Positions 1 through 64,000 of a stretch of 64,000 bases of DNA are shown in pieces. The stretch's first letter is position 1. Each line of letters starts with the position of its first letter. A program made the position numbers and the translations under genes. The notes under the pieces are model-generated. The model made no database searches and had not been told where the DNA came from. It was given only the letters and a program-made list of their open reading frames with translations. Source of the DNA: Rickettsiales bacterium (GTDB lineage Bacteria; Pseudomonadota; Alphaproteobacteria; Rickettsiales; SXRF01); assembly GCA_025464625.1 (NCBI GenBank), contig JAOAUZ010000003.1:62001-126000 (forward strand). Direction: 5' to 3'.

Positions 1-4
1 GGAC

Positions 5-268
5 ATGAAAATGCCGTGCTGTGAAAAATGCGAATACTGTAAAGACGGAAAATGCGCCGAGTGTTGTAAAGATGGTGAGTGCAAATGTTGCAAGGACGGC
101 ATGTGCAAGATGTGCATGGGTAAAATGGGAGGCATGTCTTCCATGAAAGAAGGGATGCAATGTCCAATGATGAAAGGTAGCATGGATAACATGAAGAAAG
201 AATCTACGAAGATTCAGAATCTTAAATATGTTGGTGATGCAGAACATAAAGAACACCACGCACAATAA
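5..268 (+). CDS. Cys/Met-rich small metal-binding protein (possibly 5'-truncated by window edge)
   Basis: An 87-residue protein with 13 cysteines, 12 of them in the first 37 residues. Three near-tandem copies of a C-K-D-G-x-C-x(1-2)-C unit are visible (about residues 12-37), followed by a methionine-rich stretch (residues 33-63) and a hydrophilic, His-containing tail. Cys clusters followed by Met pairs are typical of soft-metal (copper or zinc) binding peptides; no named family is recognised. The first ATG lies 4 bases from the window edge, so the true start and the ribosome binding site may be outside. A strong hairpin follows the stop codon. Metal binding is inferred from composition only. 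Confidence 0.6.
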   Translation: MKMPCCEKCEYCKDGKCAECCKDGECKCCKDGMCKMCMGKMGGMSSMKEGMQCPMMKGSMDNMKKESTKIQNLKYVGDAEHKEHHAQ

Positions 269-317
269 GAAGCAGTTCTAACACTACAGAGAATTGGTTC
301 TGCACTAAAGGTTGCTT

Positions 318-348
318 CACCTTGCTCACTATAATAGTGAGCAAGGTG
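318..348 (+). terminator. Hairpin after the Cys-rich gene
   Basis: A perfect 14-bp inverted repeat (318-331 with 335-348) closes a 3-nt loop about 50 bases after the upstream stop codon. The T-tract behind it is weak (TTG then ATTTGAT), so it may be a Rho-independent terminator of low efficiency or an mRNA-stabilising stem. Confidence 0.55.
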
Positions 349-406
349 GTTGCAATTTGATATATTTAACGGTAACTAACCTAGCTTCAGTCTGTAATTG
401 TATATT

Positions 407-482
407 GCCGCTTTAGCTCAGTTGGTAGAGCACTTCATTCGTAATGAAGGGGTCGGGTGTTCGAGTCACCTAAGCGGCACCA
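407..482 (+). tRNA. tRNA-Thr(CGT)
   Basis: Canonical 76-nt cloverleaf. The acceptor stem GCCGCTT pairs with AAGCGGC, followed by U8-A9, a GCTC/GAGC D-stem, an anticodon stem CTTCA/TGAAG with loop TTCGTAA (anticodon CGT), a T-loop TTCGAGT, and an encoded CCA. Confidence 0.95.
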
Positions 483-540
483 TTTTCTCTGTAGTTAAGA
501 TTATTTGCGGTCAGCTGTCACGTTTAGTCGTAATATGAAT

Positions 541-616
541 TGGTGGACCGTGCTGGAATCGAACCAGCGACAAGCTGATTAAGAGTCAGCTGCTCTACCA
601 ACTGAGCTAACGGTCC
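541..616 (-). tRNA. tRNA-Lys(CTT)
   Basis: Canonical 76-nt cloverleaf on the minus strand. The acceptor stem is GGACCGT/ACGGTCC, the D-stem GCTC/GAGC, the anticodon stem GCTGA/TCAGC with loop CTCTTAA (anticodon CTT), the T-loop TTCGATT, and CCA is encoded. It faces the tRNA-Thr gene. Confidence 0.95.
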
Positions 617-808
617 ACATGCTCAGAGGTGTTTTGTATTCTATTGGCAGGGAATGTAAATATATTTGATTGAATGGGTAGACATTATATCAGACTTTTA
701 CAATAAGACCAGAAATTTAATTACTCATGTTTTATCTTAATATGCTGAAAATACTTATAAATTTGCTATAATGAAAGCAGAGGTATTGCAATTTATGGGA
801 GTATGCGT

Positions 809-1072
809 ATGTCTGACCTTAGCATGATGCTCAAAGATTATCGGCTGACGACGGCGGAGATACTCTATCACCTTCCTGACCACCCAATGTTGCTGCAGAG
901 CTTTGTGTGGCAGGATTTGGACATTGCTCCTAAATTCCCAGTGCTTAGTAAATTTCTAAATTTTTGGGAGCAGAAAATTGACGGCAAGTTACATTCTGTA
1001 AAGGTTGCCAGTACGCAGATTATTAAGCCAGCACAGTTTATTTACTGTAAAGGCGAGCTTAATATTCACTAG
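809..1072 (+). CDS. usg: Usg family protein
   Basis: An 87-residue protein that matches the alphaproteobacterial Usg family across its whole length. The family core YRLTTAEILYHLPDHP is present near the N-terminus, followed by FVWQD and the tail motif LHSVKVA. The biochemical role of Usg is not established; the name comes from its position near trp/asd genes in some species. A Shine-Dalgarno GGGAG at 797-801 sits 7 nt before the ATG at 809 and only 1 nt before an earlier ATG at 803, so 809 is the better start. It converges on yaaA, with only 5 nt between the stop codons. Confidence 0.85.
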   Translation: MSDLSMMLKDYRLTTAEILYHLPDHPMLLQSFVWQDLDIAPKFPVLSKFLNFWEQKIDGKLHSVKVASTQIIKPAQFIYCKGELNIH

Positions 1073-1077
1073 AGTTT

Positions 1078-1851
1078 TTATGGTTTTGCTCTGGTAAAAA
1101 CATAGTTTTTGCTGTCTGAGAGTTTTTTATTAAACTTATAACCGTTATCATTGAAAGCACGCAAATCAGCAGCTTTTTCTGTACGGTTTTTGATAATAAA
1201 ATTTGCCATTTTTCCCCGTGCTGCTTTGGCGAATAGACCAATAATCTTAAAGTCGCTGCCTTTGCCTTCTTTGAATATAATATTTAGCAATTCACCATCT
1301 AATTTTACTTCATGGACAGACTTAAAATATTCCTGTGATGCAAGATTTATCAATAGAGGTGATTTTTGTTTATGTAGAGCTGAATTTAAGGATTTTGTTA
1401 TTCGATCATCCCAAAATTCATAAAGATCCTTTCCGCGGGGATTGGCGAGTTTAATTCCCATTTCTAAGCGATATGGTTGGATTAAATCTAGTGGTTTAAG
1501 TAGCCCATATAGCCCAGAAAGAATGCGTAAATGCTCCTGTGCGAAGGAAAAATCTGATTCACTATAGTTTTCAATATCAATGCCTTCGTAAACATCGCCC
1601 TTGAATGCTAGGATTGCCTGACGAGCATTTTTTGTGGTAAAAGGTGTATAAAAATCTTGGTAACGCTGAAAATTCAAAGCAGCCAGTTTATTGCTTATAT
1701 CCATTAATTTCATTAATTCGGCTGGTGTTTTGTCTCGTAAGTATTTAATAAGTTGCACAGATCCATCTAGGAATTCTGGTATAGTATGTTTTTTTGTCAG
1801 TAGTTTTGATGTATAATCCATAGTTTTTGAGGGGGAAAGTATAATAATCAT
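1078..1851 (-). CDS. yaaA: Peroxide stress protein YaaA (UPF0246/DUF328)
   Basis: A 257-residue protein, the usual family length, with the signature N-terminus MIIILSPSKTMDYTS. Other conserved YaaA blocks are present: a central LSGLYGLLKPLDLIQPYRLEMG and a C-terminal KAARGKMANFII segment. In Escherichia coli YaaA limits DNA and protein damage under hydrogen peroxide by lowering free intracellular iron, and it has a DNA-binding fold. The gene is monocistronic, converging with usg and divergent from the Tad-like cluster. The assignment to family is secure; the physiological role here is inferred. Confidence 0.9.
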   Translation of the reverse strand: MIIILSPSKTMDYTSKLLTKKHTIPEFLDGSVQLIKYLRDKTPAELMKLMDISNKLAALNFQRYQDFYTPFTTKNARQAILAFKGDVYEGIDIENYSESDFSFAQEHLRILSGLYGLLKPLDLIQPYRLEMGIKLANPRGKDLYEFWDDRITKSLNSALHKQKSPLLINLASQEYFKSVHEVKLDGELLNIIFKEGKGSDFKIIGLFAKAARGKMANFIIKNRTEKAADLRAFNDNGYKFNKKLSDSKNYVFTRAKP

Positions 1852-1914
1852 TAAAACATGCCAATATTATTGTTGAAATGGTAATTAAATTTTAGAGGCG
1901 AAGAAAATTACAAT

Positions 1915-2553
1915 ATGCTAACATTAGACCACAATTATAACGATTTTAGTGGAACAAAGCGCATTATGCGAATGGTTTTTTCAGGATTTTTTCGTAAAAA
2001 TGATGGCTCGGCTCTCATCGAGTTCGCTATTGTTGCACCTGTATTTCTGCTTATTTTGTTTGGTGTGACAGAGTTCGGTTTGTTTATGTATCATAAAATA
2101 ACTGTCGAGCGTATTGCTGTGGAAGTTTCGCGTATTGCCTCTATTGCTAAAACTGCAGACAGCGGAGCATGTTCTGGGACAGCCAATCAGTCAGAATATA
2201 TAACCTGTATTGTTAGAGAAAAATCTCACGCGCTTATTAATGGTGATAGAGTGCAGGTGCAAATTGGAAGGGTGGCGGATGGTGGCACTTCTCTGCCCGA
2301 TATTTGTCTTGATGACCCAGTAAATCCAAGCAGTGCGCCAGCAACTTGCACTGTATATGAAGATGTTGATGGAAACGGAATCTATAGAGGTGCTGCAGCG
2401 AGTAATTACGGAGGTAATGGAGATACTATTGAGGTTCGTATATCCTATCCGTGGAGTGTTCAGTTTCCGTTGTTAAAAAATTACTTTGGTAGTGCTTCTA
2501 ATAAAGGCATTACAATGATTACTGCCTCAACCACTATTAAAAATGAGCCATGA
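1915..2553 (+). CDS. TadE-like pseudopilin
   Basis: A 212-residue protein whose N-terminal hydrophobic segment carries the TadE motif GSALIEFAIVAPVFLLIL (about residues 32-50), including the Glu expected at +5 after prepilin peptidase processing. The remainder is periplasmic, with paired Cys (residues about 83-101 and 138-147). TadE/TadF pseudopilins take part in assembly of Flp/Tad pili at the inner membrane. It is the first of three overlapping genes (TadE-like, TadE/F-like, TadG-like). No tadA, tadB, tadC, rcpA or flp gene is present in the window, so the rest of the machine must lie elsewhere if it exists. Confidence 0.82.
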   Translation: MLTLDHNYNDFSGTKRIMRMVFSGFFRKNDGSALIEFAIVAPVFLLILFGVTEFGLFMYHKITVERIAVEVSRIASIAKTADSGACSGTANQSEYITCIVREKSHALINGDRVQVQIGRVADGGTSLPDICLDDPVNPSSAPATCTVYEDVDGNGIYRGAAASNYGGNGDTIEVRISYPWSVQFPLLKNYFGSASNKGITMITASTTIKNEP

Positions 2554-3251
2554 TTATGCAGCGTTTTACTAGATATTTCATTTCGAATAGGCGAGGTTCA
2601 GCTCTGGTTGAATTTGCGCTGGCTGCACCGCTTCTACTCACCCTGTTTTTTGGTGTGGTTGAGCTAACGCGTTTCATCGTAATTATGCAGAAGGTGGAGA
2701 GGGCGAGCTATTCGCTATCGAATATCGTTATACAATATCTTCCCGCACAAGATCCTGCCGTTAATATTTTGGGCGAAATTAGCGAAGATAACATGAATAA
2801 TAGTGTGTTTCCCCAGCTGGCTAGTATTATGAATCCGAATAATGCCGCTGGTGATCTGCGTGCAATAGTTTCATCAGTGGTGAACACTGCTGCAACAGCA
2901 CCGCCTGTTATTACAATAAACTGGCAGATAGCGGGAGGAGGAACGTTCACGAACGCTGATACGTTTAGCGTAGTTAATGGTTTAGCCCCATCGGCTATAA
3001 ATTCATCGGTAAGGGATACAACGGCTACTTTTACCCCAGAAATAATGGCGGATTTGGCAAATATGCAGCAAGGTGAAAACATCATTGTTGTTGAAGTTTT
3101 TTATAATTACCAACCGTTAGTGAGTGATATACTAACTAGGTTTGGCATGCCATCATTGGCACAAAGAACTATAGTTTCTAGGGTATATTCTATTCCACGT
3201 CAGGGTAATTTGCTTGCACTACCACCAAGTTTTCCAGTGGCTACACCGTGA
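2550..3251 (+). CDS. TadE/TadF-like pseudopilin
   Basis: A 233-residue protein with a second TadE-type N-terminus (RGSALVEFALAAPLLLTLFFGVVE) and a single membrane segment, followed by a periplasmic domain without cysteines. It overlaps the preceding gene by an ATGA junction, implying translational coupling. Its length and place between TadE-like and TadG-like genes suit TadF. A start two codons later (2556) is equally possible. Confidence 0.8.
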   Translation: MIMQRFTRYFISNRRGSALVEFALAAPLLLTLFFGVVELTRFIVIMQKVERASYSLSNIVIQYLPAQDPAVNILGEISEDNMNNSVFPQLASIMNPNNAAGDLRAIVSSVVNTAATAPPVITINWQIAGGGTFTNADTFSVVNGLAPSAINSSVRDTTATFTPEIMADLANMQQGENIIVVEVFYNYQPLVSDILTRFGMPSLAQRTIVSRVYSIPRQGNLLALPPSFPVATP

Positions 3252-3259
3252 GGTATAAA

Positions 3260-4480
3260 ATGAAAAAATATATAAAAATATTATTGTCTTTGGGGCGTGC
3301 TAATGAAGGTGGCGTACTCATTATGGTGGGTGTTTTTATCCTTATAATTTTTGCCATTGGTGGTGCGGGTATTGATTTTGGACGCGCACAATTATTGCAA
3401 ATGAAAGAACAGCAAGCATCAGATTCTGCTGCGCTCGCTGCTGCCAATATATTGGATAAAGACACTATCAATCCTAACGAGGCCACAATAAGAGAGGATG
3501 CCGCGCGTCGTTATTACAATCTGAATTTTCCAACGAGCTATTTGGGAGTTTCCCGTACTACTCCACAATATAGTTTTAATAAAGCCAGTGGCGATATTAT
3601 AGTTAGTAACAGCGAAAATATAAAAACAAACTATATAACGACAATGGGAAGAAGTGATCTAACCGTTGCGGCACGCACTAAGGTTAATATTCCTAACAAA
3701 AATATTCCAGATTTTGATGTGGTAATGGTAATAGATGAGTCTGGATCAACACGAATAGCAATACCCACCACAGGAAGAAGTAGAATTGAAACGGAACGGG
3801 CAGCTGTTTCCAGTATGCTGGATGTACTTTTTCCCGCTAACCAACCACCAAACCCGAATCTTCGCTTTGGACTAACTGGGCATTCTGGAGCTATAACCCA
3901 CGCCTTTGGGCTTACCTCAGACAAAGTTCAAGCACAAACCTATATAAATTCTCTCGATTGGCATAATCAAACTTATACACATTGGGGAATGGAAGCAGGT
4001 TTTAATATGATATCTGGTGTGTGGAATGGTTTTGTTCCTCCAAATCGGTGTGGCGTGCATAATAATCCTCTATGTGTTCCTCAGAGAAACACAGGCGTTC
4101 CAGCAGCTGTAACAGATCGTGATGATGGAGCGAGATTAAGTAGATCAAGATACGTTGTGTTTATAACTGATGGTTTTATAATGGTGCAACCAGCACCTTG
4201 CCGTGGAGGGGTAGGAGATTTTTTACCAGGTGACACTTGCCCGAATTATAATGCATTTCTCAGGGTGTGTGATAGTATTAAGGCACCTCTGGCAGATGGT
4301 TCACCAGGGGCAATTATTTACACTATTAATTTTGCCTCACAATCATCAGGTGATGTGGCTCCTATGACTTCCTGTGCCTCAGATCCTTCCAAGTATTTTT
4401 ATGCACCAGACGGTCCAACTTTACAGGGGATTCTCACAGGTATAGCAACCAAGATAAATAAGGTCAGAATTACTGATTAA
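3260..4480 (+). CDS. TadG-like protein with von Willebrand factor A domain
   Basis: A 406-residue protein with an N-terminal membrane anchor of the putative Flp pilus-assembly TadG type (GGVLIMVGVFILIIFAIGGAG) and a large periplasmic vWA domain. The MIDAS motif D-E-S-G-S occurs near residue 158, and a downstream FITDGF segment fits the domain core. Several Cys pairs in the C-terminal half suggest disulfides. TadG proteins help anchor or assemble Tad pili. The ATG at 3260 has a GAGG ribosome binding site 8 nt upstream and is preferred over the GTG at 3248 that overlaps the previous stop. It ends the three-gene Tad-like operon. Confidence 0.82.
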   Translation: MKKYIKILLSLGRANEGGVLIMVGVFILIIFAIGGAGIDFGRAQLLQMKEQQASDSAALAAANILDKDTINPNEATIREDAARRYYNLNFPTSYLGVSRTTPQYSFNKASGDIIVSNSENIKTNYITTMGRSDLTVAARTKVNIPNKNIPDFDVVMVIDESGSTRIAIPTTGRSRIETERAAVSSMLDVLFPANQPPNPNLRFGLTGHSGAITHAFGLTSDKVQAQTYINSLDWHNQTYTHWGMEAGFNMISGVWNGFVPPNRCGVHNNPLCVPQRNTGVPAAVTDRDDGARLSRSRYVVFITDGFIMVQPAPCRGGVGDFLPGDTCPNYNAFLRVCDSIKAPLADGSPGAIIYTINFASQSSGDVAPMTSCASDPSKYFYAPDGPTLQGILTGIATKINKVRITD

Positions 4481-4539
4481 TTTTTTAGTGTAAAAGATAA
4501 TGCCCTTGAATATTTTTGTCATGCCTATATAAAAGCACG

Positions 4540-5511
4540 ATGATAAATTCTGTAAAAAAATCTGTGAAAAATATTTTAGTTGCTGGCGGTACTGGTTTTA
4601 TCGGTTCGCATTTGTGTATTTCGCTTGTTGAGCGTGGTCATAATGTTGTGGCACTGGATAATTTTTTTACTGGCAGGCGCGAGAATATAGAATCATTATT
4701 TTCTAGCGATCATTTCAAACTTATAGAGCATGATATAACCACGCCATTTTCTGGTGTGGATGGTATTATTTTCGATGAAATTTATAACCTAGCTTGCCCA
4801 GCCTCACCTGTGCATTATCAGCCTGACCCAGTGCGCACCATGATGGTGAATATTTTAGGTATGAAGAATTTGTTGGATTTGGCAAAAAAACATAACGCAC
4901 GGATCTTGCAAACTTCAACAAGTGAGGTTTATGGTAATCCTGAAGTTCATCCGCAGCCAGAAAACTATCTTGGAAATGTAAATACTATTGGTCCTCGTGC
5001 CTGTTATGATGAGGGTAAGCGTGCTGCTGAAACTTTATGTTTTGATTATCACCGCAAATATAAAACTGACATAAAAATTGTGCGGATTTTTAATACCTAT
5101 GGATCATTGATGCGCCATGATGATGGGCGGGTGGTTTCTAATTTTATCTGTCAGGCACTATCTGGTAATCCAATCACGATTTATGGTGATGGTTCACAAA
5201 CACGTTCATTTTGTTATATTGACGACATGGTTGATGGAATAATGCGCATGATGGAAAGTAAAAATGGTGTCATTGGTCCAGTGAATCTTGGTAATCCCGA
5301 TGAATTTACAGTTGAGGAATTGGCGGAAAAAATCTTGGAAATGACGGGCAGCAAATCGCCCCTTACCTACAAACCTCTTCCACAGGATGACCCATTGCAG
5401 CGTCAACCAGATATTAGCCTTGCCAAAAAGCTACTGGGTTGGCAGCCAAAAGTGAAGCTAGACAAAGGTCTAGCCAAGACTATTGCTTATTTTTCCAAGG
5501 CATCATGTTAA
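4540..5511 (+). CDS. UDP-glucuronate decarboxylase (UDP-xylose synthase), SDR family
   Basis: A 323-residue extended short-chain dehydrogenase. It has the NAD-binding GGTGFIGSH at the N-terminus, the family motif DNFFTGRRENI, a TSTSEVYG block with the active-site Ser/Thr, and the catalytic Y-x3-K as YDEGK. The sequence LACPASPVHYQPDPVRT is characteristic of UDP-glucuronate decarboxylases, which make UDP-xylose from UDP-glucuronate using bound NAD for surface polysaccharide. An in-frame TTG lies 24 nt upstream, but the ATG at 4540 gives the normal N-terminus (short lead, then KNILVAGG). A second, different decarboxylase-type SDR (ArnA-like) lies at 61466-62518. Confidence 0.88.
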   Translation: MINSVKKSVKNILVAGGTGFIGSHLCISLVERGHNVVALDNFFTGRRENIESLFSSDHFKLIEHDITTPFSGVDGIIFDEIYNLACPASPVHYQPDPVRTMMVNILGMKNLLDLAKKHNARILQTSTSEVYGNPEVHPQPENYLGNVNTIGPRACYDEGKRAAETLCFDYHRKYKTDIKIVRIFNTYGSLMRHDDGRVVSNFICQALSGNPITIYGDGSQTRSFCYIDDMVDGIMRMMESKNGVIGPVNLGNPDEFTVEELAEKILEMTGSKSPLTYKPLPQDDPLQRQPDISLAKKLLGWQPKVKLDKGLAKTIAYFSKASC

Positions 5512-5545
5512 TTGTTTATTAAAAACTTAATGTTAGCATTATAAG

Positions 5546-6295
5546 ATGAAGATTTTAGTCCCAGTAAAACGAGTGGTTGATTATAACGTACGGATTCGTG
5601 TTCGCGCGGATGGTTCAGGTGTGGAAACTTCTGGCGTTAAAATGTCGATGAATCCGTTTGATGAAATTGCTGTTGAAGAAGCAGTACGACTAAAAGAAAA
5701 AGGAATCGCTAGCGAAGTTATAGTTGTTTCTATGGGAGTTGATGCCGCGCAGGAAGTTTTACGTTCGGCACTGGCGATGGGTGCAGACAGAGCAATTTTA
5801 GTTTTAAGTGATAATAAAATTCAGTCACTCGGTGCAGCAAAAATTCTTGCTAAATTGGTAGAGCAGGAACAACCACAACTCGTGATTATCGGCAAACAGG
5901 CGATTGATGATGATGCCAACCAAACTGGGCAGATGCTTGCTGGTTTGCTTGGTTGGGGGCAGGGGACATTTGCTTCTAAAATTACAATAGAAAATAATTC
6001 TGCATTAGTAACCCGCGAAATTGATGGTGGTTTGATGACGGTGAAATTATCGCTTCCAGCAGTTATAAGTACTGACCTGCGCCTCAATGAACCGCGCTAT
6101 GCTGCGCTTCCCAACATCATGAAAGCGCGCAGCAAACCGCTTGCAAAAATGAATGCTGCAGATCTTGGGCTTGATATCGCTCCGCGCGTAAAACATCTGA
6201 AATATGAAGAACCAAAAAAACGTACTGGTGGTGGCAAAGTTAAGGATGTTGCTGAGTTGGTGGAAAAAATAAAGAACGAGGCGAAGGTTATATGA
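5546..6295 (+). CDS. etfB: Electron transfer flavoprotein subunit beta
   Basis: A 249-residue protein with the ETF-beta start [15 protein letters not shown], the adenine-nucleotide binding region ([11 protein letters not shown]), and the signature block with [18 protein letters not shown]. The beta subunit binds AMP and, with EtfA, passes electrons from acyl-CoA and other flavin dehydrogenases to ETF-ubiquinone oxidoreductase. Length equals the family norm. It overlaps etfA by 4 nt (ATGA) and begins an operon etfB-etfA-nadE-membrane protein. Confidence 0.95.
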
Positions 6296-7227
6296 CAATT
6301 CTTATCCTCGCTGAACATAATAACAAAACTCTGCATCCTGCTACCAACCATGCAGTTACCGCTGCCACGCAAATTGGCGGAGATGTTCATATTTTGGTTG
6401 TGGGGTCAAATGCAGATGGAGCAGTAAAACAGGCAGCATCAATCGCAGGTGTGAGTAAGGTGTTGTACGCTGATGCAGCGCATTATTCTTATCCTCTGGC
6501 AGAAAATATAGCACCTCTTATTGCTTCTATTGGCAAAAACTATTCGCATATTCTGGCAACGGCAACGACCACAGGCAAAGATATTATGCCTCGTGCAGCA
6601 GCATTGCTTAATGCGTCGCAAATATCAGAAATTATAAAAATAATCTCGCCTGACACATTTGTTCGCCCGATTTATGCAGGTAATGCACTGGAAACCGTGC
6701 AGACAGATGAGGCAGTAAAAATTATTACACTCAGGCAGACTGCTTTTGCACCAGCTTCTGCAACGGGTGGAACTGCAGCAATTGAAACGCTTGCACCACT
6801 TGCTGCAAGCAATCTTTCTAGTTTTGTAGAGTTGCAGGAAAATAAATCAGAAAGACCAGAATTAACTTCAGCAAAAATAGTTGTATCTGGTGGTCGCGGA
6901 ATGGGCAGCGCAGAGAATTTTAAAAAACTGGAAGTGCTGGCGGATATTTTGAGAGCGGGAATAGGCGCGTCACGCGCAGCAGTGGATGCTGGGTTTGTTC
7001 CCAATGATTATCAGGTTGGGCAAACAGGAAAAGTTGTTGCCCCTGATCTTTATATCGCCGTTGGAATTTCAGGAGCGATACAACATCTTGCGGGTATGAA
7101 AGACAGCAAGGTGATAGTCGCTATAAATAAAGATGAAAATGCACCAATCTTTGAAGTTGCCGATTATGGTTTGGTGATGCAGTGGCAAGACGCTCTGCCC
7201 GAGCTAGAGAAATTACTCTCTAAATGA
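6292..7227 (+). CDS. etfA: Electron transfer flavoprotein subunit alpha (FAD-binding)
   Basis: A 311-residue protein with the conserved C-terminal FAD domain: [35 protein letters not shown], and the terminal block with [16 protein letters not shown] and [10 protein letters not shown]. These define EtfA and supply the FAD site of the heterodimer. Translation is coupled to etfB through a 4-nt overlap, and nadE starts one base after its stop codon. No ETF dehydrogenase or acyl-CoA dehydrogenase is next to it. Confidence 0.95.
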
Positions 7228-7228
7228 T

Positions 7229-8821
7229 ATGTCTGACTTACCACAAATTGCTATTGCACAAATAAATGTTACAGTTGGTGATATAGCGGGCAACCGCGCA
7301 AAAATTCTAAAATATTATGATGAGGCGACTAAGGCAGGGGCAAAACTGGTAGTTTTTCCTGAGCTTTGCATTACAGGATATCCCCCACAAGATTTAATAT
7401 TGTCGCCAGATTTTCGTAAGACAGCTATGCAGGCGGTCTATGATATTGCAAAAAAAACTGCAAATGGTGCAGCTATTATTCTCGGCTGTGTTTGGGAAGA
7501 TGAAGGTAAAATACATAATTCTGGTCTGCTACTTGATGGCGGGAAAATAGTTCATGCCCAACCAAAAACTATCTTGCCTAACTATGGAATTTTTGATGAA
7601 AAACGCTTGTTTGTAGCTGGTGACAGAACTGTTGTTATAAATTGGCGCGAGCATAAAATCGCCATTTTGATTTGCGAAGATGTGTGGAATGAAGAGGTGG
7701 TTAAGTCACTAAAAAATAGAGCTATAGATGCAGTATTTGTAATTAATGCTTCGCCATTTGAAATAGGAAAATATGAACAAAGACTCAGCGTTGTAAAGAA
7801 AGCAGCAAGCATAATTGCTGTACCTGTGTTCTATACCAATTTGGTTGGTGGGCAGGATGATATAGTTTTTGATGGTGGTTCATTTGTAATGAATAAAGAA
7901 GGCAAGAAAATTTGTGAATTGCCTAGATTTGAGGAAGCTCTACAAAATAATGACAAGATCCTTCACTGCGTTCAGGATGACAGTTATGAAATCTGGAACG
8001 CCATGAAGCTTGGGCTTACTGATTATGTGCATAAGAATGGTTTTTCTAAAGTTTTACTTGGGCTTTCTGGCGGGATAGATTCTGCGGTAACGGTTGCTCT
8101 TGCGGTTGATGCACTTGGTGCTGATAATGTTCTTGGTGTGTTGTTGCCATCACCTTATAGCTCAAAAGAAAGTGTTGAAGATGCGCTCGCGAGTGCAAAA
8201 TTATTAGGTATAAAAACCCATACTATTCCTATTACGTCAGCGATGGAAACATTCTCTGATTTACTCACTCCTGAATTTGAAAAAGAAAACTGGATGGAAG
8301 AGCCAGAACTAGGTGGCAATTTGCAAGCAAGGCTGCGCGCCGTAATACTTATGGGGCTTTCTAACCGCTATGGCAGTTTGCTGCTTTCTACTGGTAATAA
8401 ATCAGAAATCGCTGTTGGCTATTCCACGCTATATGGTGATTCTTGTGGTGCATATAATGTACTTAAAGATATTTATAAAACGCAGGTTTATGAATTGGCT
8501 AATTGGCGCAATGAGCAGTCGCCCGCTATTCCAAAACGCAGCATCAGCAAAGCACCATCGGCGGAATTAAAGCCCAATCAGCTAGACGCGGATAACCTAC
8601 CACCTTATGATATACTTGATGATATTTTGGCAAAGCATATTGAGGGCAGAATGTCAGAGCAGGAAATTATTGCAGCAGGGCATGAGCAGAAAATAGTGGA
8701 AAAAGTTTTGCGCTTGGTGCGACTGTCGGAATATAAACGTAGTCAGTCTTGCCTTGGTGTAAAAATATCGCCGATGTTATTTGGCAAAGATCGTCGCTAT
8801 CCAATAACCAACAAATTTTGA
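7229..8821 (+). CDS. nadE: Glutamine-dependent NAD+ synthetase with an in-frame repeat-derived segment
   Basis: A 530-residue two-domain enzyme that makes NAD+ from nicotinate adenine dinucleotide, ATP and glutamine. The N-terminal nitrilase-type glutaminase has the triad E45 (FPELCITGYPP), K113 and C149 (ILICEDVW). The C-terminal synthetase has the P-loop SGGIDS at 280-285 and the LSTGNKSE block. Between the domains, residues about 241-252 (NDKILHCVQDDS) are encoded by a short palindromic repeat unlike the family linker. The reading frame is kept. The ATG lies one base after the etfA stop, so it is part of the etf operon. Function is expected to be intact because the insert is in the linker. 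Confidence 0.93.
   Translation: MSDLPQIAIAQINVTVGDIAGNRAKILKYYDEATKAGAKLVVFPELCITGYPPQDLILSPDFRKTAMQAVYDIAKKTANGAAIILGCVWEDEGKIHNSGLLLDGGKIVHAQPKTILPNYGIFDEKRLFVAGDRTVVINWREHKIAILICEDVWNEEVVKSLKNRAIDAVFVINASPFEIGKYEQRLSVVKKAASIIAVPVFYTNLVGGQDDIVFDGGSFVMNKEGKKICELPRFEEALQNNDKILHCVQDDSYEIWNAMKLGLTDYVHKNGFSKVLLGLSGGIDSAVTVALAVDALGADNVLGVLLPSPYSSKESVEDALASAKLLGIKTHTIPITSAMETFSDLLTPEFEKENWMEEPELGGNLQARLRAVILMGLSNRYGSLLLSTGNKSEIAVGYSTLYGDSCGAYNVLKDIYKTQVYELANWRNEQSPAIPKRSISKAPSAELKPNQLDADNLPPYDILDDILAKHIEGRMSEQEIIAAGHEQKIVEKVLRLVRLSEYKRSQSCLGVKISPMLFGKDRRYPITNKF
7952..7982 (+). repeat. Palindromic repeat copy inside nadE
   Basis: The segment reads GACAAGATCCTTCACTGCG then TTCAGGATGACA; its complement begins TGTCATCCTGAACGCAGTG. 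ATCCT and AGGAT arms flank the centre. It belongs to the same GTCATNC-type repeat style seen in intergenic spaces at 12.8, 20.2, 21.6, 22.5 and 47.4 kb, but here it is translated in frame. Confidence 0.7.
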
Positions 8822-8822
8822 T

Positions 8823-10280
8823 ATGGAAAAGATACAAAAATATTTACCTGCGCCGATGGTTTTACTCGCGTTCCTGCTTAGTTTTATAACAATTTATGCC
8901 ACTGGCTCGCCACTTCTGCAGGATTTTGATATGGGCTGGCACATTGCTGCTGGTGACTTAATCCGTACCAGTGGTGATATTGCCCCGCGCGATCCATGGT
9001 CGTTTTCTGGCAGCCAGCAGATATGGTATAATATCTCTTGGCTATGGGATATCGTTCTAAGTTTTGTGCATGAAAAAACAGGTGTTGAGGGGCTATTTGT
9101 TTTTGCAGCAACTCTTCCTGCTTTAGTGGTGGCACTTCTTATAGCAAGCTTGCGCGCGCGCGGGAATATCGGCAACAACGCTCTTATTTTTATCGGCATG
9201 ATTACCACTTACTGTATGTTGGAGTTTTCAACAGGAAGACCGCAGATTGTAGGCATTCTGTTTGCTCTTATTTTTCACCATATATTGCATAAAACCAGAA
9301 ATAACCCAAAGCTGTGGCAGGTATTTTTATTGCCACTTATTACGGTGTTGTGGGTTAATATTCATGGTAGTTTTTTTGCAGGATTTATAATTATTGGTGC
9401 TTATGGGCTGGAGGCTATCTACAGCAAAAACAAGCAGTGGTTTTTGCGGTTGTTTTTGGTTGGAATATTATGCGTAATCGCAACACTTATAAATCCTTAT
9501 GGCATCAACATCATTACAGCCGTTGAAAGAACACTTAACAGCGTTGTAACAAGCTATGTTTCCGAGTGGCGACCGTTTGTATTTGGCAGTGTTATGGGTG
9601 TTTCAATTTGGCTGTTGGTGTTTATTATGTTTAGTGATTTACGAAATCCTCGCGCGGAAATTGCTGATAAAATCCTAGCTATCGGCTGGTTGATTGTAAT
9701 GCTCTTTTCGGTGCGTAATGTTGGGTTTTTGGCGGTGTTGGGCGCGCCTTATATGGCATTTAATTTTCCCGCTGATAATGAGAAGGATAGCAATACGAGG
9801 AAACTTGCAGCGTGGATTAATGATAAAAAATTCTCCCCAATTATTTTGGTACTAATTCCACTGGTATTGGTTGTCAGTTATTTCCTGCTCCCTGTTTTAG
9901 GTGCAACGCATTATATAGAAAAGAAAGAAAAAGCAATACTTCCCGCGATTAACTATGTAATGCAGAATTACGCAGATAAGCGCATTATAAATGATTATGA
10001 TTTTGGCGGTAGAATCATTTATGAGAGCAAAGGAAAGCTCCCAGTGTTTATGGATGGTCGCGCACCAACAGTTTATGACGAAAAAATCCTGAGCGATTTT
10101 CTTGATTTTACAACAATGAAAAAAGATTGGCAGAAAATTTTAGAGCAATATAAAATAGACGTTATCTTCATAAGCAACAACCGCGATTTCGCTAAGGATT
10201 ACGCAAAAGGCTTATATCACGATAAGTGGCAGGAAGTTTTCCGCGATGATGTTGCCAGCGTTTACGTCAGGAAAAATTGA
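8823..10280 (+). CDS. Polytopic membrane protein, GT-C glycosyltransferase-like
   Basis: A 485-residue protein with about ten predicted membrane segments in its first 360 residues and a soluble C-terminal part (about 365-485). The first external loop carries DFDMGWH (residues 34-40), and acidic residues in that loop are what GT-C enzymes use for catalysis. No specific family name is recognised, and sugar donor and acceptor are unknown. The gene starts one base after nadE's stop and is co-transcribed with etfBA-nadE, though a functional link is not obvious. Its 3' end overlaps the convergent AstE-like gene by 14 nt. Confidence 0.6.
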   Translation: MEKIQKYLPAPMVLLAFLLSFITIYATGSPLLQDFDMGWHIAAGDLIRTSGDIAPRDPWSFSGSQQIWYNISWLWDIVLSFVHEKTGVEGLFVFAATLPALVVALLIASLRARGNIGNNALIFIGMITTYCMLEFSTGRPQIVGILFALIFHHILHKTRNNPKLWQVFLLPLITVLWVNIHGSFFAGFIIIGAYGLEAIYSKNKQWFLRLFLVGILCVIATLINPYGINIITAVERTLNSVVTSYVSEWRPFVFGSVMGVSIWLLVFIMFSDLRNPRAEIADKILAIGWLIVMLFSVRNVGFLAVLGAPYMAFNFPADNEKDSNTRKLAAWINDKKFSPIILVLIPLVLVVSYFLLPVLGATHYIEKKEKAILPAINYVMQNYADKRIINDYDFGGRIIYESKGKLPVFMDGRAPTVYDEKILSDFLDFTTMKKDWQKILEQYKIDVIFISNNRDFAKDYAKGLYHDKWQEVFRDDVASVYVRKN

Positions 10281-11484
10281 TTTTCATTTTCGATACAATG
10301 CACGGGTAGCAGAATTTTACGCTATCAACTTTGCTGGCTGGAACTGGCCAAGGACCAACTGATGGGTCTTTATCATAGAGCGCACCAGATTTGCTGAAAA
10401 ATATTCCTGAAAAATCAGATGGCGCGCGAAAAACTGTACCAGACGGACGCGCTACGGCAACTATCTGCCCTGCTTTTACGGCTTCCATTTCGTCATATTG
10501 ATAGTTCTCTATTTTGCCATTATTTTCCTGCGCCATATATATTTGGTCATCAGATTTCAGTTCGCCTTCACGCTGCAAATCATTATAGGTGATACGCGGC
10601 CTAACACTGTAGCGTTCAAAGATCCCGTCATCTTCCTGACTAAGAGGTTTAACGCTGGTTATGCCTTCATTATAGAGAGTGGCAAGGGTGAAGGCAGCAG
10701 CGACATGCGGTGATTTTGGGTCTTCATGGCGACCAGCTTCAATACCAGTTTGGCAAAGAATATTAGGCAGTGGAAAGAGTATTGTTTTTAGAGTTTTTAC
10801 GGTTACGGTTGCCGAAGCATTGGCAGAAATAGCTTCTGCAAGTTCGGTAAGCAGTGGGCGAATCGGGCTATATTTTAGGTCACTATCGCGCTTATGATCC
10901 GTTATGCAGGTCATGTTGCCACGCGCCGAATGAATATCCAACATTCCCGAAATATTTTGCCCTAGCAAATATAATTCACGCGATCTTTTGGTGTGCGGGG
11001 TATTATCACTGCGCGTCATAAAATCCACAGGGATACGGTTGCCATCAGGAAGTAACTCTCCAGCTTCACTGAGTCCACAGCGGAAAGCATCGCGGGTTTC
11101 CTGCGGGGCGGTTGGATTTGCTTTTAATGCTGCAAAATATTGTTTTGCTGCCAGTGGATTTCCGATAATTCCAATGACATCATGTTTTAGTAATCCAGCG
11201 TCGGACAGAGCCATAGCAAGGGCGATTCCAGCAAGCCCTGCTGGTTCGTTGCCGTGCAGTTGCGCCAGAATCACAAATGGTTGAGTATTATTATTCTCTA
11301 AGCCTTTCAGGTGAATAGCTGCAGCTATCGTTTGTCCTGCGACTACTATATGATTTTGTTGTACATGGTTATGGATAATCTCCAACTCAGGAAGCGTTAA
11401 AGTTTTAGAAAAAAACCTGTCACGGAAAATATCCGCATTCGACATTTGCGAAAAATCATAGTTATATATAGTCTTTAGAGGCAT
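10267..11484 (-). CDS. Succinylglutamate desuccinylase/aspartoacylase family protein (AstE-like)
   Basis: A 405-residue zinc carboxypeptidase-like protein. The zinc motif H-G-N-E appears in LAQLHGNEPAGL (about residues 79-86), a third ligand His lies in DIHSARGN, and an extended C-terminal domain follows. AstE removes succinate from N-succinylglutamate as the last step of the arginine succinyltransferase pathway, but this protein is longer than typical AstE (about 320-340 residues), so the substrate is not certain. It is divergent from astB with only 4 nt between the two start codons, which supports a joint role in arginine or acyl-amino-acid breakdown. Confidence 0.75.
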   Translation of the reverse strand: MPLKTIYNYDFSQMSNADIFRDRFFSKTLTLPELEIIHNHVQQNHIVVAGQTIAAAIHLKGLENNNTQPFVILAQLHGNEPAGLAGIALAMALSDAGLLKHDVIGIIGNPLAAKQYFAALKANPTAPQETRDAFRCGLSEAGELLPDGNRIPVDFMTRSDNTPHTKRSRELYLLGQNISGMLDIHSARGNMTCITDHKRDSDLKYSPIRPLLTELAEAISANASATVTVKTLKTILFPLPNILCQTGIEAGRHEDPKSPHVAAAFTLATLYNEGITSVKPLSQEDDGIFERYSVRPRITYNDLQREGELKSDDQIYMAQENNGKIENYQYDEMEAVKAGQIVAVARPSGTVFRAPSDFSGIFFSKSGALYDKDPSVGPWPVPASKVDSVKFCYPCIVSKMKINFS

Positions 11485-11488
11485 TTAC

Positions 11489-12781
11489 ATGAATCTTTCA
11501 AAAAATAATAATATACAGGAAATTATCTTCATCGGCTTATCAGGAACAACTCATCATTATGGTGGATTGTCATCTGATAATGTCGCTTCGGATATGAATC
11601 GTGGCAGCGAATCTAGCCCAAGACAGGCAGCTTTGCAAGTTATTGCACTGGCGCGCTATATTCGTTCTCTAGGGATTGCTGTTGGCATTTTGCCACCACA
11701 ACTGCGCCCATATCTACCAGTTTTACAGGAAAACGGTTTTAGCGTTGATAGTACGCCACTTGAAAAGCTGGAGCAAGCCTCGTCATCATCGTTTATGTGG
11801 GCTGCCAATGCTGCAACTGTTACGCCTGTGCCTGATAGCACAGATAGTAAATTGCACCTGACAACAGCAAACCTGCACACCAATCCTCACAGGCGGATAG
11901 AAGCAAAAGCTACGCATAATATTCTAAATCAGATATTTAAAGGTGTTCCAGATGCTATTATTCATCCACCACTGGACGCTTCTTCTGGATTTTTAGATGA
12001 AGGCGCAGCAAACCATATGCGCCTTTCTCCGAGCCATAGTGAGGTTGGGCTTAACGTATTTGTTTACGGTAAAAGGCAGAATGTGGCTGCATCACAAGCA
12101 GTGGCAAAAAATCACAATATACCGCCTCTGAAAACATTGTTTTTACAGCAAAATCCAGAAGTTATAAGCAAAGGCGTTTTTCATAATGATGTGATTGCCG
12201 TGAGTAATGAAAATTTGCTGTTGGTGCATGAGCATGCGTACGAAAATGGTCTGGCAGATATTGCACGAATTGAAACCGCGTATAAAACCCTCCATCCGCA
12301 AAAACGTATGCAACTAATTATTATAAAAGATGAAGATTTAACTGTTGAAGAAGGAGTGCATAGCTATTTTTTTAATAGTCAGATTATAACTAAATCTAGC
12401 GGTAAGATGACAGTGATTGCACCACAGGAGCTTAAAACACTCTATGGCGGGAAAGCTGCAAAATTAATGGAAAAAATTCGTGATAGTGCTAAAAATTCGA
12501 TAGATGAAATTACATATCTTGACCTGCGACAAAGCATGAGAAATGGTGGAGGACCTGCCTGCTTGCGCCTGCGCGTTCCTGTAACAGCTACGCAACTGGC
12601 TGCTATCAAGGAAAATACGGGTGTGTTGGTTGATGAAGCAACGCTTTCTAAAATAGAAAATCTTATAGAGTGTTATTATCCAGAAACTTTAACACCGAAT
12701 GGCTTGCGAAACCCAGAACTATATAGTAATTGCAAATCTTTTCTTGCTGAACTTTCGGTTTTGATGCGTATTAGTATTTGA
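11489..12781 (+). CDS. astB: N-succinylarginine dihydrolase
   Basis: A 430-residue AstB. The N-terminal signature FIGLSGTTHHYGGLSSDNVAS corresponds to the family GLVGPTHNYAGLS region, followed by SPRQAAL and GILPPQLRP. The C-terminal part has the catalytic Cys region near GGGPACLRLRVP. AstB converts N2-succinylarginine to N2-succinylornithine, ammonia and CO2. A ribosome binding site AGAGG lies 8 nt upstream, inside the coding region of the divergent AstE-like gene. astA, astC and astD are not in the window, so the pathway is either completed elsewhere or partial. Confidence 0.9.
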   Translation: MNLSKNNNIQEIIFIGLSGTTHHYGGLSSDNVASDMNRGSESSPRQAALQVIALARYIRSLGIAVGILPPQLRPYLPVLQENGFSVDSTPLEKLEQASSSSFMWAANAATVTPVPDSTDSKLHLTTANLHTNPHRRIEAKATHNILNQIFKGVPDAIIHPPLDASSGFLDEGAANHMRLSPSHSEVGLNVFVYGKRQNVAASQAVAKNHNIPPLKTLFLQQNPEVISKGVFHNDVIAVSNENLLLVHEHAYENGLADIARIETAYKTLHPQKRMQLIIIKDEDLTVEEGVHSYFFNSQIITKSSGKMTVIAPQELKTLYGGKAAKLMEKIRDSAKNSIDEITYLDLRQSMRNGGGPACLRLRVPVTATQLAAIKENTGVLVDEATLSKIENLIECYYPETLTPNGLRNPELYSNCKSFLAELSVLMRISI

Positions 12782-12823
12782 TCTATTAAAGGTTTTAAGA
12801 CCCAATTTTTTTACTTGGTTTTT

Positions 12824-12912
12824 GTCATTCCGCCGAAGGGCGGAATCTACGCCATGCAATTGGATGTAACGCTTGTGGTTAGACATGGATACCGCTCTAC
12901 AGCGGTATGATA
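12824..12912 (+). repeat. Double-hairpin palindromic repeat downstream of astB
   Basis: Two 8-bp stems face each other: ATTCCGCC/GGCGGAAT (12827-12846, loop GAAG) and ATACCGCT/AGCGGTAT (12889-12908, loop CTAC). The element begins GTCATTCC and belongs to the interspersed palindromic repeat family of this window. It may serve as a terminator for astB. Confidence 0.7.
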
Positions 12913-13059
12913 AAGTGGATGATTCTGAGCTTTACCAGCTTTCTGTAAAAACAGTTGGTTATGGCTAAGTGATAAATTTGTCATAAAACTGTAACTTTTA
13001 TTGCGCTGCAATATCTTTAAAGTAGAGTTCTCAACTAGGTTATAACAAGGCTATATAAA

Positions 13060-13365
13060 ATGGACACAAGGTTACTATCATTTCTTGTTTTTACGACTTT
13101 ATTTGCGGTATTTTTCCCAGAAATAAGTTTTGCAGTGACGGCTGTAGATACGCCAATTGGTAACACGCTTTGCACGACCGCCAGTTGGGCAAACGGCAAT
13201 ATGGGGGCGGGGATAGCAACATTATCAATTATAATAATGGGTATTTTGGCGTTGCTTGGCAAGGTTTCATGGAATCTGGCAACTCTTCATGTTGTTGGTA
13301 CGGCACTTCTAGTAGGTGCTAGTTCTTTTGTATCATCATTGAATGCTGGTGCGTCAGGCTGCTAG
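13060..13365 (+). CDS. VirB2/TrbC-family pilin-like protein
   Basis: A 101-residue protein with a signal peptide (about residues 1-26, ending near SFA) and two hydrophobic helices separated by a short polar turn (about 48-65 and 72-90). The pattern GIATLSIIIMGILALLGKVSW is typical of VirB2/TrbC pilins of type IV secretion systems. Its size fits pre-VirB2. No virB3, virB4 or other vir gene is in the window, so this is an orphan pilin gene, as seen in some alphaproteobacteria where T4SS genes are dispersed. Function is inferred from family only. Confidence 0.75.
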   Translation: MDTRLLSFLVFTTLFAVFFPEISFAVTAVDTPIGNTLCTTASWANGNMGAGIATLSIIIMGILALLGKVSWNLATLHVVGTALLVGASSFVSSLNAGASGC

Positions 13366-13498
13366 AAATATATTTATATTAATCAATATATTATATTGTT
13401 GGCGGAATTGTCATAAAAGCTTAATTTTGTTTAGGAGTTAATATCTGCTACTCTTTTCTCAATTAGATTTTTAAGCAGAATTTGTAGGGCAGGTATTT

Positions 13499-13951
13499 AT
13501 GGTAGAAAAGAAAAAATGGTCAGATGCGGTCAACGAACCACAGGATAAAGACAAAGAAGCTGTAAAATTTGTTTCTGAAGCAATAAAAGAAATAATTAAA
13601 GAAAGAATGCCAGAAATTACAGTTGCTGTTGGTGATAAAAAATCTCTCTATACCATTAGCCATGAGTCTCAAGGCAAGATACTTTATGTAACTGAAGATA
13701 CAAAATCTCATCAGTTTAATATTGTGGTGAAACCTGAAGTAAAAATCCCAGATGTTATAACATTATTGGAAAAGAAACTTTTTTCTGGTAATGAAGGGAC
13801 AATGTCGCCAGTGGTGAGCGAGGGTTACCGAGTCACCTTTAAGGGTGATGCCGAGGTTCTAGTCAAGCATATTAAAGATAACTATCCAGAAATTGCAGAA
13901 AAAGTGCAAAAGAAAATTGATGCAGCCCATAAGGAGTCTCCTGCAAGGTAG
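13499..13951 (+). CDS. Hypothetical 150-aa cytosolic protein
   Basis: A charged, soluble protein with no signal peptide or membrane segment and no recognised family. The first half (about residues 20-45) is helical and Lys/Glu-rich, the middle alternates short beta-like segments, and the C-terminus is again helical. A good ribosome binding site (AGGGCAGG) precedes the ATG, and codon use looks like that of its neighbours, which supports a real gene. It lies between the orphan VirB2-like pilin and hsp20 with its own spacers. Function unknown. Confidence 0.6.
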   Translation: MVEKKKWSDAVNEPQDKDKEAVKFVSEAIKEIIKERMPEITVAVGDKKSLYTISHESQGKILYVTEDTKSHQFNIVVKPEVKIPDVITLLEKKLFSGNEGTMSPVVSEGYRVTFKGDAEVLVKHIKDNYPEIAEKVQKKIDAAHKESPAR

Positions 13952-13969
13952 TTAAAAGCTGATTCCGCA

Positions 13970-14016
13970 CTGCCCTCCATCCTTAGCAAATACAGCATCG
14001 TGCTTCTGGAATGACC
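13970..14016 (+). repeat. Possible degenerate palindromic repeat remnant
   Basis: The stretch from GATTCCGC to TCTGGAATGACC resembles the two ends of the interspersed GTCATTCC/GGAATGAC repeats but with eroded symmetry. It follows the 150-aa gene. Confidence 0.35.
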
Positions 14017-14049
14017 ATATGTTTATGGTAAGATAATTTTCTGAATAAT

Positions 14050-14063
14050 TTGATTATAATCAA
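14050..14063 (+). promoter_or_regulatory. FNR/FixK-type box upstream of hsp20
   Basis: A perfect TTGAT-TATA-ATCAA dyad, 86 bp before the hsp20 ATG. The consensus for FNR, Anr, FixK and Dnr regulators is TTGAT-N4-ATCAA. A Crp/Fnr protein with the matching E-x-x-S-R recognition helix is encoded 1.9 kb away. Confidence 0.8.
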
Positions 14064-14148
14064 AGCAGTTTTACAACAATCCTTTAGGGATTAGTGCGTT
14101 CGCAGTGGTGAACTTGCAAACAATCAATCAAACATTAGGAGAATTATT

Positions 14149-14655
14149 ATGTCAGTTCGTGATTTATTGCCTTTTGGCAAAACTTCAGTACCTATTGCAA
14201 GAGGTGCTAACCCGATTGTTGCACTTCAGGATGAAATGAACAAGTTGTTTGGAGATTTCTTCGGTGAGGCAGCGATGCCGTCTTGGTGGAGGAGCAGCGA
14301 TTTATCTTCAGCCATTGCTGTTAGCCCAGCCCTTGATATAGCAGAAAGTGACAAGGAGTTTAAGGTTACTGCCGAACTTCCAGGCATGGATGTTAAGGAT
14401 GTGCAGATCACCGTGGCAGATGGTTATGTGACCATTAAGGGCGAGAAGAAGCAGGAAGAAAAGGAAGAGCGCGAGGGGTATTTCCGTCAGGAACGCTCTT
14501 ACGGTTCGTTCCAGCGTGTGGTAGCTCTGCCCGATAATGCCAATTTCGACAAGGCGGAAGCTAATATGAAGAACGGTGTCCTTACCATTGCCGTTCCGAA
14601 GAAAGCTGGTGCGCACTCGAAAGAGCGCAAACTTGAAATTAAGCAGGCTGCTTAA
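14149..14655 (+). CDS. Small heat-shock protein, Hsp20/alpha-crystallin family
   Basis: A 168-residue protein with an alpha-crystallin domain from about residue 55 to 155. It has the opening SPALDIAESDKEFKVTAELPG, the VKDVQITVADGYVTIKGEK core, and the terminal GVLTIAVPK consensus. Hsp20 proteins are ATP-independent holdases that bind unfolding proteins as oligomers. A strong AGGAG lies before the ATG. A perfect FNR-type box lies 86 bp upstream, which points to induction under low oxygen rather than only heat; no clear sigma-32 promoter was identified by eye. A strong Rho-independent terminator follows. Confidence 0.93.
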   Translation: MSVRDLLPFGKTSVPIARGANPIVALQDEMNKLFGDFFGEAAMPSWWRSSDLSSAIAVSPALDIAESDKEFKVTAELPGMDVKDVQITVADGYVTIKGEKKQEEKEEREGYFRQERSYGSFQRVVALPDNANFDKAEANMKNGVLTIAVPKKAGAHSKERKLEIKQAA

Positions 14656-14677
14656 TAACTGCCCCCGAATTAGCATT

Positions 14678-14717
14678 AAAGGGCGTGGAGAATTTGTTTC
14701 CCCACGCCCTTTTTTGT
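14678..14717 (+). terminator. Rho-independent terminator of hsp20
   Basis: The stem AAAGGGCGTGG/CCACGCCCTTT spans an approximately 13-nt loop and runs into an uninterrupted T-tract (14710-14716). It starts about 20 nt after the hsp20 stop codon and rules out the upstream GTG at 14685 as a start for the next gene. Confidence 0.9.
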
Positions 14718-14732
14718 ATTAGAACTATAAGT

Positions 14733-15575
14733 ATGCAAAATACAGAACAAGAAAATACACCCGATTTGTGGTTGGAGCATTTCCCCTTTCCCAAGCAAGA
14801 GGGAAATAAGTATGATCGCGGTCATGCAGTGATTGGTGGTGGTGGCATAGCAAGCACAGGAGCTGCAAAAATTGTAGCTAGGTGTGCATTGCGCAGTGGG
14901 GCTGGCTTGGTTTCTGTTGCCTGTGACGCGGAATCATTGCCGATTTATGCAACATCTTTTCAGGCGGTGATGACTAAGCAAGTTGATAATGTTCAGGAAT
15001 TTGTCAAACTTATTGATGATAAAAGAGTAACCGCGGTTTCTCTCGGTTCGGGAGCAGGTGTTAGTGAAAGAACCAAAGAATTTGCGCTTGCTGCTCTGGC
15101 AAAAAATAAACCGTTGGTTCTGGATGCTGACGCTATAAGTGTATTTTCCGATAATCCTCACCTCCTTTTTTCAGCAATAAAATCATCATGTATAATGACT
15201 CCGCATGAAGGAGAATTTTCACGCTTGTTTGGGAGGTTAGTTGAAGAAGGAGATAGTAAATTAGCCCGAGCAAAAAAAGCCGCAAAATTGAGTGGATCAG
15301 TTGTTGTTCTTAAAGGATTTAATACTGTAATAGCTGCCCCAGACGGGCGCAGTGCCGTCAATTGCAACGCCACACCATACCTTGCTAGTGCTGGAACGGG
15401 TGATGCTCTGGCCGGAATTTGTGTGGGATTGCTCGCTCAGGACATGCCCGCCTTTGAAGCCGCTTGCGCGGGTACATGGCTCCATGCAGAGGCGGCTTCA
15501 ATATTTGGGGTGGGGCTGATCGCTGAAGATATAGCAGAATTACTGCCAGAAGTATTGAGAAGTCTTAAATCCTGA
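14733..15575 (+). CDS. nnrD: ADP-dependent NAD(P)H-hydrate dehydratase
   Basis: A 280-residue ribokinase-fold enzyme of the YjeF C-terminal/CARKD family. It shows GGHGG-like IGGGGIASTGAAKI, ALRSGAGLVSVA, VLDADAIS, MTPHEGEFSRLFG, VVLKGFNTVIA and the signature ASAGTGDALAGICVGLLAQ. It dehydrates the damaged cofactors S-NADHX and S-NADPHX back to NADH and NADPH using ADP. The epimerase domain (YjeF N) that is often fused is missing, so this is the stand-alone form. A GTG 48 nt upstream would lie inside the hsp20 terminator, so the ATG at 14733 is chosen. Confidence 0.9.
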   Translation: MQNTEQENTPDLWLEHFPFPKQEGNKYDRGHAVIGGGGIASTGAAKIVARCALRSGAGLVSVACDAESLPIYATSFQAVMTKQVDNVQEFVKLIDDKRVTAVSLGSGAGVSERTKEFALAALAKNKPLVLDADAISVFSDNPHLLFSAIKSSCIMTPHEGEFSRLFGRLVEEGDSKLARAKKAAKLSGSVVVLKGFNTVIAAPDGRSAVNCNATPYLASAGTGDALAGICVGLLAQDMPAFEAACAGTWLHAEAASIFGVGLIAEDIAELLPEVLRSLKS

Positions 15576-15579
15576 GCAG

Positions 15580-15762
15580 TTAGTTAGTAGCCATGTCGTA
15601 ATCTGTTACCATTTTGTTCTGTTTTGGTAGATCACGGCGCACGATATTTTCCCACACTTCAGGAATCTTTGTCCGCCTTACGACCTTTTCCAAAGGCTGT
15701 ACCCGACCGAATATATGCTCTTCACTAATAACATCTATAATATAGGCATCGGCAACTTTCAT
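15580..15762 (-). CDS. Conserved-looking 60-aa hypothetical protein under FNR-box control
   Basis: A 60-residue soluble protein rich in charged residues (MKVADAYIIDVISEEHIFG at the N-terminus). No family is recognised. An AAGGAG ribosome binding site lies 7 nt before the ATG. A perfect FNR box is 90 bp upstream and shared with the divergent Crp/Fnr gene, and a TAGCAT -10-like hexamer is about 28 bp from the box centre, as expected for class II activation. These signals make it a likely real, oxygen-regulated small protein. Confidence 0.6.
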   Translation of the reverse strand: MKVADAYIIDVISEEHIFGRVQPLEKVVRRTKIPEVWENIVRRDLPKQNKMVTDYDMATN

Positions 15763-15851
15763 AAAATAACTCCTTTCATGATTTGTGAAATAAAAAATCT
15801 AACTATGTTGGTGAGTGGAGGCAAATGCTAGACTAATATTTAAAAAATAAT

Positions 15852-15865
15852 TTGATTGGAATCAA
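15852..15865 (+). promoter_or_regulatory. FNR/FixK-type box between the 60-aa gene and the fnr-like gene
   Basis: A perfect TTGAT-TGGA-ATCAA dyad midway in the 201-bp divergent spacer, 99 bp from the regulator ATG and 90 bp from the 60-aa gene ATG. It suggests autoregulation of the Crp/Fnr gene. Confidence 0.8.
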
Positions 15866-15963
15866 AACGACTAAATAAAATGGAATTACAAGATTAACTT
15901 CTTGAAAGATTTTATTTTATTGGCTATTGGTTGGATATAGTTTCTTATTAGGGAAATAACTGG

Positions 15964-16719
15964 ATGATTAAAAATGTTCTTTCGGATGTTATTGACGCTT
16001 TGCCGTTATTTTCAGGAATAAATGAGAAAGAAAAAAAAATATTGTTGGGGGTGGCGCGGATTCGTCATGTTTCGCGTGGACACACTTTATTTTTGCAAGG
16101 CGATTCAATTGTTTATTTTAATATAGTTTGTCGTGGTACTGTGCAGATGTTCCGCGAAACTCCTGATGGGCATGAAATAACTCCAGACATACTAATATCA
16201 GGTGATGCACTTTGCCCCTCAGAGATTACAGAGCAGCGACCAGTATATAAAGTTAATGCTCGCGCTGTTGAAGATACAGTTCTTTTGGAAGTTCCCATGG
16301 AATGGTTGAAGCAAAACTTAAAAAATTTTGATCACCTGATACTAAGATTATTTGCCGATGTTTCTCATCGCCTGCAGAGAACTACGCTGGAAATAGAACG
16401 TCAAACTACAATGTCTGCTCCTCAGCTTGTTGCCTGTTTCTTATATGAATTATGTGTTTTGTACGATTTTGACCCCAGAGGGTTTGAATTGCCATATAGC
16501 AAAACATTAATAGCCTCACGCTTAGGAATGGAGCTGGAAACATTCTCCCGCTCCCTCCATAAGTTGAAGGAGTACGGTATCACAGTTAGTGGCACTCATG
16601 TGTCACTGTTCCCTGACTATAATAATAGAGGAAAGAAATCAATTTCCAGCGTAAGCGAGCATCATTACAAACTCGAGCAGAAAATGCGAAGCACCCACCA
16701 AACGCCGAACACAATTTAA
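15964..16719 (+). CDS. Crp/Fnr family transcriptional regulator (FixK/Dnr-like, no N-terminal Cys cluster)
   Basis: A 251-residue protein with a cyclic-nucleotide-binding-type beta-barrel (about residues 15-120), a dimerisation helix (about 122-148) and a winged helix (about 150-215). The recognition helix reads LGMELETFSRSL, with E192, S195 and R196 in the positions that FNR uses to read TTGAT. The N-terminal 4Fe-4S cysteine cluster of true FNR is absent; only C56, C84, C158 and C164 are present and scattered. This matches FixK, Dnr or NnrR-like regulators that sense through another signal or through transcription. A tail of about 35 polar residues extends past the usual end. FNR boxes near its own gene and three other loci define a probable local regulon. 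Confidence 0.85.
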   Translation: MIKNVLSDVIDALPLFSGINEKEKKILLGVARIRHVSRGHTLFLQGDSIVYFNIVCRGTVQMFRETPDGHEITPDILISGDALCPSEITEQRPVYKVNARAVEDTVLLEVPMEWLKQNLKNFDHLILRLFADVSHRLQRTTLEIERQTTMSAPQLVACFLYELCVLYDFDPRGFELPYSKTLIASRLGMELETFSRSLHKLKEYGITVSGTHVSLFPDYNNRGKKSISSVSEHHYKLEQKMRSTHQTPNTI

Positions 16720-16734
16720 TTATACAGAGCTAAC

Positions 16735-17259
16735 TCAAACAATATCACCCAAATGTTTAACTAAATCATCGCCTTTATAATGTGTAAAATCTTTTGACAG
16801 CTCTGCCACTATTGCCTTTTGGGTATTTGCATTTAGATGTTTCTTTAATTCCCCCAGAATTTTATCTGGAGCAACGAGAGCTATATCAGTGAACTCTTTT
16901 CTTGCAGTTGCTTCGTTCAATTTTTGGGCAATATCCTCCACAAGATGACTCTTGATTTTTTTTCGCACATCAACATGTGGTTCACTCATGTGACGGGCGG
17001 AGCTACCACTTTCAAACACCATCCCTGTTGCATTGCGACCAGTCTCATAAATTTCTGGAGACTCCGCCTCCCACGCCATACCTTTCAATGGCAAAAGCTC
17101 GCGCACTAATAATTCTTTATAGTGCGTCTGCCCCTCGCTGCCACCTATAGGAATACGTTTTTCCAAAATTTTACGCTCGTACACCTGCGCCCTTCTACCA
17201 TCAGCTACTAGAACCCACGTTACCGTCTTTTCCCTTGATACCTTAGCTTGTGCGCGCAT
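16735..17259 (-). CDS. Host attachment protein/baeRF family
   Basis: A 174-residue protein with the family features TWVLVADGRRAQVYE at the N-terminus and a C-terminal alpha/beta segment DIALVAPDKILGELKKHL. The family (named from Agrobacterium proteins required for attachment to host cells) is related to archaeo-eukaryotic peptide release factors and may act on ribosomes; the molecular role is unproven. It lies 15 nt downstream of the universal stress protein gene on the same strand, so the two probably share the FNR-box promoter at 18227-18240. Confidence 0.82.
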   Translation of the reverse strand: MRAQAKVSREKTVTWVLVADGRRAQVYERKILEKRIPIGGSEGQTHYKELLVRELLPLKGMAWEAESPEIYETGRNATGMVFESGSSARHMSEPHVDVRKKIKSHLVEDIAQKLNEATARKEFTDIALVAPDKILGELKKHLNANTQKAIVAELSKDFTHYKGDDLVKHLGDIV

Positions 17260-17274
17260 ATTTATTTCCTTCTC

Positions 17275-18168
17275 TTAATGTGATAATAGTAATGGTATAT
17301 CTGCTGCTTCCAACATGTGGTTGGTAATTCCACCGAATATCATTTCGCGGAAACGGCTGTGACCATAAGCACCCATAACCAACAGGTCTGATTCCAACTC
17401 TTTCGTTCTCATCAACAGAGCCTCGGCAGGAGTTCGGCTTCCAGCAGCAATTATTATCCCATTGGCACAGATGCCATGACACTGTAAATATTTTATTATT
17501 CCTTCCTCTGCTTCAAGATCACAAGCCTCACCGTTTCCGCGTGCAGTCAATAATTGAATCTTATCCGCATGCTCCAGCAAGGGCAGAGAATTGTATATTG
17601 CTCTCGCCGCTTCCAGCCCGCCATCCCATGCTAAAGAGATATTTTTGCATGACCATTTAGCTGTTTTTTCACTTTTTCCTTTTGGTATCAATAATACAGG
17701 GCGACCTGTATCAAATATAGCGGAAATAATTGCAGAATCATAAACCGCACTCGGATCTCTCATACCACGTCCAACTACGATAATATCGCTAAGTCTCCCC
17801 TGCTGCGCGATGACATCCTCAACATCACCAACCAGATACACAAATTCAGCAACAGCATTATTAGTTTTATCGTTTGTTATGACATTGTTTCTATCACCAA
17901 GTGGAACATTATGGCGTGCCGAAAACGACTTCACATATTGCGTTGCCCGTTCCAATAGTTCTTTGTTTTCTTTTTCAATAGCAGCGATAACATGTGAACT
18001 CTCCAGAACGCCCTCACCATAGATGCCAACATAGCTGCTAGGTGGTTGTGAAACGTGCAGGACGCGAACCTTCGCAGCGTAAGACTCTGCCAACGAAAAA
18101 GACGTGTCCAATGCTCCTAATTCTTTTTCCTTACCGCCGAATATGCATAATATGGATTTTATGGACAT
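17275..18168 (-). CDS. Tandem universal stress protein (two UspA domains)
   Basis: A 297-residue protein with two Usp folds. The second domain ends with the nucleotide-binding signature LLVMGAYGHSRFREMIFGG (G-x2-G-x9-G-S/T type, here with GGITNH). The first domain has the degenerate motif IIVVGRGMRDPSA. Starts further upstream (18240) would run through the FNR box, so the ATG at 18168 is preferred. A -10-like TATACA at 18202-18197 lies at the right distance from the box for class II activation. UspA proteins help survival during stasis and hypoxia. It is followed by the baeRF gene. Confidence 0.88.
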   Translation of the reverse strand: MSIKSILCIFGGKEKELGALDTSFSLAESYAAKVRVLHVSQPPSSYVGIYGEGVLESSHVIAAIEKENKELLERATQYVKSFSARHNVPLGDRNNVITNDKTNNAVAEFVYLVGDVEDVIAQQGRLSDIIVVGRGMRDPSAVYDSAIISAIFDTGRPVLLIPKGKSEKTAKWSCKNISLAWDGGLEAARAIYNSLPLLEHADKIQLLTARGNGEACDLEAEEGIIKYLQCHGICANGIIIAAGSRTPAEALLMRTKELESDLLVMGAYGHSRFREMIFGGITNHMLEAADIPLLLSH

Positions 18169-18226
18169 TTTTGATTTCCGTATGATTGAACAGGCATGTA
18201 TAATGGTTTTTTCTGTGGAATTAGAT

Positions 18227-18240
18227 TTGATTATAATCAA
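18227..18240 (+). promoter_or_regulatory. FNR/FixK-type box between usp and acsA
   Basis: A perfect TTGAT-TATA-ATCAA dyad in the divergent spacer, 44 bp from the acsA ATG and 58 bp from the preferred usp ATG. The geometry towards usp fits activation (centre near -41 to -43). Towards acsA the box is closer, with TATACT at 18257-18262 as a candidate -10, so it could activate or modulate. Confidence 0.8.
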
Positions 18241-18284
18241 ATTATGACTGATATATTATACTAATCAGTAACTGTGGGGGCTAT

Positions 18285-20195
18285 ATGCAAATTAAGCAAA
18301 CAGATGATAAATTCTGGGAATCTATTGCAGATGGGTTGAAATGGCAAACGCGCTGGCACACGGTAAATAATTCTGATTTTCGTACAGGAATTATACGCTG
18401 GTTTGAAGGTGGCAAACTCAGCGTTGCCGAAAACTGCTTAGATAGGCATCTTAAAACCCAGCCCGATAAAACTGCTATTATTTGGGAAAGTGATGATGGC
18501 AAAGAAAGTCGCCTGATTACTTATCGCCAGTTGCATCGTGAAGTGTGCAAGGTGGCCAATGCTTTGGTTGCTATGGGGGTTGATGCTGGCGAGCGGGTGA
18601 CGATTTATATGCCGATGATTCCTGAAGCAGCGATTGCAGTTCTTGCCTGCGCGCGCATTGGGGCAGTGCATAGCGTGGTATTCGGTGGTTTTTCTGCCCA
18701 ATCTTTGCGGGGCAGAATTACCGATGCTGATAGCCGTATTGTAATTACTGCTGATGAGGGGCTTCGCGGTGGCAAGAAAATACCGCTTAAAGCCACAGTT
18801 GATGAAGCGATTGAAGGAATAAATGTTGATAAGGTTTTGATAGTAAAACGCACGGGAGCGGACATTAAATTTAATCGCGGGCGTGATGTTTGGTGGCATG
18901 ATGCGATAGCGATGGCGAGTGATGAATTTCCAGTGCAATATTTTGATGCTGAGCATCCTTTGTTTATACTTTATACCTCTGGTTCAACAGGAAAACCAAA
19001 AGGGTTGCTGCATAGTTGCGGTGGGTATTTAACATGGGCATCCTACACCCATAAGGAAGTTTTTGATTTGAAGCCTGATGATATTTTCTGGTGTACTGCC
19101 GATGTCGGTTGGGTGACTGGTCACACCTATACCCTATATGCCCCACTTTCTAATGGCGCAACCACAGTGATGTTTGAAGGTGTGCCGAATTATCCTGACT
19201 CCTCTCGCTTTTGGCAGATTGTTGATAAATATAAGGTGACGATTTTTTACACAGCACCAACGGCGATTCGTGCTCTGATGCGTGATGGGCAGGGGTGGGT
19301 AAAAAAATCGAGCCGCAAATCGCTGCGGATTTTGGGTTCAGTGGGTGAGCCGATAAATCCTGAGGCTTGGCGATGGTATAATGAGGTGGTGGGTGAAAGC
19401 CGTTGCCCGATTGTGGACACTTGGTGGCAGACGGAAACTGGCGCAACGCTTATCAGTCCGCTTGCGGGCAAAACTAAAACCAAAGCTGGTTCGGCAACAC
19501 TTCCCATGCAGGGAATTAAGCCTGTGTTGCTTGATGAAAAAGGCAAAGAAATAGAGGGTGAAGGCGAGGGCGCGCTCTGCATTGCAGCTCCGTGGCCAAG
19601 CCTAGCGCGCACTATTTATGGCGACCATGAACGCTATCGCCAGACTTATTTTGCGCCGTATGAAGGTTATTATTTTACAGGCGATGGCGCACGGCGCGAC
19701 GCAGATGGCTATTACTGGATAACAGGGCGGATGGATGATGTGCTGAATGTTTCAGGGCATCGTTTAGGCACAGCAGAAATAGAATCAGCACTCGTTGCCC
19801 ATGCCAAAGTTGCCGAAGCAGCAGTGGTTGGTGTGCCGCATGATATAAAAGGCGAGGGGATATATGCTTATGTAACCTTAAATGGTGACGCTGAGGCTTC
19901 TGAGCATGTTAAGACCGAGCTTAAAGCATGGGTGCGCACGCAGATTGGCGCAATCGCCATGCCTGATGTGATTCATTTCGCACCACAACTTCCCAAAACC
20001 CGTTCAGGCAAAATCATGCGCCGAATACTGCGCAAAATCGCAGCAGGGCAGCTTGACCAGTTGGGCGATACCTCAACCTTGCTGAATCCCGAGGCAGTGG
20101 AAATGTTGATTGCAGGATTAATACCGACGAAAGTCGGTATCCAGCAAAACAAGGCGTCTACAAACAACAACTTGGGAAAAGCCAACAAAACCTAG
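18285..20195 (+). CDS. acsA: Acetyl-CoA synthetase with repeat-derived C-terminal extension
   Basis: A 636-residue AMP-forming acyl-CoA synthetase. The ATP loop [11 protein letters not shown] is near residue 230, then WWQTETGA, the hinge region [16 protein letters not shown], and the catalytic, acetylation-prone lysine K576 in [11 protein letters not shown]. It converts acetate, ATP and CoA to acetyl-CoA. The last about 24 residues are not family sequence. They come from a 98-bp palindromic insertion flanked by a 20-bp duplication; the pre-insertion end (AVEMLIAGR then stop) is still readable just downstream. A GGGGG ribosome binding site precedes the ATG, and an FNR box lies 44 bp upstream. 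Confidence 0.94.
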
Positions 20196-20231
20196 CTTCT
20201 GGCATGACAATGCAGTGGAAATGTTGATTGC
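20094..20231 (+). repeat. Palindromic repeat insertion with 20-bp target duplication at the acsA 3' end
   Basis: A 20-bp direct repeat (20094-20113 and 20212-20231, starting GCAGTGGAAATG) flanks a 98-bp insert. The insert begins with a perfect hairpin ATACCGAC-GAAA-GTCGGTAT (20121-20140) and ends with CTGGCATGACA, the ends typical of the interspersed repeats here. The second copy of the duplication still codes for the ancestral AcsA C-terminus and stop (20239-20241). Confidence 0.85.
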
Positions 20232-20250
20232 GGGGCGGTAGTTTTAATAT

Positions 20251-20276
20251 GTCATCCCCGCGTAGGCGGGGATCTC
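20251..20276 (+). repeat. Single-hairpin palindromic repeat
   Basis: GTCATCCCCGC-GTAG-GCGGGGATCTC, with an 8-bp stem (20254-20273), lies 10 bp after the old acsA stop and 17 bp before the SIR2-like ATG. It may terminate acsA transcription or insulate the next gene. Confidence 0.75.
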
Positions 20277-20292
20277 TAGGAGTTTTTGAGTA

Positions 20293-21582
20293 ATGTTTAA
20301 GAATGAAACTGTTTTTATATTAGGCGCAGGGGCAAGCAGGCATTATGGCTACCCTACTGGTGAGGAGTTGGTGAAAAAGGTTATAACAAAAGCTGATTAT
20401 CTAAAACGCTTTCTTTCTTTTAATCCACCTAACAATAACTATTATTACTCACTTCCAAATATTATTGCCAAGGATTATATCCCTGATTTTATATTGGCTG
20501 GTTTTAATCCATCTGATCCTTTGTGGAAGTTGCCACAAATAGGAACAAATATAGTTAGTGCTGCATTTCAGGAAGCTTTTAAGCAGTGTGACAATCTCAA
20601 AACACGATTAGAGGTGGTTAATCCACCAGTCATTGATTATTTTTTACACGATAACCCAGATGTTCAAGAAATAGGGAAACTGTTAATTGCCATGGTTCTA
20701 ATTGAGTGTGAAACGAAAATGGCTTCTTTGGTTGCTAGGCGAAATTATGCAAATATAAACGATGGCAGCCCAAACTCAAAAAATGATTGGTTGCGGTTTA
20801 TTATTCATCAGTTGCTTGTTAAATCAAAGGAAGAAAAAGATATTGTCACTGAAGATAATAAAGTTCATCATTTGTTAGAAAATAAAGTGTCTTTTATCAC
20901 ATTTAACTATGACACTTCATTAGAAGATAAATTATATTCTGCCTTATCCCATATTGATGTAATAGATAATAATATTCGTGATGAATTTTTTTCGGAAAAA
21001 AAAGATAAAAAACGCTTTTTCCATATCTATGGAAAGATTAATTCAAAAATTGGTCTAAGCAATAGGGAAACACAAGATTTAGAATATTGGTCAGCAGACC
21101 TACCAGTATTTGGAGATGAGTATTTAAATAACAAAAACAAACTAAGGGAGTTAAAAAGCATATTAGATAGAAGTTATGCTGCTGCACAAACATTAAAAAC
21201 TATTGCTGGTTCTAATGGGAATAAACCAGATAATTCAGAAGAAATAGTTGCGGCTAAAGAAAAAATAAAAAATGCAAAAGTTGTGTATATTCTTGGTTAT
21301 GGATTTGATGAAGAGAACAGTGATAAGCTAGGATTAAAAGAAGCGTTAAATCCCAAACATGGGAAGTATGTCATGTTTACTAATTTTGAAAACAAGGAAC
21401 GTATTAATAAAAAGGCTGGTATAGCATTTTGTAATGATCCCAATTTCTTTTCTGGTGATAAAAATATACAGCAACGGTTAAATCAATCAGGTAAACCTTC
21501 CTATTATTATGAAAGAAGCATAAAAAATGTTTATGATGCTTTTGCAGATGATTTTGATGCGTTGGAAACTTATGATTTGTAA
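20293..21582 (+). CDS. SIR2-like domain protein (candidate NAD-consuming defence effector)
   Basis: A 429-residue protein. The N-terminus TVFILGAGASRHYGYPTGE (G11-A-G-A-S15) is the dinucleotide-binding start of SIR2-like proteins. A TFNYDTSLE block near residues 202-210 and HIYGK near 242 resemble the conserved FNYD and catalytic-His motifs, and GYGFDEEN near 334 is the usual late motif of this group. Stand-alone and fused SIR2-like proteins of bacteria often degrade NAD+ in anti-phage defence. No partner effector is recognisable. The gene is more AT-rich than its neighbours and sits between two palindromic repeats (20251 and 21601), which suggests horizontal gain. Activity is inferred, not shown. 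Confidence 0.7.
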   Translation: MFKNETVFILGAGASRHYGYPTGEELVKKVITKADYLKRFLSFNPPNNNYYYSLPNIIAKDYIPDFILAGFNPSDPLWKLPQIGTNIVSAAFQEAFKQCDNLKTRLEVVNPPVIDYFLHDNPDVQEIGKLLIAMVLIECETKMASLVARRNYANINDGSPNSKNDWLRFIIHQLLVKSKEEKDIVTEDNKVHHLLENKVSFITFNYDTSLEDKLYSALSHIDVIDNNIRDEFFSEKKDKKRFFHIYGKINSKIGLSNRETQDLEYWSADLPVFGDEYLNNKNKLRELKSILDRSYAAAQTLKTIAGSNGNKPDNSEEIVAAKEKIKNAKVVYILGYGFDEENSDKLGLKEALNPKHGKYVMFTNFENKERINKKAGIAFCNDPNFFSGDKNIQQRLNQSGKPSYYYERSIKNVYDAFADDFDALETYDL

Positions 21583-21600
21583 TTAAGTCCCCCCATCCTT

Positions 21601-21694
21601 GTCATTCCGAACGCATGTGGGGAATCTTTGCAAAAAAATATTATATATATTATAAGAATAAGATTCCTCAGTCGCTTCGCTCATTCGGAATGAC
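21601..21694 (+). repeat. Palindromic repeat unit with inverted ends
   Basis: A unit of 94 bp bounded by GTCATTCCGA (21601-21610) and its inverse TCGGAATGAC (21685-21694), with internal GGGGAATCTT and AGATTCCTC arms around an AT-rich centre. It lies between the SIR2-like gene and bdhA. Confidence 0.8.
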
Positions 21695-21727
21695 AAATTA
21701 TACACACAGGATAAACGGAGAAAATTT

Positions 21728-22513
21728 ATGGCACTTACTGGAAAAAATGCGATTGTAACTGGTTCAACCAGCGGTATTGGTCTTGCCATTGCTCGCACAT
21801 TGGCGGGGCAGGGCTGCAACATCATGCTAAATGGCATGGGCGAAAAATCTGTGATTGACGGCTTGGTTGCCGAATTTTCAAAAACATATAACGTGAAAAC
21901 AATTTATTCTGCTGCGGATATGACCAAGCCCGCCGAGATAAAACAGATGGTGGAGGGTTGCAACGCGCAGCTTGGCAGCGTTGATATATTGGTAAATAAC
22001 GCAGGTATTCAGTTTACCGCACCCATAGAAGAATTTCCTGAAGAAAAATGGGATGCGATTATCGCCATAAATCTTTCTGCAAGTTTTCATTCCATAAAAG
22101 CGGCTATTCCACTTATGCGTAAACAGAATTTTGGACGGATTATCAATATTGCCTCGGTGCATGGCTTGGTTGCTTCCACCAACAAATCAGCTTATGTTGC
22201 AGCGAAGCACGGTATAGTTGGGCTTACCAAAGTTGCTGCTTTGGAAAATGCCGAAACTAATATTACCATTAACGCAATTTGCCCAGCATGGGTGCATACG
22301 CCGCTAGTGCAAAAGCAAATTGAAGATAAAGCCAAAGCGCAAAATATCAGCATTGAAGAAGCAACAGCAAAATTACTCGGCGAAAAACAACCCAATAAAC
22401 GCTTCATAAAACCAGAAAATATCGGCGCGATGATAGCCTTCCTGTGTGATGAAAACGGTGATTCAATGACTGGTGAGATTATTACTATGGATGGTGGCTG
22501 GCTGGCGCAGTAA
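21728..22513 (+). CDS. bdhA: D-beta-hydroxybutyrate dehydrogenase, SDR family
   Basis: A 261-residue classical short-chain dehydrogenase. It has the cofactor motif TGSTSGIG, NNAGIQ, the catalytic Ser in IASVHGLVAS, and Y-x3-K as YVAAK. The ICPAWVHTPLVQKQI and GEKQPNKRFIKPE segments are specific for 3-hydroxybutyrate dehydrogenases, which interconvert 3-hydroxybutyrate and acetoacetate with NAD. It suggests polyhydroxybutyrate or ketone-body use, in line with the nearby acsA. AGGATAAACGGAG gives a good ribosome binding site. Repeats flank it on both sides. Confidence 0.92.
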   Translation: MALTGKNAIVTGSTSGIGLAIARTLAGQGCNIMLNGMGEKSVIDGLVAEFSKTYNVKTIYSAADMTKPAEIKQMVEGCNAQLGSVDILVNNAGIQFTAPIEEFPEEKWDAIIAINLSASFHSIKAAIPLMRKQNFGRIINIASVHGLVASTNKSAYVAAKHGIVGLTKVAALENAETNITINAICPAWVHTPLVQKQIEDKAKAQNISIEEATAKLLGEKQPNKRFIKPENIGAMIAFLCDENGDSMTGEIITMDGGWLAQ

Positions 22514-22517
22514 CTCT

Positions 22518-22601
22518 GTCATCCCCGCCTTGAGCGGGGATCTTGGGAAAAACCAATGACAGAATTTATGGCTTAAGATCCCCGATTAAATCGGGGATGA
22601 C
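22518..22601 (+). repeat. Palindromic repeat pair between convergent genes
   Basis: Bounded by GTCATCCCCG (22518-22527) and CGGGGATGAC (22592-22601). Each end forms its own hairpin (ATCCCCGC..GCGGGGAT and ATCCCCGATT..AATCGGGGAT). It lies between the convergent bdhA and amidotransferase genes and overlaps the latter's last codons, so it could act as a two-way terminator. Confidence 0.8.
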
Positions 22602-23293
22602 AAATCTAACCAATTATCCAACATCCTAAATAATGCGCGTTCGCACGAGGCTGTGTTTGCTATTTTTTCTTTTATAACTTTTTCTGATTGAATGGTGGGT
22701 GAGGGAGCAGAAATTTCATTACCACAGTTAGCTATAATAGTATCAATAGATTTTTCATTCATTTCTAAATGGAATTGTAACCCCAGAATTCTATCACCAA
22801 AAAGGAACGCTTGATTAGTGCAGGCTTTGCTGGAGGCTAGATGTGTCGCGCCATCTGGTATCGCAAATTGTTCGCCGTGCCAGTGAAAAACACTCATGGC
22901 TGGGTTTAGTCCCGCGATTATTTTATTGCCCATTGCAACATCACTCCACGCTATTGGAAACCAGCCAATTTCTTTAACTGGTGCTGGCGATATCTTTGCT
23001 CCTAAAACATCAGCGATTAATTGCGCGCCAAGGCACACGCCGAGTATAGGCTTACCCGCTTTTATAGCCTGTTTTAGGTGTTTTTTCTCGTCATTAAGCC
23101 ACTGATATATTTTCTCATCATGCACACTCATAGAGCCACCCATTATAATAAGCGCGTCATAATCATCAACATTTGGGATAGTATGTTTTTCATAAAACTT
23201 AGTGGCAGAAAGCTTATGTCCTCTGGTGTCTGCCCAGTCTTTAATAAGCCCCAATCCTTCGAAGTGAACATGCTGAAAATAATGAATTTTCAT
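22586..23293 (-). CDS. Class-I glutamine amidotransferase domain protein
   Basis: A 235-residue GATase1 protein of the GMP-synthase-like stand-alone group. The nucleophile is C87 in GKPILGVCLGAQL, and the His/Glu pair lies in LGLQFHLEM. It starts MKIHYFQHVHFEGLG, a common opening of this family. Such proteins are thought to release ammonia from glutamine or to hydrolyse gamma-glutamyl compounds; the substrate here is unknown. The last codons derive from a palindromic repeat (GATNLSSPI-like tail after DNWLDL). It is divergent from the thioredoxin operon. Confidence 0.85.
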   Translation of the reverse strand: MKIHYFQHVHFEGLGLIKDWADTRGHKLSATKFYEKHTIPNVDDYDALIIMGGSMSVHDEKIYQWLNDEKKHLKQAIKAGKPILGVCLGAQLIADVLGAKISPAPVKEIGWFPIAWSDVAMGNKIIAGLNPAMSVFHWHGEQFAIPDGATHLASSKACTNQAFLFGDRILGLQFHLEMNEKSIDTIIANCGNEISAPSPTIQSEKVIKEKIANTASCERALFRMLDNWLDLSSPI

Positions 23294-23364
23294 AGAAATC
23301 CTTGAATATCTTTGTTTTTATAAAATAGCGAACAATTCTTTTTATTATAGTGATATTTTTTATC

Positions 23365-23408
23365 TTGACAATATAGTTAGGAGTCCTTATATTATTAGGA
23401 ATCCTACC
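23365..23408 (+). promoter_or_regulatory. Sigma-70 promoter with twin AGGANTCCT operators
   Basis: A consensus -35 TTGACA (23365-23370), a 17-bp spacer and -10 TATATT (23388-23393). Two near-palindromic motifs, AGGAGTCCT (23379-23387) and AGGAATCCT (23397-23405), are centred 18 bp apart on either side of the -10, and together form a larger 9-of-10 inverted repeat. This is a repressor-type layout; the MarR protein at the end of the operon is the natural candidate ligand. Confidence 0.75.
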
Positions 23409-23465
23409 TAAACAAGGATTGTAATTAAACATAACCAATTAATCAACTAACTATAGGAGTTTTTT

Positions 23466-23714
23466 ATGTCTACTAAAGCTACATTTTATCACGCTGGTTG
23501 CCCTGTTTGCGTTTCTGCTGAACAACAGGTTCTCGATATTGTTGACGGCAAAAAAGTAAATCTAGAAGTTGTACATTTTGCTAATGCTAAAGATCGCATA
23601 GCTGAAGCTGAAAAAGCTGGTGTTAAATCTGTGCCAGCACTCGTTATTGATGGAACAGTTCTACACATCAATTTTGGCGCAAGCATGGACGATGTTAAAA
23701 AAGCTGTAGCTTAG
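23466..23714 (+). CDS. Small thioredoxin-fold protein with CPVC motif
   Basis: An 82-residue thioredoxin/glutaredoxin-like protein. The redox motif is C-P-V-C (residues 12-15 in FYHAGCPVCVSAE), and the cis-Pro is in VKSVPALVIDG. It is cytosolic, without a signal peptide. It is the first gene of an operon with a secreted protein, a DUF2024 protein and a MarR regulator. A GGAG ribosome binding site precedes the ATG. A role in thiol-disulfide or metal/thiol stress is inferred; no partner reductase is present. Confidence 0.85.
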   Translation: MSTKATFYHAGCPVCVSAEQQVLDIVDGKKVNLEVVHFANAKDRIAEAEKAGVKSVPALVIDGTVLHINFGASMDDVKKAVA

Positions 23715-23747
23715 TTTTTATTTAATAATCTACAAAGGAGATAATTT

Positions 23748-24482
23748 ATGTTTTTACGTTCAGTATCAGCAGCATTTGCTCTCATGCTAACTACTTCTCT
23801 AACTGCTTATGCTGGTGATGATGCTATTGTTTCACCCAAGAACAAAAAAGTTCAAGCTGAGTTTGACATTGTGCGTGCCAAAGTGACAACAGACGGTAGC
23901 AATTTGGTGTTTCAGCAGGAAGTGCGTGGAACAGCAGGAAAATCATCACCCAAGGCTCATGGAAAACTTGCTGGTGCTGATGTATATAGCTATGTTTGGC
24001 CAACCAGCCTGAATAGTAGTGCTGTTGGTTTTGAGGCAGATCAAGGAATCCTAGCTTTGGCACTTACTGTTCATCCTGATTTTGATGATACGCCGCTTTA
24101 TGACGAAAATAATGACGGCAATAAAACTAATGATGGTGTTCGGTGGCACTCTCACTGGGTGGTGTTGACCAAGGATGAAGCCTGTGGCAAAGACGGAATG
24201 AAAGTAAAAGACATTCCAGATGGCACTAAACCTAAATTGCCAGCAACATGGCCGAATCTGCCAATCTTCATTGATAGCCCTGGTTATGATTTTGCCATGA
24301 ATAAAAGCAAAGTTCTGGTTAAAGTTCCTCTTAAAGAACTTGGTTTTCCAGAATCATTTAATTATGATGGTGTGACATCTGCACTACGCGTAAATCAACA
24401 AGTTCATGCGCCATTGCTTTGCATTGTCAATGTTTGGGACATAGCCTCTGGTGATTTAAGCCTGCCTGCTAAGACGAAGTAA
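23748..24482 (+). CDS. Secreted hypothetical protein
   Basis: A 244-residue protein with a clear signal peptide (about residues 1-22, ending AYA-G) and a mature part of mixed beta character. A His-rich spot RWHSHWVVL near residue 135 and an acidic segment DENNDGNKTNDG (about 117-128) that looks like a calcium-binding turn are visible. Two Cys (about 148 and 225) could form a disulfide. I do not recognise a named family. Its position between the thioredoxin-like and DUF2024 genes, with an AAAGGAG ribosome binding site, puts it in the MarR-ended operon. Confidence 0.6.
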   Translation: MFLRSVSAAFALMLTTSLTAYAGDDAIVSPKNKKVQAEFDIVRAKVTTDGSNLVFQQEVRGTAGKSSPKAHGKLAGADVYSYVWPTSLNSSAVGFEADQGILALALTVHPDFDDTPLYDENNDGNKTNDGVRWHSHWVVLTKDEACGKDGMKVKDIPDGTKPKLPATWPNLPIFIDSPGYDFAMNKSKVLVKVPLKELGFPESFNYDGVTSALRVNQQVHAPLLCIVNVWDIASGDLSLPAKTK

Positions 24483-24495
24483 TTGCTAATAAAAA

Positions 24496-24530
24496 GCGTG
24501 AGAGAATTAACAATCTCTCACGCAGTTTTA
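24496..24530 (+). terminator. Hairpin between operon genes
   Basis: A perfect 10-bp stem GCGTGAGAGA/TCTCTCACGC (24496-24505 with 24514-24523), an 8-nt loop and a weak T-run (AGTTTTAA). It lies between the secreted protein and the DUF2024 gene, so it may partly terminate transcription and lower expression of the last two genes. Confidence 0.65.
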
Positions 24531-24541
24531 AGGAAAATTAT

Positions 24542-24811
24542 ATGAAAATTGATGTTTATGACACCTACGCCACTTCAAAAACTGGCAAGACAATTCATTT
24601 TGATGTGCTTCTGCCAAATGGCGATGGCAAAGAAAAAGCAGTAAAATTTGCCAAAGAATTTCTTGAAGAAATTGGCGAGTCATCTGATTCTTTAAAACAG
24701 GAAAGATGCAATTTTTGTCATTCGGAGAATGCCAATGCAGAACTGCAAAAACATATTGTTACACATGGTCATTTTATCCTGCAAATGGAAGGCTGTCCTA
24801 ATCCTTATTAA
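24542..24811 (+). CDS. DUF2024 family protein
   Basis: An 89-residue protein that matches DUF2024 across its length: MKIDVYDTYATSKTGKTIHFDV at the N-terminus, the C-x2-C-H-S-E motif (RCNFCHSENA), and the closing ILQMEGCP. Three Cys and several His could bind metal. The function of DUF2024 is unknown. Here it is coupled to a thioredoxin-like gene and a MarR gene, suggesting a thiol or metal stress role (inference). Confidence 0.82.
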   Translation: MKIDVYDTYATSKTGKTIHFDVLLPNGDGKEKAVKFAKEFLEEIGESSDSLKQERCNFCHSENANAELQKHIVTHGHFILQMEGCPNPY

Positions 24812-24827
24812 TTAATGGAATATAGCC

Positions 24828-25439
24828 ATGGCTAGTGCTTTTGATAGAACCGAGCAGCAATCAAATCAGAGAGCGAAAATAACCGCTGGTGTGGAACGTC
24901 TATCAACCGTTTTTCGTGCGGCTCTGTGGGAAGAAGCCAAACATTACAACCTAAGCCCGCTGCAAGTTCAGATATTACTATTTATTGCCTTCCATGATAG
25001 CGAGCAATGCAGCATTACCAATATATCTAAAGAATTTGCGGTGACTAAAGCCACAGTGAGCGATGCTGTAAAAACATTGTTGGAAAAGGCGTTACTGAAA
25101 AAGCGTGGCGCAGAAGATGCGCGCGGATTTTTTCTTTCTCTTACCGCTGACGGCAAAAAATGTGTTGGTAAATTGTCAGGACTTGCAGATTTTTTTGACG
25201 CATCACTTAATCATGTTCCTGAAGAAGAAATCAGTAAAATATGGGAAGGGATGTTGTTGCTGATTGGGCATTTGCAAAAAACCAATATTATTCCTGTTAG
25301 AATGTGCTTCAGTTGTCAACATTTTGGTAAAGATCATCCTGAGGGCGCACCGCATTATTGCAATTTCATGCAAAAATCATTGGGCATAAAAGATATTAGA
25401 ATAGATTGTTCAGAGCATTTGGCTTTAATTACGAATTAA
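24828..25439 (+). CDS. MarR family regulator with C-terminal Cys-rich motif
   Basis: A 203-residue MarR protein. A winged helix covers about residues 40-115 (ITNISKEFAVTKATVSDAVKTL is the helix-turn-helix), with dimerisation helices at both ends. The C-terminal 45 residues carry MCFSCQHFGKD, APHYCNF and IDCSEH, a C-x2-C...C...C-x2-H pattern likely to bind metal or to react with oxidants. It ends the thioredoxin operon and probably represses it through the AGGANTCCT motifs at the promoter (inference). Its stop overlaps the convergent ABC gene by 11 nt. Confidence 0.85.
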   Translation: MASAFDRTEQQSNQRAKITAGVERLSTVFRAALWEEAKHYNLSPLQVQILLFIAFHDSEQCSITNISKEFAVTKATVSDAVKTLLEKALLKKRGAEDARGFFLSLTADGKKCVGKLSGLADFFDASLNHVPEEEISKIWEGMLLLIGHLQKTNIIPVRMCFSCQHFGKDHPEGAPHYCNFMQKSLGIKDIRIDCSEHLALITN

Positions 25440-26109
25440 CGATTTTCCCGTCAACTATTCTGATAACACGGTCGGCACTGGCTGCAAAAGTTTGTTCGTG
25501 GGTGACAACAGCTACCGCCCGATTTTGTTCGTGGGCAAGTTCTTTCAGTATGTTTTGGACATTGGTGCTGGATTCGGTATCCAGATTTCCAGTTGGTTCA
25601 TCGGCAAGTATGAGTAGTGGATTATTAGCAAGGGCGCGGGCTATGGCAACACGCTGACTCTGCCCACCTGATAATTGTTTTGGAATTTTGTGCATCTGCT
25701 CACCAAGACCAAGACTTTCCAGTAATTCTTCAGCACGTTTTTTAATTTCTGCTTGTGATAAACTGCCAAGTCGCTGCATCGGCAGCATAACATTTTCCAG
25801 TGCTGAAAATTCTGGCAATAAAAAATGAAACTGAAATACAAAACCTAATTCTTTAAGGCGTATGTCAGCAAGTTGATCTTCGCTATAAGATGAAACATCA
25901 ACATCTGCCAACCATATCTTCCCGCTTGTTGGTTTATCGAGTAATCCCAGCAGATAAAGCAGTGATGATTTTCCAGAGCCAGAAGGTCCTGTTATAACAA
26001 TAAATTCACCTTGTTTAATATCTACATTAGCGTTTTCGACCAGAGTGATGGGAATTTCTCCTTCCAGTCTGCGTGTTAGATTCTCGGCTCTAATGACAGT
26101 TTTTGTCAT
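25429..26109 (-). CDS. LolD/MacB-type ABC transporter ATP-binding protein
   Basis: A 226-residue ATPase of the LolD family. Walker A is [11 protein letters not shown], the signature LSGGQSQRVAIARAL, Walker B LLILADEPTGNLD, and the H-loop VTHE. The ATG overlaps the stop of the permease gene (ATGA). With the permease and the HlyD-like adaptor upstream it forms an operon adaptor-permease-ATPase. This looks like a MacAB-like tripartite efflux system rather than LolCDE, because there is a single permease and a membrane-fusion protein. Substrate unknown. Confidence 0.9.
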   Translation of the reverse strand: MTKTVIRAENLTRRLEGEIPITLVENANVDIKQGEFIVITGPSGSGKSSLLYLLGLLDKPTSGKIWLADVDVSSYSEDQLADIRLKELGFVFQFHFLLPEFSALENVMLPMQRLGSLSQAEIKKRAEELLESLGLGEQMHKIPKQLSGGQSQRVAIARALANNPLLILADEPTGNLDTESSTNVQNILKELAHEQNRAVAVVTHEQTFAASADRVIRIVDGKIVNS

Positions 26110-27350
26110 TGGCTGCCTCGTAGAATATCAACTGGTTGAACACTGGCTGCTTTGCGGGCGGGAAGCAGTGCTGCTATAACAGACGCAGTTATGGCAAAGG
26201 CAGAGGCGATGGCAAATTGTTGCCAGCCCCAGTCAATCGGCATCTGCACTACCTCTGTTCCCCCTGGTGGTTTGAATTTTATCTGCATCATGCTGCGCAT
26301 AATGGTGCTGCCAAGTGGGAGTCCAATCAGGCAACCGACAATGCCCAGAGTTATTCCCTGAAATATAAATATCTGCCTTATATCGGCAGCACGGAAGCCC
26401 ATTGATTTAAGAATGGAAATATCACGCTGCTTTTCTAGCACTACGGTGGAAATAACATTGTAAATCCCAAAGGCGGCAACTATCAGAACGGCACTGACCA
26501 CTGAATACATAATTATATTGCGGATAATTAGAACGCTCAGAATATCCTCAGAAGTTTCCTGCCATGAAATTGATTTATACCCGATGCGATTTTCAATATC
26601 ATTCGCCACAATTTTTGCTTGGTATGGGTCTGGCAGTTTTATAATAATATGATTTACGCGGTTAGGACGATTCAAAAATGTCTGCATTCGTTTTATAGAA
26701 ACAAAACTGTGGCTGATGTCATATTCACTGCGCCCTGTACGAAATATCCCCAGAACCTTGAACACGCGCACCTGACCAGTTGGAGAGGTAACAGTTATAT
26801 TATCACCATAGGCTATGGATAATATCCGTGCTAATTCCTGCCCTATGATAATTCCGTCAGGATTTGATACCAGATCCTCAATACTGCCAGTAATCATATA
26901 ATTTTGGATTGTAACGACATCTTTAATATCTTCGGGAATCATCCCATCCATAAAAATGGCAAAGTCCTTACCAGCAAAACTTAGCACTCCTTGTCCGCCT
27001 AATATCGGTGAAGCCTGTACATTTGGCATTGAACGCAGATATTCTATAATCTGTTTATAACCGCGAATACCGCGCGTTTCGGTGACAGGTTTAACGCTGG
27101 CTATTTCTATCGCACCATTGGTGTAAATTTCTTCTATTGGCTGTTTGCGTGGATTACGGTATTCATCTGTTACAAAAATATGTGGGACGTTATCCACAAG
27201 CCTGCGGATGAAATCTTTTTCTGAACCGCGCATCAATGATGAAATTGCTAAGAAAAATGCCACACCAAGAATAATCCCTAGCAAAGAAACGATGCTCTGA
27301 CGTTTGCGAGCCAGCAGATGACGAAGGGCAATGTATATCATCAATTTCAT
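26106..27350 (-). CDS. ABC transporter permease, MacB/FtsX family
   Basis: A 414-residue permease with one N-terminal and three C-terminal membrane segments around a large periplasmic domain (MacB_PCD), the type VII ABC topology. The N-terminus MIYIALRHLLARKRQSIVSLLGIILGVA and the end ALLPARKAASVQPVDILRG are typical. Start and stop overlap with both neighbours by 4 nt, so the three proteins are translationally coupled. It probably powers export of a hydrophobic compound or lipoprotein together with the HlyD-like adaptor. Confidence 0.9.
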   Translation of the reverse strand: MKLMIYIALRHLLARKRQSIVSLLGIILGVAFFLAISSLMRGSEKDFIRRLVDNVPHIFVTDEYRNPRKQPIEEIYTNGAIEIASVKPVTETRGIRGYKQIIEYLRSMPNVQASPILGGQGVLSFAGKDFAIFMDGMIPEDIKDVVTIQNYMITGSIEDLVSNPDGIIIGQELARILSIAYGDNITVTSPTGQVRVFKVLGIFRTGRSEYDISHSFVSIKRMQTFLNRPNRVNHIIIKLPDPYQAKIVANDIENRIGYKSISWQETSEDILSVLIIRNIIMYSVVSAVLIVAAFGIYNVISTVVLEKQRDISILKSMGFRAADIRQIFIFQGITLGIVGCLIGLPLGSTIMRSMMQIKFKPPGGTEVVQMPIDWGWQQFAIASAFAITASVIAALLPARKAASVQPVDILRGSQ

Positions 27351-28417
27351 GGCTTTGACTGTTCAGCTAATACTGCGCGTATCTTTTTTCCTTCCTTCAT
27401 ATCTGAGCTTGGATTTAAGACCACAGAATCGCTCATGTCTAAACCATTGGTTATCTCAGTTTTTTCTACTCCCTTTGCTCCCACAGAAACTTGTTGTTGG
27501 GTGAGTTTCCCATCGCGTACCAGCCACACCTTACTCTGACTCACTGCACTGCTGGGCAGGAGCATAGCATCACCTTTTTCTTTGGTTATTATATTAGTTT
27601 CCGCCGTCATACCAATTTTAAGTGGCGTTTCTTGGCTAAATTCAACGCGCACTCGGTAGCTGCGGGCGATAGGGTCACCCTTAGGGGTTATGGCTTGTAC
27701 TTTTCCATGAAAAATCTGTCCAGTAAAGGCATCCGCGCGAATCAAAACTTTCTGTCCAGTTTTAACTTGCGAAATATCTTCTTCATCAACTTCCGTAGAT
27801 ATACGCAGTGGCGCACAGCAGGAAAGCCAAAATACAGGTGTGTTTGAGGCAATCATCTGTCCAATTTCACCATCGCGTTTTATTATGAGACCGTCAGCGG
27901 GAGCGACCAACTTCAGATAATCAGCCTGAGCTTTAGCTGCTTGCGTTGCTTGAACAGCGGCTTCCCAATCTGATTTTGATTGGTCATAGCTTTTTTTAGG
28001 AATGGAGTTGCTCTTCACAAGGACAGAATTGCGTTCAAATTCTTTCTTGGCGAATTCTTCACGAGATTCAAACTGCTTAATTGAATGTTGGAGATCGTCA
28101 TCTTCCAGTTGAGCGAGCAATTGATCTTTGGTGACGGCACTTCCTTCATCGACTTTTAGTTCCAGCAAGCGAGCGGAAGAGCGAGGAGCTATCGGAATCA
28201 TAACCGTTGGTTCCACTGTTCCTGTAGCATACACAGCTTGCACCGCGGTTCCACGCACTGGATGCACCACCATTACGGACTCGCCTTGAAAAAGGCGTTT
28301 TCCACCAAGTGTTAAAACTACCAGTAAAATAATGGCTATGCTAATAACAAAATATTTTCTCATTTTTTTTGCCGATTTTAGTGATGGTGGCGCGTCAAAG
28401 GACAGCAATTCTATCAT
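27347..28417 (-). CDS. HlyD/MacA-family periplasmic adaptor
   Basis: A 356-residue membrane-fusion protein with an N-terminal membrane anchor (about residues 22-40), a biotinyl-lipoyl domain split by an alpha-helical hairpin (EFAKKEFERNSVLVKSNSI region), a beta-barrel (RISTEVDEEDISQVKTGQ) and a C-terminal membrane-proximal domain. It joins the permease to an outer-membrane channel that is not encoded here. The ATG at 28417 is used; a later Met (residue 19) is possible. It is the first gene of the transporter operon. Confidence 0.9.
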   Translation of the reverse strand: MIELLSFDAPPSLKSAKKMRKYFVISIAIILLVVLTLGGKRLFQGESVMVVHPVRGTAVQAVYATGTVEPTVMIPIAPRSSARLLELKVDEGSAVTKDQLLAQLEDDDLQHSIKQFESREEFAKKEFERNSVLVKSNSIPKKSYDQSKSDWEAAVQATQAAKAQADYLKLVAPADGLIIKRDGEIGQMIASNTPVFWLSCCAPLRISTEVDEEDISQVKTGQKVLIRADAFTGQIFHGKVQAITPKGDPIARSYRVRVEFSQETPLKIGMTAETNIITKEKGDAMLLPSSAVSQSKVWLVRDGKLTQQQVSVGAKGVEKTEITNGLDMSDSVVLNPSSDMKEGKKIRAVLAEQSKP

Positions 28418-28461
28418 ATTTGCCTAATTTATCTAGGAAATTGGTAAAAATATAACAGCGA

Positions 28462-28845
28462 CTACTTGGCTTCATCAATAATTGTTATAATAGCAGCTTC
28501 CACTTCCTTAGCTATTTTTTCCAGCTTTGGAGAATCAGATAGAGATTTCAGCATGATAGTGGGGCGGATCATGCCGATTTTAGTTTTTCCATTATCGGAA
28601 TAAACGGAAACACGACATGGCAACGCCATGTTCAGTCCCATATCTTCCATCAACACATCCTTGGCACTCTGTGGATTACATATTTCAAGAATCTGACAGG
28701 CATTGGCAAACTCCACGCCTTTCTTTTTCAATGTTTCTTGCAGGTTATGAATATGAAGTACACCAAATTTATGCCGTAACACCGCCGCCTGCAGGTCTGC
28801 CACTGCCTGATCCGCTGATTTATGAGTTTCCACGATATATTTCAT
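28462..28845 (-). CDS. DUF302 family protein under FNR-box control
   Basis: A 127-residue protein matching DUF302: FGVLHIHNLQETLKKKGVEF, a VCNP-like block ICNPQSAKDVL, the LPCRVSVY segment and the C-terminal helix. DUF302 proteins are linked to sulfur or redox contexts in several genomes but have no proven activity. A perfect FNR box lies 68 bp upstream, and TATATT (28892-28887) is positioned for class II activation, so it very likely belongs to the local low-oxygen regulon. Confidence 0.85.
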   Translation of the reverse strand: MKYIVETHKSADQAVADLQAAVLRHKFGVLHIHNLQETLKKKGVEFANACQILEICNPQSAKDVLMEDMGLNMALPCRVSVYSDNGKTKIGMIRPTIMLKSLSDSPKLEKIAKEVEAAIITIIDEAK

Positions 28846-28913
28846 AAAAATTTCCTATATCTGAATTGAATAATGACGAGCGACATAATATATAAGCATA
28901 TGTGGGGATGTAA

Positions 28914-28927
28914 TTGATGATAATCAA
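28914..28927 (+). promoter_or_regulatory. FNR/FixK-type box upstream of DUF302
   Basis: A perfect TTGAT-GATA-ATCAA dyad, 68 bp before the DUF302 ATG. The minus-strand hexamer TATATT at 28892-28887 is 28 bp from the box centre, which gives a class II arrangement. It also lies 20 bp after the stop codon of the convergently oriented... same-strand kinase gene upstream, so it separates the two transcription units. Confidence 0.8.
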
Positions 28928-28947
28928 TAGGTGAATAGAAACACTAT

Positions 28948-30660
28948 TTATTCACTGGTTTTTTGCACTGGCAAAGTGCGCTGATGCGGGAAGATAATTT
29001 TTACTGTTGTGCCTTCATTTAACTTGCTGGTAAGCACCAATTTCCCGTCATGAAGTTCGGCATACATTTTACATAGTGGCAATCCTAGCCCAGTTCCTTC
29101 ATGGTTTTTTGAGCGGTGTACTTGTCCGAAGACAGACAATGCTTTCGGTATGTCGTTTTCTGCAATACCAATTCCACTATCAGAAACAATAAGCATCAGG
29201 TTATGATGCGAATCAATGCTGGCAGAAATGGTAATAACACCATGTTCTGGTGTAAATTTAAAGGCGTTGGAAAGTAGGTTGATAAGAACCTGACGGATTT
29301 TTCTACTATCTCCCCATAATAATGGAAGTTGAGGGTCTGTTTTGACTATCAGGTCAATATCCTTGGTCTTTATTTTACCTTTCATGATCCGCACTGATTC
29401 ATTTACCAGATCGCTGAGGTTTACTTTTTCTTCTATTAGTTCCAACTTACCCGCATCACCTTTTGAGAATTCTAGAATATCGGTAATAAGCTGTAGCAAA
29501 TGATTTCCGCAGAGATTTATATCATATATACGTTCTTTTTGGTTGGCATTTAGTGGACCGAAATATCCAGAATTTATCATTTCAGAAAAACCAATGATGG
29601 CATTCAGAGGTGTTCTTAACTCATGACTCATATTAGCAAGAAATTCAGATTTAGCTTGGCTGGCAAGAATTGCTGCACTTTCAGATTCCTGAACACGCAG
29701 AATCTGGCGCGCCATAACCACTGCGAAGAACGATAGAATAGAGCCAAAAATAGTAAATAGCACCAAAAACCCAACGTCCCTAAGGCGTGATTGTCGCCAA
29801 CTCGCCAAGTAATCATCCTCATCTAGCGTGATTTGCACGGCAAGTGGCATGTTCCTCAGCAACTTAAGAGACATAATCTTCTTGGAGTCAGTGGACGTGG
29901 CTGTTTTGACATAGACCGAATTGGGAATTTTTTCGTTTTCTGCAAGAAAATCACGTCCGAGCAATTCATTTAAAGTGCTTTTATAAGGGCTGGAAGCAAG
30001 CAGCGTTTTATCAAACAGCATAATTGACATAAATTTCTGATTTCCAGAGGCAATGGAGTCATAAAAATTAACAAAGTATTTTGGATCGATTGCGGCAACA
30101 ACAACACCGCCAAAGTCACCTCCCAATTTATTATAACGTCTGCTCATAAGGATAGTTGGGGTTTGTCCCTCCACATAATTCTTTCCTATGAATACATCAT
30201 TATTATCAGTTTCACGCATATGCCTGAAAAGTTTTTGTCCAACGGGTTTTTTATGATAATCAAGCCAGTTGCTATAACCTTCTTTATTAGCAGAGACCTT
30301 GATAACACCTCTATCATCAATGAGTGCAAGCCCAGATATTTGTGGAGTCTCATTTAACCATATCTTGAAATCTTGTTCGGTGTATTGAGGTATATTATTG
30401 TTAAATAATGAATTGAAAAATTGTCTTTCAATGATTCGACGCAGTGATAAATCTACACCAAGAAAACTAAGCTCAACATGCTCGCCAAGAATATTGGCAA
30501 GGCGTATGGAATTTTGTTCCCCGTCTTTTATCGTTTGGGTGTAAGAATTTTTTCCTTGATAAACAACAATAAAAATAAACGTCAGCATTATGAACGCTGA
30601 GAATGCAATCAGGTAACGTATGCGTGGCGATTTTAATTTTTGTTGTTGTCGTTTTGTCAT
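28948..30660 (-). CDS. Membrane sensor histidine kinase with Cache-like periplasmic domain
   Basis: A 570-residue kinase. Two membrane segments (about residues 17-37 and 290-312) bracket a Cache/CHASE-like periplasmic sensor (ISGLALIDDRGVIKVS). A HisKA domain follows with the phosphorylated His in FLANMSHELRTPLNAIIGFSEM, and the ATPase has N-box QVLINLLSNAFKFTP, DSGIGI and GTGLGL. No PAS or receiver domain is fused. The longer TTG start (30675) is less likely than the ATG at 30660. The cognate regulator is not obvious; the adjacent receiver proteins of the partner-switching module are candidates. Confidence 0.9.
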   Translation of the reverse strand: MTKRQQQKLKSPRIRYLIAFSAFIMLTFIFIVVYQGKNSYTQTIKDGEQNSIRLANILGEHVELSFLGVDLSLRRIIERQFFNSLFNNNIPQYTEQDFKIWLNETPQISGLALIDDRGVIKVSANKEGYSNWLDYHKKPVGQKLFRHMRETDNNDVFIGKNYVEGQTPTILMSRRYNKLGGDFGGVVVAAIDPKYFVNFYDSIASGNQKFMSIMLFDKTLLASSPYKSTLNELLGRDFLAENEKIPNSVYVKTATSTDSKKIMSLKLLRNMPLAVQITLDEDDYLASWRQSRLRDVGFLVLFTIFGSILSFFAVVMARQILRVQESESAAILASQAKSEFLANMSHELRTPLNAIIGFSEMINSGYFGPLNANQKERIYDINLCGNHLLQLITDILEFSKGDAGKLELIEEKVNLSDLVNESVRIMKGKIKTKDIDLIVKTDPQLPLLWGDSRKIRQVLINLLSNAFKFTPEHGVITISASIDSHHNLMLIVSDSGIGIAENDIPKALSVFGQVHRSKNHEGTGLGLPLCKMYAELHDGKLVLTSKLNEGTTVKIIFPHQRTLPVQKTSE

Positions 30661-30921
30661 GAATTTATCATACAATTTTCACCATTAACCACGATTGCAC
30701 TGGGAGTTATCCTCCTGTGACAGTATATTTTTAACTTAATATAGTTAATTTAAAGTGATAATATTAAGAATATTTAGTTAATATCCTATTTTGTGGCAAA
30801 TACAAGGATTGTTATATTTCCAAAATATATCGGTATATTCGATATTTTTCAATATATTATCTGATATTAATATATTTACAACCACTGCTTGGTAAGCACT
30901 GTCTTTTGGATAATGTGTTAT

Positions 30922-32097
30922 TTATGGCTTTGGGTTGAGATCCAGCAGAACTAACGTTAAGTCATCGTCAAAGCGGTGTGAGGTTTGTTCGATTCGTTTT
31001 ACGATCCCGTTATAAATGTAATCTACGCCATCTGCAGACCATTGCTCAACATGATGGAATAAAGAATCTTTAGTGAATAATGTTTTGTTATCAGCATTTA
31101 TTTCTATTAATGCATCGCTGTAAATTAATAGCGCGCTATTTTCGGTGAAGGGAATGGTTTGTTCGGTGTATTCCGCCTTTGGATATGCGCCTATAGGAGT
31201 TCCAGAACAATCAAGAGAAATAGCTTCACCAGAATTTATTAAAATGGCAGGAGGGACAGCGGCTCCAGAATAGGTAATCGTACTCTTTGCGGTGTCGATT
31301 ATACCAAAAAAACAGGTTAAATATTGTCCAGTGGGCAAAATTCTATAAAAACTATCATTCATATCCTCAAGAATTTTGGCAGGAGAATTTGAATAATTAA
31401 CAAATTCCATAAGGTAGTTATGCAGTCTGAAAGTATCAAGTGCAACCGAAACACCATGCCCTGCGAAATCTGCTACGCATATCATAAGGCGGCTATTTTC
31501 AAGCTGCTTTACCGCCCAATAATCTCCGCCTAATGCTTGTGATGACTTATAAAGATGTTGAATAGTTACGTTATAATTTTCTTTGCAGGAAATTAGTAAA
31601 TCTTCATCAGGTAGCAATGTATATTGCATATTGCGGGCAATTTCTAGGTCGAGAGCTGTTGGTTCTTCGCACTCTTCCAGCCTCTTCATGAGACGACTTT
31701 TTTGCAGATGTAGATTTAATGAATTTGCGAGTTCTTCTGGTAAAACTGGCTTATGTAAAACCCCAGACACGTTGAACTTTAGAATTTTTACTCTCTCGTC
31801 TGTCTTATCCATATCGGTTATGGCAATAATCGGCACCGTATGTGAAGATTCATTTCCTTTGCGTAAGGTGGTGCAGAACTCTAGCCAGTTCATATTGGAA
31901 GAAGAAATATTCAATAAAATTAAATCTGGCGTGAATGTGTCAAGCTTATCAAGTGCATCAAATCCATCTAAGGCATAAATAATTTCCTTCGCATTGTAGT
32001 CGCGGAGTACAGTTTGTAGACCAGTACATGTTTTTGTTGCATCATCAATAACGAGTATGCGTGAATCACAAATCAAATCTGGTAGGTTAGCCGACAA
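30922..32097 (-). CDS. Receiver-SpoIIE/RsbU-type PP2C phosphatase with degenerate receiver
   Basis: A 391-residue protein. Residues about 12-125 form a CheY-like receiver with acidic pair D18-D19, T94 and K116, but the phosphoacceptor Asp is replaced by N63 (LILLNISSSNM). A linker helix leads to a SpoIIE/RsbU phosphatase domain (about 185-388) with the metal-binding motifs VADFAGHGVS, YSDALIE and DDDLTLV. Such enzymes dephosphorylate STAS proteins to start partner switching. The start is a TTG that overlaps the STAS gene stop region by 11 nt; no ATG is available before the receiver. It is downstream of and co-transcribed with the STAS gene. Confidence 0.88.
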   Translation of the reverse strand: MSANLPDLICDSRILVIDDATKTCTGLQTVLRDYNAKEIIYALDGFDALDKLDTFTPDLILLNISSSNMNWLEFCTTLRKGNESSHTVPIIAITDMDKTDERVKILKFNVSGVLHKPVLPEELANSLNLHLQKSRLMKRLEECEEPTALDLEIARNMQYTLLPDEDLLISCKENYNVTIQHLYKSSQALGGDYWAVKQLENSRLMICVADFAGHGVSVALDTFRLHNYLMEFVNYSNSPAKILEDMNDSFYRILPTGQYLTCFFGIIDTAKSTITYSGAAVPPAILINSGEAISLDCSGTPIGAYPKAEYTEQTIPFTENSALLIYSDALIEINADNKTLFTKDSLFHHVEQWSADGVDYIYNGIVKRIEQTSHRFDDDLTLVLLDLNPKP

Positions 32098-32392
32098 TGT
32101 TAAATCTTTCGTATGATTTGGTCATCTGTAATAGTATTTTTACGTCACCAGCAGGGTGATAAATTGTTAGAGGAATGTCACGTTGATAACATTCCTTGTG
32201 GACTATCATTAACATGCCGAGTCCAGCTGAATCCATAAATGTAAGGTCATTAAGGTGGATTTTTATTGCTCTTATCTGGGTGCGCAGAACTTCATTCAAG
32301 TGGCTATGAAACTCTGCTCCATTAAGAAATGTAAGCTTTCCACTTAAGCGTAAATCGGCAACACCATCAGTTACTGTTTTTGTTATTGGCAT
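32087..32392 (-). CDS. STAS-domain anti-anti-sigma factor (SpoIIAA/RsbV-like)
   Basis: A 101-residue single STAS domain with the phosphorylation motif D-S-A-G (D54-S55) in LTFMDSAGLGMLM. The ATG at 32392 gives the normal domain length; the upstream TTG would add 20 residues. In the known scheme, the unphosphorylated protein binds the anti-sigma kinase and frees the sigma factor. The partner kinase candidate is the receiver-HATPase protein encoded divergently at 32559, and the phosphatase is the next gene downstream. Confidence 0.88.
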   Translation of the reverse strand: MPITKTVTDGVADLRLSGKLTFLNGAEFHSHLNEVLRTQIRAIKIHLNDLTFMDSAGLGMLMIVHKECYQRDIPLTIYHPAGDVKILLQMTKSYERFNIVG

Positions 32393-32558
32393 AACTAAAT
32401 ATTTCTTATCTGGGGTTATTAAGCAGTATTTAGTTTTTCCATGATAGACCAATTCAATAAATAAACCAAATATTTTATCAGTTATCCTGATATAACTTGT
32501 GGTTTAGCAAGGTTAGTTTATATTCTTTTGCGCATTTCTTAATTATTATCTTAATTGC

Positions 32559-33461
32559 ATGTATATGAATAAGAAAATTAAAATACTGGCAGTCGATGAC
32601 GAGGAATTCAATCTCGACATTATAACAGAATATCTGGTGGATGCTGGGTTTGAGGTGATTGGCGCGTGTGATGGTATTATAGCCATTGAAAAATTGAAGC
32701 AAAATCCAGATGTTGATGTCATTGTTCTTGATCGCATGATGCCCAATATGGATGGCATGGCGGTGCTTAAATCAATAAATGAAAACGAGCTATGGCGTAA
32801 TATCCCAGTAATAATGCAAACTGCGGCTGCCAGTAGTAAACAAATTCAAGAAGGTATTGAAGCTGGTGTGTATTATTACCTAGCAAAACCATATAATGAA
32901 TCATTGTTCTTATCAATAGTTCGCGCCGCCCTTAAAGATAGTGTCGGGCGCAGGGAAATGCACGATCAGGTGCATAAACAGAGACGTACACTGGGGTTAA
33001 TGGATAAGGGGCGTTTCCGTTTCCGTACACTTGAAGAAACCAATAATCTGTCATATTTTATAGCTAATTGCTTTCCTGAACCTGAACACATAGTGTATGG
33101 TCTGAACGAGCTTATGGTAAATGCCGTTGAGCATGGTAACTTAGGAATTACCTACGATGAAAAAATGGAATTATCGTTAAGTGGACAATGGCAAGCGGAA
33201 ATAGAGCGGAGATTAGCATTGCCAGAATATAAAAATAAATATGCTATCCTAGAGTACACGGCAGATGAAAATCAAATTACTGTAAGTATTCTCGATCAAG
33301 GGCAGGGGTTTGAGTGGCAAAACTATCTTGAGTTATCTCCAAAACGCGCCACTGATCCGAACGGTCGAGGTATTGCTATAGCAAAAATGAAATCATTTCC
33401 TACGCTAGAATATAAGGGGTGTGGTAACGAGGTGGTTTGTAAAGTAGTGCGAAAATCTTGA
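32559..33461 (+). CDS. Receiver domain fused to RsbW/SpoIIAB-like ATPase (anti-sigma kinase candidate)
   Basis: A 300-residue protein. A complete receiver (residues about 6-125: D13-D14, phosphoacceptor D58 in VIVLDRMMPNMDGM, K108-like LAKPYN) is followed by a GHKL ATPase of the HATPase_c_2 type, with N-box ELMVNAVEHGNLG and the DQGQGFEW and GRGIAIAK boxes. There is no HisKA, so it is an RsbW-like serine kinase or a phosphorylation-controlled anti-sigma factor. It is divergent from the STAS-phosphatase pair, which supplies the other two parts of a partner-switching circuit. No ECF or stress sigma gene is next to it. Confidence 0.88.
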   Translation: MYMNKKIKILAVDDEEFNLDIITEYLVDAGFEVIGACDGIIAIEKLKQNPDVDVIVLDRMMPNMDGMAVLKSINENELWRNIPVIMQTAAASSKQIQEGIEAGVYYYLAKPYNESLFLSIVRAALKDSVGRREMHDQVHKQRRTLGLMDKGRFRFRTLEETNNLSYFIANCFPEPEHIVYGLNELMVNAVEHGNLGITYDEKMELSLSGQWQAEIERRLALPEYKNKYAILEYTADENQITVSILDQGQGFEWQNYLELSPKRATDPNGRGIAIAKMKSFPTLEYKGCGNEVVCKVVRKS

Positions 33462-33462
33462 T

Positions 33463-33918
33463 TTACTCAATTTTCATATTTAATTTTTCTACCATCTGAA
33501 TAAGAATACTGTTTTGATACTCCAAGTGCGATAGGATTACTTCAATTTCTTCCTCTGCTTTAATATTAACTTTCAAATCATATTCAGCCCGAGCTTCAGC
33601 ATGTTTCCCTTGTAGATTTTGTCCGACCATAATAAGTGGCATTAAAAGAATCTGAATCAAATTAGAAATAAATAACCATAACACAAAACCCATAGGTGGA
33701 TCGAATTGTAATTCTTTTGGCGCAAATAAATTCCAGCCCAGCCACAATACGGTCCATGTAAATATAATCAGGAAGAAGCCAATAGTTCCAACTCTGCTGG
33801 TTATATAAAGCGCGAGTTGGTCTAGCTTTGATGCTTTTTCCGATATATCTTTATTCGCGCTGTGTAGAGGTTTGCGTTTTTTCTTAAAATCTTCAAGTGA
33901 GATAGGTTTCTTTATCAT
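33463..33918 (-). CDS. DUF1003 family membrane protein
   Basis: A 151-residue protein with two membrane helices (about 43-62 and 77-98). The segment between them, LFAPKELQFDPPMGFVLWL, matches DUF1003 (GFFLIIFTWTVLWLGWN before it; ILLMPLIMVGQNLQGKHAEARAEYD after it). The cytosolic C-terminus is acidic and helical. Function unknown. The ATG overlaps the stop of the HAD gene (ATGA), so it forms an operon with HAD and PRTase genes. Confidence 0.88.
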   Translation of the reverse strand: MIKKPISLEDFKKKRKPLHSANKDISEKASKLDQLALYITSRVGTIGFFLIIFTWTVLWLGWNLFAPKELQFDPPMGFVLWLFISNLIQILLMPLIMVGQNLQGKHAEARAEYDLKVNIKAEEEIEVILSHLEYQNSILIQMVEKLNMKIE

Positions 33919-34622
33919 AATTTAACCTCTTTCAAAATTTCTTCTGAGGTTAAATTTTGACATGCTATAATTTTTAAATTTGGGATTGATTGTTTTATAA
34001 CAGAGACCTCTTCTGGCTTGCCAAACCACATTAATTTATCACTGTTTAGCATAAAAGGCATATCTTCCAGATGATCGGTGAAAAAGATTTTTTTCTTATT
34101 TTCCCAATTTTGTTTTTTTAGTAATTCCTGCGCCCGCCTCGATTTTTCTTCGCTTCGATTTTCTTGTTCGCTAATTCCCGTAGAAATTACATGTGAAAAT
34201 CCGATTTTCTTAGCAAAAGGTTCAGCGTAAAGGGATGTTGCTGCGGTTGCAAGAACCGCATTAATTCTATTATTTTCTATTAAATCCAGTACATCGCGCA
34301 TATTAGGGCGGATTGTTCGCTCTAATTTTTGTAAGAAAATTTCCAGAGCAGAAACATCCCCAGTCTTAAGCCATAACTTATGCAACGCAGCTTTTGTTTG
34401 TGCATGATTTCTGCCCAATATTTTTCGTTCGGCGAATATCTTGGCAGCTTCTATTCTAAGTATATTGCGTTTGTAAAAATTGAGATTGCTAAAATCACCA
34501 AGTAAAAAATATTTTGCCCATAGAGGAAAGCTATTTATGGAAATAAGCGTCTCATCTAGATCTATAATCAATACTAAATCAGGCTCTGAAATCGAATGAC
34601 CAAGGGAATCTACAGAGGACAT
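33915..34622 (-). CDS. HAD-superfamily phosphatase
   Basis: A 235-residue haloacid-dehalogenase-fold protein. Motif I is LVLIIDLDETLIS (nucleophile D-L-D-E-T), motif II is VLATAATSLY, the motif III Lys lies near KKQNWENKK, and motif IV is FFTDHLEDMPFML. A helical cap lies between motifs I and II, as in phosphoserine-phosphatase-like HADs. The 44-nt overlap with the upstream phosphoribosyltransferase gene is unusual and implies tight coupling. Substrate unknown; nucleotide or sugar phosphate is an inference from the partner. Confidence 0.85.
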   Translation of the reverse strand: MSSVDSLGHSISEPDLVLIIDLDETLISINSFPLWAKYFLLGDFSNLNFYKRNILRIEAAKIFAERKILGRNHAQTKAALHKLWLKTGDVSALEIFLQKLERTIRPNMRDVLDLIENNRINAVLATAATSLYAEPFAKKIGFSHVISTGISEQENRSEEKSRRAQELLKKQNWENKKKIFFTDHLEDMPFMLNSDKLMWFGKPEEVSVIKQSIPNLKIIACQNLTSEEILKEVKL

Positions 34623-35184
34623 AGCGGTATAATGTATAATCAGGTTGAATAAGCGGTGAATCTGTTGTTACCGTAATAGCAGCAGTCTTTATAATGCAAG
34701 AAGAATTTGCTTCTGCGCGCACCACGTCAAGAACAGCTTTCATGGTTGCACCGCTATCGATTGCATCGTCAACAATTAAAATTTTACAATTTTCTTTATT
34801 ACGAAGTGCAGCGAGCAAGGCAGATAACTCGTCAATATTTGGAGCGAAATCTCTCTGTTCCTTCGCTGGTTTAGAAGTTAGTGATTTATGTTCCCACAGG
34901 CGCAGGCGATCGGTAATTGTATATGGTAAAAATCGTAATATCATCTTGCAGCACTTGAATTTACTTTTTTTCTGTGTGCTGGCTCGTTGCCTAGAAATTG
35001 CCAACAGCTGTGGTTTGGATTTCCCGTTTTTTGTCATAATTTCTGCCACGACATATCCGCCAGTGCGGATCCCAATAATTATGTCTGGAATAAAATTTTG
35101 AAATATAATGCTATTTAAGGAACACGCTGCATCAATCAAGCCAGCATTATCTATTGTTTTGACAGTGATATTATTTAATGACAT
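34579..35184 (-). CDS. Phosphoribosyltransferase-fold protein
   Basis: A 201-residue protein of the PRTase type I family. The PRPP loop is ILIVDDAIDSGATMKAVLDV and the PPi loop is IGIRTGGYVVAEIM. It lacks features that would identify a specific base (pyrE, hpt, apt). It is followed by and overlaps a HAD phosphatase by 44 nt, then a DUF1003 gene. PRTase-HAD pairs are known in nucleotide-derived or stress-associated biosynthetic clusters; the product here is unknown. Confidence 0.82.
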   Translation of the reverse strand: MSLNNITVKTIDNAGLIDAACSLNSIIFQNFIPDIIIGIRTGGYVVAEIMTKNGKSKPQLLAISRQRASTQKKSKFKCCKMILRFLPYTITDRLRLWEHKSLTSKPAKEQRDFAPNIDELSALLAALRNKENCKILIVDDAIDSGATMKAVLDVVRAEANSSCIIKTAAITVTTDSPLIQPDYTLYRYVLCRFPWSFDFRA

Positions 35185-35235
35185 AAATATGCTTGTTTAA
35201 AATAATATTAAGATTATTTGTTGGATTATAGAATA

Positions 35236-35295
35236 TATAGGTTAATATATTGTGAGATAAGTATTAATATAGAGTGATTTATAGGTTAATATATT
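35236..35295 (+). repeat. Two 16-bp direct repeats, 44 bp apart
   Basis: TATAGGTTAATATATT occurs at 35236-35251 and 35280-35295. The pair lies in the divergent AT-rich spacer between the phosphoribosyltransferase gene and the secreted-protein gene. A 44-bp period (about four helical turns) would place bound proteins on the same DNA face. Confidence 0.65.
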
Positions 35296-35417
35296 ATGAT
35301 TTTCAGGTTGGAAGTCATATATTAATAATATAATTATCGCAATATATAATATTTATGTTATAACCCCCACCATAATAAAAATGATTTAAGAAAACCGATC
35401 AATTTAGGAGATAGATC

Positions 35418-35966
35418 ATGCATCATAAACTATTAATTACCGTATGTTCATTAGCAATTATTGCTTCTTCCGCAAATGCTGCACAGGATGTGGCTGGCAA
35501 GGTTGGTGCTTCTGCGGGGGCTATTGTAAAGCAACAGCAGGATGTGTCAGCTCCTAGGGCTTTGCCTGTGGCAAGGGATGGTGAAATCATTGATTCGGTT
35601 GGCGGTGGTGCTACAGAAGCTGTTCTGCCAGTTGTACAAAAAAGCAAAGGCATTAGTTACATCACTGGTGGAATTGGTGATGAAGAAATGGCTGAAATAG
35701 ACGCTCAAGCGCATAATTTTAATTCTCGTATTCTCCTCATTGCTGCACAAGGTGAGTATATGAGTGAAGTTGCCATCCGCTTCCTTGATAAGAATAATGC
35801 AGAAATTCTTAGGGTTGACAGCGTTGGACCGTTTTTCTATGTGAATTTGCCAAATGGAACTTACACTGTTGAAGCTGCTTCAACTAGCGGTGCTATTCAG
35901 AAAGCTAAACTGATTGTTCCTGCTAAAAACCCAACAGCTAAAACAGTTATTCGCTTTAACGAATAA
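35418..35966 (+). CDS. Secreted carboxypeptidase-regulatory-like protein
   Basis: A 182-residue protein with a signal peptide (about residues 1-21, ending NAA-Q) and a C-terminal beta-sandwich-like domain (about 100-182), in which GPFFYVNLPNGTYTVEAAS resembles carboxypeptidase regulatory-like or DUF4198-type domains. The middle is low-complexity and flexible. A GGAGATAG ribosome binding site precedes the ATG. Probably periplasmic; function unknown. It is alone on its strand. Confidence 0.68.
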   Translation: MHHKLLITVCSLAIIASSANAAQDVAGKVGASAGAIVKQQQDVSAPRALPVARDGEIIDSVGGGATEAVLPVVQKSKGISYITGGIGDEEMAEIDAQAHNFNSRILLIAAQGEYMSEVAIRFLDKNNAEILRVDSVGPFFYVNLPNGTYTVEAASTSGAIQKAKLIVPAKNPTAKTVIRFNE

Positions 35967-35993
35967 TATTGACCGATTTAGATTTTTGCTAGG

Positions 35994-36365
35994 TTATATT
36001 ACACGTTGGTCTGAACCGCTTGGTTTCAGCGGGTCTCGCTTTGGGTGTATTTCAGAGAAGGATTTTTCCCTGACAACAGGTGCTAGCCCGCGCATAGCTG
36101 CGTCGATGCTTAATGATAAGCCTTGATCGTCTTTTGTAGCATTTAGATCGTTTAAAACTTGCGCGACGATGCCCTTATCATAACTAAGTTTTTTAGGTGT
36201 TTCAGCAGCAACATTGTGCTTTAATTTTGTAATTTGACCTAGCAAAGCATTAAGAGCATCCCCACCTTTTTTGGCAGCTTCAGGTAATTTTTCTATAAAT
36301 CCATCGAGTTTTTTCTGTTGTTCAGCTATTGAGGTAGCGGAAGGGTTGGTCTGTTCAGATTCCAT
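35994..36365 (-). CDS. Hypothetical 123-aa soluble helical protein
   Basis: A charged protein with no signal peptide or membrane helix. The first 60 residues look like a helical or coiled region (QQKKLDGFIEKLPEAAKKGG), and the C-terminal tail is Pro/Lys-rich. No family is recognised. It is preceded by a plausible promoter-length spacer and converges on the secreted-protein gene. Codon use resembles neighbours. Confidence 0.5.
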   Translation of the reverse strand: MESEQTNPSATSIAEQQKKLDGFIEKLPEAAKKGGDALNALLGQITKLKHNVAAETPKKLSYDKGIVAQVLNDLNATKDDQGLSLSIDAAMRGLAPVVREKSFSEIHPKRDPLKPSGSDQRVI

Positions 36366-36481
36366 AATTATCTCTACTATAATAAGATGCTGTTAAATGA
36401 ATAAGCGTATCGTGAACGATCGCACTTAAAAAGGCAAATTAAAATTTTATTACGATTGATAATATATTGAAAATACTTGAT

Positions 36482-37414
36482 TTATTTGCCAATAATTGTC
36501 ATTAGCTCGCGCCATTCGCCTTTGCTCATGCCACTTTGTTCTTGGCTGACCTGCTCACCAGCCAGCATGCGCTTTACTATTGCAAGCCCCTTGGCAGAAA
36601 GATTTGCGCCACCCACGCGGTAATCCACAAAAGCAGTGTAGGTAATTGGAACCCATGCTTTTAGAACTTCCAGCATAGCTTCGGCATATACTCGGATTTC
36701 ATATTGTGCATGGCTATCCGCACGCAGAGCAAGGAAATGCAGTAGGTTATGCAGATCAATTTTCCAATACCACTGTGTGTAATAGTTGAGAGATAAATTC
36801 ATCCGTGCCAGTTCGCGCGCCAGACCGCTTTTTTTCTCATCTAATATATTTTCATCAGCATCCATATTCAGCATTTCTTCGTAATGGTCATATGCTTGCG
36901 TTGCATCTTCGCGCAGCAATTGCAGAACACGGTGAGCTTCCGCACCTTCCAGAACATCGCCACGTCCTTGGTGATTCAGGCGGGATTGTGATGCAAGCTG
37001 TTCAGGGGCTGGAATATAAAATTCTTTGTCCATAATTGAATAACGCCCAGAATACTCATTAACGTTGGCGGTGCGGTGGCGAATCCATTGGCGCGCAATA
37101 AAAATTGGCAATTTGATGTGGAATTTTATTTCACACATTTCAAACGGAGTAGTGTGACGGTGACGCAACAGATAATTAATCAGACCAGCATCTTCATTTA
37201 CTTTTTTTGTACCTTTGCCATAAGAAACACGAGCTGCCTGCACAATTGCGCTGTCCGTTCCCATATAATCAATAACCCGTACAAAGCCATGATCCAGCAC
37301 GGGCAGTGGGGTGTAAAGTAATGCCTCAACACCAGATGATACGTCGCGGAGTGTTGGGCGTTGTTCGGAACGTAGATTATCAATTTCAGCTTTTTGTTCA
37401 GGGGTGAGGAGCAT
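36482..37414 (-). CDS. thyX: FAD-dependent thymidylate synthase ThyX
   Basis: A 310-residue ThyX. The defining motif R-H-R-x7-S appears as R112-H-R ... S122 followed by GRYS, with upstream HRHTTPFE and the C-terminal [11 protein letters not shown] and YRVGG blocks. ThyX methylates dUMP to dTMP using methylene-tetrahydrofolate and FADH2, replacing ThyA. The extra approximately 20 N-terminal residues are usual in alphaproteobacteria. Confidence 0.95.
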
Positions 37415-37801
37415 AAAATAAGCAATAATTAGGGTTAGAATTAGAAATTAGATGAAAGTTAAACTATGTATATATATTGGTCTACATGATTTTTATATAA
37501 TAATAATATATATTATATATCAATATATTGACGGCTGTAGGAAGATTCCCTAACGATAGAGATAAACTTATGTCATCGAATTGTCATTCGACAAAATTTT
37601 GTTTTATTGCTGCTGTTTTTATTGGTGGACGCTGGGCAAAAAAGTTCGAACCAAGGTTTGGTTGAAACTTTGGAAAGATGGGATTTAGTTTTGCTTATGA
37701 GGATGAGGGATAAGATAAATAATTACTAAAATGCATAAAACGACTTGACAGCGTCCAATTTAGACATTACATTGTCGCTAATGAACAACAAAAGGTTTTT
37801 T
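37415..37801 (+). other. Long AT-rich spacer between thyX and the ParA-like gene
   Basis: A 387-bp spacer without a credible gene. It holds AT-rich palindromic runs (about 37495-37530) and a tRNA-3'-like fragment (37623-37656, TGGTGGAC ... GTTCGAACC, compare the tRNA-Lys 3' half). A 9-bp inverted repeat, TGGACGCTG (37626-37634) and CAGCGTCCA (37749-37757), lies on either side. The ParA promoter is at its end. Confidence 0.55.
37745..37773 (+). promoter_or_regulatory. Promoter of the ParA-like gene
   Basis: TTGACA (37745-37750), a 17-bp spacer and TACATT (37768-37773). Predicted transcription start near 37780, so the ATG at 37802 is the likely start. One arm of a 9-bp inverted repeat (37749-37757) overlaps the -35, a possible operator. 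Confidence 0.6.
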
Positions 37802-38833
37802 ATGACTATTAAAATGAAATATGCGTTTTGGAATAACAAAGGTGGAACTGGAAAAACAAGTCTAGTCTTCCAATCAATTGCAAAATATGCAGAAACACAC
37901 CCATCAGAAAAAATACTTGCTATTGATCTATGCCCTCAAGCTAATCTATCCGAGTTAATGTTAGGGGGGCTTAATTTTGGGGGAAGCGAAAAGCTTTTGG
38001 AGCGACATGGCTGTGTTCCAAGATGCAGTATAGGGGGGTATTTTCAACTTCGCTTGCCATCAGCCCATACTCCTCCTGCGTTTGATGCTCCTAATTTTAT
38101 TACAAAACCAAACGAATACAATGAGGCAATTCCATCCAATATTGATCTAGTTTGTGGAGATCCACTACTTGAGCTTCAAGCTAATGCCGTTAATTCGCTA
38201 GCTAACCTAAATATTGGAGGTGTAAATGCATGGATTGCGGTTATAGATTGGCTAAATGATTTCTTAGAAAAAGTGAAAGATGAATATGATGTTGTGTTCA
38301 TGGATTGTAATCCTAGTTTTTCTCTTTACACACAAATTGCTTTAGCAAGTGCCGACAGAATTGTCCTTCCAGTAATGGCTGACGATTCTTCTCGGCGAGC
38401 TATTCAGAATGCTTTTTCACTTATATTCGGTTTAAAATTGCCGTCAGAAATATATGCGTCATATGCGTTTGCAACAAAGCTACAGCAAGCAAATCGCTCT
38501 TTACCTAAAGTGCATCTCATTGTAAGAAATCGTATCACTCAATACATGATGAGTCCAGCCTCAGCCTACGCCGCCGTGTTTAACGCAATAAAAAATGACA
38601 TATCAAGCCTGCTAAAGACTCATCCTACTATTTTCTCATTTCAATCAATTGATAAAGGCTTTGCTGAGGTTCGTGATTTTCAGACTACGGGGGTTGTTGC
38701 TTTTGCTAAAGGGTTACCTTTTTCTCAATTACAAGCAACTAAACAGTCTATTAACGGACACCGTGTGCAGGTAAAACAGGAATATCTTGAGAACAGTCGT
38801 AACGCGATAGAAGAATTAGTAAACCATTTATAA
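37802..38833 (+). CDS. Orphan ParA/MinD-like P-loop ATPase
   Basis: A 343-residue ParA-family protein. The deviant Walker A is NNKGGTGKTSLV, with DLCPQANLSELML (motif A') and VVFMDCNPSFSLYTQIAL (motif B). No ParB or centromere array is next to it, so it is an orphan ATPase rather than a complete partition cassette. Upstream in-frame TTG and ATG codons lie before the predicted transcription start, so the ATG at 37802 is used. It sits between a tRNA-like fragment and tRNA-Ala, a common site for integrated elements, but there is no integrase. Confidence 0.78.
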   Translation: MTIKMKYAFWNNKGGTGKTSLVFQSIAKYAETHPSEKILAIDLCPQANLSELMLGGLNFGGSEKLLERHGCVPRCSIGGYFQLRLPSAHTPPAFDAPNFITKPNEYNEAIPSNIDLVCGDPLLELQANAVNSLANLNIGGVNAWIAVIDWLNDFLEKVKDEYDVVFMDCNPSFSLYTQIALASADRIVLPVMADDSSRRAIQNAFSLIFGLKLPSEIYASYAFATKLQQANRSLPKVHLIVRNRITQYMMSPASAYAAVFNAIKNDISSLLKTHPTIFSFQSIDKGFAEVRDFQTTGVVAFAKGLPFSQLQATKQSINGHRVQVKQEYLENSRNAIEELVNHL

Positions 38834-38867
38834 GGTGTGGTTCGGTTTGGGTCGGCTATGATATAAA

Positions 38868-38944
<77 letters not shown>

Positions 38945-39164
38945 ATTTCCTAGTTAATCATTGGGTGGAGAAGAGCTACTGATAGCTAAAAAATGCAGAT
39001 TGTCAATATATCCGATATTTTAGCATTGATTTTCAATTAAATTATTGTGGTTGTTAATTAAATATCAACCTTTTCTATTTAGTTATGGAAGATGGGATTT
39101 CCCGTTGTGTTTCGACGTGGGAATTTTCTGGAAAATAATTAGGCGAGAATGTTCATCTATTCAT

Positions 39165-40961
39165 ATGGCAGATAAAGAAAATCCTGTTTCGGCTGCATCC
39201 GCAGACCAAGCGCATCTAAATGCAATTGGTGATGCTATTTCTGCTGCCACCAAAGAAGAAAATGTTGTTGCACCACCGAAGCCAGTGCGTCTTGGTGAGA
39301 AATTAGTTTCTTTGGGGCTGCTTTCGCCAGATCAATTAGAAATTGTTCTTACTGAACAGAAAAACAGTAAAAAACTTATCGGTGCGATTCTTGTTGATAT
39401 GGGTTTCCTTACCGAGAGTGCGCTTGGTGAGGTGCTGGCAGAATCATCAGGAACGCAAAAATTTGACGCGAAATCCACCATGTTGGATTCGCAGGTGGTG
39501 CGCCTTATTCCTAAAGACATAGCACTACGCTATAAAATTATTGCAGTTGGTTTCGAAGGGGATACCGTGCAACTTGCCATGAGCGATGTTTATAACGTTC
39601 TTGCGATTGATCAAGTGCGTCGCTATGTCCCGAAAAGCACAAAAATAGTGCCGACTTATTGTACGGATTCAGAAATTTTAGAGTTGATAGACCAGTATTA
39701 TGACTATGAAATATCGGTGGATGGTATTTTAAAAGAAATCGAAACTGGCATTAGAGGCAATACCAATAAGCTTGACGGCAGGCAGGAGGGATATGTAAAC
39801 CCGACAGTGCGCCTAGTTAATGCACTACTTGTGGATGCAATAAAATTTGGTGCATCGGATATACATTTTGAGCCAGAAGGTTCGTTTTTGCGTTTGCGCT
39901 ATCGTATAGATGGACAGATGGTGCAGATACGCTCGTTCCACCGTGATTATTGGAGTGCGATGGTTGTGCGTATCAAAATTATGTCGGGAATGAATATTGC
40001 CGAGTCACGCAATCCGCAAGATGGACGTATTTCCTATAATGTACTCGGTCGTGAAGTGGATTTTCGTGTAGCGACCCAGCCCACTATTCACGGTGAAAAT
40101 ATCGTGATGCGCTTGCTTGACAAAGCAAAATCTTTGGTGCCACTAGGGGATTTAGGCTTTTCTGAACACAATATTACGGTACTCAAAAAGCTGCTGAAAC
40201 GTCCAGAAGGTATTATAATAGTAACTGGTCCAACTGGTAGCGGGAAGACAACCACTCTCTATTCAATCCTTAGTTATATAAATGATATAGACACGAATAT
40301 TATGACGCTGGAAGATCCAGTGGAATATCAATTGCCACTTATTCGTCAAAGCAGTGTTCGTGAAGGGGCAGGGCTTGATTGGCTGGGTGGAATGAAGTCT
40401 CTTATGCGCCAAGATCCTGATATTATTTTCGTGGGTGAGGTGCGCGATGCCGATACAGCTTTGATGGCAGTTCGTGCGGCACTTACTGGTCACCAAGTAT
40501 TTACTACGCTGCATACTAATGATGCTATTGGCTGCATTCCAAGGCTTGGTGATATTGGTGTTCCAGGGCATTTATTGGCAGGGTCTTTAATTGGAGCTCT
40601 TGCCCAGCGTCTTGCTCGTAAATTATGTGTTCACTGCCGTACTCCTCGTAACGCAAGTGCAGAGGACTGTCGTGTTCTTGGTGTAGATGCCGCGAATCCA
40701 CCGAAGATATATGATGCCGTTGGTTGTGAAAAATGTAAAAACAAAGGTTATAAGGGGCGTGTTGCTATTGTAGAAATTTTGCGCATTGATAGGCATATGG
40801 ATGAGTTGATCGCAACACACGCAACTCGTAGTGCAATTTTAGAATATGCTTTGGCTAATGGTTTTCGAACAATGCAGCAAGATGGTGTCGCCAAGGTGCT
40901 AGCGGGTGAGATTACTATTGGTGAATTGATCGGTACAATCGATTTTACCGAAAGGTTATAA
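39165..40961 (+). CDS. Type II secretion/type IV pilus assembly ATPase (GspE/PilB family)
   Basis: A 598-residue ATPase with an N-terminal MshEN-type domain (about residues 40-190) and the GspE core. Walker A is GPTGSGKTTTLYS near residue 355, the Asp box is TLEDPVEYQ, Walker B QDPDIIFVGEVRD, and the His box TTLHTNDAIG. A zinc site C-x2-C ... C-x2-C (CVHC and CEKC) is present. It powers pilus or pseudopilus extension. The ATG at 39165 gives the normal N-terminus; codons upstream are not conserved. It begins a five-gene operon with PilC-, PilM/N-, PilO-like and secreted proteins. Confidence 0.92.
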   Translation: MADKENPVSAASADQAHLNAIGDAISAATKEENVVAPPKPVRLGEKLVSLGLLSPDQLEIVLTEQKNSKKLIGAILVDMGFLTESALGEVLAESSGTQKFDAKSTMLDSQVVRLIPKDIALRYKIIAVGFEGDTVQLAMSDVYNVLAIDQVRRYVPKSTKIVPTYCTDSEILELIDQYYDYEISVDGILKEIETGIRGNTNKLDGRQEGYVNPTVRLVNALLVDAIKFGASDIHFEPEGSFLRLRYRIDGQMVQIRSFHRDYWSAMVVRIKIMSGMNIAESRNPQDGRISYNVLGREVDFRVATQPTIHGENIVMRLLDKAKSLVPLGDLGFSEHNITVLKKLLKRPEGIIIVTGPTGSGKTTTLYSILSYINDIDTNIMTLEDPVEYQLPLIRQSSVREGAGLDWLGGMKSLMRQDPDIIFVGEVRDADTALMAVRAALTGHQVFTTLHTNDAIGCIPRLGDIGVPGHLLAGSLIGALAQRLARKLCVHCRTPRNASAEDCRVLGVDAANPPKIYDAVGCEKCKNKGYKGRVAIVEILRIDRHMDELIATHATRSAILEYALANGFRTMQQDGVAKVLAGEITIGELIGTIDFTERL

Positions 40962-40964
40962 TTT

Positions 40965-42173
40965 ATGCCATCCTACAAATATAGTGCTATAAACGATAGG
41001 GGGAGTACCGTTCGTGGCACGGTAATGGCAGAAAACGAGATGGATCTTGAAGCGCGGCTGAAAGATTTAGGTCTCGATTTGGTTGATACGAAGGAAGTCC
41101 GCAGTCGCAGTAAGAGTGCTGGAAAAAATACAAAGGTTAAAACCAAAGATTTAATCATCATGTGTATGCATCTCGAGCAGCTGGATCGTGCTGGTGTGCC
41201 ACTGCATGATGCCCTTGCAGATGTCCGTGATAGTACAGAATCAGCAAAACTTAAGGATGTACTAACTGGCGTTTATGAATCGGTAAAAACGGGAATTCTT
41301 TTTTCAAAGGCTCTGTCTGCTTATCCGCGTGTATTTAACGATGTTTTTGTTGGGCTTATCGCTGCTGGAGAAAAAACAGGTAATTTATCAATGTCATTTG
41401 TCCATCTTGGAGAGCATCTAAAATGGTCGGATGACCTTCGCCGTAAGGTAAAAAAAGCCACTCGTTATCCTATAGTATTATTACTGGTATTGTCTGGAGT
41501 TATAACTGCTCTAATGATGTTTACCGTTCCTAAGATGCTTGATTTTATTAAATCTCAGGGTTTTGATATTCCAATTCATACACGCGCACTTATTGCGGTA
41601 TCAGACGCTTTTGCAAGTTATTGGTACCTTATTCTTGGTACGCCAGTGATTGCCATTTTCATGTTAATGTTATTTTATCGTATTAACGAAGGGTTTGCCT
41701 ATAGGATAGATGCATTGGCACTTAAAATGCCACTTATAGGACCTGTTATTAGAAAAATTGATATGGCGCGTTTTACCCATTTCTTTGCAGTTATGTTTAA
41801 TAGTGGTATTGACGTTATCGACTCTCTCCATTCTGCAAGGGGAGTGGTAAATAATCGTATTCTTAAAGAATCCATAAATTTGGTGATAACCAACGTTACT
41901 GACGGTAATTCTATAACTTCTAGTTTGCGTCTTTCTCACCAGTTTCCAAACCTTGTGATACGAATGTTCAAAGTTGGTGAGGATAGCGGTAATCTGAATG
42001 ATGCACTTGAGAACATCAACTTTTTCTATAATCGTGAGGTTAATGATGCGGTGGATAGTCTTGTCGGTGCTATTCAGCCAATACTTACTGTTGTGATGGG
42101 AGCTTTAATTTTCTGGATTATTGCTGCGGTATTTGGACCGCTTTATCAATCGTTCAGCAAAATGAAATTCTAG
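40965..42173 (+). CDS. Inner-membrane platform protein (GspF/PilC family)
   Basis: A 402-residue protein with the GspF opening YKYSAINDRGSTVRGTV, two repeated GspF domains (residues about 60-190 and 260-390), and three membrane segments near 168-190, 216-236 and 370-390. The motif F-x-x-LIAAGEKTGNL and its second copy VGEDSGNL are typical. It is the platform that the ATPase acts on. It starts 3 nt after the gspE/pilB stop. Confidence 0.92.
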   Translation: MPSYKYSAINDRGSTVRGTVMAENEMDLEARLKDLGLDLVDTKEVRSRSKSAGKNTKVKTKDLIIMCMHLEQLDRAGVPLHDALADVRDSTESAKLKDVLTGVYESVKTGILFSKALSAYPRVFNDVFVGLIAAGEKTGNLSMSFVHLGEHLKWSDDLRRKVKKATRYPIVLLLVLSGVITALMMFTVPKMLDFIKSQGFDIPIHTRALIAVSDAFASYWYLILGTPVIAIFMLMLFYRINEGFAYRIDALALKMPLIGPVIRKIDMARFTHFFAVMFNSGIDVIDSLHSARGVVNNRILKESINLVITNVTDGNSITSSLRLSHQFPNLVIRMFKVGEDSGNLNDALENINFFYNREVNDAVDSLVGAIQPILTVVMGALIFWIIAAVFGPLYQSFSKMKF

Positions 42174-42293
42174 TGAGCGTTTATCAAGTAATATTAAAAT
42201 ATTTGCGAATGGTAAAATTTGGGGTGACGATAGATTAAAAACAATGTTATTCTTACGTTTAGTAAAATTATTTATTTAAGTTGATATTTGTGC

Positions 42294-44114
42294 ATGGGTT
42301 TTTCGTTTAAAAAAATTCTGAAAAAAGACAAGGGTGAAGTCATATCACCTAAGGCAGTAGCGTCGCGCTCATCTTTTGTGGGCAAGGGCGGTAAGCTGGC
42401 ACAAGGAGAATCGCACAAAATTAAACCATTCCGCGCTACATCTGGTGCCAAATATGCTCTTATCATCGGTGATGAGGGAGCCATTTTGGTCTATATGGTT
42501 GGAAAGGTGGTTCAAAGCCGCAATTTTATTGCTCATGCTAGTGCCGATAATCTCAAAGAGTTTGAGACTATTTTATCCAAAAATATTAATGCCCCAATAT
42601 TTTTGATTATTGACAGCATGGATCAGAGTTTCGTTCAGCAGTCACTCCCGCCAATTAGCCCGCTTGGTGTTAAAAAACTTATCAAGAAGCGTTTGGATAG
42701 AGATTTAGGAGCTGATGTAATAAAAGGATACATTCTTCTAGAGCGTGATTCTACTGGTCGTCGTGATTGGAATTTTCTTATGGTTGCGTTGGAAAGCAGC
42801 CCACATCTAAACCTATGGTTTGAATTTATCGACAAGGTTAATAACCGCCTTAATGGAATTTATTTACTATCGGTTGAAGCAGAGAATATTGTCAAGAATA
42901 TTGATAACGCTCTTGGAATATCAAAGAAAGACAAGAAAAAAGATACAGGTCCGCGGTGGAAGTTTTTCGTTGTCCACAACAAGGTGGGCGGTTTCCGCCA
43001 AGTTATTCTTAGAGATGGACGCATTATATTTACTCGTCTGACGCAGCCAGTTGGTGAGGTTACCACGGAGGTGATCGCTGGTAATATAGAGCAGGAGATG
43101 ACAAGCACAGTTGAATATATGAAACGTTTGTCTTTTAACCCACAGCAAGGGCTTGGCGTTTACATTGTAGCTTCTGACGACATTAATAGTTCGTTGAACT
43201 TATCGCGGGTGCCAGCGACCTATATACATAAATTTACTCCATTCCAGATATCTGAATTATTTGCGATTACTGGTGCGACACAATCATCGGATCAGTTTGG
43301 AGATGTGATTTTGTCTGCATTTATAGCATCTAGTCGTATCCATCGCTTAGTACTTTCTTTGCCAAAAGCAATAAAAATAAATCAGATTTATGATGCTATG
43401 CGTTATCAGCGAGCTGCTGTTGGTCTGGCGGTTTTGGGTATGCTTGGTTATAGTGGGGTGCTGGGGTTGGGTGTATTGCAGAAATATTCGGAGATAGAGA
43501 ACTTAACGCAGAAAAAAGCCATACAGCAGCGTAAACTTGATGCGATCAATGCAGAGATTAAGAAGAGTGGGATCGATATAAAAAAAATAGGGGATTCTGT
43601 AGCTTTATATAAACAGATACTCAGTGAATCTAACTCGCCATTACAATTGCTTTCTCGTATACGAGCTGCAATTATTTCACCGATTACCATAAAAGATATT
43701 TCGTGGCAGACTGGTGCTTCATCAGACGCTGCTGCTGGCGTACCTCCTGCTGCTAATAAAGATAATGAGGATAGCGTGACATTGGTTTTACGTTTTCCAG
43801 AAATATCTAGCACGGATGAGGCCTTTAAATCGGTTGCAAAAAAAGTGTTGGTTGATGTACGAGCAGCACTGCCAGAATATAAGGTTGTGTACACAAAATT
43901 ACCTGATGCGCTTTCCAAAAAATCTGAGGCTGGAGAGATTAATTTTGACGACAAGGAAAAAGTGATAGAAATTGATAAAGCGCACCTAGAAGCGACTTTG
44001 TCGCTTGTTAAGCAGTCAGCGAATCAGCCGCCAGTTGCACCTACCCCACCATCAGCGATTGGTGCTGGTAACCCAACTCTTTCGACAGATGAACTTATTG
44101 GATTGGGGAAATAA
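42294..44114 (+). CDS. Type IV pilus-like assembly protein, PilM-PilN-like fusion
   Basis: A 606-residue bitopic protein. The first about 365 residues are cytosolic, with an actin-like (PilM/GspL-type) character (YALIIGDEGAILVYMVG, LLSVEAENIV). A single membrane helix (about 373-392, LAVLGMLGYSGVLGLGVL) is followed by a coiled-coil and a periplasmic ferredoxin-like part (PilN/GspL-like). It most resembles a PilM fused to a PilN, as in BfpC or GspL. The ATG at 42294 is used; the TTG two codons earlier is unlikely. It overlaps the next gene by one base. Confidence 0.68.
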   Translation: MGFSFKKILKKDKGEVISPKAVASRSSFVGKGGKLAQGESHKIKPFRATSGAKYALIIGDEGAILVYMVGKVVQSRNFIAHASADNLKEFETILSKNINAPIFLIIDSMDQSFVQQSLPPISPLGVKKLIKKRLDRDLGADVIKGYILLERDSTGRRDWNFLMVALESSPHLNLWFEFIDKVNNRLNGIYLLSVEAENIVKNIDNALGISKKDKKKDTGPRWKFFVVHNKVGGFRQVILRDGRIIFTRLTQPVGEVTTEVIAGNIEQEMTSTVEYMKRLSFNPQQGLGVYIVASDDINSSLNLSRVPATYIHKFTPFQISELFAITGATQSSDQFGDVILSAFIASSRIHRLVLSLPKAIKINQIYDAMRYQRAAVGLAVLGMLGYSGVLGLGVLQKYSEIENLTQKKAIQQRKLDAINAEIKKSGIDIKKIGDSVALYKQILSESNSPLQLLSRIRAAIISPITIKDISWQTGASSDAAAGVPPAANKDNEDSVTLVLRFPEISSTDEAFKSVAKKVLVDVRAALPEYKVVYTKLPDALSKKSEAGEINFDDKEKVIEIDKAHLEATLSLVKQSANQPPVAPTPPSAIGAGNPTLSTDELIGLGK

Positions 44115-44827
44115 TGCAAGTTTCAACCATAAGAAATTCATTTATTAAACAGACGATAATAGTAACCGTCATACTCGCAGCGTTTGGCGGAATTGTTTGG
44201 TATGTAAGTTCTTTTGATGAAGAATGCGATAGAAGCATAAATCAGCTCAAGGCGCAGTCTGATGGCATTGTAAGGCAGGTTGCTGATTTAACCTCAGAGT
44301 ATGATAAAGTTACTGGGTATATGGCTATTTATGCTGAGATAAAACAGAAGCAAGATAATAAAATGCTGCTGGTGCATAAGATTGCTTTGCGTGATGCCAT
44401 AGCTGGCGCTCGTAGCAAATATTATATAGATGATTTAGATGTAAAAATGGGAGAGATTAAAGCACTTGATGCTCCGCAATATAAGAAAGAAACGGCTTCT
44501 ATTGAATCCAGCACTGTGACGGTAGGTCTAAATGCGCTCTCTGATTTGGATATTTTGGGTCTTATAAGGGTTTTGAGTGAATCATTTTCAGGAATTAAAT
44601 TCACTTCTCTAAAAATTACTCTAGCAAAAAATTTGGATAATACAGCGTTAATCACAGTCAAAGATACTGGCTTCTCACCAATAGTGAATGGCAAAATTAC
44701 TTTCACATTGTTTGGTTTGCACAGCGCAAATTCTGATGAGGCTGAACTTCTTAATGATACAAGTGGAACTCCTGCCCAGCCTGTTCGTGGTGGCACGCAG
44801 AAGCGCATTAGATTAAAGCAGCCTTGA
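44114..44827 (+). CDS. Type IV pilus-like PilO-type bitopic protein
   Basis: A 237-residue protein with one N-terminal membrane helix (about residues 12-31), a coiled-coil (about 38-90), and a small periplasmic alpha/beta domain. This layout equals PilN/PilO/GspM proteins that align the inner-membrane platform. It is in frame overlap (A of ATG) with the PilM-PilN-like gene. Confidence 0.62.
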   Translation: MQVSTIRNSFIKQTIIVTVILAAFGGIVWYVSSFDEECDRSINQLKAQSDGIVRQVADLTSEYDKVTGYMAIYAEIKQKQDNKMLLVHKIALRDAIAGARSKYYIDDLDVKMGEIKALDAPQYKKETASIESSTVTVGLNALSDLDILGLIRVLSESFSGIKFTSLKITLAKNLDNTALITVKDTGFSPIVNGKITFTLFGLHSANSDEAELLNDTSGTPAQPVRGGTQKRIRLKQP

Positions 44828-44828
44828 T

Positions 44829-45536
44829 ATGATGAAACATAGCAAAAAAACATTGTTTGGGTTGGCATTTGGAACGGTAATATTACTTACTTGCTCGCCA
44901 TACGCGCAAACAACAGATTCAACAACTGTTGCTCAGACTTCCGTGATGCCTGTTGTTGATAAGGTGATTAAAACTGAACCATCTTCTAATAATGAACTGG
45001 TAATGAGGAGCTTGTTGTTTTCTGATGGTGATATTGCAGCGATAAGAAGTGCGCGTTTATTCTATGAGCAGCACCGTAATGGTGTAGTAAATGGTGGGAT
45101 CGCAGAGGATGATTTCCTAAAAAATCTTGAAAAGATTACCACAGCAGAATCAGATGCTTCATCTAAATTCTTCACATATCCTCAGTTTTTTCTTTCCTCT
45201 ATTGCCTATTATTCTCCTAACGACTGGGTTATCTGGATTAATGATGAGAAAATTACTCAGAACAGTGGAATAAGTTTAGCAGGATTAAAGGTAATACAGA
45301 TAGATAAGGAAAAAATTGTTATAGAATGGCAGCCAGAAAGAATGGATAAAATTTTTGAAGAAGAATCTTCAAAAGATAATCCTGTAGAGGTTGATTTTAT
45401 GCGGAATAAGGTTACATTTTCACTAAAAGCCAACCAAACTTTCACGTCTTATGCTATGCGTGTTGTTGAGGGAAAAGTTCCACCAGTAACAATAAGCACA
45501 GAGGCGGATATGTCAGCCAAGATGTTGGCAAAATAG
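44829..45536 (+). CDS. Periplasmic protein of the pilus-like operon
   Basis: A 235-residue protein with a signal peptide or anchor (about residues 7-27, TCSPYAQT at its end) and an otherwise soluble periplasmic body. The Cys in LLTCSPYAQ is not a clear lipobox. No family is recognised, but its position as last gene of the gspE-gspF-pilMN-pilO-like operon makes it a PilP/GspC-like candidate. Confidence 0.6.
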   Translation: MMKHSKKTLFGLAFGTVILLTCSPYAQTTDSTTVAQTSVMPVVDKVIKTEPSSNNELVMRSLLFSDGDIAAIRSARLFYEQHRNGVVNGGIAEDDFLKNLEKITTAESDASSKFFTYPQFFLSSIAYYSPNDWVIWINDEKITQNSGISLAGLKVIQIDKEKIVIEWQPERMDKIFEEESSKDNPVEVDFMRNKVTFSLKANQTFTSYAMRVVEGKVPPVTISTEADMSAKMLAK

Positions 45537-45560
45537 TTTGTAAGCAGGAAAGGGTTATAT

Positions 45561-46295
45561 ATGGGTGCTGTCGCTCCTTTGTTAGTACAGGATATTCATA
45601 AAAGTTATGGCAAGCATAAAGTTCTAGAAAATGTGAATTTTTCTTTGAACGATGGTGAAATTTTCGGCTTGATAGGCTTAAACGGAGCTGGAAAAACAAC
45701 TCTAATTAAAATAATGCTTGATTTAATTACCTGTGAGAATGGTGGTATCGAGATAGCTGGTGTTTCCGCCAAAAAGATAAATGCACGCAAAAATCTTTCT
45801 TATCTTCCAGAAAAATTCCAGCCATCACGTTATTTGAAAGGGATGGAATATCTTGAGTTGGCACTATCTTATTATGGCAAATCTCTGGATAAAGAAGCAG
45901 CCCTAAAAAAAGCGGTGGAACTAGATCTTAATCCAGATGTTCTTAGCGCGCGGGTTGGCTCTTATTCTAAGGGCATGGGGCAGAAGCTAGGTCTGGTAGG
46001 CGCTTTTCTGGTGGATGCTTCATTTTTAATTCTTGATGAGCCTATGAGTGGTCTGGATCCTAGCGCACGCATTAAACTGAAAAATGAGTTACTAACTAAT
46101 AAAAAAGCAGGAAAAACCATATTTTTTAGTTCGCATATTCTTTCTGATATTGACGAAATTTGTGACCGCATAGGCGTAATTCGCGATGGAAAGCTTTGTT
46201 TCATCGGCACTCCACAGGCATTTAAAGAAAAGATGCAGGAAAAATCTCTTGAACAGGCTTTTCTCAGGGTTATTGAGGTTGGAAAGCCTGTGTAG
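45561..46295 (+). CDS. ABC transporter ATP-binding protein without adjacent permease
   Basis: A 244-residue ATPase with Walker A GLNGAGKTTLIK, a signature GSYSKGMGQKLGL (in the gliding/bacitracin-type S-K-G-M-x-Q-K form), Walker B FLILDEPMSGLDP, and the H-loop SSHILSD. It belongs to the drug/Na+-export type of ABC ATPases. No membrane partner is adjacent; the next gene is a DUF1275 protein. Confidence 0.9.
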   Translation: MGAVAPLLVQDIHKSYGKHKVLENVNFSLNDGEIFGLIGLNGAGKTTLIKIMLDLITCENGGIEIAGVSAKKINARKNLSYLPEKFQPSRYLKGMEYLELALSYYGKSLDKEAALKKAVELDLNPDVLSARVGSYSKGMGQKLGLVGAFLVDASFLILDEPMSGLDPSARIKLKNELLTNKKAGKTIFFSSHILSDIDEICDRIGVIRDGKLCFIGTPQAFKEKMQEKSLEQAFLRVIEVGKPV

Positions 46296-46303
46296 GTTTT
46301 ATA

Positions 46304-47080
46304 ATGAAATTCAGCAATGGGCAGTATCAAAACGTTCTTGCTGGCAAGCGTAGAAGTGTCGAGAGCAACAAGTCTTTAGGTCGTTCACTGGCATTTATAG
46401 CAGGTGCTATTAACGCTGGTGGATTCATGGTTATAGGGCAATATACTTCGCACATGACAGGAATTATTTCCCTTGCTGCGGACAATATTGCGCTCAATCA
46501 ATGGGCATCGGCCACTGCGATGTTGTTCTATATTTTCTGTTTTATCTCTGGGGCTGCGATAACAACTATATTGGTTATATGGGGCAGGCATCACCACCTC
46601 CACTCCCGCTATGCCCTGCCGTTTGCTGTGGAAGCATTATTACTGATTATTTTTGGTGTTGTTAATTCTGGGTACATGTTTTCGATTCATTATAGCGTAT
46701 CTTATATAATTGCTCTTTTGTGCTTTTTAATGGGATTGCAGAACGCTGTTATTACCAAAATCACTGATACTACTATCAGAACAACCCATATAACGGGCAT
46801 GTCCACCGATATAGGTATTGAGATAGGTCGGATTATATATTCAATATTTGGTAAGAAATTACCACGCGTACAATATAATAGAGAAAAAATAATTCTGCAT
46901 CTATCTATCGTATCATTGTTTCTTTTAGGTGGAGTAACTGGCGCATATGGTTTTAAGTATATCGGGTTTAGCTTTGTACTGCCTCTGGCGGCTTATTTGC
47001 TTTTTTTGGCATTTGTGCCGATGCGCCGTGATTTTAAAATATTCAGAGACATACAAAGGCGCAGATTGAGGATAAGATAG
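46304..47080 (+). CDS. DUF1275 (YoaK family) membrane protein
   Basis: A 258-residue protein with six membrane segments and the family motifs AFIAGAINAGGFMVIGQYTSHMTG and ALLCFLMGLQNAVITKITDTTIRTTHITGMSTDIG. Members are predicted transporters of unknown substrate. The ATG lies 8 nt after the ABC ATPase stop, so both are co-transcribed. Confidence 0.9.
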   Translation: MKFSNGQYQNVLAGKRRSVESNKSLGRSLAFIAGAINAGGFMVIGQYTSHMTGIISLAADNIALNQWASATAMLFYIFCFISGAAITTILVIWGRHHHLHSRYALPFAVEALLLIIFGVVNSGYMFSIHYSVSYIIALLCFLMGLQNAVITKITDTTIRTTHITGMSTDIGIEIGRIIYSIFGKKLPRVQYNREKIILHLSIVSLFLLGGVTGAYGFKYIGFSFVLPLAAYLLFLAFVPMRRDFKIFRDIQRRRLRIR

Positions 47081-47083
47081 TCT

Positions 47084-47102
47084 TGGCGCACCCGAGACGA
47101 TT
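47084..47102 (+). repeat. 19-bp copy of the tRNA-Arg 3' end
   Basis: TGGCGCACCCGAGACGATT repeats exactly the 3'-terminal 19 bases of tRNA-Arg (47202-47220), 118 bp away. No cloverleaf can be formed at this first copy. It looks like an old attachment site or a duplication scar. Confidence 0.75.
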
Positions 47103-47201
47103 GGCTACGCCGCGTCTGCGCTTTGCTTGCCGTCGAACTACGTTCTCATCGTGGGTTTACTATAAAATTTAAGGTTGCGCTAAAGCACAACATAAATTTC
47201 A

Positions 47202-47278
47202 TGGCGCACCCGAGACGATTCGAACGTCCGACCTTTGCCTTCGGAGGGCAACGCTCTATCCAGCTGAGCTACGGGTGC
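47202..47278 (-). tRNA. tRNA-Arg(CCG)
   Basis: A cloverleaf with acceptor GCACCCG/CGGGTGC, D-stem GCTC/GAGC, anticodon stem TTGCC/GGCAA with loop CTCCGAA (anticodon CCG), a T-loop TTCGAAT, discriminator G and an encoded CCA. The 3'-terminal 19 bases are duplicated at 47084. Confidence 0.95.
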
Positions 47279-47337
47279 AAATTCTACTATGGTTAGCTGC
47301 AAATTGGGGAATATTCCACAAATAGTTTATAATTCAT

Positions 47338-47474
47338 GTCATCCCCGCGCAATGTGGGTTTTGTCATTGCGAGGAGCTTTAGCGACGTGGCAATCCAACT
47401 AGATTCTGGATTGCTTCGCTGCGCTCGCAATGACGGAAACAAAAATACCGTCATGCCAGCGAAGGCTGGCATCC
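47338..47474 (+). repeat. Cluster of three palindromic repeat units
   Basis: First a partial GTCATCCCCGCGC..GTGGG unit (47338-47359). Then a 72-bp unit with inverted ends GTCATTGCGA (47363-47372) and TCGCAATGAC (47425-47434). Last a hairpin GTCATGCCAGC-GAAG-GCTGGCATCC (47450-47474), followed by a T-rich stretch that could terminate transcription. Confidence 0.8.
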
Positions 47475-47556
47475 ATACCTTTTTATTTTTGTTTGTCATG
47501 AAGTTAAGATAAGAAGGCACTTATTTCTGTCATTATCAAAAAATAAAAAAAACTTC

Positions 47557-47600
47557 TTGACATTAGTAACTAATTAAACTAATTACTAATTAGTTATTAG
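47557..47600 (+). promoter_or_regulatory. Promoter with palindromic ACTAATTA operator cluster
   Basis: A -35 TTGACA (47557-47562) runs into TAACTAATTA (47567-47576) and its exact inverse TAATTAGTTA (47587-47596). ACTAATTA recurs at 47569, 47578 and 47585. The repeats cover the spacer and -10 region, as for a repressor site; the helix-turn-helix-like protein just downstream may bind it. Confidence 0.6.
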
Positions 47601-47617
47601 AAAACTCTAATGTGTAA

Positions 47618-48040
47618 ATGAGATGGTTGGTTATTAAGATGGTAGATTTCAGTAGACAAAAGATTGAAGCGGCACGGATGCCGCCTGCGTTGGTGGCAAA
47701 ATGGTCAAAACCTATATTGAGCGAAGGATTTGTTCCTTTCCCAAAACTTCTGTTACGATGCCTTCCAAAAATATTTAAGGGTGATAATGCTATAGAAAAA
47801 TTAGCCGTAATATTAGCGATTGCTGATTTTCAAAGAGATGGATTAAAGCGTTATCCAAGTATTGAATTCTTGGCTTTTACCGCTGATATGAAGCCCGCTG
47901 ACTTTCAAAAATTAATTAGCTCATTAGAAGATGAGGGGTTAATTTCAGTTGAAGAAAATACAAATGCAGAGGGTGAAACTGGTTTAAAAATTAGTTTGGA
48001 TGGTCTCCTAACAAGGATTCAGATCCTAACAAAGGTATAG
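47618..48040 (+). CDS. Small winged-helix-like hypothetical protein
   Basis: A 140-residue soluble protein. The middle and C-terminal parts (about residues 50-125) are consistent with a winged helix: YPSIEFLAFTADMKPADFQKLISSLEDEGLISV has the spacing of a DNA-binding helix-turn-helix and wing. No family name is recognised. An alternative start is 47639 (MVDFSRQK). A palindromic operator-like cluster directly upstream suggests autoregulation. The stop codon overlaps the first base of the inserted tRNA gene, so the two are likely co-transcribed. Confidence 0.6.
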   Translation: MRWLVIKMVDFSRQKIEAARMPPALVAKWSKPILSEGFVPFPKLLLRCLPKIFKGDNAIEKLAVILAIADFQRDGLKRYPSIEFLAFTADMKPADFQKLISSLEDEGLISVEENTNAEGETGLKISLDGLLTRIQILTKV

Positions 48041-48149
48041 TGATGTAGCTCAAAGGATAGAGTATCCTGCTCAGCTAAGTATTGGTGTGATGTAGCAATT
48101 ACACTATACAGCAGGAAGGTTGTAGGTTCAAGTCCTACCATCACTCCCA
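48039..48149 (+). tRNA. tRNA gene with a 35-nt insertion in the anticodon loop (possibly Val)
   Basis: All cloverleaf parts are intact: acceptor AGTGATG/CATCACT, U8-A9, D-stem GCTC/GAGT with GG in the loop, anticodon stem TCCTG/CAGGA, a 5-nt variable loop, T-arm GTAGG-TTCAAGT-CCTAC, and CCA. The anticodon loop, however, is 42 nt (48070-48111) instead of 7. Removing 35 nt gives exactly a 76-nt tRNA. A simple excision would leave loop CTCACAG (anticodon CAC) or CTTACAG (TAC), both Val, or CAG. The insert contains a 10-nt copy (48087-48096) of the gene's own 5' end (48040-48049). The 35 nt are far too short for a group I intron. Functionality is unproven; it could be a pseudogene. Confidence 0.65.
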
Positions 48150-48175
48150 ATACAGGTATGTTATTTTTAAACTAT

Positions 48176-50401
48176 CTACTCAAACCTATTGCTTCTCGGA
48201 AATCCAGTTGGTGGCAATCTGCCAGCATCGGCGCGGTTTCCTGTCCATGCTTTCAGGTCGGTTTCCACTCGGGTTTTACCGCCTAATGCCCAGCTTAAGC
48301 CTTCTTTCAGGGTGAAGCATTTTATATCCGCCAGTTCACAATCTTTATATTTCTGCAAAGTCACACCTTGCCCCTTTTTCATCACAGGGATTTGTGACAG
48401 CGGGAATATCAGCAGCTTGCGGTTTTCACCAATCACCGCCACATGGTCACCATCCACTGGTGTGCAGATTATGGCTTTGGCATTTTCCATAACATTCAAG
48501 ATCTGTTTTCCACCTCTGGTTTGCGCTTCCACATCGGCAGCTTCCACCACAAAACCTTTGCCGTTGCTGGCGGCGATGAGTAGTTTAAGTTCAGGTGTAA
48601 ATATTGAAATATCGACAATATCCACGTCATTTTCCATATCGATCATCAGGCGTACAGGCTCGCCAAAACCCTTGCCACGCGGGATTTTATCACAAGGCAA
48701 GGTATAAAAACGACCGTTAGAAGCGAACAACAATAACTTATCAGTGGTCTGTGCATGCAGAGCGAATCTTTCTTCATCACCTTCTTTATGCTTCATATCG
48801 GAAACATCGGTTAGATGCCCTTTAACCGCGCGCAGCCAGCCCATTTTCGAGCATAAAATCGTGATTGGTTCTTTTTCTACGAATGCTTCAATGTCAATTA
48901 TTTTACCAATTGGTGCTTCAGCAAAATCCGTGCGGCGTTTGCCGAGTGCAGTTTTTTCACCAAATTTCTTTTTGATTTCGCCAATTTCATCGCTGATTCT
49001 TTGGTTACGCTTTTCGGATGAGGCGAGGAGGGCTTTGAGTTCCTTTTGTTCTTTGGAAAGCTCATCATGCTCATTTCTAATCTCAAATTCTTCCAGCTTG
49101 CGCAAGCTACGCAGGCGCATATTAAGAATCGCTTCCACCTGCACTTCGGTGAGCTTCCATTTTTTCATCATGATGGGTTTTGGCTCGTCCTCAGTGCGGA
49201 TGATGCGGATTACTTCATCAAGATTGAGGTAGGCAATAAGCAACCCACCAAGAACTTCAAGGCGGTGCGCGATTTTTTCAAGACGGTAATTCGTACGCCT
49301 CACCAGCACTTCCATACGGTGTTCAAGGAAAGCAAGGAGAATCTCTTTCAGGTTCATAACCTGCGGCGCGCCGTTGGCATTCAGCACGTTCAAATTCATG
49401 TTAAAGCGGGTTTCAAGATCTGTGACTTTGAACAAAGATTCCATCAGAATTTCAGGGTCAACGCTGCGGTTTTTTGGCTCAAGAACTATGCGGATTTCTT
49501 CCGCTGATTCGTCAAGAATATTACCAAGCAATGGCAGTTTTTTGTTTTTGAATAATTCTGCGATGCGCTCTATCAATCTTGATTTTTGAATCTGGTAGGG
49601 AATTTCAGTGATAATAACCTGATACAAACCATGGCTGAGTTCTTCTTTATTCCACTTAGCACGCATGCGGATTGCACCACGTCCAGCCTCATAAGCCGCC
49701 ACGATATTTTCTGGAGTTTCAACAATTATGCCACCAGTTGGAAAATCAGGACCAGCGACAAACTGCATAAGTTTTGCAACGGAACAATCAGGATGTTTAA
49801 TAATATATTGCATGGCGTTGCACAGCTCGCCGACATTATGTGGTGGAATCGATGTTGCCATACCCACAGCGATACCTTCCGAGCCGTTGGCAAGAAGGTT
49901 AGGGAACGCAGCAGGCATCACTATCGGCTCTTCATCCTGCCCGTCATAAGTGGGGCGGAAATCAACGGTGTTTTCGTCAATACCGTCAAGCAGTGCCATA
50001 GCAACTTCGGTGAGTTTTGCTTCGGTATAACGCATGGCAGCAGCATTATCGCCATCTACCGAGCCGAAATTTCCTTGACCATCAACCAGCGGATAACGCA
50101 CAGCAAAGGATTGGGCGAGGCGCACCATCGCTTCATAAACGGCGCTGTCACCATGCGGGTGATATTTACCAATCACGTCACCCACCACCCGCGCGCATTT
50201 TTTATAGCCAGACTTAGGGTCAAGTTTTAGCTGCAACATGGCAAATAGCAGACGACGATGCACAGGCTTCAAACCATCGCGTACATCAGGCAGGCTGCGG
50301 GCGGTGATGGTAGAAAGTGCATAAGCTAAATATTTTTCCTCCAGCGTTGTGCGGAAAGAAACCACATTTATTTGCTCAGGGCTAGACGATTTCGGTGGCA
50401 T
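48176..50401 (-). CDS. parC: DNA topoisomerase IV subunit A
   Basis: A 741-residue ParC. The N-terminal domain has ARSLPDVRDGLKPVHRR, the quinolone region KYHPHGDSAVYEAMVR with wild-type Ser and Glu, and the catalytic Tyr in AAMRYTEAKL. The C-terminal beta-pinwheel is shorter than in GyrA and lacks a clear GyrA box, supporting ParC. It decatenates daughter chromosomes with ParE (not in the window). Confidence 0.93.
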   Translation of the reverse strand: MPPKSSSPEQINVVSFRTTLEEKYLAYALSTITARSLPDVRDGLKPVHRRLLFAMLQLKLDPKSGYKKCARVVGDVIGKYHPHGDSAVYEAMVRLAQSFAVRYPLVDGQGNFGSVDGDNAAAMRYTEAKLTEVAMALLDGIDENTVDFRPTYDGQDEEPIVMPAAFPNLLANGSEGIAVGMATSIPPHNVGELCNAMQYIIKHPDCSVAKLMQFVAGPDFPTGGIIVETPENIVAAYEAGRGAIRMRAKWNKEELSHGLYQVIITEIPYQIQKSRLIERIAELFKNKKLPLLGNILDESAEEIRIVLEPKNRSVDPEILMESLFKVTDLETRFNMNLNVLNANGAPQVMNLKEILLAFLEHRMEVLVRRTNYRLEKIAHRLEVLGGLLIAYLNLDEVIRIIRTEDEPKPIMMKKWKLTEVQVEAILNMRLRSLRKLEEFEIRNEHDELSKEQKELKALLASSEKRNQRISDEIGEIKKKFGEKTALGKRRTDFAEAPIGKIIDIEAFVEKEPITILCSKMGWLRAVKGHLTDVSDMKHKEGDEERFALHAQTTDKLLLFASNGRFYTLPCDKIPRGKGFGEPVRLMIDMENDVDIVDISIFTPELKLLIAASNGKGFVVEAADVEAQTRGGKQILNVMENAKAIICTPVDGDHVAVIGENRKLLIFPLSQIPVMKKGQGVTLQKYKDCELADIKCFTLKEGLSWALGGKTRVETDLKAWTGNRADAGRLPPTGFPRSNRFE

Positions 50402-50405
50402 ATTT

Positions 50406-50702
50406 TTACGGATGTGGAGTTATAGCTAAGATGGTGATTATATTTTTGCCCGCCCCATAATGCCAGAAAATTCTATAGGCTTGTGGAGTATTATTTTCTG
50501 CATATGCTTCAAAGACTTCCTCGCCACCCATAGCTTTTATGCTGGAATATTTATGTGTGTTCAGGCTAGGGTGACGTGGGTTTTTCTCAAGTAACCCAAG
50601 AGCTTTCCGCACAGCTTTCAGGCGTTTGGCGAGGGCTGGTGTTTTCTCTAAGCTTCTATATTGTTGTTCAGCAATTTCTGTAAATACAAGGAAAAAAGCC
50701 AT
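50406..50702 (-). CDS. RelE/ParE-superfamily toxin-like protein
   Basis: A 98-residue small basic protein with a RelE-like order of helices and strands (FTEIAEQQYRSLEKTPALAKRLKAVRKAL, then AYRIFWHYGAGKNIITILAI). It is encoded directly after the antitoxin-like gene (2-nt gap), the usual layout of a type II toxin-antitoxin pair. Target and activity are not shown. Confidence 0.72.
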   Translation of the reverse strand: MAFFLVFTEIAEQQYRSLEKTPALAKRLKAVRKALGLLEKNPRHPSLNTHKYSSIKAMGGEEVFEAYAENNTPQAYRIFWHYGAGKNIITILAITPHP

Positions 50703-50704
50703 TT

Positions 50705-50971
50705 TTAATCTTCTGCAAATTTGGCAAATTTGCCTAGTGATTTTACTTTGCCTTTGTCTGATTGTTCTATTCCTTTTAGCACAGAGGATAGGGCTTCTTT
50801 GTTATTTAATAGCCAAGCTTCGCGTGTTGGAATTTCAATAAAAGGTTCTAGTATAATCCGTTGTTTTTTATCAATCGATACATGAAAACTGCTCACTCCT
50901 TCAGCTAGCTTGCCCAAGGTTATCCTACCTTTTGCATCTGGCCTAAGTGTTTTTTCAGTTATTGTTTGCAT
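50705..50971 (-). CDS. Antitoxin-like protein of the RelE-like pair
   Basis: An 88-residue protein whose N-terminus (TLRPDAKGRITLGKLAEGVSSF) resembles AbrB-like or similar DNA-binding antitoxins, with a C-terminal helical tail (NNKEALSSVLKGIEQSDKG) that would wrap the toxin. It precedes the toxin gene by 2 nt. Probably autoregulatory. Confidence 0.7.
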   Translation of the reverse strand: MQTITEKTLRPDAKGRITLGKLAEGVSSFHVSIDKKQRIILEPFIEIPTREAWLLNNKEALSSVLKGIEQSDKGKVKSLGKFAKFAED

Positions 50972-51040
50972 TGTATTTTCTCCATCAGTATGGATTGCAT
51001 TATAACATAGTGGTGGGATTAAGTCAAAGTGGGAATTACG

Positions 51041-51793
51041 CTATGTAGGATTTGTTATATCCTGTAATATATTTTGTAGTCGCGTACGCACAGCAGGGAG
51101 TTTTTTTCCATGTGGTGCAAGCAGTGAATATTCCAAGAAATAGCCTGTAAGCTGCATTCCTACAAGGATTTCTTTGTATTCAGGGTTCGGGATTCGGGGT
51201 TCGGGATTTGGGGAAGGAATAATAAATGGAGGAAGTGGCAACATCTTATCCTTATATGGCTCGCCAGCTTCCCTGCATACAGCTTTGCCTGATTTGGGTG
51301 AAACATAGATTAAATCATCTGTCCTGCCAGTTGCAGCACATTCGCTTAAATCCAGCCCGAAGCCACTTTCAGCAAGCAGTGACAGCTCATATTTTATATA
51401 TTCTTGCTGCCAATTATCGCTGGCGGTTAGGGTATGCAGAAATTCATGGAGAGCAGAAAACAGCTTAGGGTAGGGGTGGCGTTCAGGTAGTGCTAACTCG
51501 GTAATGGTGCAGGCAGAAGTTAGAGCAGCTAGTTTGCCAGCATCTTGCATTATGTGGGCAGCGTGTGCTTCTAAAAGCTCAAGCTTGAATGTGCCAAGTT
51601 GTTGCGAAAGTCTCGCCTGCCAGTTGCTACTTACCACATTTCCTGATTGGATAATGCCACGATTGTTTTTGGAATTAGCACCGCGCACTACACCTGCAAA
51701 AACTCCATGATCACGGGCAAGAACTCGCACTACTGCACTGCTCTCACCATATTTACGGGAGGAAAGAATTATGGCTGCGTCGCTCCAGTGCAT
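51041..51793 (-). CDS. recO: DNA repair protein RecO
   Basis: A 250-residue RecO. An N-terminal OB-fold (DAAIILSSRKYGESSAVVRVLARDHGVFAGVVRGA) is followed by a helical domain with LALPERHPYPKLFSALHEFL. It loads RecA on SSB-coated gaps with RecR. A proline-rich segment IPSPNPEPRIPNPEYK (about residues 190-205) is encoded by a short tandem repeat of GGTTCGGGATTC type and looks inserted between conserved parts. The Cys-zinc site of many RecO proteins is largely absent. Confidence 0.88.
   Translation of the reverse strand: MHWSDAAIILSSRKYGESSAVVRVLARDHGVFAGVVRGANSKNNRGIIQSGNVVSSNWQARLSQQLGTFKLELLEAHAAHIMQDAGKLAALTSACTITELALPERHPYPKLFSALHEFLHTLTASDNWQQEYIKYELSLLAESGFGLDLSECAATGRTDDLIYVSPKSGKAVCREAGEPYKDKMLPLPPFIIPSPNPEPRIPNPEYKEILVGMQLTGYFLEYSLLAPHGKKLPAVRTRLQNILQDITNPT
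51179..51213 (+). repeat. Short tandem repeat inside recO
   Basis: Repeating GGTTCGGGATTC-type units (51184-51211) are translated on the opposite strand as the Pro/Asn/Glu-rich PSPNPEPRIPNPE insert. Low-complexity expansions of this kind can vary in length between strains. Confidence 0.7.
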
Positions 51794-51798
51794 AATTG

Positions 51799-52767
51799 CT
51801 AGAATATTTGCTGTTGTGAAGAATTTTTCTTTAGAAATAAACTGATAGCTTTAGCCGTAATTTGCGTGAATATTAATATTCCAAAAATTGTAAGTGACGC
51901 AGCGATTGCAAATTCAGATGGGTTCTTATTTGCCATATCAAGAACTGATATATTATCCATATATAGATGGATGAATTTATTTCCGAAATTATAATAGGCA
52001 GTTGTGATCATCCCAATGCTAGCGATTAGCATGAATGGTAAGGTGACACTAAAAAAACTATTATATTGTTTTGCTAAAATTCCAGAAACTTCTTCTGGTG
52101 ATAGCTTGTGCCAGTCAGTGGCTTTTTCTTCTTCTTTTTTTCTTTGGAAGAAAGCTTTTCTGCTAGATGGCAGCCTTTGTTCTAATTCTTTCCAGCGGTG
52201 ATTGGCAATAAAATCACAGAATTTTCCTAGAAATCCGCTTCTATATAATTTGAATAAAAAATGCAGGAGAAAAACTCCAAAAACAGCGATTACATAAATA
52301 TTTATTTTTATGGAATAGGCAAAGGCTGATGCTGCAAAAGCAATTGCTAAGGAAGATAGAAATAATATAGAGCCAGCGGTTTCGCTAAAGTTATCCATGT
52401 CCTTAGATTTTGCCACCCTGATTTTTCTTCCAATAATCCATTTTTCAGGAATCCAGTTTTGGCTGGAAGAGAGTTTTCCATTAGCAACAGCACCATTGCT
52501 GAATTTACACAACAATAGCGGTGAATACATATCATAGGGTTTGGTCTTGGTTTCTTTTCCGTCTTCTATGCTTGTATCTTTCTGATAGGCTCTGATACCA
52601 ACAATGGTTGCGTAAATCTTTTCAGAATAGAAATTTGAATATAACCACCATATAAAAATAGCGACTGCGATTAAGAAAAAAAACAAGCATATCATCAGAC
52701 CGACAGCACTGAACAATGCTGTAAATAAATTAAAGAAAATATTAATTGGTTGAGTGTCTGTTGGCAT
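51799..52767 (-). CDS. Polytopic membrane protein (DUF3592-like region)
   Basis: A 322-residue protein with an N-terminal membrane helix (about residues 17-43), a small soluble domain IYATIVGIRAYQKD...YSPLLLCKFSNG like DUF3592-type beta-barrels, then two membrane helices (about 134-165), a basic cytosolic loop and two further helices. No function is known. It lies 5 nt downstream of... upstream neighbours recO and uvrA on the same strand with short gaps. Confidence 0.55.
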   Translation of the reverse strand: MPTDTQPINIFFNLFTALFSAVGLMICLFFFLIAVAIFIWWLYSNFYSEKIYATIVGIRAYQKDTSIEDGKETKTKPYDMYSPLLLCKFSNGAVANGKLSSSQNWIPEKWIIGRKIRVAKSKDMDNFSETAGSILFLSSLAIAFAASAFAYSIKINIYVIAVFGVFLLHFLFKLYRSGFLGKFCDFIANHRWKELEQRLPSSRKAFFQRKKEEEKATDWHKLSPEEVSGILAKQYNSFFSVTLPFMLIASIGMITTAYYNFGNKFIHLYMDNISVLDMANKNPSEFAIAASLTIFGILIFTQITAKAISLFLKKNSSQQQIF

Positions 52768-52790
52768 AGTCTTGCAATTTATATTTCACT

Positions 52791-55637
52791 TCAGGCTATT
52801 TTCTTCCTCTTTTTAAGCAGTGGGGCGAGGTATTTGCCAGTAACACTTTCTTTGCATTCGGCAACGTCTTGTGGAGTACCACTTACTACCACTTTTCCGC
52901 CTTTATTCCCACCTCCAGGTCCAATATCAATAATCCAGTCCGAGGTTTTAATCACATCCATATTATGTTCAATAACCAGTACGGTGTTGCCTGTATCAAC
53001 CAGCTTATGCAATACGTCCAGCAGCTTGCAAATATCATCACTATGCAGACCTGTGGTTGGTTCATCGAGAATATAGATGGTACGACCAGTTGCGCGTTTG
53101 GAAAGTTCTTTGGCAAGTTTTATACGCTGTGCTTCACCACCTGAAAGAGTGGTTGCCGATTGCCCGATGGCGATATATCCCAAGCCAACTTCTTGCAAAG
53201 CGAGCAGCTTTTCACGAATTGAGGATTGGGCAGCGAAGAATGTTACTCCTTCATCCACCGTCATTTCTAAAACTTCAGAGATTGATTTATCTTTATATTT
53301 TACTTCCAGAGTTTCACGATTATAGCGTTTGCCGTGGCAGACATCACATTTAACATAAACGTCGGGCAGGAAGTGCATTTCGATTTTTATCATGCCGTCA
53401 CCTTGGCAGGCTTCGCAGCGACCACCTTTAACGTTGAAAGAAAAACGTCCAGAAGTGTAGCCTCGTGCTTTGGCATCGGGTAGTGCTGCAAACCAATCGC
53501 GGATTGGAGTAAATGCGCCAGTGTAGGTGGCGGGGTTAGAGCGCGGTGTGCGCCCGATTGGTGATTGGTCAATTTCAATAATTTTATCAATAAATTCTAG
53601 GCCAGTTATGCTGTCATGAATACCAGCTATATCACGACTACCATTCATTCTTTTAGCAAGTGCTTTATACAGAGTTTCGATAACTAGAGATGATTTTCCG
53701 CCTCCAGAAACGCCTGTAACCGATGTAAAAGTTGCCAGAGGAATATCAACACTGATATTTTGCAGGTTATTTGCCCGCGCGCCATTTATCGAGATTTTTT
53801 TATGTTTATGGAAGGGACGGAGTTTATCAGGTATTGGAATAAATTTTTTTCCGCTTAGATATTGTCCAGTGATGCTTTTTGGATTGTTGGCGACCTCCTC
53901 AGGCGTGCCTTCAGCAACTATTTTACCACCATGGATACCAGCCGCAGGACCAATGTCGATTAGATGATCGGCGGCGCGCATAGTATCTTCATCATGCTCA
54001 ACTACAATCACAGTATTGCCCAAATCACGCAGATGTTTGAGTGTGTGTAGCAATCTTTCATTATCACATTGGTGCAGCCCGATTGATGGTTCATCGAGAA
54101 CATAAAGCACGCCAGATAAACCAGAGCCAATCTGTGAAGCAAGTCGTATACGTTGTGATTCGCCACCAGAAAGAGTTCCAGACTCACGGGAGAGAGTTAG
54201 ATAATCTAATCCGACATTTACTAGAAATTGCAAACGTTCACGGATTTCTTTGAGAATTTTCTCTGCGATTTGTTGCTGTTTTTTACTGAGTTTTTTATTG
54301 ATGTTGCCGAACCATTCATGCGCGGCATCAATGCTAAACTGTGTAACTTCACCAATATGCAAACCACCAATTTTTATGCATAAAGACTCTGGTTTGAGGC
54401 GGTGTCCACCACAATCTTCACAATTATGTTCATTTTGGAATTTTTCCAATTCCTCCCGCGCCCAAGCACTGTCAGTTTCTTTCCAGCGACGCTCCAAACT
54501 TGGTATTACACCTTCATAGGGTTTATCAACTGTGTAATTTCTTGCTCCATCGGCATAGGCAATTTTTACTGATTCCTCACCTGAACCGTAGAGAATAATC
54601 TCTTTAAGTTCTTCTGGTAGCTCACGGAATGGTTTTGATAGACTAAATTTATAGTGCTTGGCGAGACCTTCTAGTGTTTGAATAAAATATTTACTCTGGC
54701 TGCTCGACCAAGGAGCGATAGCACGATCCATAAGTGATTTACTGGTGTCAGGAATTACTAAATCAACATCAAACATCATCTGCATTCCAAGTCCACCACA
54801 GGTTTGACATGCTCCATAGGGGCTGTTGAAAGAAAATATACGCGGTTCAATTTCAGAAATAGTGAAGCCAGAAACAGGACAGGCGAATTTAGAGGAGAGG
54901 GTGAACGATGATTTATCTTCTGCATTTTCAACTGTAATTAGCCCACCACTAATCCCTAGAGCAGTTTCGATGCTGTCAGCAAGGCGATTACCCAACTCGG
55001 AATTTATAATTATGCGGTCAACAACAACATCAATATCATGTTTTTTGTTTTTATCAATTGCTGGCATTTCTCCAATTTCATATATCTCACCATCAATTTT
55101 TACACGTTGAAAGCCCTTCTTTTTAAGTTCGGCAATTTCTTTTTTATGTTCACCTTTATGACCACGCACGAATGGTGCAAGCAGCAAAATTTTTGCACCT
55201 TCTGGTAGTTCCATTATTTTATCAACCATTTGCGAAACGGTTTGGCTTTCAATGGGAAGGCCAGTGGCAGGGGAATAGGGAATACCAACGCGTGCATAAA
55301 ATAGACGTAGATAATCATAAATTTCTGTGACTGTACCAACAGTAGAGCGTGGGTTACGCGATGTAGTTTTTTGGTCAATGGCGATGGCTGGAGAAAGTCC
55401 ATCTATAGATTCCACATCTGGTTTATCCTGAATGTTTAAGAATTGCCTAGCATATGCAGACAGGCTTTCAACATAGCGACGTTGCCCCTCGGCATAAATT
55501 GTATCAAACGCTAGTGATGATTTTCCTGAACCGCTGGGACCAGTTATAACTACCAGAGCATCGCGCGGAATATCGACATTAATATTTTTTAGATTATGTT
55601 CTTTTGCACCGCGTACGCGGATGAAATTATCGGTCAT
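52791..55637 (-). CDS. uvrA: Excinuclease ABC subunit A
   Basis: A 948-residue UvrA. Both ABC modules are complete: [19 protein letters not shown] and [15 protein letters not shown] (Walker A), with signatures [14 protein letters not shown] and [15 protein letters not shown]. Zinc modules C-x2-C ... C-x2-C occur in the insertion regions ([22 protein letters not shown]). It recognises damaged DNA with UvrB. The ATG at 55637 gives the normal N-terminus ([14 protein letters not shown]); a TTG lies 15 nt upstream. Confidence 0.96.
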
Positions 55638-55730
55638 TTGTGAGCAATCCAATTATATAATTAAGACAGAGGAATCGGTGAGTCTAGCACGAGTCTGCTG
55701 CTAGTCAAATGGCAACTATATAATGGTATT

Positions 55731-57278
55731 TCACCCAGTAACTTCTTTGATTTTACTAGCTAATTGCTTGAGGGTGAATGGTTTTGCAAGGAAATTAAAG
55801 CTGCGCTCAGAGCCGTAATTGTTAACAAAAACATCTTCCGCATAGCCAGAAATGAAGATCACTTTCACATTTGGATATTGTGGGATAATTTTTTCAATCA
55901 TGGTAGGACCAGTCATCCCAGGCATTATAACGTCTGTAACAATGACCTCAACCTCGCCGCCATGTTGTTGCATTAATTCAATGGCTGTTTCAGCACAATC
56001 AGCTTCTAAAACGGTATATCCCTTATTACGCAGCGCACGCCCCGCAAAAATACGCACTGGAGTTTCATCTTCAACCAATAAAATAGTACCCTTACCAGTT
56101 AAATCGACATTGTCAGATTTTTCTATGGCAGCAGTTTCGGCGGCGGCGGCAGCAACAACCTCCTGTTGCTGAACACTAGGGAAAAATAGGCTGAAATTAG
56201 TACCCTCATTTTCCTTACTAGCAACATAAACATAACCGCCAGTTTGTTTTATAATGCCGAACACGGTAGACAAACCAAGGCCTGTCCCAGAGCCAACTTC
56301 CTTAGTGGAAAAGAAAGGCTCAAAAATTTTCTGCAAGATATTCTTAGGAATTCCGCAACCAGTATCAATGACTTCTACCAATACATAATCACCGTCAGCA
56401 ATAGTTGAATCTTCCTCTGCTGGAGCCATTAAATCACGGGATAGGGGATTGTTACGATTGATAGAACATTTGCTGGTGCGAATAGTAAGTGTTCCACCAC
56501 TTGTCATTGCATCGCGGGCATTAACAGCCAAGTTTATTATAACTTGTTCCAACTGTCCTTGATCAGCGCGAACATGACCGATATCACGCCCATGCGTCAT
56601 TTTTAGTTCAATATTTTCTCCGATAAGACGGCGCACCAGATTAGCAAGTTCAGCAAGAACGTCAGTTAAGTCAAGAATCTTTGGTTGCAGGGTTTGACGA
56701 CGAGAAAATGCCAATAACTGACGCACCAGATTAGCGGCGCGGTTTGCATTTTGCTTAACTTGCATGATGTCGGCAAATGATTGATCACCAGCAGGGTGGC
56801 GCATTAACAACAGGTCACAAAAACCTATCATTGCAGTAAGAAGATTGTTAAAATCGTGGGCAACGCCACCAGCGAGCTGACCTACTGCCTGCATTTTTTG
56901 TGAATGAGCAAAGCGCATCTCCAGATTTTTTTGCTCTGTTATGTCGATAAGATGCATCATCAGCTTGTTTTTTTCTTCACCAATCAAAACACTGAAATAA
57001 GCAGAAACAATAATTTCATTATTGTTAGGCAACATAAGCGAGAAAGTTTGTGCTTCTTTCGGAACATTTCCATTAAATGATTTTTTAAGTACGGACTCTG
57101 CCTCAGCTTTTTTGTCCTCAACAACAAGGTTTAGAAATGTAATAGGCATACGTTCACCAAGAGATTGCCCAGTAAGCGTATGAAAGGCAGGGTTGCCGCT
57201 TATTATATTTCCATTGGTATCAAGCGTTGCAATCGCGATGGGTGATAAATCAATATAAATACCAAAATCTTTATTCAT
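55731..57278 (-). CDS. cckA: CckA C-terminal part: PAS-histidine kinase-receiver
   Basis: A 515-residue hybrid kinase: PAS (about 1-115), HisKA with H141 in GGVAHDFNNLLTAMIGF, ATPase (INLAVNARDAM, DTGCGIP, GTGLGLS) and a C-terminal receiver with phosphoacceptor D449 in VIVTDVIMPGM. These are the features of CckA, which phosphorylates ChpT and thereby CtrA in alphaproteobacteria. Location beside flhB agrees with the known synteny. It lies in the same reading frame as the upstream half; only a TAA and three codons (TTA CAG TAT) separate them. A weak ribosome binding site before the ATG makes independent initiation uncertain. Confidence 0.88.
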   Translation of the reverse strand: MNKDFGIYIDLSPIAIATLDTNGNIISGNPAFHTLTGQSLGERMPITFLNLVVEDKKAEAESVLKKSFNGNVPKEAQTFSLMLPNNNEIIVSAYFSVLIGEEKNKLMMHLIDITEQKNLEMRFAHSQKMQAVGQLAGGVAHDFNNLLTAMIGFCDLLLMRHPAGDQSFADIMQVKQNANRAANLVRQLLAFSRRQTLQPKILDLTDVLAELANLVRRLIGENIELKMTHGRDIGHVRADQGQLEQVIINLAVNARDAMTSGGTLTIRTSKCSINRNNPLSRDLMAPAEEDSTIADGDYVLVEVIDTGCGIPKNILQKIFEPFFSTKEVGSGTGLGLSTVFGIIKQTGGYVYVASKENEGTNFSLFFPSVQQQEVVAAAAAETAAIEKSDNVDLTGKGTILLVEDETPVRIFAGRALRNKGYTVLEADCAETAIELMQQHGGEVEVIVTDVIMPGMTGPTMIEKIIPQYPNVKVIFISGYAEDVFVNNYGSERSFNFLAKPFTLKQLASKIKEVTG

Positions 57279-57287
57279 ATACTGTAA

Positions 57288-58340
57288 TTACCACGCGTCT
57301 TTCTCATGTTTGTGAGCATCTTTAACTGATGATGGATCTTTTATCTGGCGCATTAATGAAGCATATCCGATAATCGTTCCTTGCTCATCATACATCGCTT
57401 TTTGTGTCATGAATGCTTTGATATGACCACCTATTTTTCGTTGTAGAGAAACTTCACCATCATAATTTTTAAGTTCATCGACCGATATTTCAAGACCAGA
57501 TTGAGAAACAATATCCCTAAGAGATAAATTGCGTGAAATTAATTCTTCTTCGTCAAAATCAAGCCACTGCTCTAAAGTAAGATTTGCATAAGTAATATTA
57601 CCAAAAAGATCTATCATGTAAGCACCTATATCCAGACTATCCATAATATATGAAAATAGCCCAGTGTTTGTTTTATTAAACACAGGTGCTTTCGGTTCAC
57701 TCGGCAGGTTAGGCCCCAATACACGTTTTTCTACAAATTCACGACCGCGCAGCAGCATGAAACCTTTAGGTCGTGTTATCGGTTCAATCGACATCATGAT
57801 TCTGTGGCTTTGTTTTTTATAATCAACAATATCAAAAATTACTTTACCACGAACGCGTCGCTCAATGGCAGAAAATACCATCTTACGCTCGTCCTTTGAT
57901 ACTTGACCTTGCTCCAGTAAAACATCTATGGCGCGACGTGGCTCCTTATGAAAATTGGGGAACATTTCCTGAAGAGAGTGGTCAATATAAGCAATGGTGC
58001 TGTCATTTTTTATTATTAGGCAGAATTGATTGCTATGACCAAGGGCTGAGGAGAACAGTGCATTTTGAAATTCAGTCGCTAATACCATATCGCGACAGCG
58101 TTGCACGGTATAAACCACATATGTTCCGAGAGTTACCAGCAAAACAAAAAGTATTTCAGCAAAAATTACTATATCTTTTACAAAAATGCTAAGGACGATA
58201 GTAATAGGAAGCATGGAAGCAAACATTAAAGCAAGATTCTGCCACAATGGACGACGTGTCCGCACCACAAAATCCTGACGGCTATCTACAGTGGGTTCTT
58301 TTTTTCCAGAGGATAAAATATCAGCAAACCGAACAGCCAT
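57288..58340 (-). CDS. cckA: CckA N-terminal part: membrane sensor with PAS domains
   Basis: A 350-residue protein with two membrane helices (about 33-58 and 60-80) and one or two PAS domains (about 95-205 and 225-335). It matches the sensor half of CckA. The stop TAA (57288-57290) is followed in the same frame by LQY and then the ATG of the kinase half. The two parts together would make one 868-residue CckA, a length common in alphaproteobacteria. The split may be real gene fission, a nonsense mutation, stop readthrough or a sequencing error. Confidence 0.82.
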   Translation of the reverse strand: MAVRFADILSSGKKEPTVDSRQDFVVRTRRPLWQNLALMFASMLPITIVLSIFVKDIVIFAEILFVLLVTLGTYVVYTVQRCRDMVLATEFQNALFSSALGHSNQFCLIIKNDSTIAYIDHSLQEMFPNFHKEPRRAIDVLLEQGQVSKDERKMVFSAIERRVRGKVIFDIVDYKKQSHRIMMSIEPITRPKGFMLLRGREFVEKRVLGPNLPSEPKAPVFNKTNTGLFSYIMDSLDIGAYMIDLFGNITYANLTLEQWLDFDEEELISRNLSLRDIVSQSGLEISVDELKNYDGEVSLQRKIGGHIKAFMTQKAMYDEQGTIIGYASLMRQIKDPSSVKDAHKHEKDAW

Positions 58341-58409
58341 AAATAAAAATCACCTTAATAAAATGTTACGCATGATATTAGAAAAATATTAAAAAATAAC
58401 AACATGTTT

Positions 58410-59477
58410 TTATGGCTTCTTCCCTTTAAGTTGATAAACATATGAAATAATTTTTGCAACTGCCTCGTAATGAGTTACGGGAATTTCTTTATCTAGCTCA
58501 GTTGAGGAAAATAAAGCGCGGGCAAGCGGTGGATTTTCAATCACTGGCACGTCATTGTCTTTGGCTATTTCACGAATTTTTAGTGCGATTAAATCCTGCC
58601 CTTTTGCCACAACTATTGGTGCAGACATTGTCTTAGTGTCGTATTGCAGGGCAACGGCAAAATGGGTTGGGTTGGTGATTACCACGTCTGCTGTCGGAAC
58701 TGCTGCCATCATTCGGTTTTGCGCTCTTTCCATCCGCAACCGTCGCAAGCGTTGCTTCACCATCGGGTCACCTTCTGATTGTTTATATTCATCCTTCACT
58801 TCCTGTTTGCTCATTCTGAGAGATTTCATATGTTGGAAGCGTTGGTAGATAATATCAAATAGGGCAATAAAAAACATGGTGATAACCACACCTATAGTCA
58901 TGCGCTTGGCGAGCATCGCCAGAAATAAAAGCATGTTTTCTGTGCTTTCATTGGGTAGCTGGCGAACATGGGTTAGTTCCGAATAAATAGATAAAAAAGC
59001 AACAATTCCTACCGCTGTTATCTTGACAATGTTTTTTATAAAATCAACCAATGAGCGCATGGAAAAAATCCGTCCGAAACCTGCAATTGGCGATATTTTA
59101 TTGAGTTTAGGCATGATTGATTCAGCGCTGAGGACAAATCCATGCTGAAGGAAACTGGTGGCTATTCCTGCTATGATAGCTGCTGCCAGTGGCATTGCGA
59201 TAATTCCAAAGCTGGTAAATGCCAGTTTATAAAGTATAATGCTAAGACCTTTTTGATCAGTTGCCAGAGAGTCAGCATCACTAAGAAATGGGGTAAGCAA
59301 TGACTGTGAATTACGAAGAATTGATGGTATGAACCACGAAACGGTGATTGCCAGTACGAAAAGCATAAAGAAGCTGCCTAGCTCCTTAGAGCTTGCAAGG
59401 TTGCCTTTCTCGCGAGCTTCATCCAGCTTTTTCTGCGAAGGCTGCTCGGTTTTATTTTCCTGATCTTCATCAGCCAT
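58410..59477 (-). CDS. flhB: Flagellar export gate protein FlhB
   Basis: A 355-residue FlhB with four membrane segments and a cytosolic C-terminal domain. The autocleavage motif N269-P-T-H272 (VVITNPTHFAVALQY) is present, so the protein can switch export specificity. N-terminal ENKTEQPSQKKLDEAREKG is typical. It lies 30 bp downstream of fliR, with the split cckA after it, as in other alphaproteobacteria. Confidence 0.95.
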   Translation of the reverse strand: MADEDQENKTEQPSQKKLDEAREKGNLASSKELGSFFMLFVLAITVSWFIPSILRNSQSLLTPFLSDADSLATDQKGLSIILYKLAFTSFGIIAMPLAAAIIAGIATSFLQHGFVLSAESIMPKLNKISPIAGFGRIFSMRSLVDFIKNIVKITAVGIVAFLSIYSELTHVRQLPNESTENMLLFLAMLAKRMTIGVVITMFFIALFDIIYQRFQHMKSLRMSKQEVKDEYKQSEGDPMVKQRLRRLRMERAQNRMMAAVPTADVVITNPTHFAVALQYDTKTMSAPIVVAKGQDLIALKIREIAKDNDVPVIENPPLARALFSSTELDKEIPVTHYEAVAKIISYVYQLKGKKP

Positions 59478-59492
59478 TTATTTCTCACTAAG

Positions 59493-59505
59493 TTCGGAAT
59501 GACAA
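59493..59505 (+). repeat. Fragment of a palindromic repeat between flhB and fliR
   Basis: TTCGGAATGACAA equals the right end of the repeat at 21601-21694. It is a half-copy in the 30-bp spacer of a conserved flagellar gene pair. Confidence 0.5.
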
Positions 59506-59507
59506 GG

Positions 59508-60269
59508 TTACGGGGCGAGAAATCCACCAAGTGAATCTTTTATATATTCCATATACCATAACATCATTGCACTGCCACTTATCATTAAAATAAAGAAGCT
59601 AATTAGTAGTTGCGGTGCCATTATCAGAAAGAAAATTTGGATATTTGGCATTAGTCGAGAGATTATACCCGCACCGAGATACATCATCATTCCTATTACA
59701 AGATGAGGGGCAGATATTTTCATTGCCATTTGGAATGATCTGTTCATGGTTTGGGTGGCGTGATTGGCAAAATCTTCAACTTGAGGAAAATGACCAGGTA
59801 GGAATAAGCTATAACTTTCTGCCAAGCCTCGTAGCATAAGATGATGCAAATCCGTGGCGAATAATAATACCAATGCCGACATACCGAGAAGATTGCCAAG
59901 TGATGTTCCCTGTGCCTGTGACAGAGCAAGATCTTGTGTAACGGCTGAGGCAAGGCTTGACTGGTAGGCGATAATCATTCCCGCCATGTGGACAGCAGCA
60001 ATCAACATTCGGCTGAGTCCACCCAAGAATAAGCCAATCAGGATTTCTGCCAATAAAAGTGTAAATAAACCCATAACATTGCTGGGCATTGGTGGCAGTG
60101 AATTTATTACTGGTGCTAGAAGAATGCTGAACATTGCCGCAAGCAATAAGCGAACGCGCGCAGGAACATATGCCTCACCAAAACCAGGGAGAACCATGAT
60201 AGCGGAACCCATCCTGCAAAATATGAGTAGGAAGGCAAAAAGTTGGGTAATTAGGATATTTGACAGCAT
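59508..60269 (-). CDS. fliR: Flagellar biosynthesis protein FliR
   Basis: A 253-residue protein with about six membrane segments and the FliR motif FCRMGSAIMVLPGFGEAYVPARVRLLLA at the N-terminus. It is part of the export gate with FliP, FliQ and FlhB. Other flagellar genes (fliP, fliQ, flhA) are outside the window, so whether the cell is flagellated cannot be read from here alone. Confidence 0.94.
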   Translation of the reverse strand: MLSNILITQLFAFLLIFCRMGSAIMVLPGFGEAYVPARVRLLLAAMFSILLAPVINSLPPMPSNVMGLFTLLLAEILIGLFLGGLSRMLIAAVHMAGMIIAYQSSLASAVTQDLALSQAQGTSLGNLLGMSALVLLFATDLHHLMLRGLAESYSLFLPGHFPQVEDFANHATQTMNRSFQMAMKISAPHLVIGMMMYLGAGIISRLMPNIQIFFLIMAPQLLISFFILMISGSAMMLWYMEYIKDSLGGFLAP

Positions 60270-60428
60270 CCTCCGACTATAGAAGCAAAATAAGCGACGG
60301 ACAAGAAGTGTATTGTGAGCGGGATTGTAACATTAAAATGAAGTTTAATGCATTTCCTTTAACACAATAGTAACCAACTTATCGTACGATGAAATTTGAT
60401 AGTTTTATTACTCAGAATCAGTTGCAAT

Positions 60429-61469
60429 ATGGCTAAACCTCAACAAAAATTGCTTAATCTTCCGTATTTACAGCATGATAGCTATTGGCTGAGTCTGTTC
60501 TCGTCTTCGGAAAATATCTCGCCCAATGTTGCCAATGAATTGCAGGTAATTGGCTATAATAGGGCAGCGGACGGTAGGATGATGGTTAAAACACCACGCA
60601 AGTGGTCTGATGTGTGGAATAGAACTTACACTATCCTGCAGAATGCCAAGCTTGCAGACGCTATGGAGGCATCGCTTACTGCAGACAGCGACCTTCCGAC
60701 ACCAGAGAGTGGAGAACGGAAAAAAATTGTAGCAATTCAGGTTATTGCTGAAAATTTATGGTTGGGAGAAGCATTGCGTGATGATCGCATGATGTGTTAT
60801 TTCCAGCCGATAATTGGTGAAAAACAAAAGATATTTGGTTTTGAATCATTTGTTCGCGTGCGTGATTTAGACGGGAAAATAATCGGTGGTGATAAAATCA
60901 TCAAGGCCAGCCAAGCACTTAATATAGAACATATGATTGACCGTCACTTGCATGTTCAAGCGGTGCAGACTTTTGCTGACAGTAATTGCTCTGGATTTTT
61001 ATTTGTTAATTTTTTCCCAGGGTTTATTCATCGCCCAGCGGTATATCTGGAAGGACTCAGCGAAGCTGCAAAAATGTTTGGTATTGTTCCGAAACATTTG
61101 GTGTTGGAATTTACACGCTGCGAAACTGCGCGCGATATGAAACATTTGAAAAGCGTATGTGATTATGCCCGCTTGCAAGGCTATTCGATAGCACTCGATG
61201 ATATCACAACTGTTGAAAGCGCAAAAAAGCTTGTTTCTGAGATACGTCCCGACTTTGTAAAAATTGATAGTCAGCATTTGGGGAAATTGGATGCAGTCCC
61301 AACCCGTAATGCGATACGTCAGATTGTAGATTTAGTGCATGCTATAGGAAGCACAATAATCGCCGAAGGTGTAGAAACAGAGGGAGCTTACGAACAGCTA
61401 AAATCGCTTGGGGTGGACTTATTCCAAGGCTATTACTTCTCGCCACCTGCACCTATTAGCAAAATTTAG
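60429..61469 (+). CDS. EAL-domain protein (cyclic-di-GMP phosphodiesterase-like)
   Basis: A 346-residue protein with an N-terminal domain of about 100 residues without a known family and a C-terminal EAL domain (about 110-345). The signature motif is ESF (E139) rather than EAL. The other catalytic residues are visible: N in VNFFPG, E in LEFTRCE, the Asp pair in ALDDIT, K in DFVKID, E in AEGVET, and Q in FQGYYFSPP. Activity is therefore plausible but unproven. The ATG at 60429 is preferred over an upstream non-ATG codon. It overlaps the convergent arnA-like gene by 4 nt. Confidence 0.82.
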   Translation: MAKPQQKLLNLPYLQHDSYWLSLFSSSENISPNVANELQVIGYNRAADGRMMVKTPRKWSDVWNRTYTILQNAKLADAMEASLTADSDLPTPESGERKKIVAIQVIAENLWLGEALRDDRMMCYFQPIIGEKQKIFGFESFVRVRDLDGKIIGGDKIIKASQALNIEHMIDRHLHVQAVQTFADSNCSGFLFVNFFPGFIHRPAVYLEGLSEAAKMFGIVPKHLVLEFTRCETARDMKHLKSVCDYARLQGYSIALDDITTVESAKKLVSEIRPDFVKIDSQHLGKLDAVPTRNAIRQIVDLVHAIGSTIIAEGVETEGAYEQLKSLGVDLFQGYYFSPPAPISKI

Positions 61470-62518
61470 AGTTGTTCCAGTCTTATAAGTTTTGCTTCGT
61501 TTGGTATATGCTCCTGATAATAGGCAATTGTTTTACGAATAGCAGTTTTAATATCAGTGCTAGGTGTCCATCCGAGAATATTTTTGGCGTTATTAATTTT
61601 GGGAACACGAGCTACTAAATCTTGATAGCCTTCACCAAAATGATCTTCTCCGCTTTTTATAGTAATATTTACCTTATCGCGGATTTTCTCATAGCCTTCG
61701 AACTCGCTCATCACCTCAATCATTAGTTCTGCCAGCTGGGCAATTGACACATCATTATCAGGATGACCTATGTTAAAAATCTTTCCATTAGCGCAACCGT
61801 CTTTGTTCTCAATGATTTTCATCATTGCTTCTATTGCATCATCTATATACAGGAAGCAGCGACGCTGTTTACCCCCATCAACTAGAATTATATCGCGACC
61901 ATGAAAAATATTACTTAAAAACTGCGTGGCAACACGACTAGATCCTTCCTTGCTTTCCCAAACATTATCCAGCTTAGGACCAAACCAATTAAATGGGCGA
62001 AACAGAGTAAAATCCAAGCCTTTATGATTTCCATAAGCATAGATTACCCTATCCATAAGCTGCTTACTGCTAGAATAAATCCAACGTTCCTTCTTAATTG
62101 GACCAGTTACCAACAGGCTTTCTTCCTCGTCATACGGATTATCATTGCTCATTCCATACACTTCAGAAGTTGATGGAAAAATCAGACGTCTTTTGTACTT
62201 CACACAATGTCGCACAATTTCAAGATTAGCCTCAAAATCCAGCTCGAAAACCGAGAGCGGATCACGCACATAAGTGGCTGGATTAGCAATGGCAACAAGT
62301 GGTAGTATGACATCACATCTTTTGACATGATATTCCACCCACTCTTTATTTATGGTGATGTCACCTTCAACAAAATGAAAGCGTGGATTTAGTAAACAGC
62401 TTGCAACTTTATCTGCGCCTATATCCATAGCGTATATGTCCCAATCGCGGTGAGCGAGGATATATTCGCTTAAATGGCTACCAATAAAACCGTTTGCACC
62501 GAGTATGAGGATTTTCAT
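61466..62518 (-). CDS. ArnA-like UDP-glucuronate dehydrogenase/decarboxylase, stand-alone domain
   Basis: A 350-residue SDR that closely matches the C-terminal dehydrogenase domain of ArnA: HFVEGDITINKEWVEYHVKRCD, VLPLVAIANPATYVRDPLSVFELDFEANL, FPSTSEVYGM, and SGEDHFGEGYQD. It oxidises UDP-glucuronate to the 4-keto pentose used for L-Ara4N. The formyltransferase half is not fused here. It overlaps the arnC-like gene by 4 nt, so it belongs to the arnB-arnC-arnA-like operon. Confidence 0.88.
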   Translation of the reverse strand: MKILILGANGFIGSHLSEYILAHRDWDIYAMDIGADKVASCLLNPRFHFVEGDITINKEWVEYHVKRCDVILPLVAIANPATYVRDPLSVFELDFEANLEIVRHCVKYKRRLIFPSTSEVYGMSNDNPYDEEESLLVTGPIKKERWIYSSSKQLMDRVIYAYGNHKGLDFTLFRPFNWFGPKLDNVWESKEGSSRVATQFLSNIFHGRDIILVDGGKQRRCFLYIDDAIEAMMKIIENKDGCANGKIFNIGHPDNDVSIAQLAELMIEVMSEFEGYEKIRDKVNITIKSGEDHFGEGYQDLVARVPKINNAKNILGWTPSTDIKTAIRKTIAYYQEHIPNEAKLIRLEQL

Positions 62519-63447
62519 TTTTTCTCCAAAACTTCCTTTACCATATATCGTGGTCTATGGCGTATTTCTTTATAAATTCTGCCAACATATTCGCCAATTA
62601 TACCCAGTCCGAGCATGGTTACGCTGACAAGGAAAAATAGTATAGCAAACAGAGTAAAAACCCCTTCGGCTTCCGCACCAAGAAAAATCCGCCTAAATGC
62701 CATGTATAACACGAGTAGAAAACTGCCAGCAGAACAAACCATGCCAACTAGCGTAAAAAGCTGGAGTGGCACTAGTGAAAAACCAGTAACCAAATCAAAA
62801 TTATAGCGGATGAGTTTATAAAGATTATAGTTGGATTTGCCCGCTGCCCGTTCTTCATGACCAACATCGATTTCTGTTGAGTTACCAGCCAGTTCTTGGC
62901 TTAGGGCGGTGATAAACGGCGAAGCATCACCAATTTCCACGATTTGATCAATGATAGAGCGTTTATAGGCACGGAGCATACAGCCGTGATCGCCCATATT
63001 GATATTGGTAATTTTTTTGCGAACAATATTGGAAATGTGTGATACTGTCTTGCGCCACGCTAGATCCTGACGGTTGGCACGTCTGCCACCAACAACGTCA
63101 TGCCCTTGTTCAATGAGAGTTAGGAGTTTGGGAATATCCTCAGGTGGGTTTTGTAGGTCGCAATCCAGTGTCACTACAACTTCTCCGCGCACATGTTCAA
63201 ACCCTGCCATAATCGCTGGGTGCTGACCATAATTACGCATAAATTGCACCACGCGTATAACATCAGGGCGTTTGTCAAATAATCCCTTCAGAACGTTCTG
63301 CGAATTATCCTTGCTGCCATCATTGACAAAAATTACTTCATACGACCTACCGTAGCTATCCATCACGGGAATTAACCGAGAAAACATAATAGGCAAAGTC
63401 TTTTCCTCATTATAAACGGGAATGACGATTGATATATAAGGATTCAT
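62515..63447 (-). CDS. arnC: ArnC-like undecaprenyl-phosphate 4-deoxy-4-formamido-L-arabinose transferase
   Basis: A 310-residue GT2 glycosyltransferase with the start YISIVIPVYNEEKTLP, the metal-binding VTLDCDLQNPPEDIP, GGRRANRQDLAWRKTVS, and two C-terminal membrane helices (about 225-275). The pattern fits ArnC, which transfers the modified arabinose to undecaprenyl phosphate. Formylation needs an ArnA formyltransferase not seen here, so the exact sugar is uncertain. It starts 9 nt after the aminotransferase stop. Confidence 0.85.
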   Translation of the reverse strand: MNPYISIVIPVYNEEKTLPIMFSRLIPVMDSYGRSYEVIFVNDGSKDNSQNVLKGLFDKRPDVIRVVQFMRNYGQHPAIMAGFEHVRGEVVVTLDCDLQNPPEDIPKLLTLIEQGHDVVGGRRANRQDLAWRKTVSHISNIVRKKITNINMGDHGCMLRAYKRSIIDQIVEIGDASPFITALSQELAGNSTEIDVGHEERAAGKSNYNLYKLIRYNFDLVTGFSLVPLQLFTLVGMVCSAGSFLLVLYMAFRRIFLGAEAEGVFTLFAILFFLVSVTMLGLGIIGEYVGRIYKEIRHRPRYMVKEVLEKK

Positions 63448-63456
63448 AAAGGTTAT

Positions 63457-64000
63457 TTAGCTCTTTTTCAGAACCTTTTCCAGCGATTTTATAACCCTGT
63501 CTTGCTCATCTAAGGTCATAGTGGGGAAGAGGGGTAGGCTAAAAATCCTCTCGCCAACAGAAAGGGAATTAGGGAAATCATTAGGCTTAAAACCATAATT
63601 ATCAGCATAATAGGAAAATGTATGAGTAGCTTGGTAATGCAAACCAAGCCCGATATTTTCGGTTTTCATGGCATTTATTAGCCCATCACGGTCTAGGCTT
63701 CCCGAATTTTTATTAATTAGTGGTGTTAGCAAATGCCATGCGTGAGTGTGGTCATAAGCAGGTTGTTGTGGCAGAGTTAGCTCGCTCCAATCACCCAGTA
63801 TTTCCATATATCTTTTTACAAGCGCAGCACGTTTTTCAATAAAACCGTCAAGTTCAGGTAGCTGGTGAATGCCCAGAGCCGCCTGAATATCCATCATATT
63901 ATACTTAAAACCAGCTGCCACCACATCATATTGTTGGCTACCAGTTTTGCCAAAACGGTTGAAGGCATCGCGGTCTATGCCGTGGAAACGCAGGCGTTCT
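63457..64000 (-). CDS. arnB: ArnB-like DegT/DnrJ/EryC1/StrS aminotransferase, 3'-terminal part
   Basis: The 5' part is cut by the window end; about 180 C-terminal codons are visible. The segment KYNMMDIQAALGIHQLPEL is typical of sugar aminotransferases, and the frame continues upstream to the edge (RLRFHGIDRDAFNRFG). ArnB makes UDP-L-Ara4N from the 4-keto pentose using glutamate and PLP. The Lys for PLP lies outside. Confidence 0.85.
   Translation of the reverse strand, partial: ERLRFHGIDRDAFNRFGKTGSQQYDVVAAGFKYNMMDIQAALGIHQLPELDGFIEKRAALVKRYMEILGDWSELTLPQQPAYDHTHAWHLLTPLINKNSGSLDRDGLINAMKTENIGLGLHYQATHTFSYYADNYGFKPNDFPNSLSVGERIFSLPLFPTMTLDEQDRVIKSLEKVLKKS

Follow-up and report, generated by a model that had tools for sequence, protein, structure and literature searches.

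The RNA gene at 48039-48149 of the window (the whole stretch of 64,000 nucleotides of Rickettsiales DNA analysed here) is, judging from sequence comparison, most likely one copy of a family of tRNA-scaffolded hairpin RNAs of about 110 nt that occur in plasmids, islands and chromosomes. The members share their architecture, a tRNA-like fold, a bulged hairpin and a tight coupling to the stop codon of the gene upstream, and the family is very probably a real RNA maintained by selection. The family is well supported and its function we infer: the RNA most likely forms one half of a mobile two-gene module with a regulatory or antitoxin-like role, a reading that, taken as a whole, we place at about even chances.

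The window locus

The features of the locus and the evidence for each are as follows.

47202..47278, minus strand: flanking ordinary tRNA-Arg(CCG) (tRNA searches)
47281..47617, no strand assigned: remainder of the tRNA-Arg(CCG)-parC stretch missing in a same-genus genome (G003), partly dispersed repeat (genome comparison)
47618..48040, plus strand: DnaD-N-terminal-like winged-helix protein, 140 aa (profile matches)
48039..48149, plus strand: tRNA-shaped RNA, its anticodon loop replaced by a hairpin (Rfam tRNA and family models R1 and R2)
48065..48116, plus strand: extended anticodon arm (fold of the window RNA)
48065-48071/48110-48116, plus strand: 7-bp stem of the anticodon arm (same fold)
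48072-48078, plus strand: 5' bulge of the anticodon arm (same fold)
48079-48109, plus strand: inserted hairpin, loop 48092-48097 (same fold)
48176..50401, minus strand: flanking parC-like topoisomerase gene, convergent (conservation in relatives)

The Rfam tRNA model matched 48039-48146 with 51.2 bits (gathering score 29), and the family models R1 and R2, whose training copies include the window RNA, scored it at 88.1 and 79.8 bits, respectively. ARAGORN did not call the RNA at default settings; with introns allowed it reported a tRNA-Val(cac) at 48039-48149, interrupted by 35 inserted nucleotides. The 42-nt anticodon loop, 7-bp acceptor stem, C73 and encoded CCA are as the first-pass annotation had described them from the sequence. 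All five helices are formed in the fold of the window RNA (z -3.2). The repeat of 10 nt that had been noted between the 5' end of the gene (48040-48049) and the insertion (48087-48096) is real: among 20,000 shuffles of the insertion, a single one had 10 nt in common with the initial 14 nt of the gene. It is a peculiarity of the window copy, as the 25 other copies tested share 2-6 nt at most with their 5' ends. A pseudogene made by local duplication is unsupported, because the repeat is absent from those 25 copies.

The element lies within a stretch of about 890 bases separating tRNA-Arg(CCG) from the gene that, judging by its sequence, we take to be parC, copies of which are 73-96% identical in the 11 relatives searched (same genus and family). 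In G003, which belongs to the same genus, 49 bases separate the two aligned flanking blocks and the element is missing from the corresponding site. Parts of 47281-47617 are repeated elsewhere in the host genome, with 15 additional partial matches of 69-96% identity. The window RNA has no full-length match in 54 relatives, which yielded short partial matches only, and the 140-aa protein has no match in 18 relatives. A search of the host genome (1.9 Mb, 7 contigs) found no second copy of the RNA gene and 40 other tRNA genes, Val(tac) and Val(gac) among them, whose 3' ends, judged by eye, are CCA.

Two small adjacent genes beside parC (50406-50971, minus strand) are a possible toxin-antitoxin pair; the first has a weak likeness to YhaV/ParE toxins (E 0.025 and 0.06) and the pair has no match in PADLOC.

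Distribution of the family

A total of 28 RNAs at 25 loci, the window included, were identified in plasmids and chromosomes of Alpha-, Beta- and Gammaproteobacteria. The loci are the window, L074, L077, L079, L080, L081, L087, L093, L095, L219, L247, L248, L249 (two RNAs), L250, L251, L253, L255, L256, L257, L258, L259 (two), L260 (two), L261, L275 and L276; the sources include Methylocaldum, Spongiibacter, Alcanivorax, Thiodiazotropha, Caulobacter, Phenylobacterium, Xanthobacter, Bradyrhizobium, Microvirga, Acidisoma, Paraburkholderia and Accumulibacter, among others. Copies were gathered by RNA and protein searches of plasmids, a DNA-pattern scan of genome contigs, searches of viral contigs and searches of whole genomes with the RNA models. 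L217 and L257, L219 and L263, and several loci of the window's own copy represent the same places and were counted once. L087 is counted as a member and was omitted from the 25-sequence alignment, being below its cut-off, and L275 and L276 were found after that alignment was built. The R1 scores of L087 and L081 (39.7 and 59.0 bits) are within the range of ordinary tRNAs, and both were included because of their long anticodon arm and their position behind a winged-helix gene.

A plasmid search with the window RNA led to a 25.7-kb plasmid of Methylocaldum szegediense, on which a helix-turn-helix gene is followed 12 bases on by a tRNA with an anticodon-arm hairpin; the protein is 31% identical to the window protein over 106 residues. 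Two candidate plasmid matches, L094 and L096, turned out to be ordinary tRNAs. A Nostoc plasmid, pC052_G, carries 28 tRNA genes in a tandem array within 2.3 kb (L075, 196-2499). The pattern scan of genome contigs returned 14 stretches, 11 of them true copies. L252 (ordinary tRNA length), L254 (an archaeal tRNA with an insertion) and L262 (no model match) were dropped. The Njordarchaeota tRNA of L254 (238-337) has a TTT anticodon and, by eye, an insertion of some twenty-odd nucleotides past the loop, which is probably an ordinary archaeal intron. Ordinary tRNAs dominate the whole-genome RNA-model searches, so that the counts from these are lower bounds: in 385 genomes of the class, with 9 candidates scored each, long matches among those listed occur in G000, G364, G408 and G189, and among 398 genomes of the phylum at least two pass E 1e-15, the host genome included. 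The E. coli genomes searched gave no match.

Phage records searched with the RNA contained no place covering 80% of the query; the 40 of 458 matches listed all represent one T-arm match in Vibrio phages, and the one match examined was an ordinary tRNA. Protein matches in phage records were weak, the window protein matching one record and the Methylocaldum protein two. Two exact patterns found nothing in viral contigs, a loose pattern returned at least 120 stretches, none of the 120 listed being a copy by the criteria applied, a more specific pattern found two true copies, and a protein scan confirmed nothing. A phage origin was rejected, as the phage-record searches and most viral-contig searches were without family copies, those two true copies excepted.

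Two complete protein-RNA modules stand in tandem at L259 (2067-2887). At L249 and L260, two RNAs lie behind a single protein gene.

Conserved structure and departure from decoding tRNAs

In the alignment of 25 copies to model R1, whose fitting to the structure biases it in that structure's favour, 95.1% of the cells of the named structure pair and 23 of 31 pairs have two-sided changes. None of 500 shuffles reached the observed values, and in a control with the pairing partner slid by 1-3 columns, pairing fell to 35.9-52.5%. The inserted hairpin has two-sided changes in all nine of its pairs and 87.6% of its cells paired in the same copies, and a consensus fold from this R1-fitted alignment likewise yields the extended arm. 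The 5' bulge has the consensus UUUCKA (U 22, U 17, U 21, C 24, K 24 and A 20 of 25), and a single G stands opposite the bulge in 24 of the 25 copies.

The bases of the tRNA tertiary contacts (T8, A14, the GG of the D-loop and the T-loop TTCRAGT) are kept in the 25 aligned copies, the exception being one gap at the first G of the D-loop GG. The anticodon loop measures 38-44 nt in seven of eight copies measured (the window counted once) and 61 nt in L087; a 7-nt loop with a consistent anticodon was not encountered, the candidate triplets varying among copies when compared by eye. With L276 left out, CCA is encoded at positions 74-76 in 11 of 27 copies, one base later in six and is absent in ten, and the discriminator is C in 12, T in 8 and A in 7. 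Bases of the L-shape are thus kept while CCA, discriminator and anticodon vary, which, on comparative grounds, makes an aminoacylated decoding tRNA unlikely and a tRNA-shaped scaffold the likely identity of the family RNA.

The first-pass annotation was correct that this is no ordinary Val tRNA gene, and ARAGORN does find intact Val tRNAs, Val(tac) and Val(gac), at other places in the genome. It was also correct in excluding a group I intron, the insertion being 35 nt and Rfam matches in the window at gathering score being to tRNA only. Its small-intron reading is unlikely because the hairpin is conserved and co-varies across unrelated species and the splicing endonuclease family has no match in the genome. 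A rearranged tRNA is apt to the extent that a tRNA body bears a foreign hairpin, and fails otherwise, since the hairpin is a trait of the family; an assembly artefact, which had been raised as the finding that would overturn the annotation, is unlikely because many independent assemblies carry the element. Intron, group I intron, duplication pseudogene and assembly artefact were each set aside as unlikely.

The upstream winged-helix protein

A winged-helix gene precedes the RNA at 20 of the 25 loci. Twenty loci, the window among them, were found without the use of the protein, and 15 of these have the gene. Counted by copies, 23 of 26 tested have it upstream on the same strand, the exceptions being L093, L095 and L257; the ORF list of L275 likewise contains no winged-helix gene, giving four loci without a recognisable one. 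At L276 (97-1334) its position is occupied by a DGQHR-domain (DpdB/DndB-like) gene, 6 nt before the RNA, and the gene adjoining the tRNA-like RNA there resembles lepA; L247 has a DpdB-like neighbour too. In 18 of 21 rows the RNA begins 5-14 nt past the stop codon; the remaining three gaps are 36, 60 and -2 nt, the last belonging to the window, in which the RNA starts with the final two bases of the stop codon.

The proteins form a family akin to the DnaD N-terminal domain: the family matches 2vn2 (E 3.9e-13), and when the L261 protein was modelled with AlphaFold (mean pLDDT 82.1), a fold search with the model returned 2v79. The window protein matches DnaD_N with E 9.4e-5, below the curated cut-off, a phage O-like profile with E 2.6e-6 and the family HMM, which was built with the window protein included, with E 3.7e-47. 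It has lost conserved positions, is 24% identical to the L261 protein and has a short C-terminus.

Winged-helix homologues also occur apart from the RNA, which is lacking in 11 of 16 plasmid homologues chosen by hand from the search lists and in 11 of 12 genomes that have a homologue. Such homologues precede MazF, RelE/ParE and DUF3800 genes. In L268 and L269 the next gene is Abi_2-like above the Pfam cut-off, in L088 it is Abi_2-like just under that cut-off, and in L082 it has no Pfam match. The winged-helix protein would thus appear to serve several modules of toxin or defence type as their common regulator. A compact CCCCGGGCGC...CCGGGG hairpin, for which Rfam has no match, lies between the winged-helix gene and the next gene in L082, L268 and L269 and is possibly an unlisted antitoxin-type RNA.

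Defence-gene neighbourhoods

Neighbours matching PADLOC models include DpdB, AbiJ, HamB with PDC-S54, PD-Lambda-3_B, QatC, PsyrA/PsyrT and SngC; further defence neighbours are PD-Lambda-1 and, on plasmids, AbiTii and a type II restriction enzyme. In a sample of 20 neighbours that is biased, having been hand-picked by eye, nine match PADLOC at E < 1e-10, at six of the nine loci sampled. When the longest ORF within 3 kb was taken at 12 loci, clear matches were found at five (L247, L250, L256, L258, L261), short partial matches at two (L251, L257) and none at five (L249, L253, L255, L259, L260), against 0 of 10 beside ordinary tRNAs, a comparison that is imperfectly matched, as the control flanks were 1.5 kb, the controls were the first 10 of 17 loci and some ORFs may be spurious. 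The results for L250, L258, L259, L260 and L261 come from the scoring of the hand-picked set, the L261 ORF differing by 6 bases. None of the five window neighbours matches a PADLOC defence model.

Probable function and alternative explanations

In the mechanism proposed, which draws on the general behaviour of RNase P and the footprint of the ribosome, the upstream gene and the RNA would be transcribed together, and RNase P and the 3' tRNA-processing enzymes would recognise the tRNA body and cut the RNA out of the mRNA, releasing a stable RNA unable to decode. A terminating ribosome would compete with folding of the acceptor stem; release of the RNA and translation are probably coupled, because a ribosome that reaches the end of the upstream gene would sit over the acceptor strand. 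The winged-helix protein would regulate the unit, and the bulged hairpin would bind a partner and so act as a regulatory or antitoxin-like RNA. We advance more tentatively, as a single joint claim that is possible and yet doubtful, that these RNA-protein modules are a novel mobile class serving in bacterial conflict, in which a natural tRNA scaffold would be released only while the upstream gene is untranslated, the bulged hairpin would neutralise or sense a tRNA-targeting effector and the DnaD-like protein would serve as regulator.

Whichever role the family has, the window copy could be a decaying remnant of such a module, which we consider on balance unlikely. Its divergent protein with the short C-terminus, a bulge that in its own fold reads CAGCTAA in place of the family UUUCKA, the lack of defence neighbours (0 of 5) and the failure to find the RNA in 54 relatives or the protein in 18 are all consistent with decay, but its five helices still fold, CCA is present and the reading frame is open.

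The kept tRNA body and lost anticodon, together with defence genes near several loci, would also suit a decoy or bait that mimics a tRNA and whose altered anticodon-like bulge soaks up or reports the anticodon nucleases of phage-host conflict; phage tRNAs resisting host anticodon nucleases have been proposed in the available part of one report (PMC10264068). We judge this role unlikely, since no anticodon-nuclease gene was seen in the neighbourhoods scanned and by eye the bulge sequence matches no one isoacceptor.

The RNA might be a mere mRNA 3' processing or stability element, cut just past the stop codon and released without a function of its own. The short gap from stop codon to RNA recurs behind three upstream genes, namely the winged-helix gene, that of the L093 protein (8 nt) and the L276 DGQHR gene (6 nt), as such an element would predict, but the conserved bulge, the single G and the co-varying hairpin, as well as the two RNAs behind one gene at L249 and L260, would then be unexplained, and this explanation is quite improbable.

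That splicing removes a 35-nt intron to give a functional tRNA is hardly credible: a 76-nt tRNA does result when 35 nt are taken out, and ARAGORN names it Val(cac), but the splicing endonuclease family PF01974 has no match in the genome while four archaeal controls among 14 control genomes were positive, no bulge-helix-bulge is visible by eye in the fold, the hairpin is conserved and co-varies while anticodon and discriminator vary, and Val(tac) and Val(gac) are already present.

Relation to known systems

Archaeal and eukaryotic tRNA introns, which depend on a splicing endonuclease and on a bulge-helix-bulge motif, likewise interrupt the anticodon loop, but neither requirement was found here. 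Bacterial group I introns in tRNA genes also lie in the anticodon loop, but they are much longer, self-splicing elements with a catalytic core, typically over 150 nt, against just 35 nt here. The antitoxin RNAs of type III and abiF systems are not known to be tRNA-shaped. In type III toxin-antitoxin modules the RNA binds its cognate toxin directly and so neutralises it, and the toxin is of a recognisable endoribonuclease type, whereas no such gene was encountered here, the usual partner being the DnaD-like winged helix. At gathering score the Rfam abiF model matched neither the window nor L074, and its search of L077-L092 up to E 0.5 was likewise negative. Engineered tRNA scaffolds carry a grafted RNA where the anticodon arm would be, and the tRNA body keeps it stable.

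The AbiF/abiF RNA system, a type III toxin-antitoxin, is likewise a small protein-RNA module, prophage-borne according to the available part of its description (PMC12373285), and the likeness extends to the winged-helix homologues that precede Abi_2-like genes. The scaffold for recombinant RNA, as far as the available text describes it (PMC3753655), is man-made, whereas the family RNA occurs in nature, is conserved and is tied to a protein gene. The pseudo-tRNA tRNA-Other of Bacillus cereus has a Trp anticodon, and the available part of that report mentions neither a hairpin insertion nor a winged-helix partner (PMC3399842). The top-ranked papers of the open PMC literature, a scope outside which most subscription papers fall, contained nothing recognised as this family, which is apparently undescribed.

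Should the RNA prove functional, the tRNA body would be a stable display scaffold in nature as it is in engineering. The coupling to the upstream gene and the defence settings of several copies offer a testable entry to RNA-based conflict systems of plasmids and phages. Automatic annotation hides such genes, default ARAGORN skipping the window copy, and a simple filter for tRNA hits with anticodon loops of 35-60 nt may reveal further copies. Locus-tag numbers skip one step exactly at the RNA in seven of eight RNA-carrying plasmid records, which suggests that an RNA gene was omitted from the distributed table.
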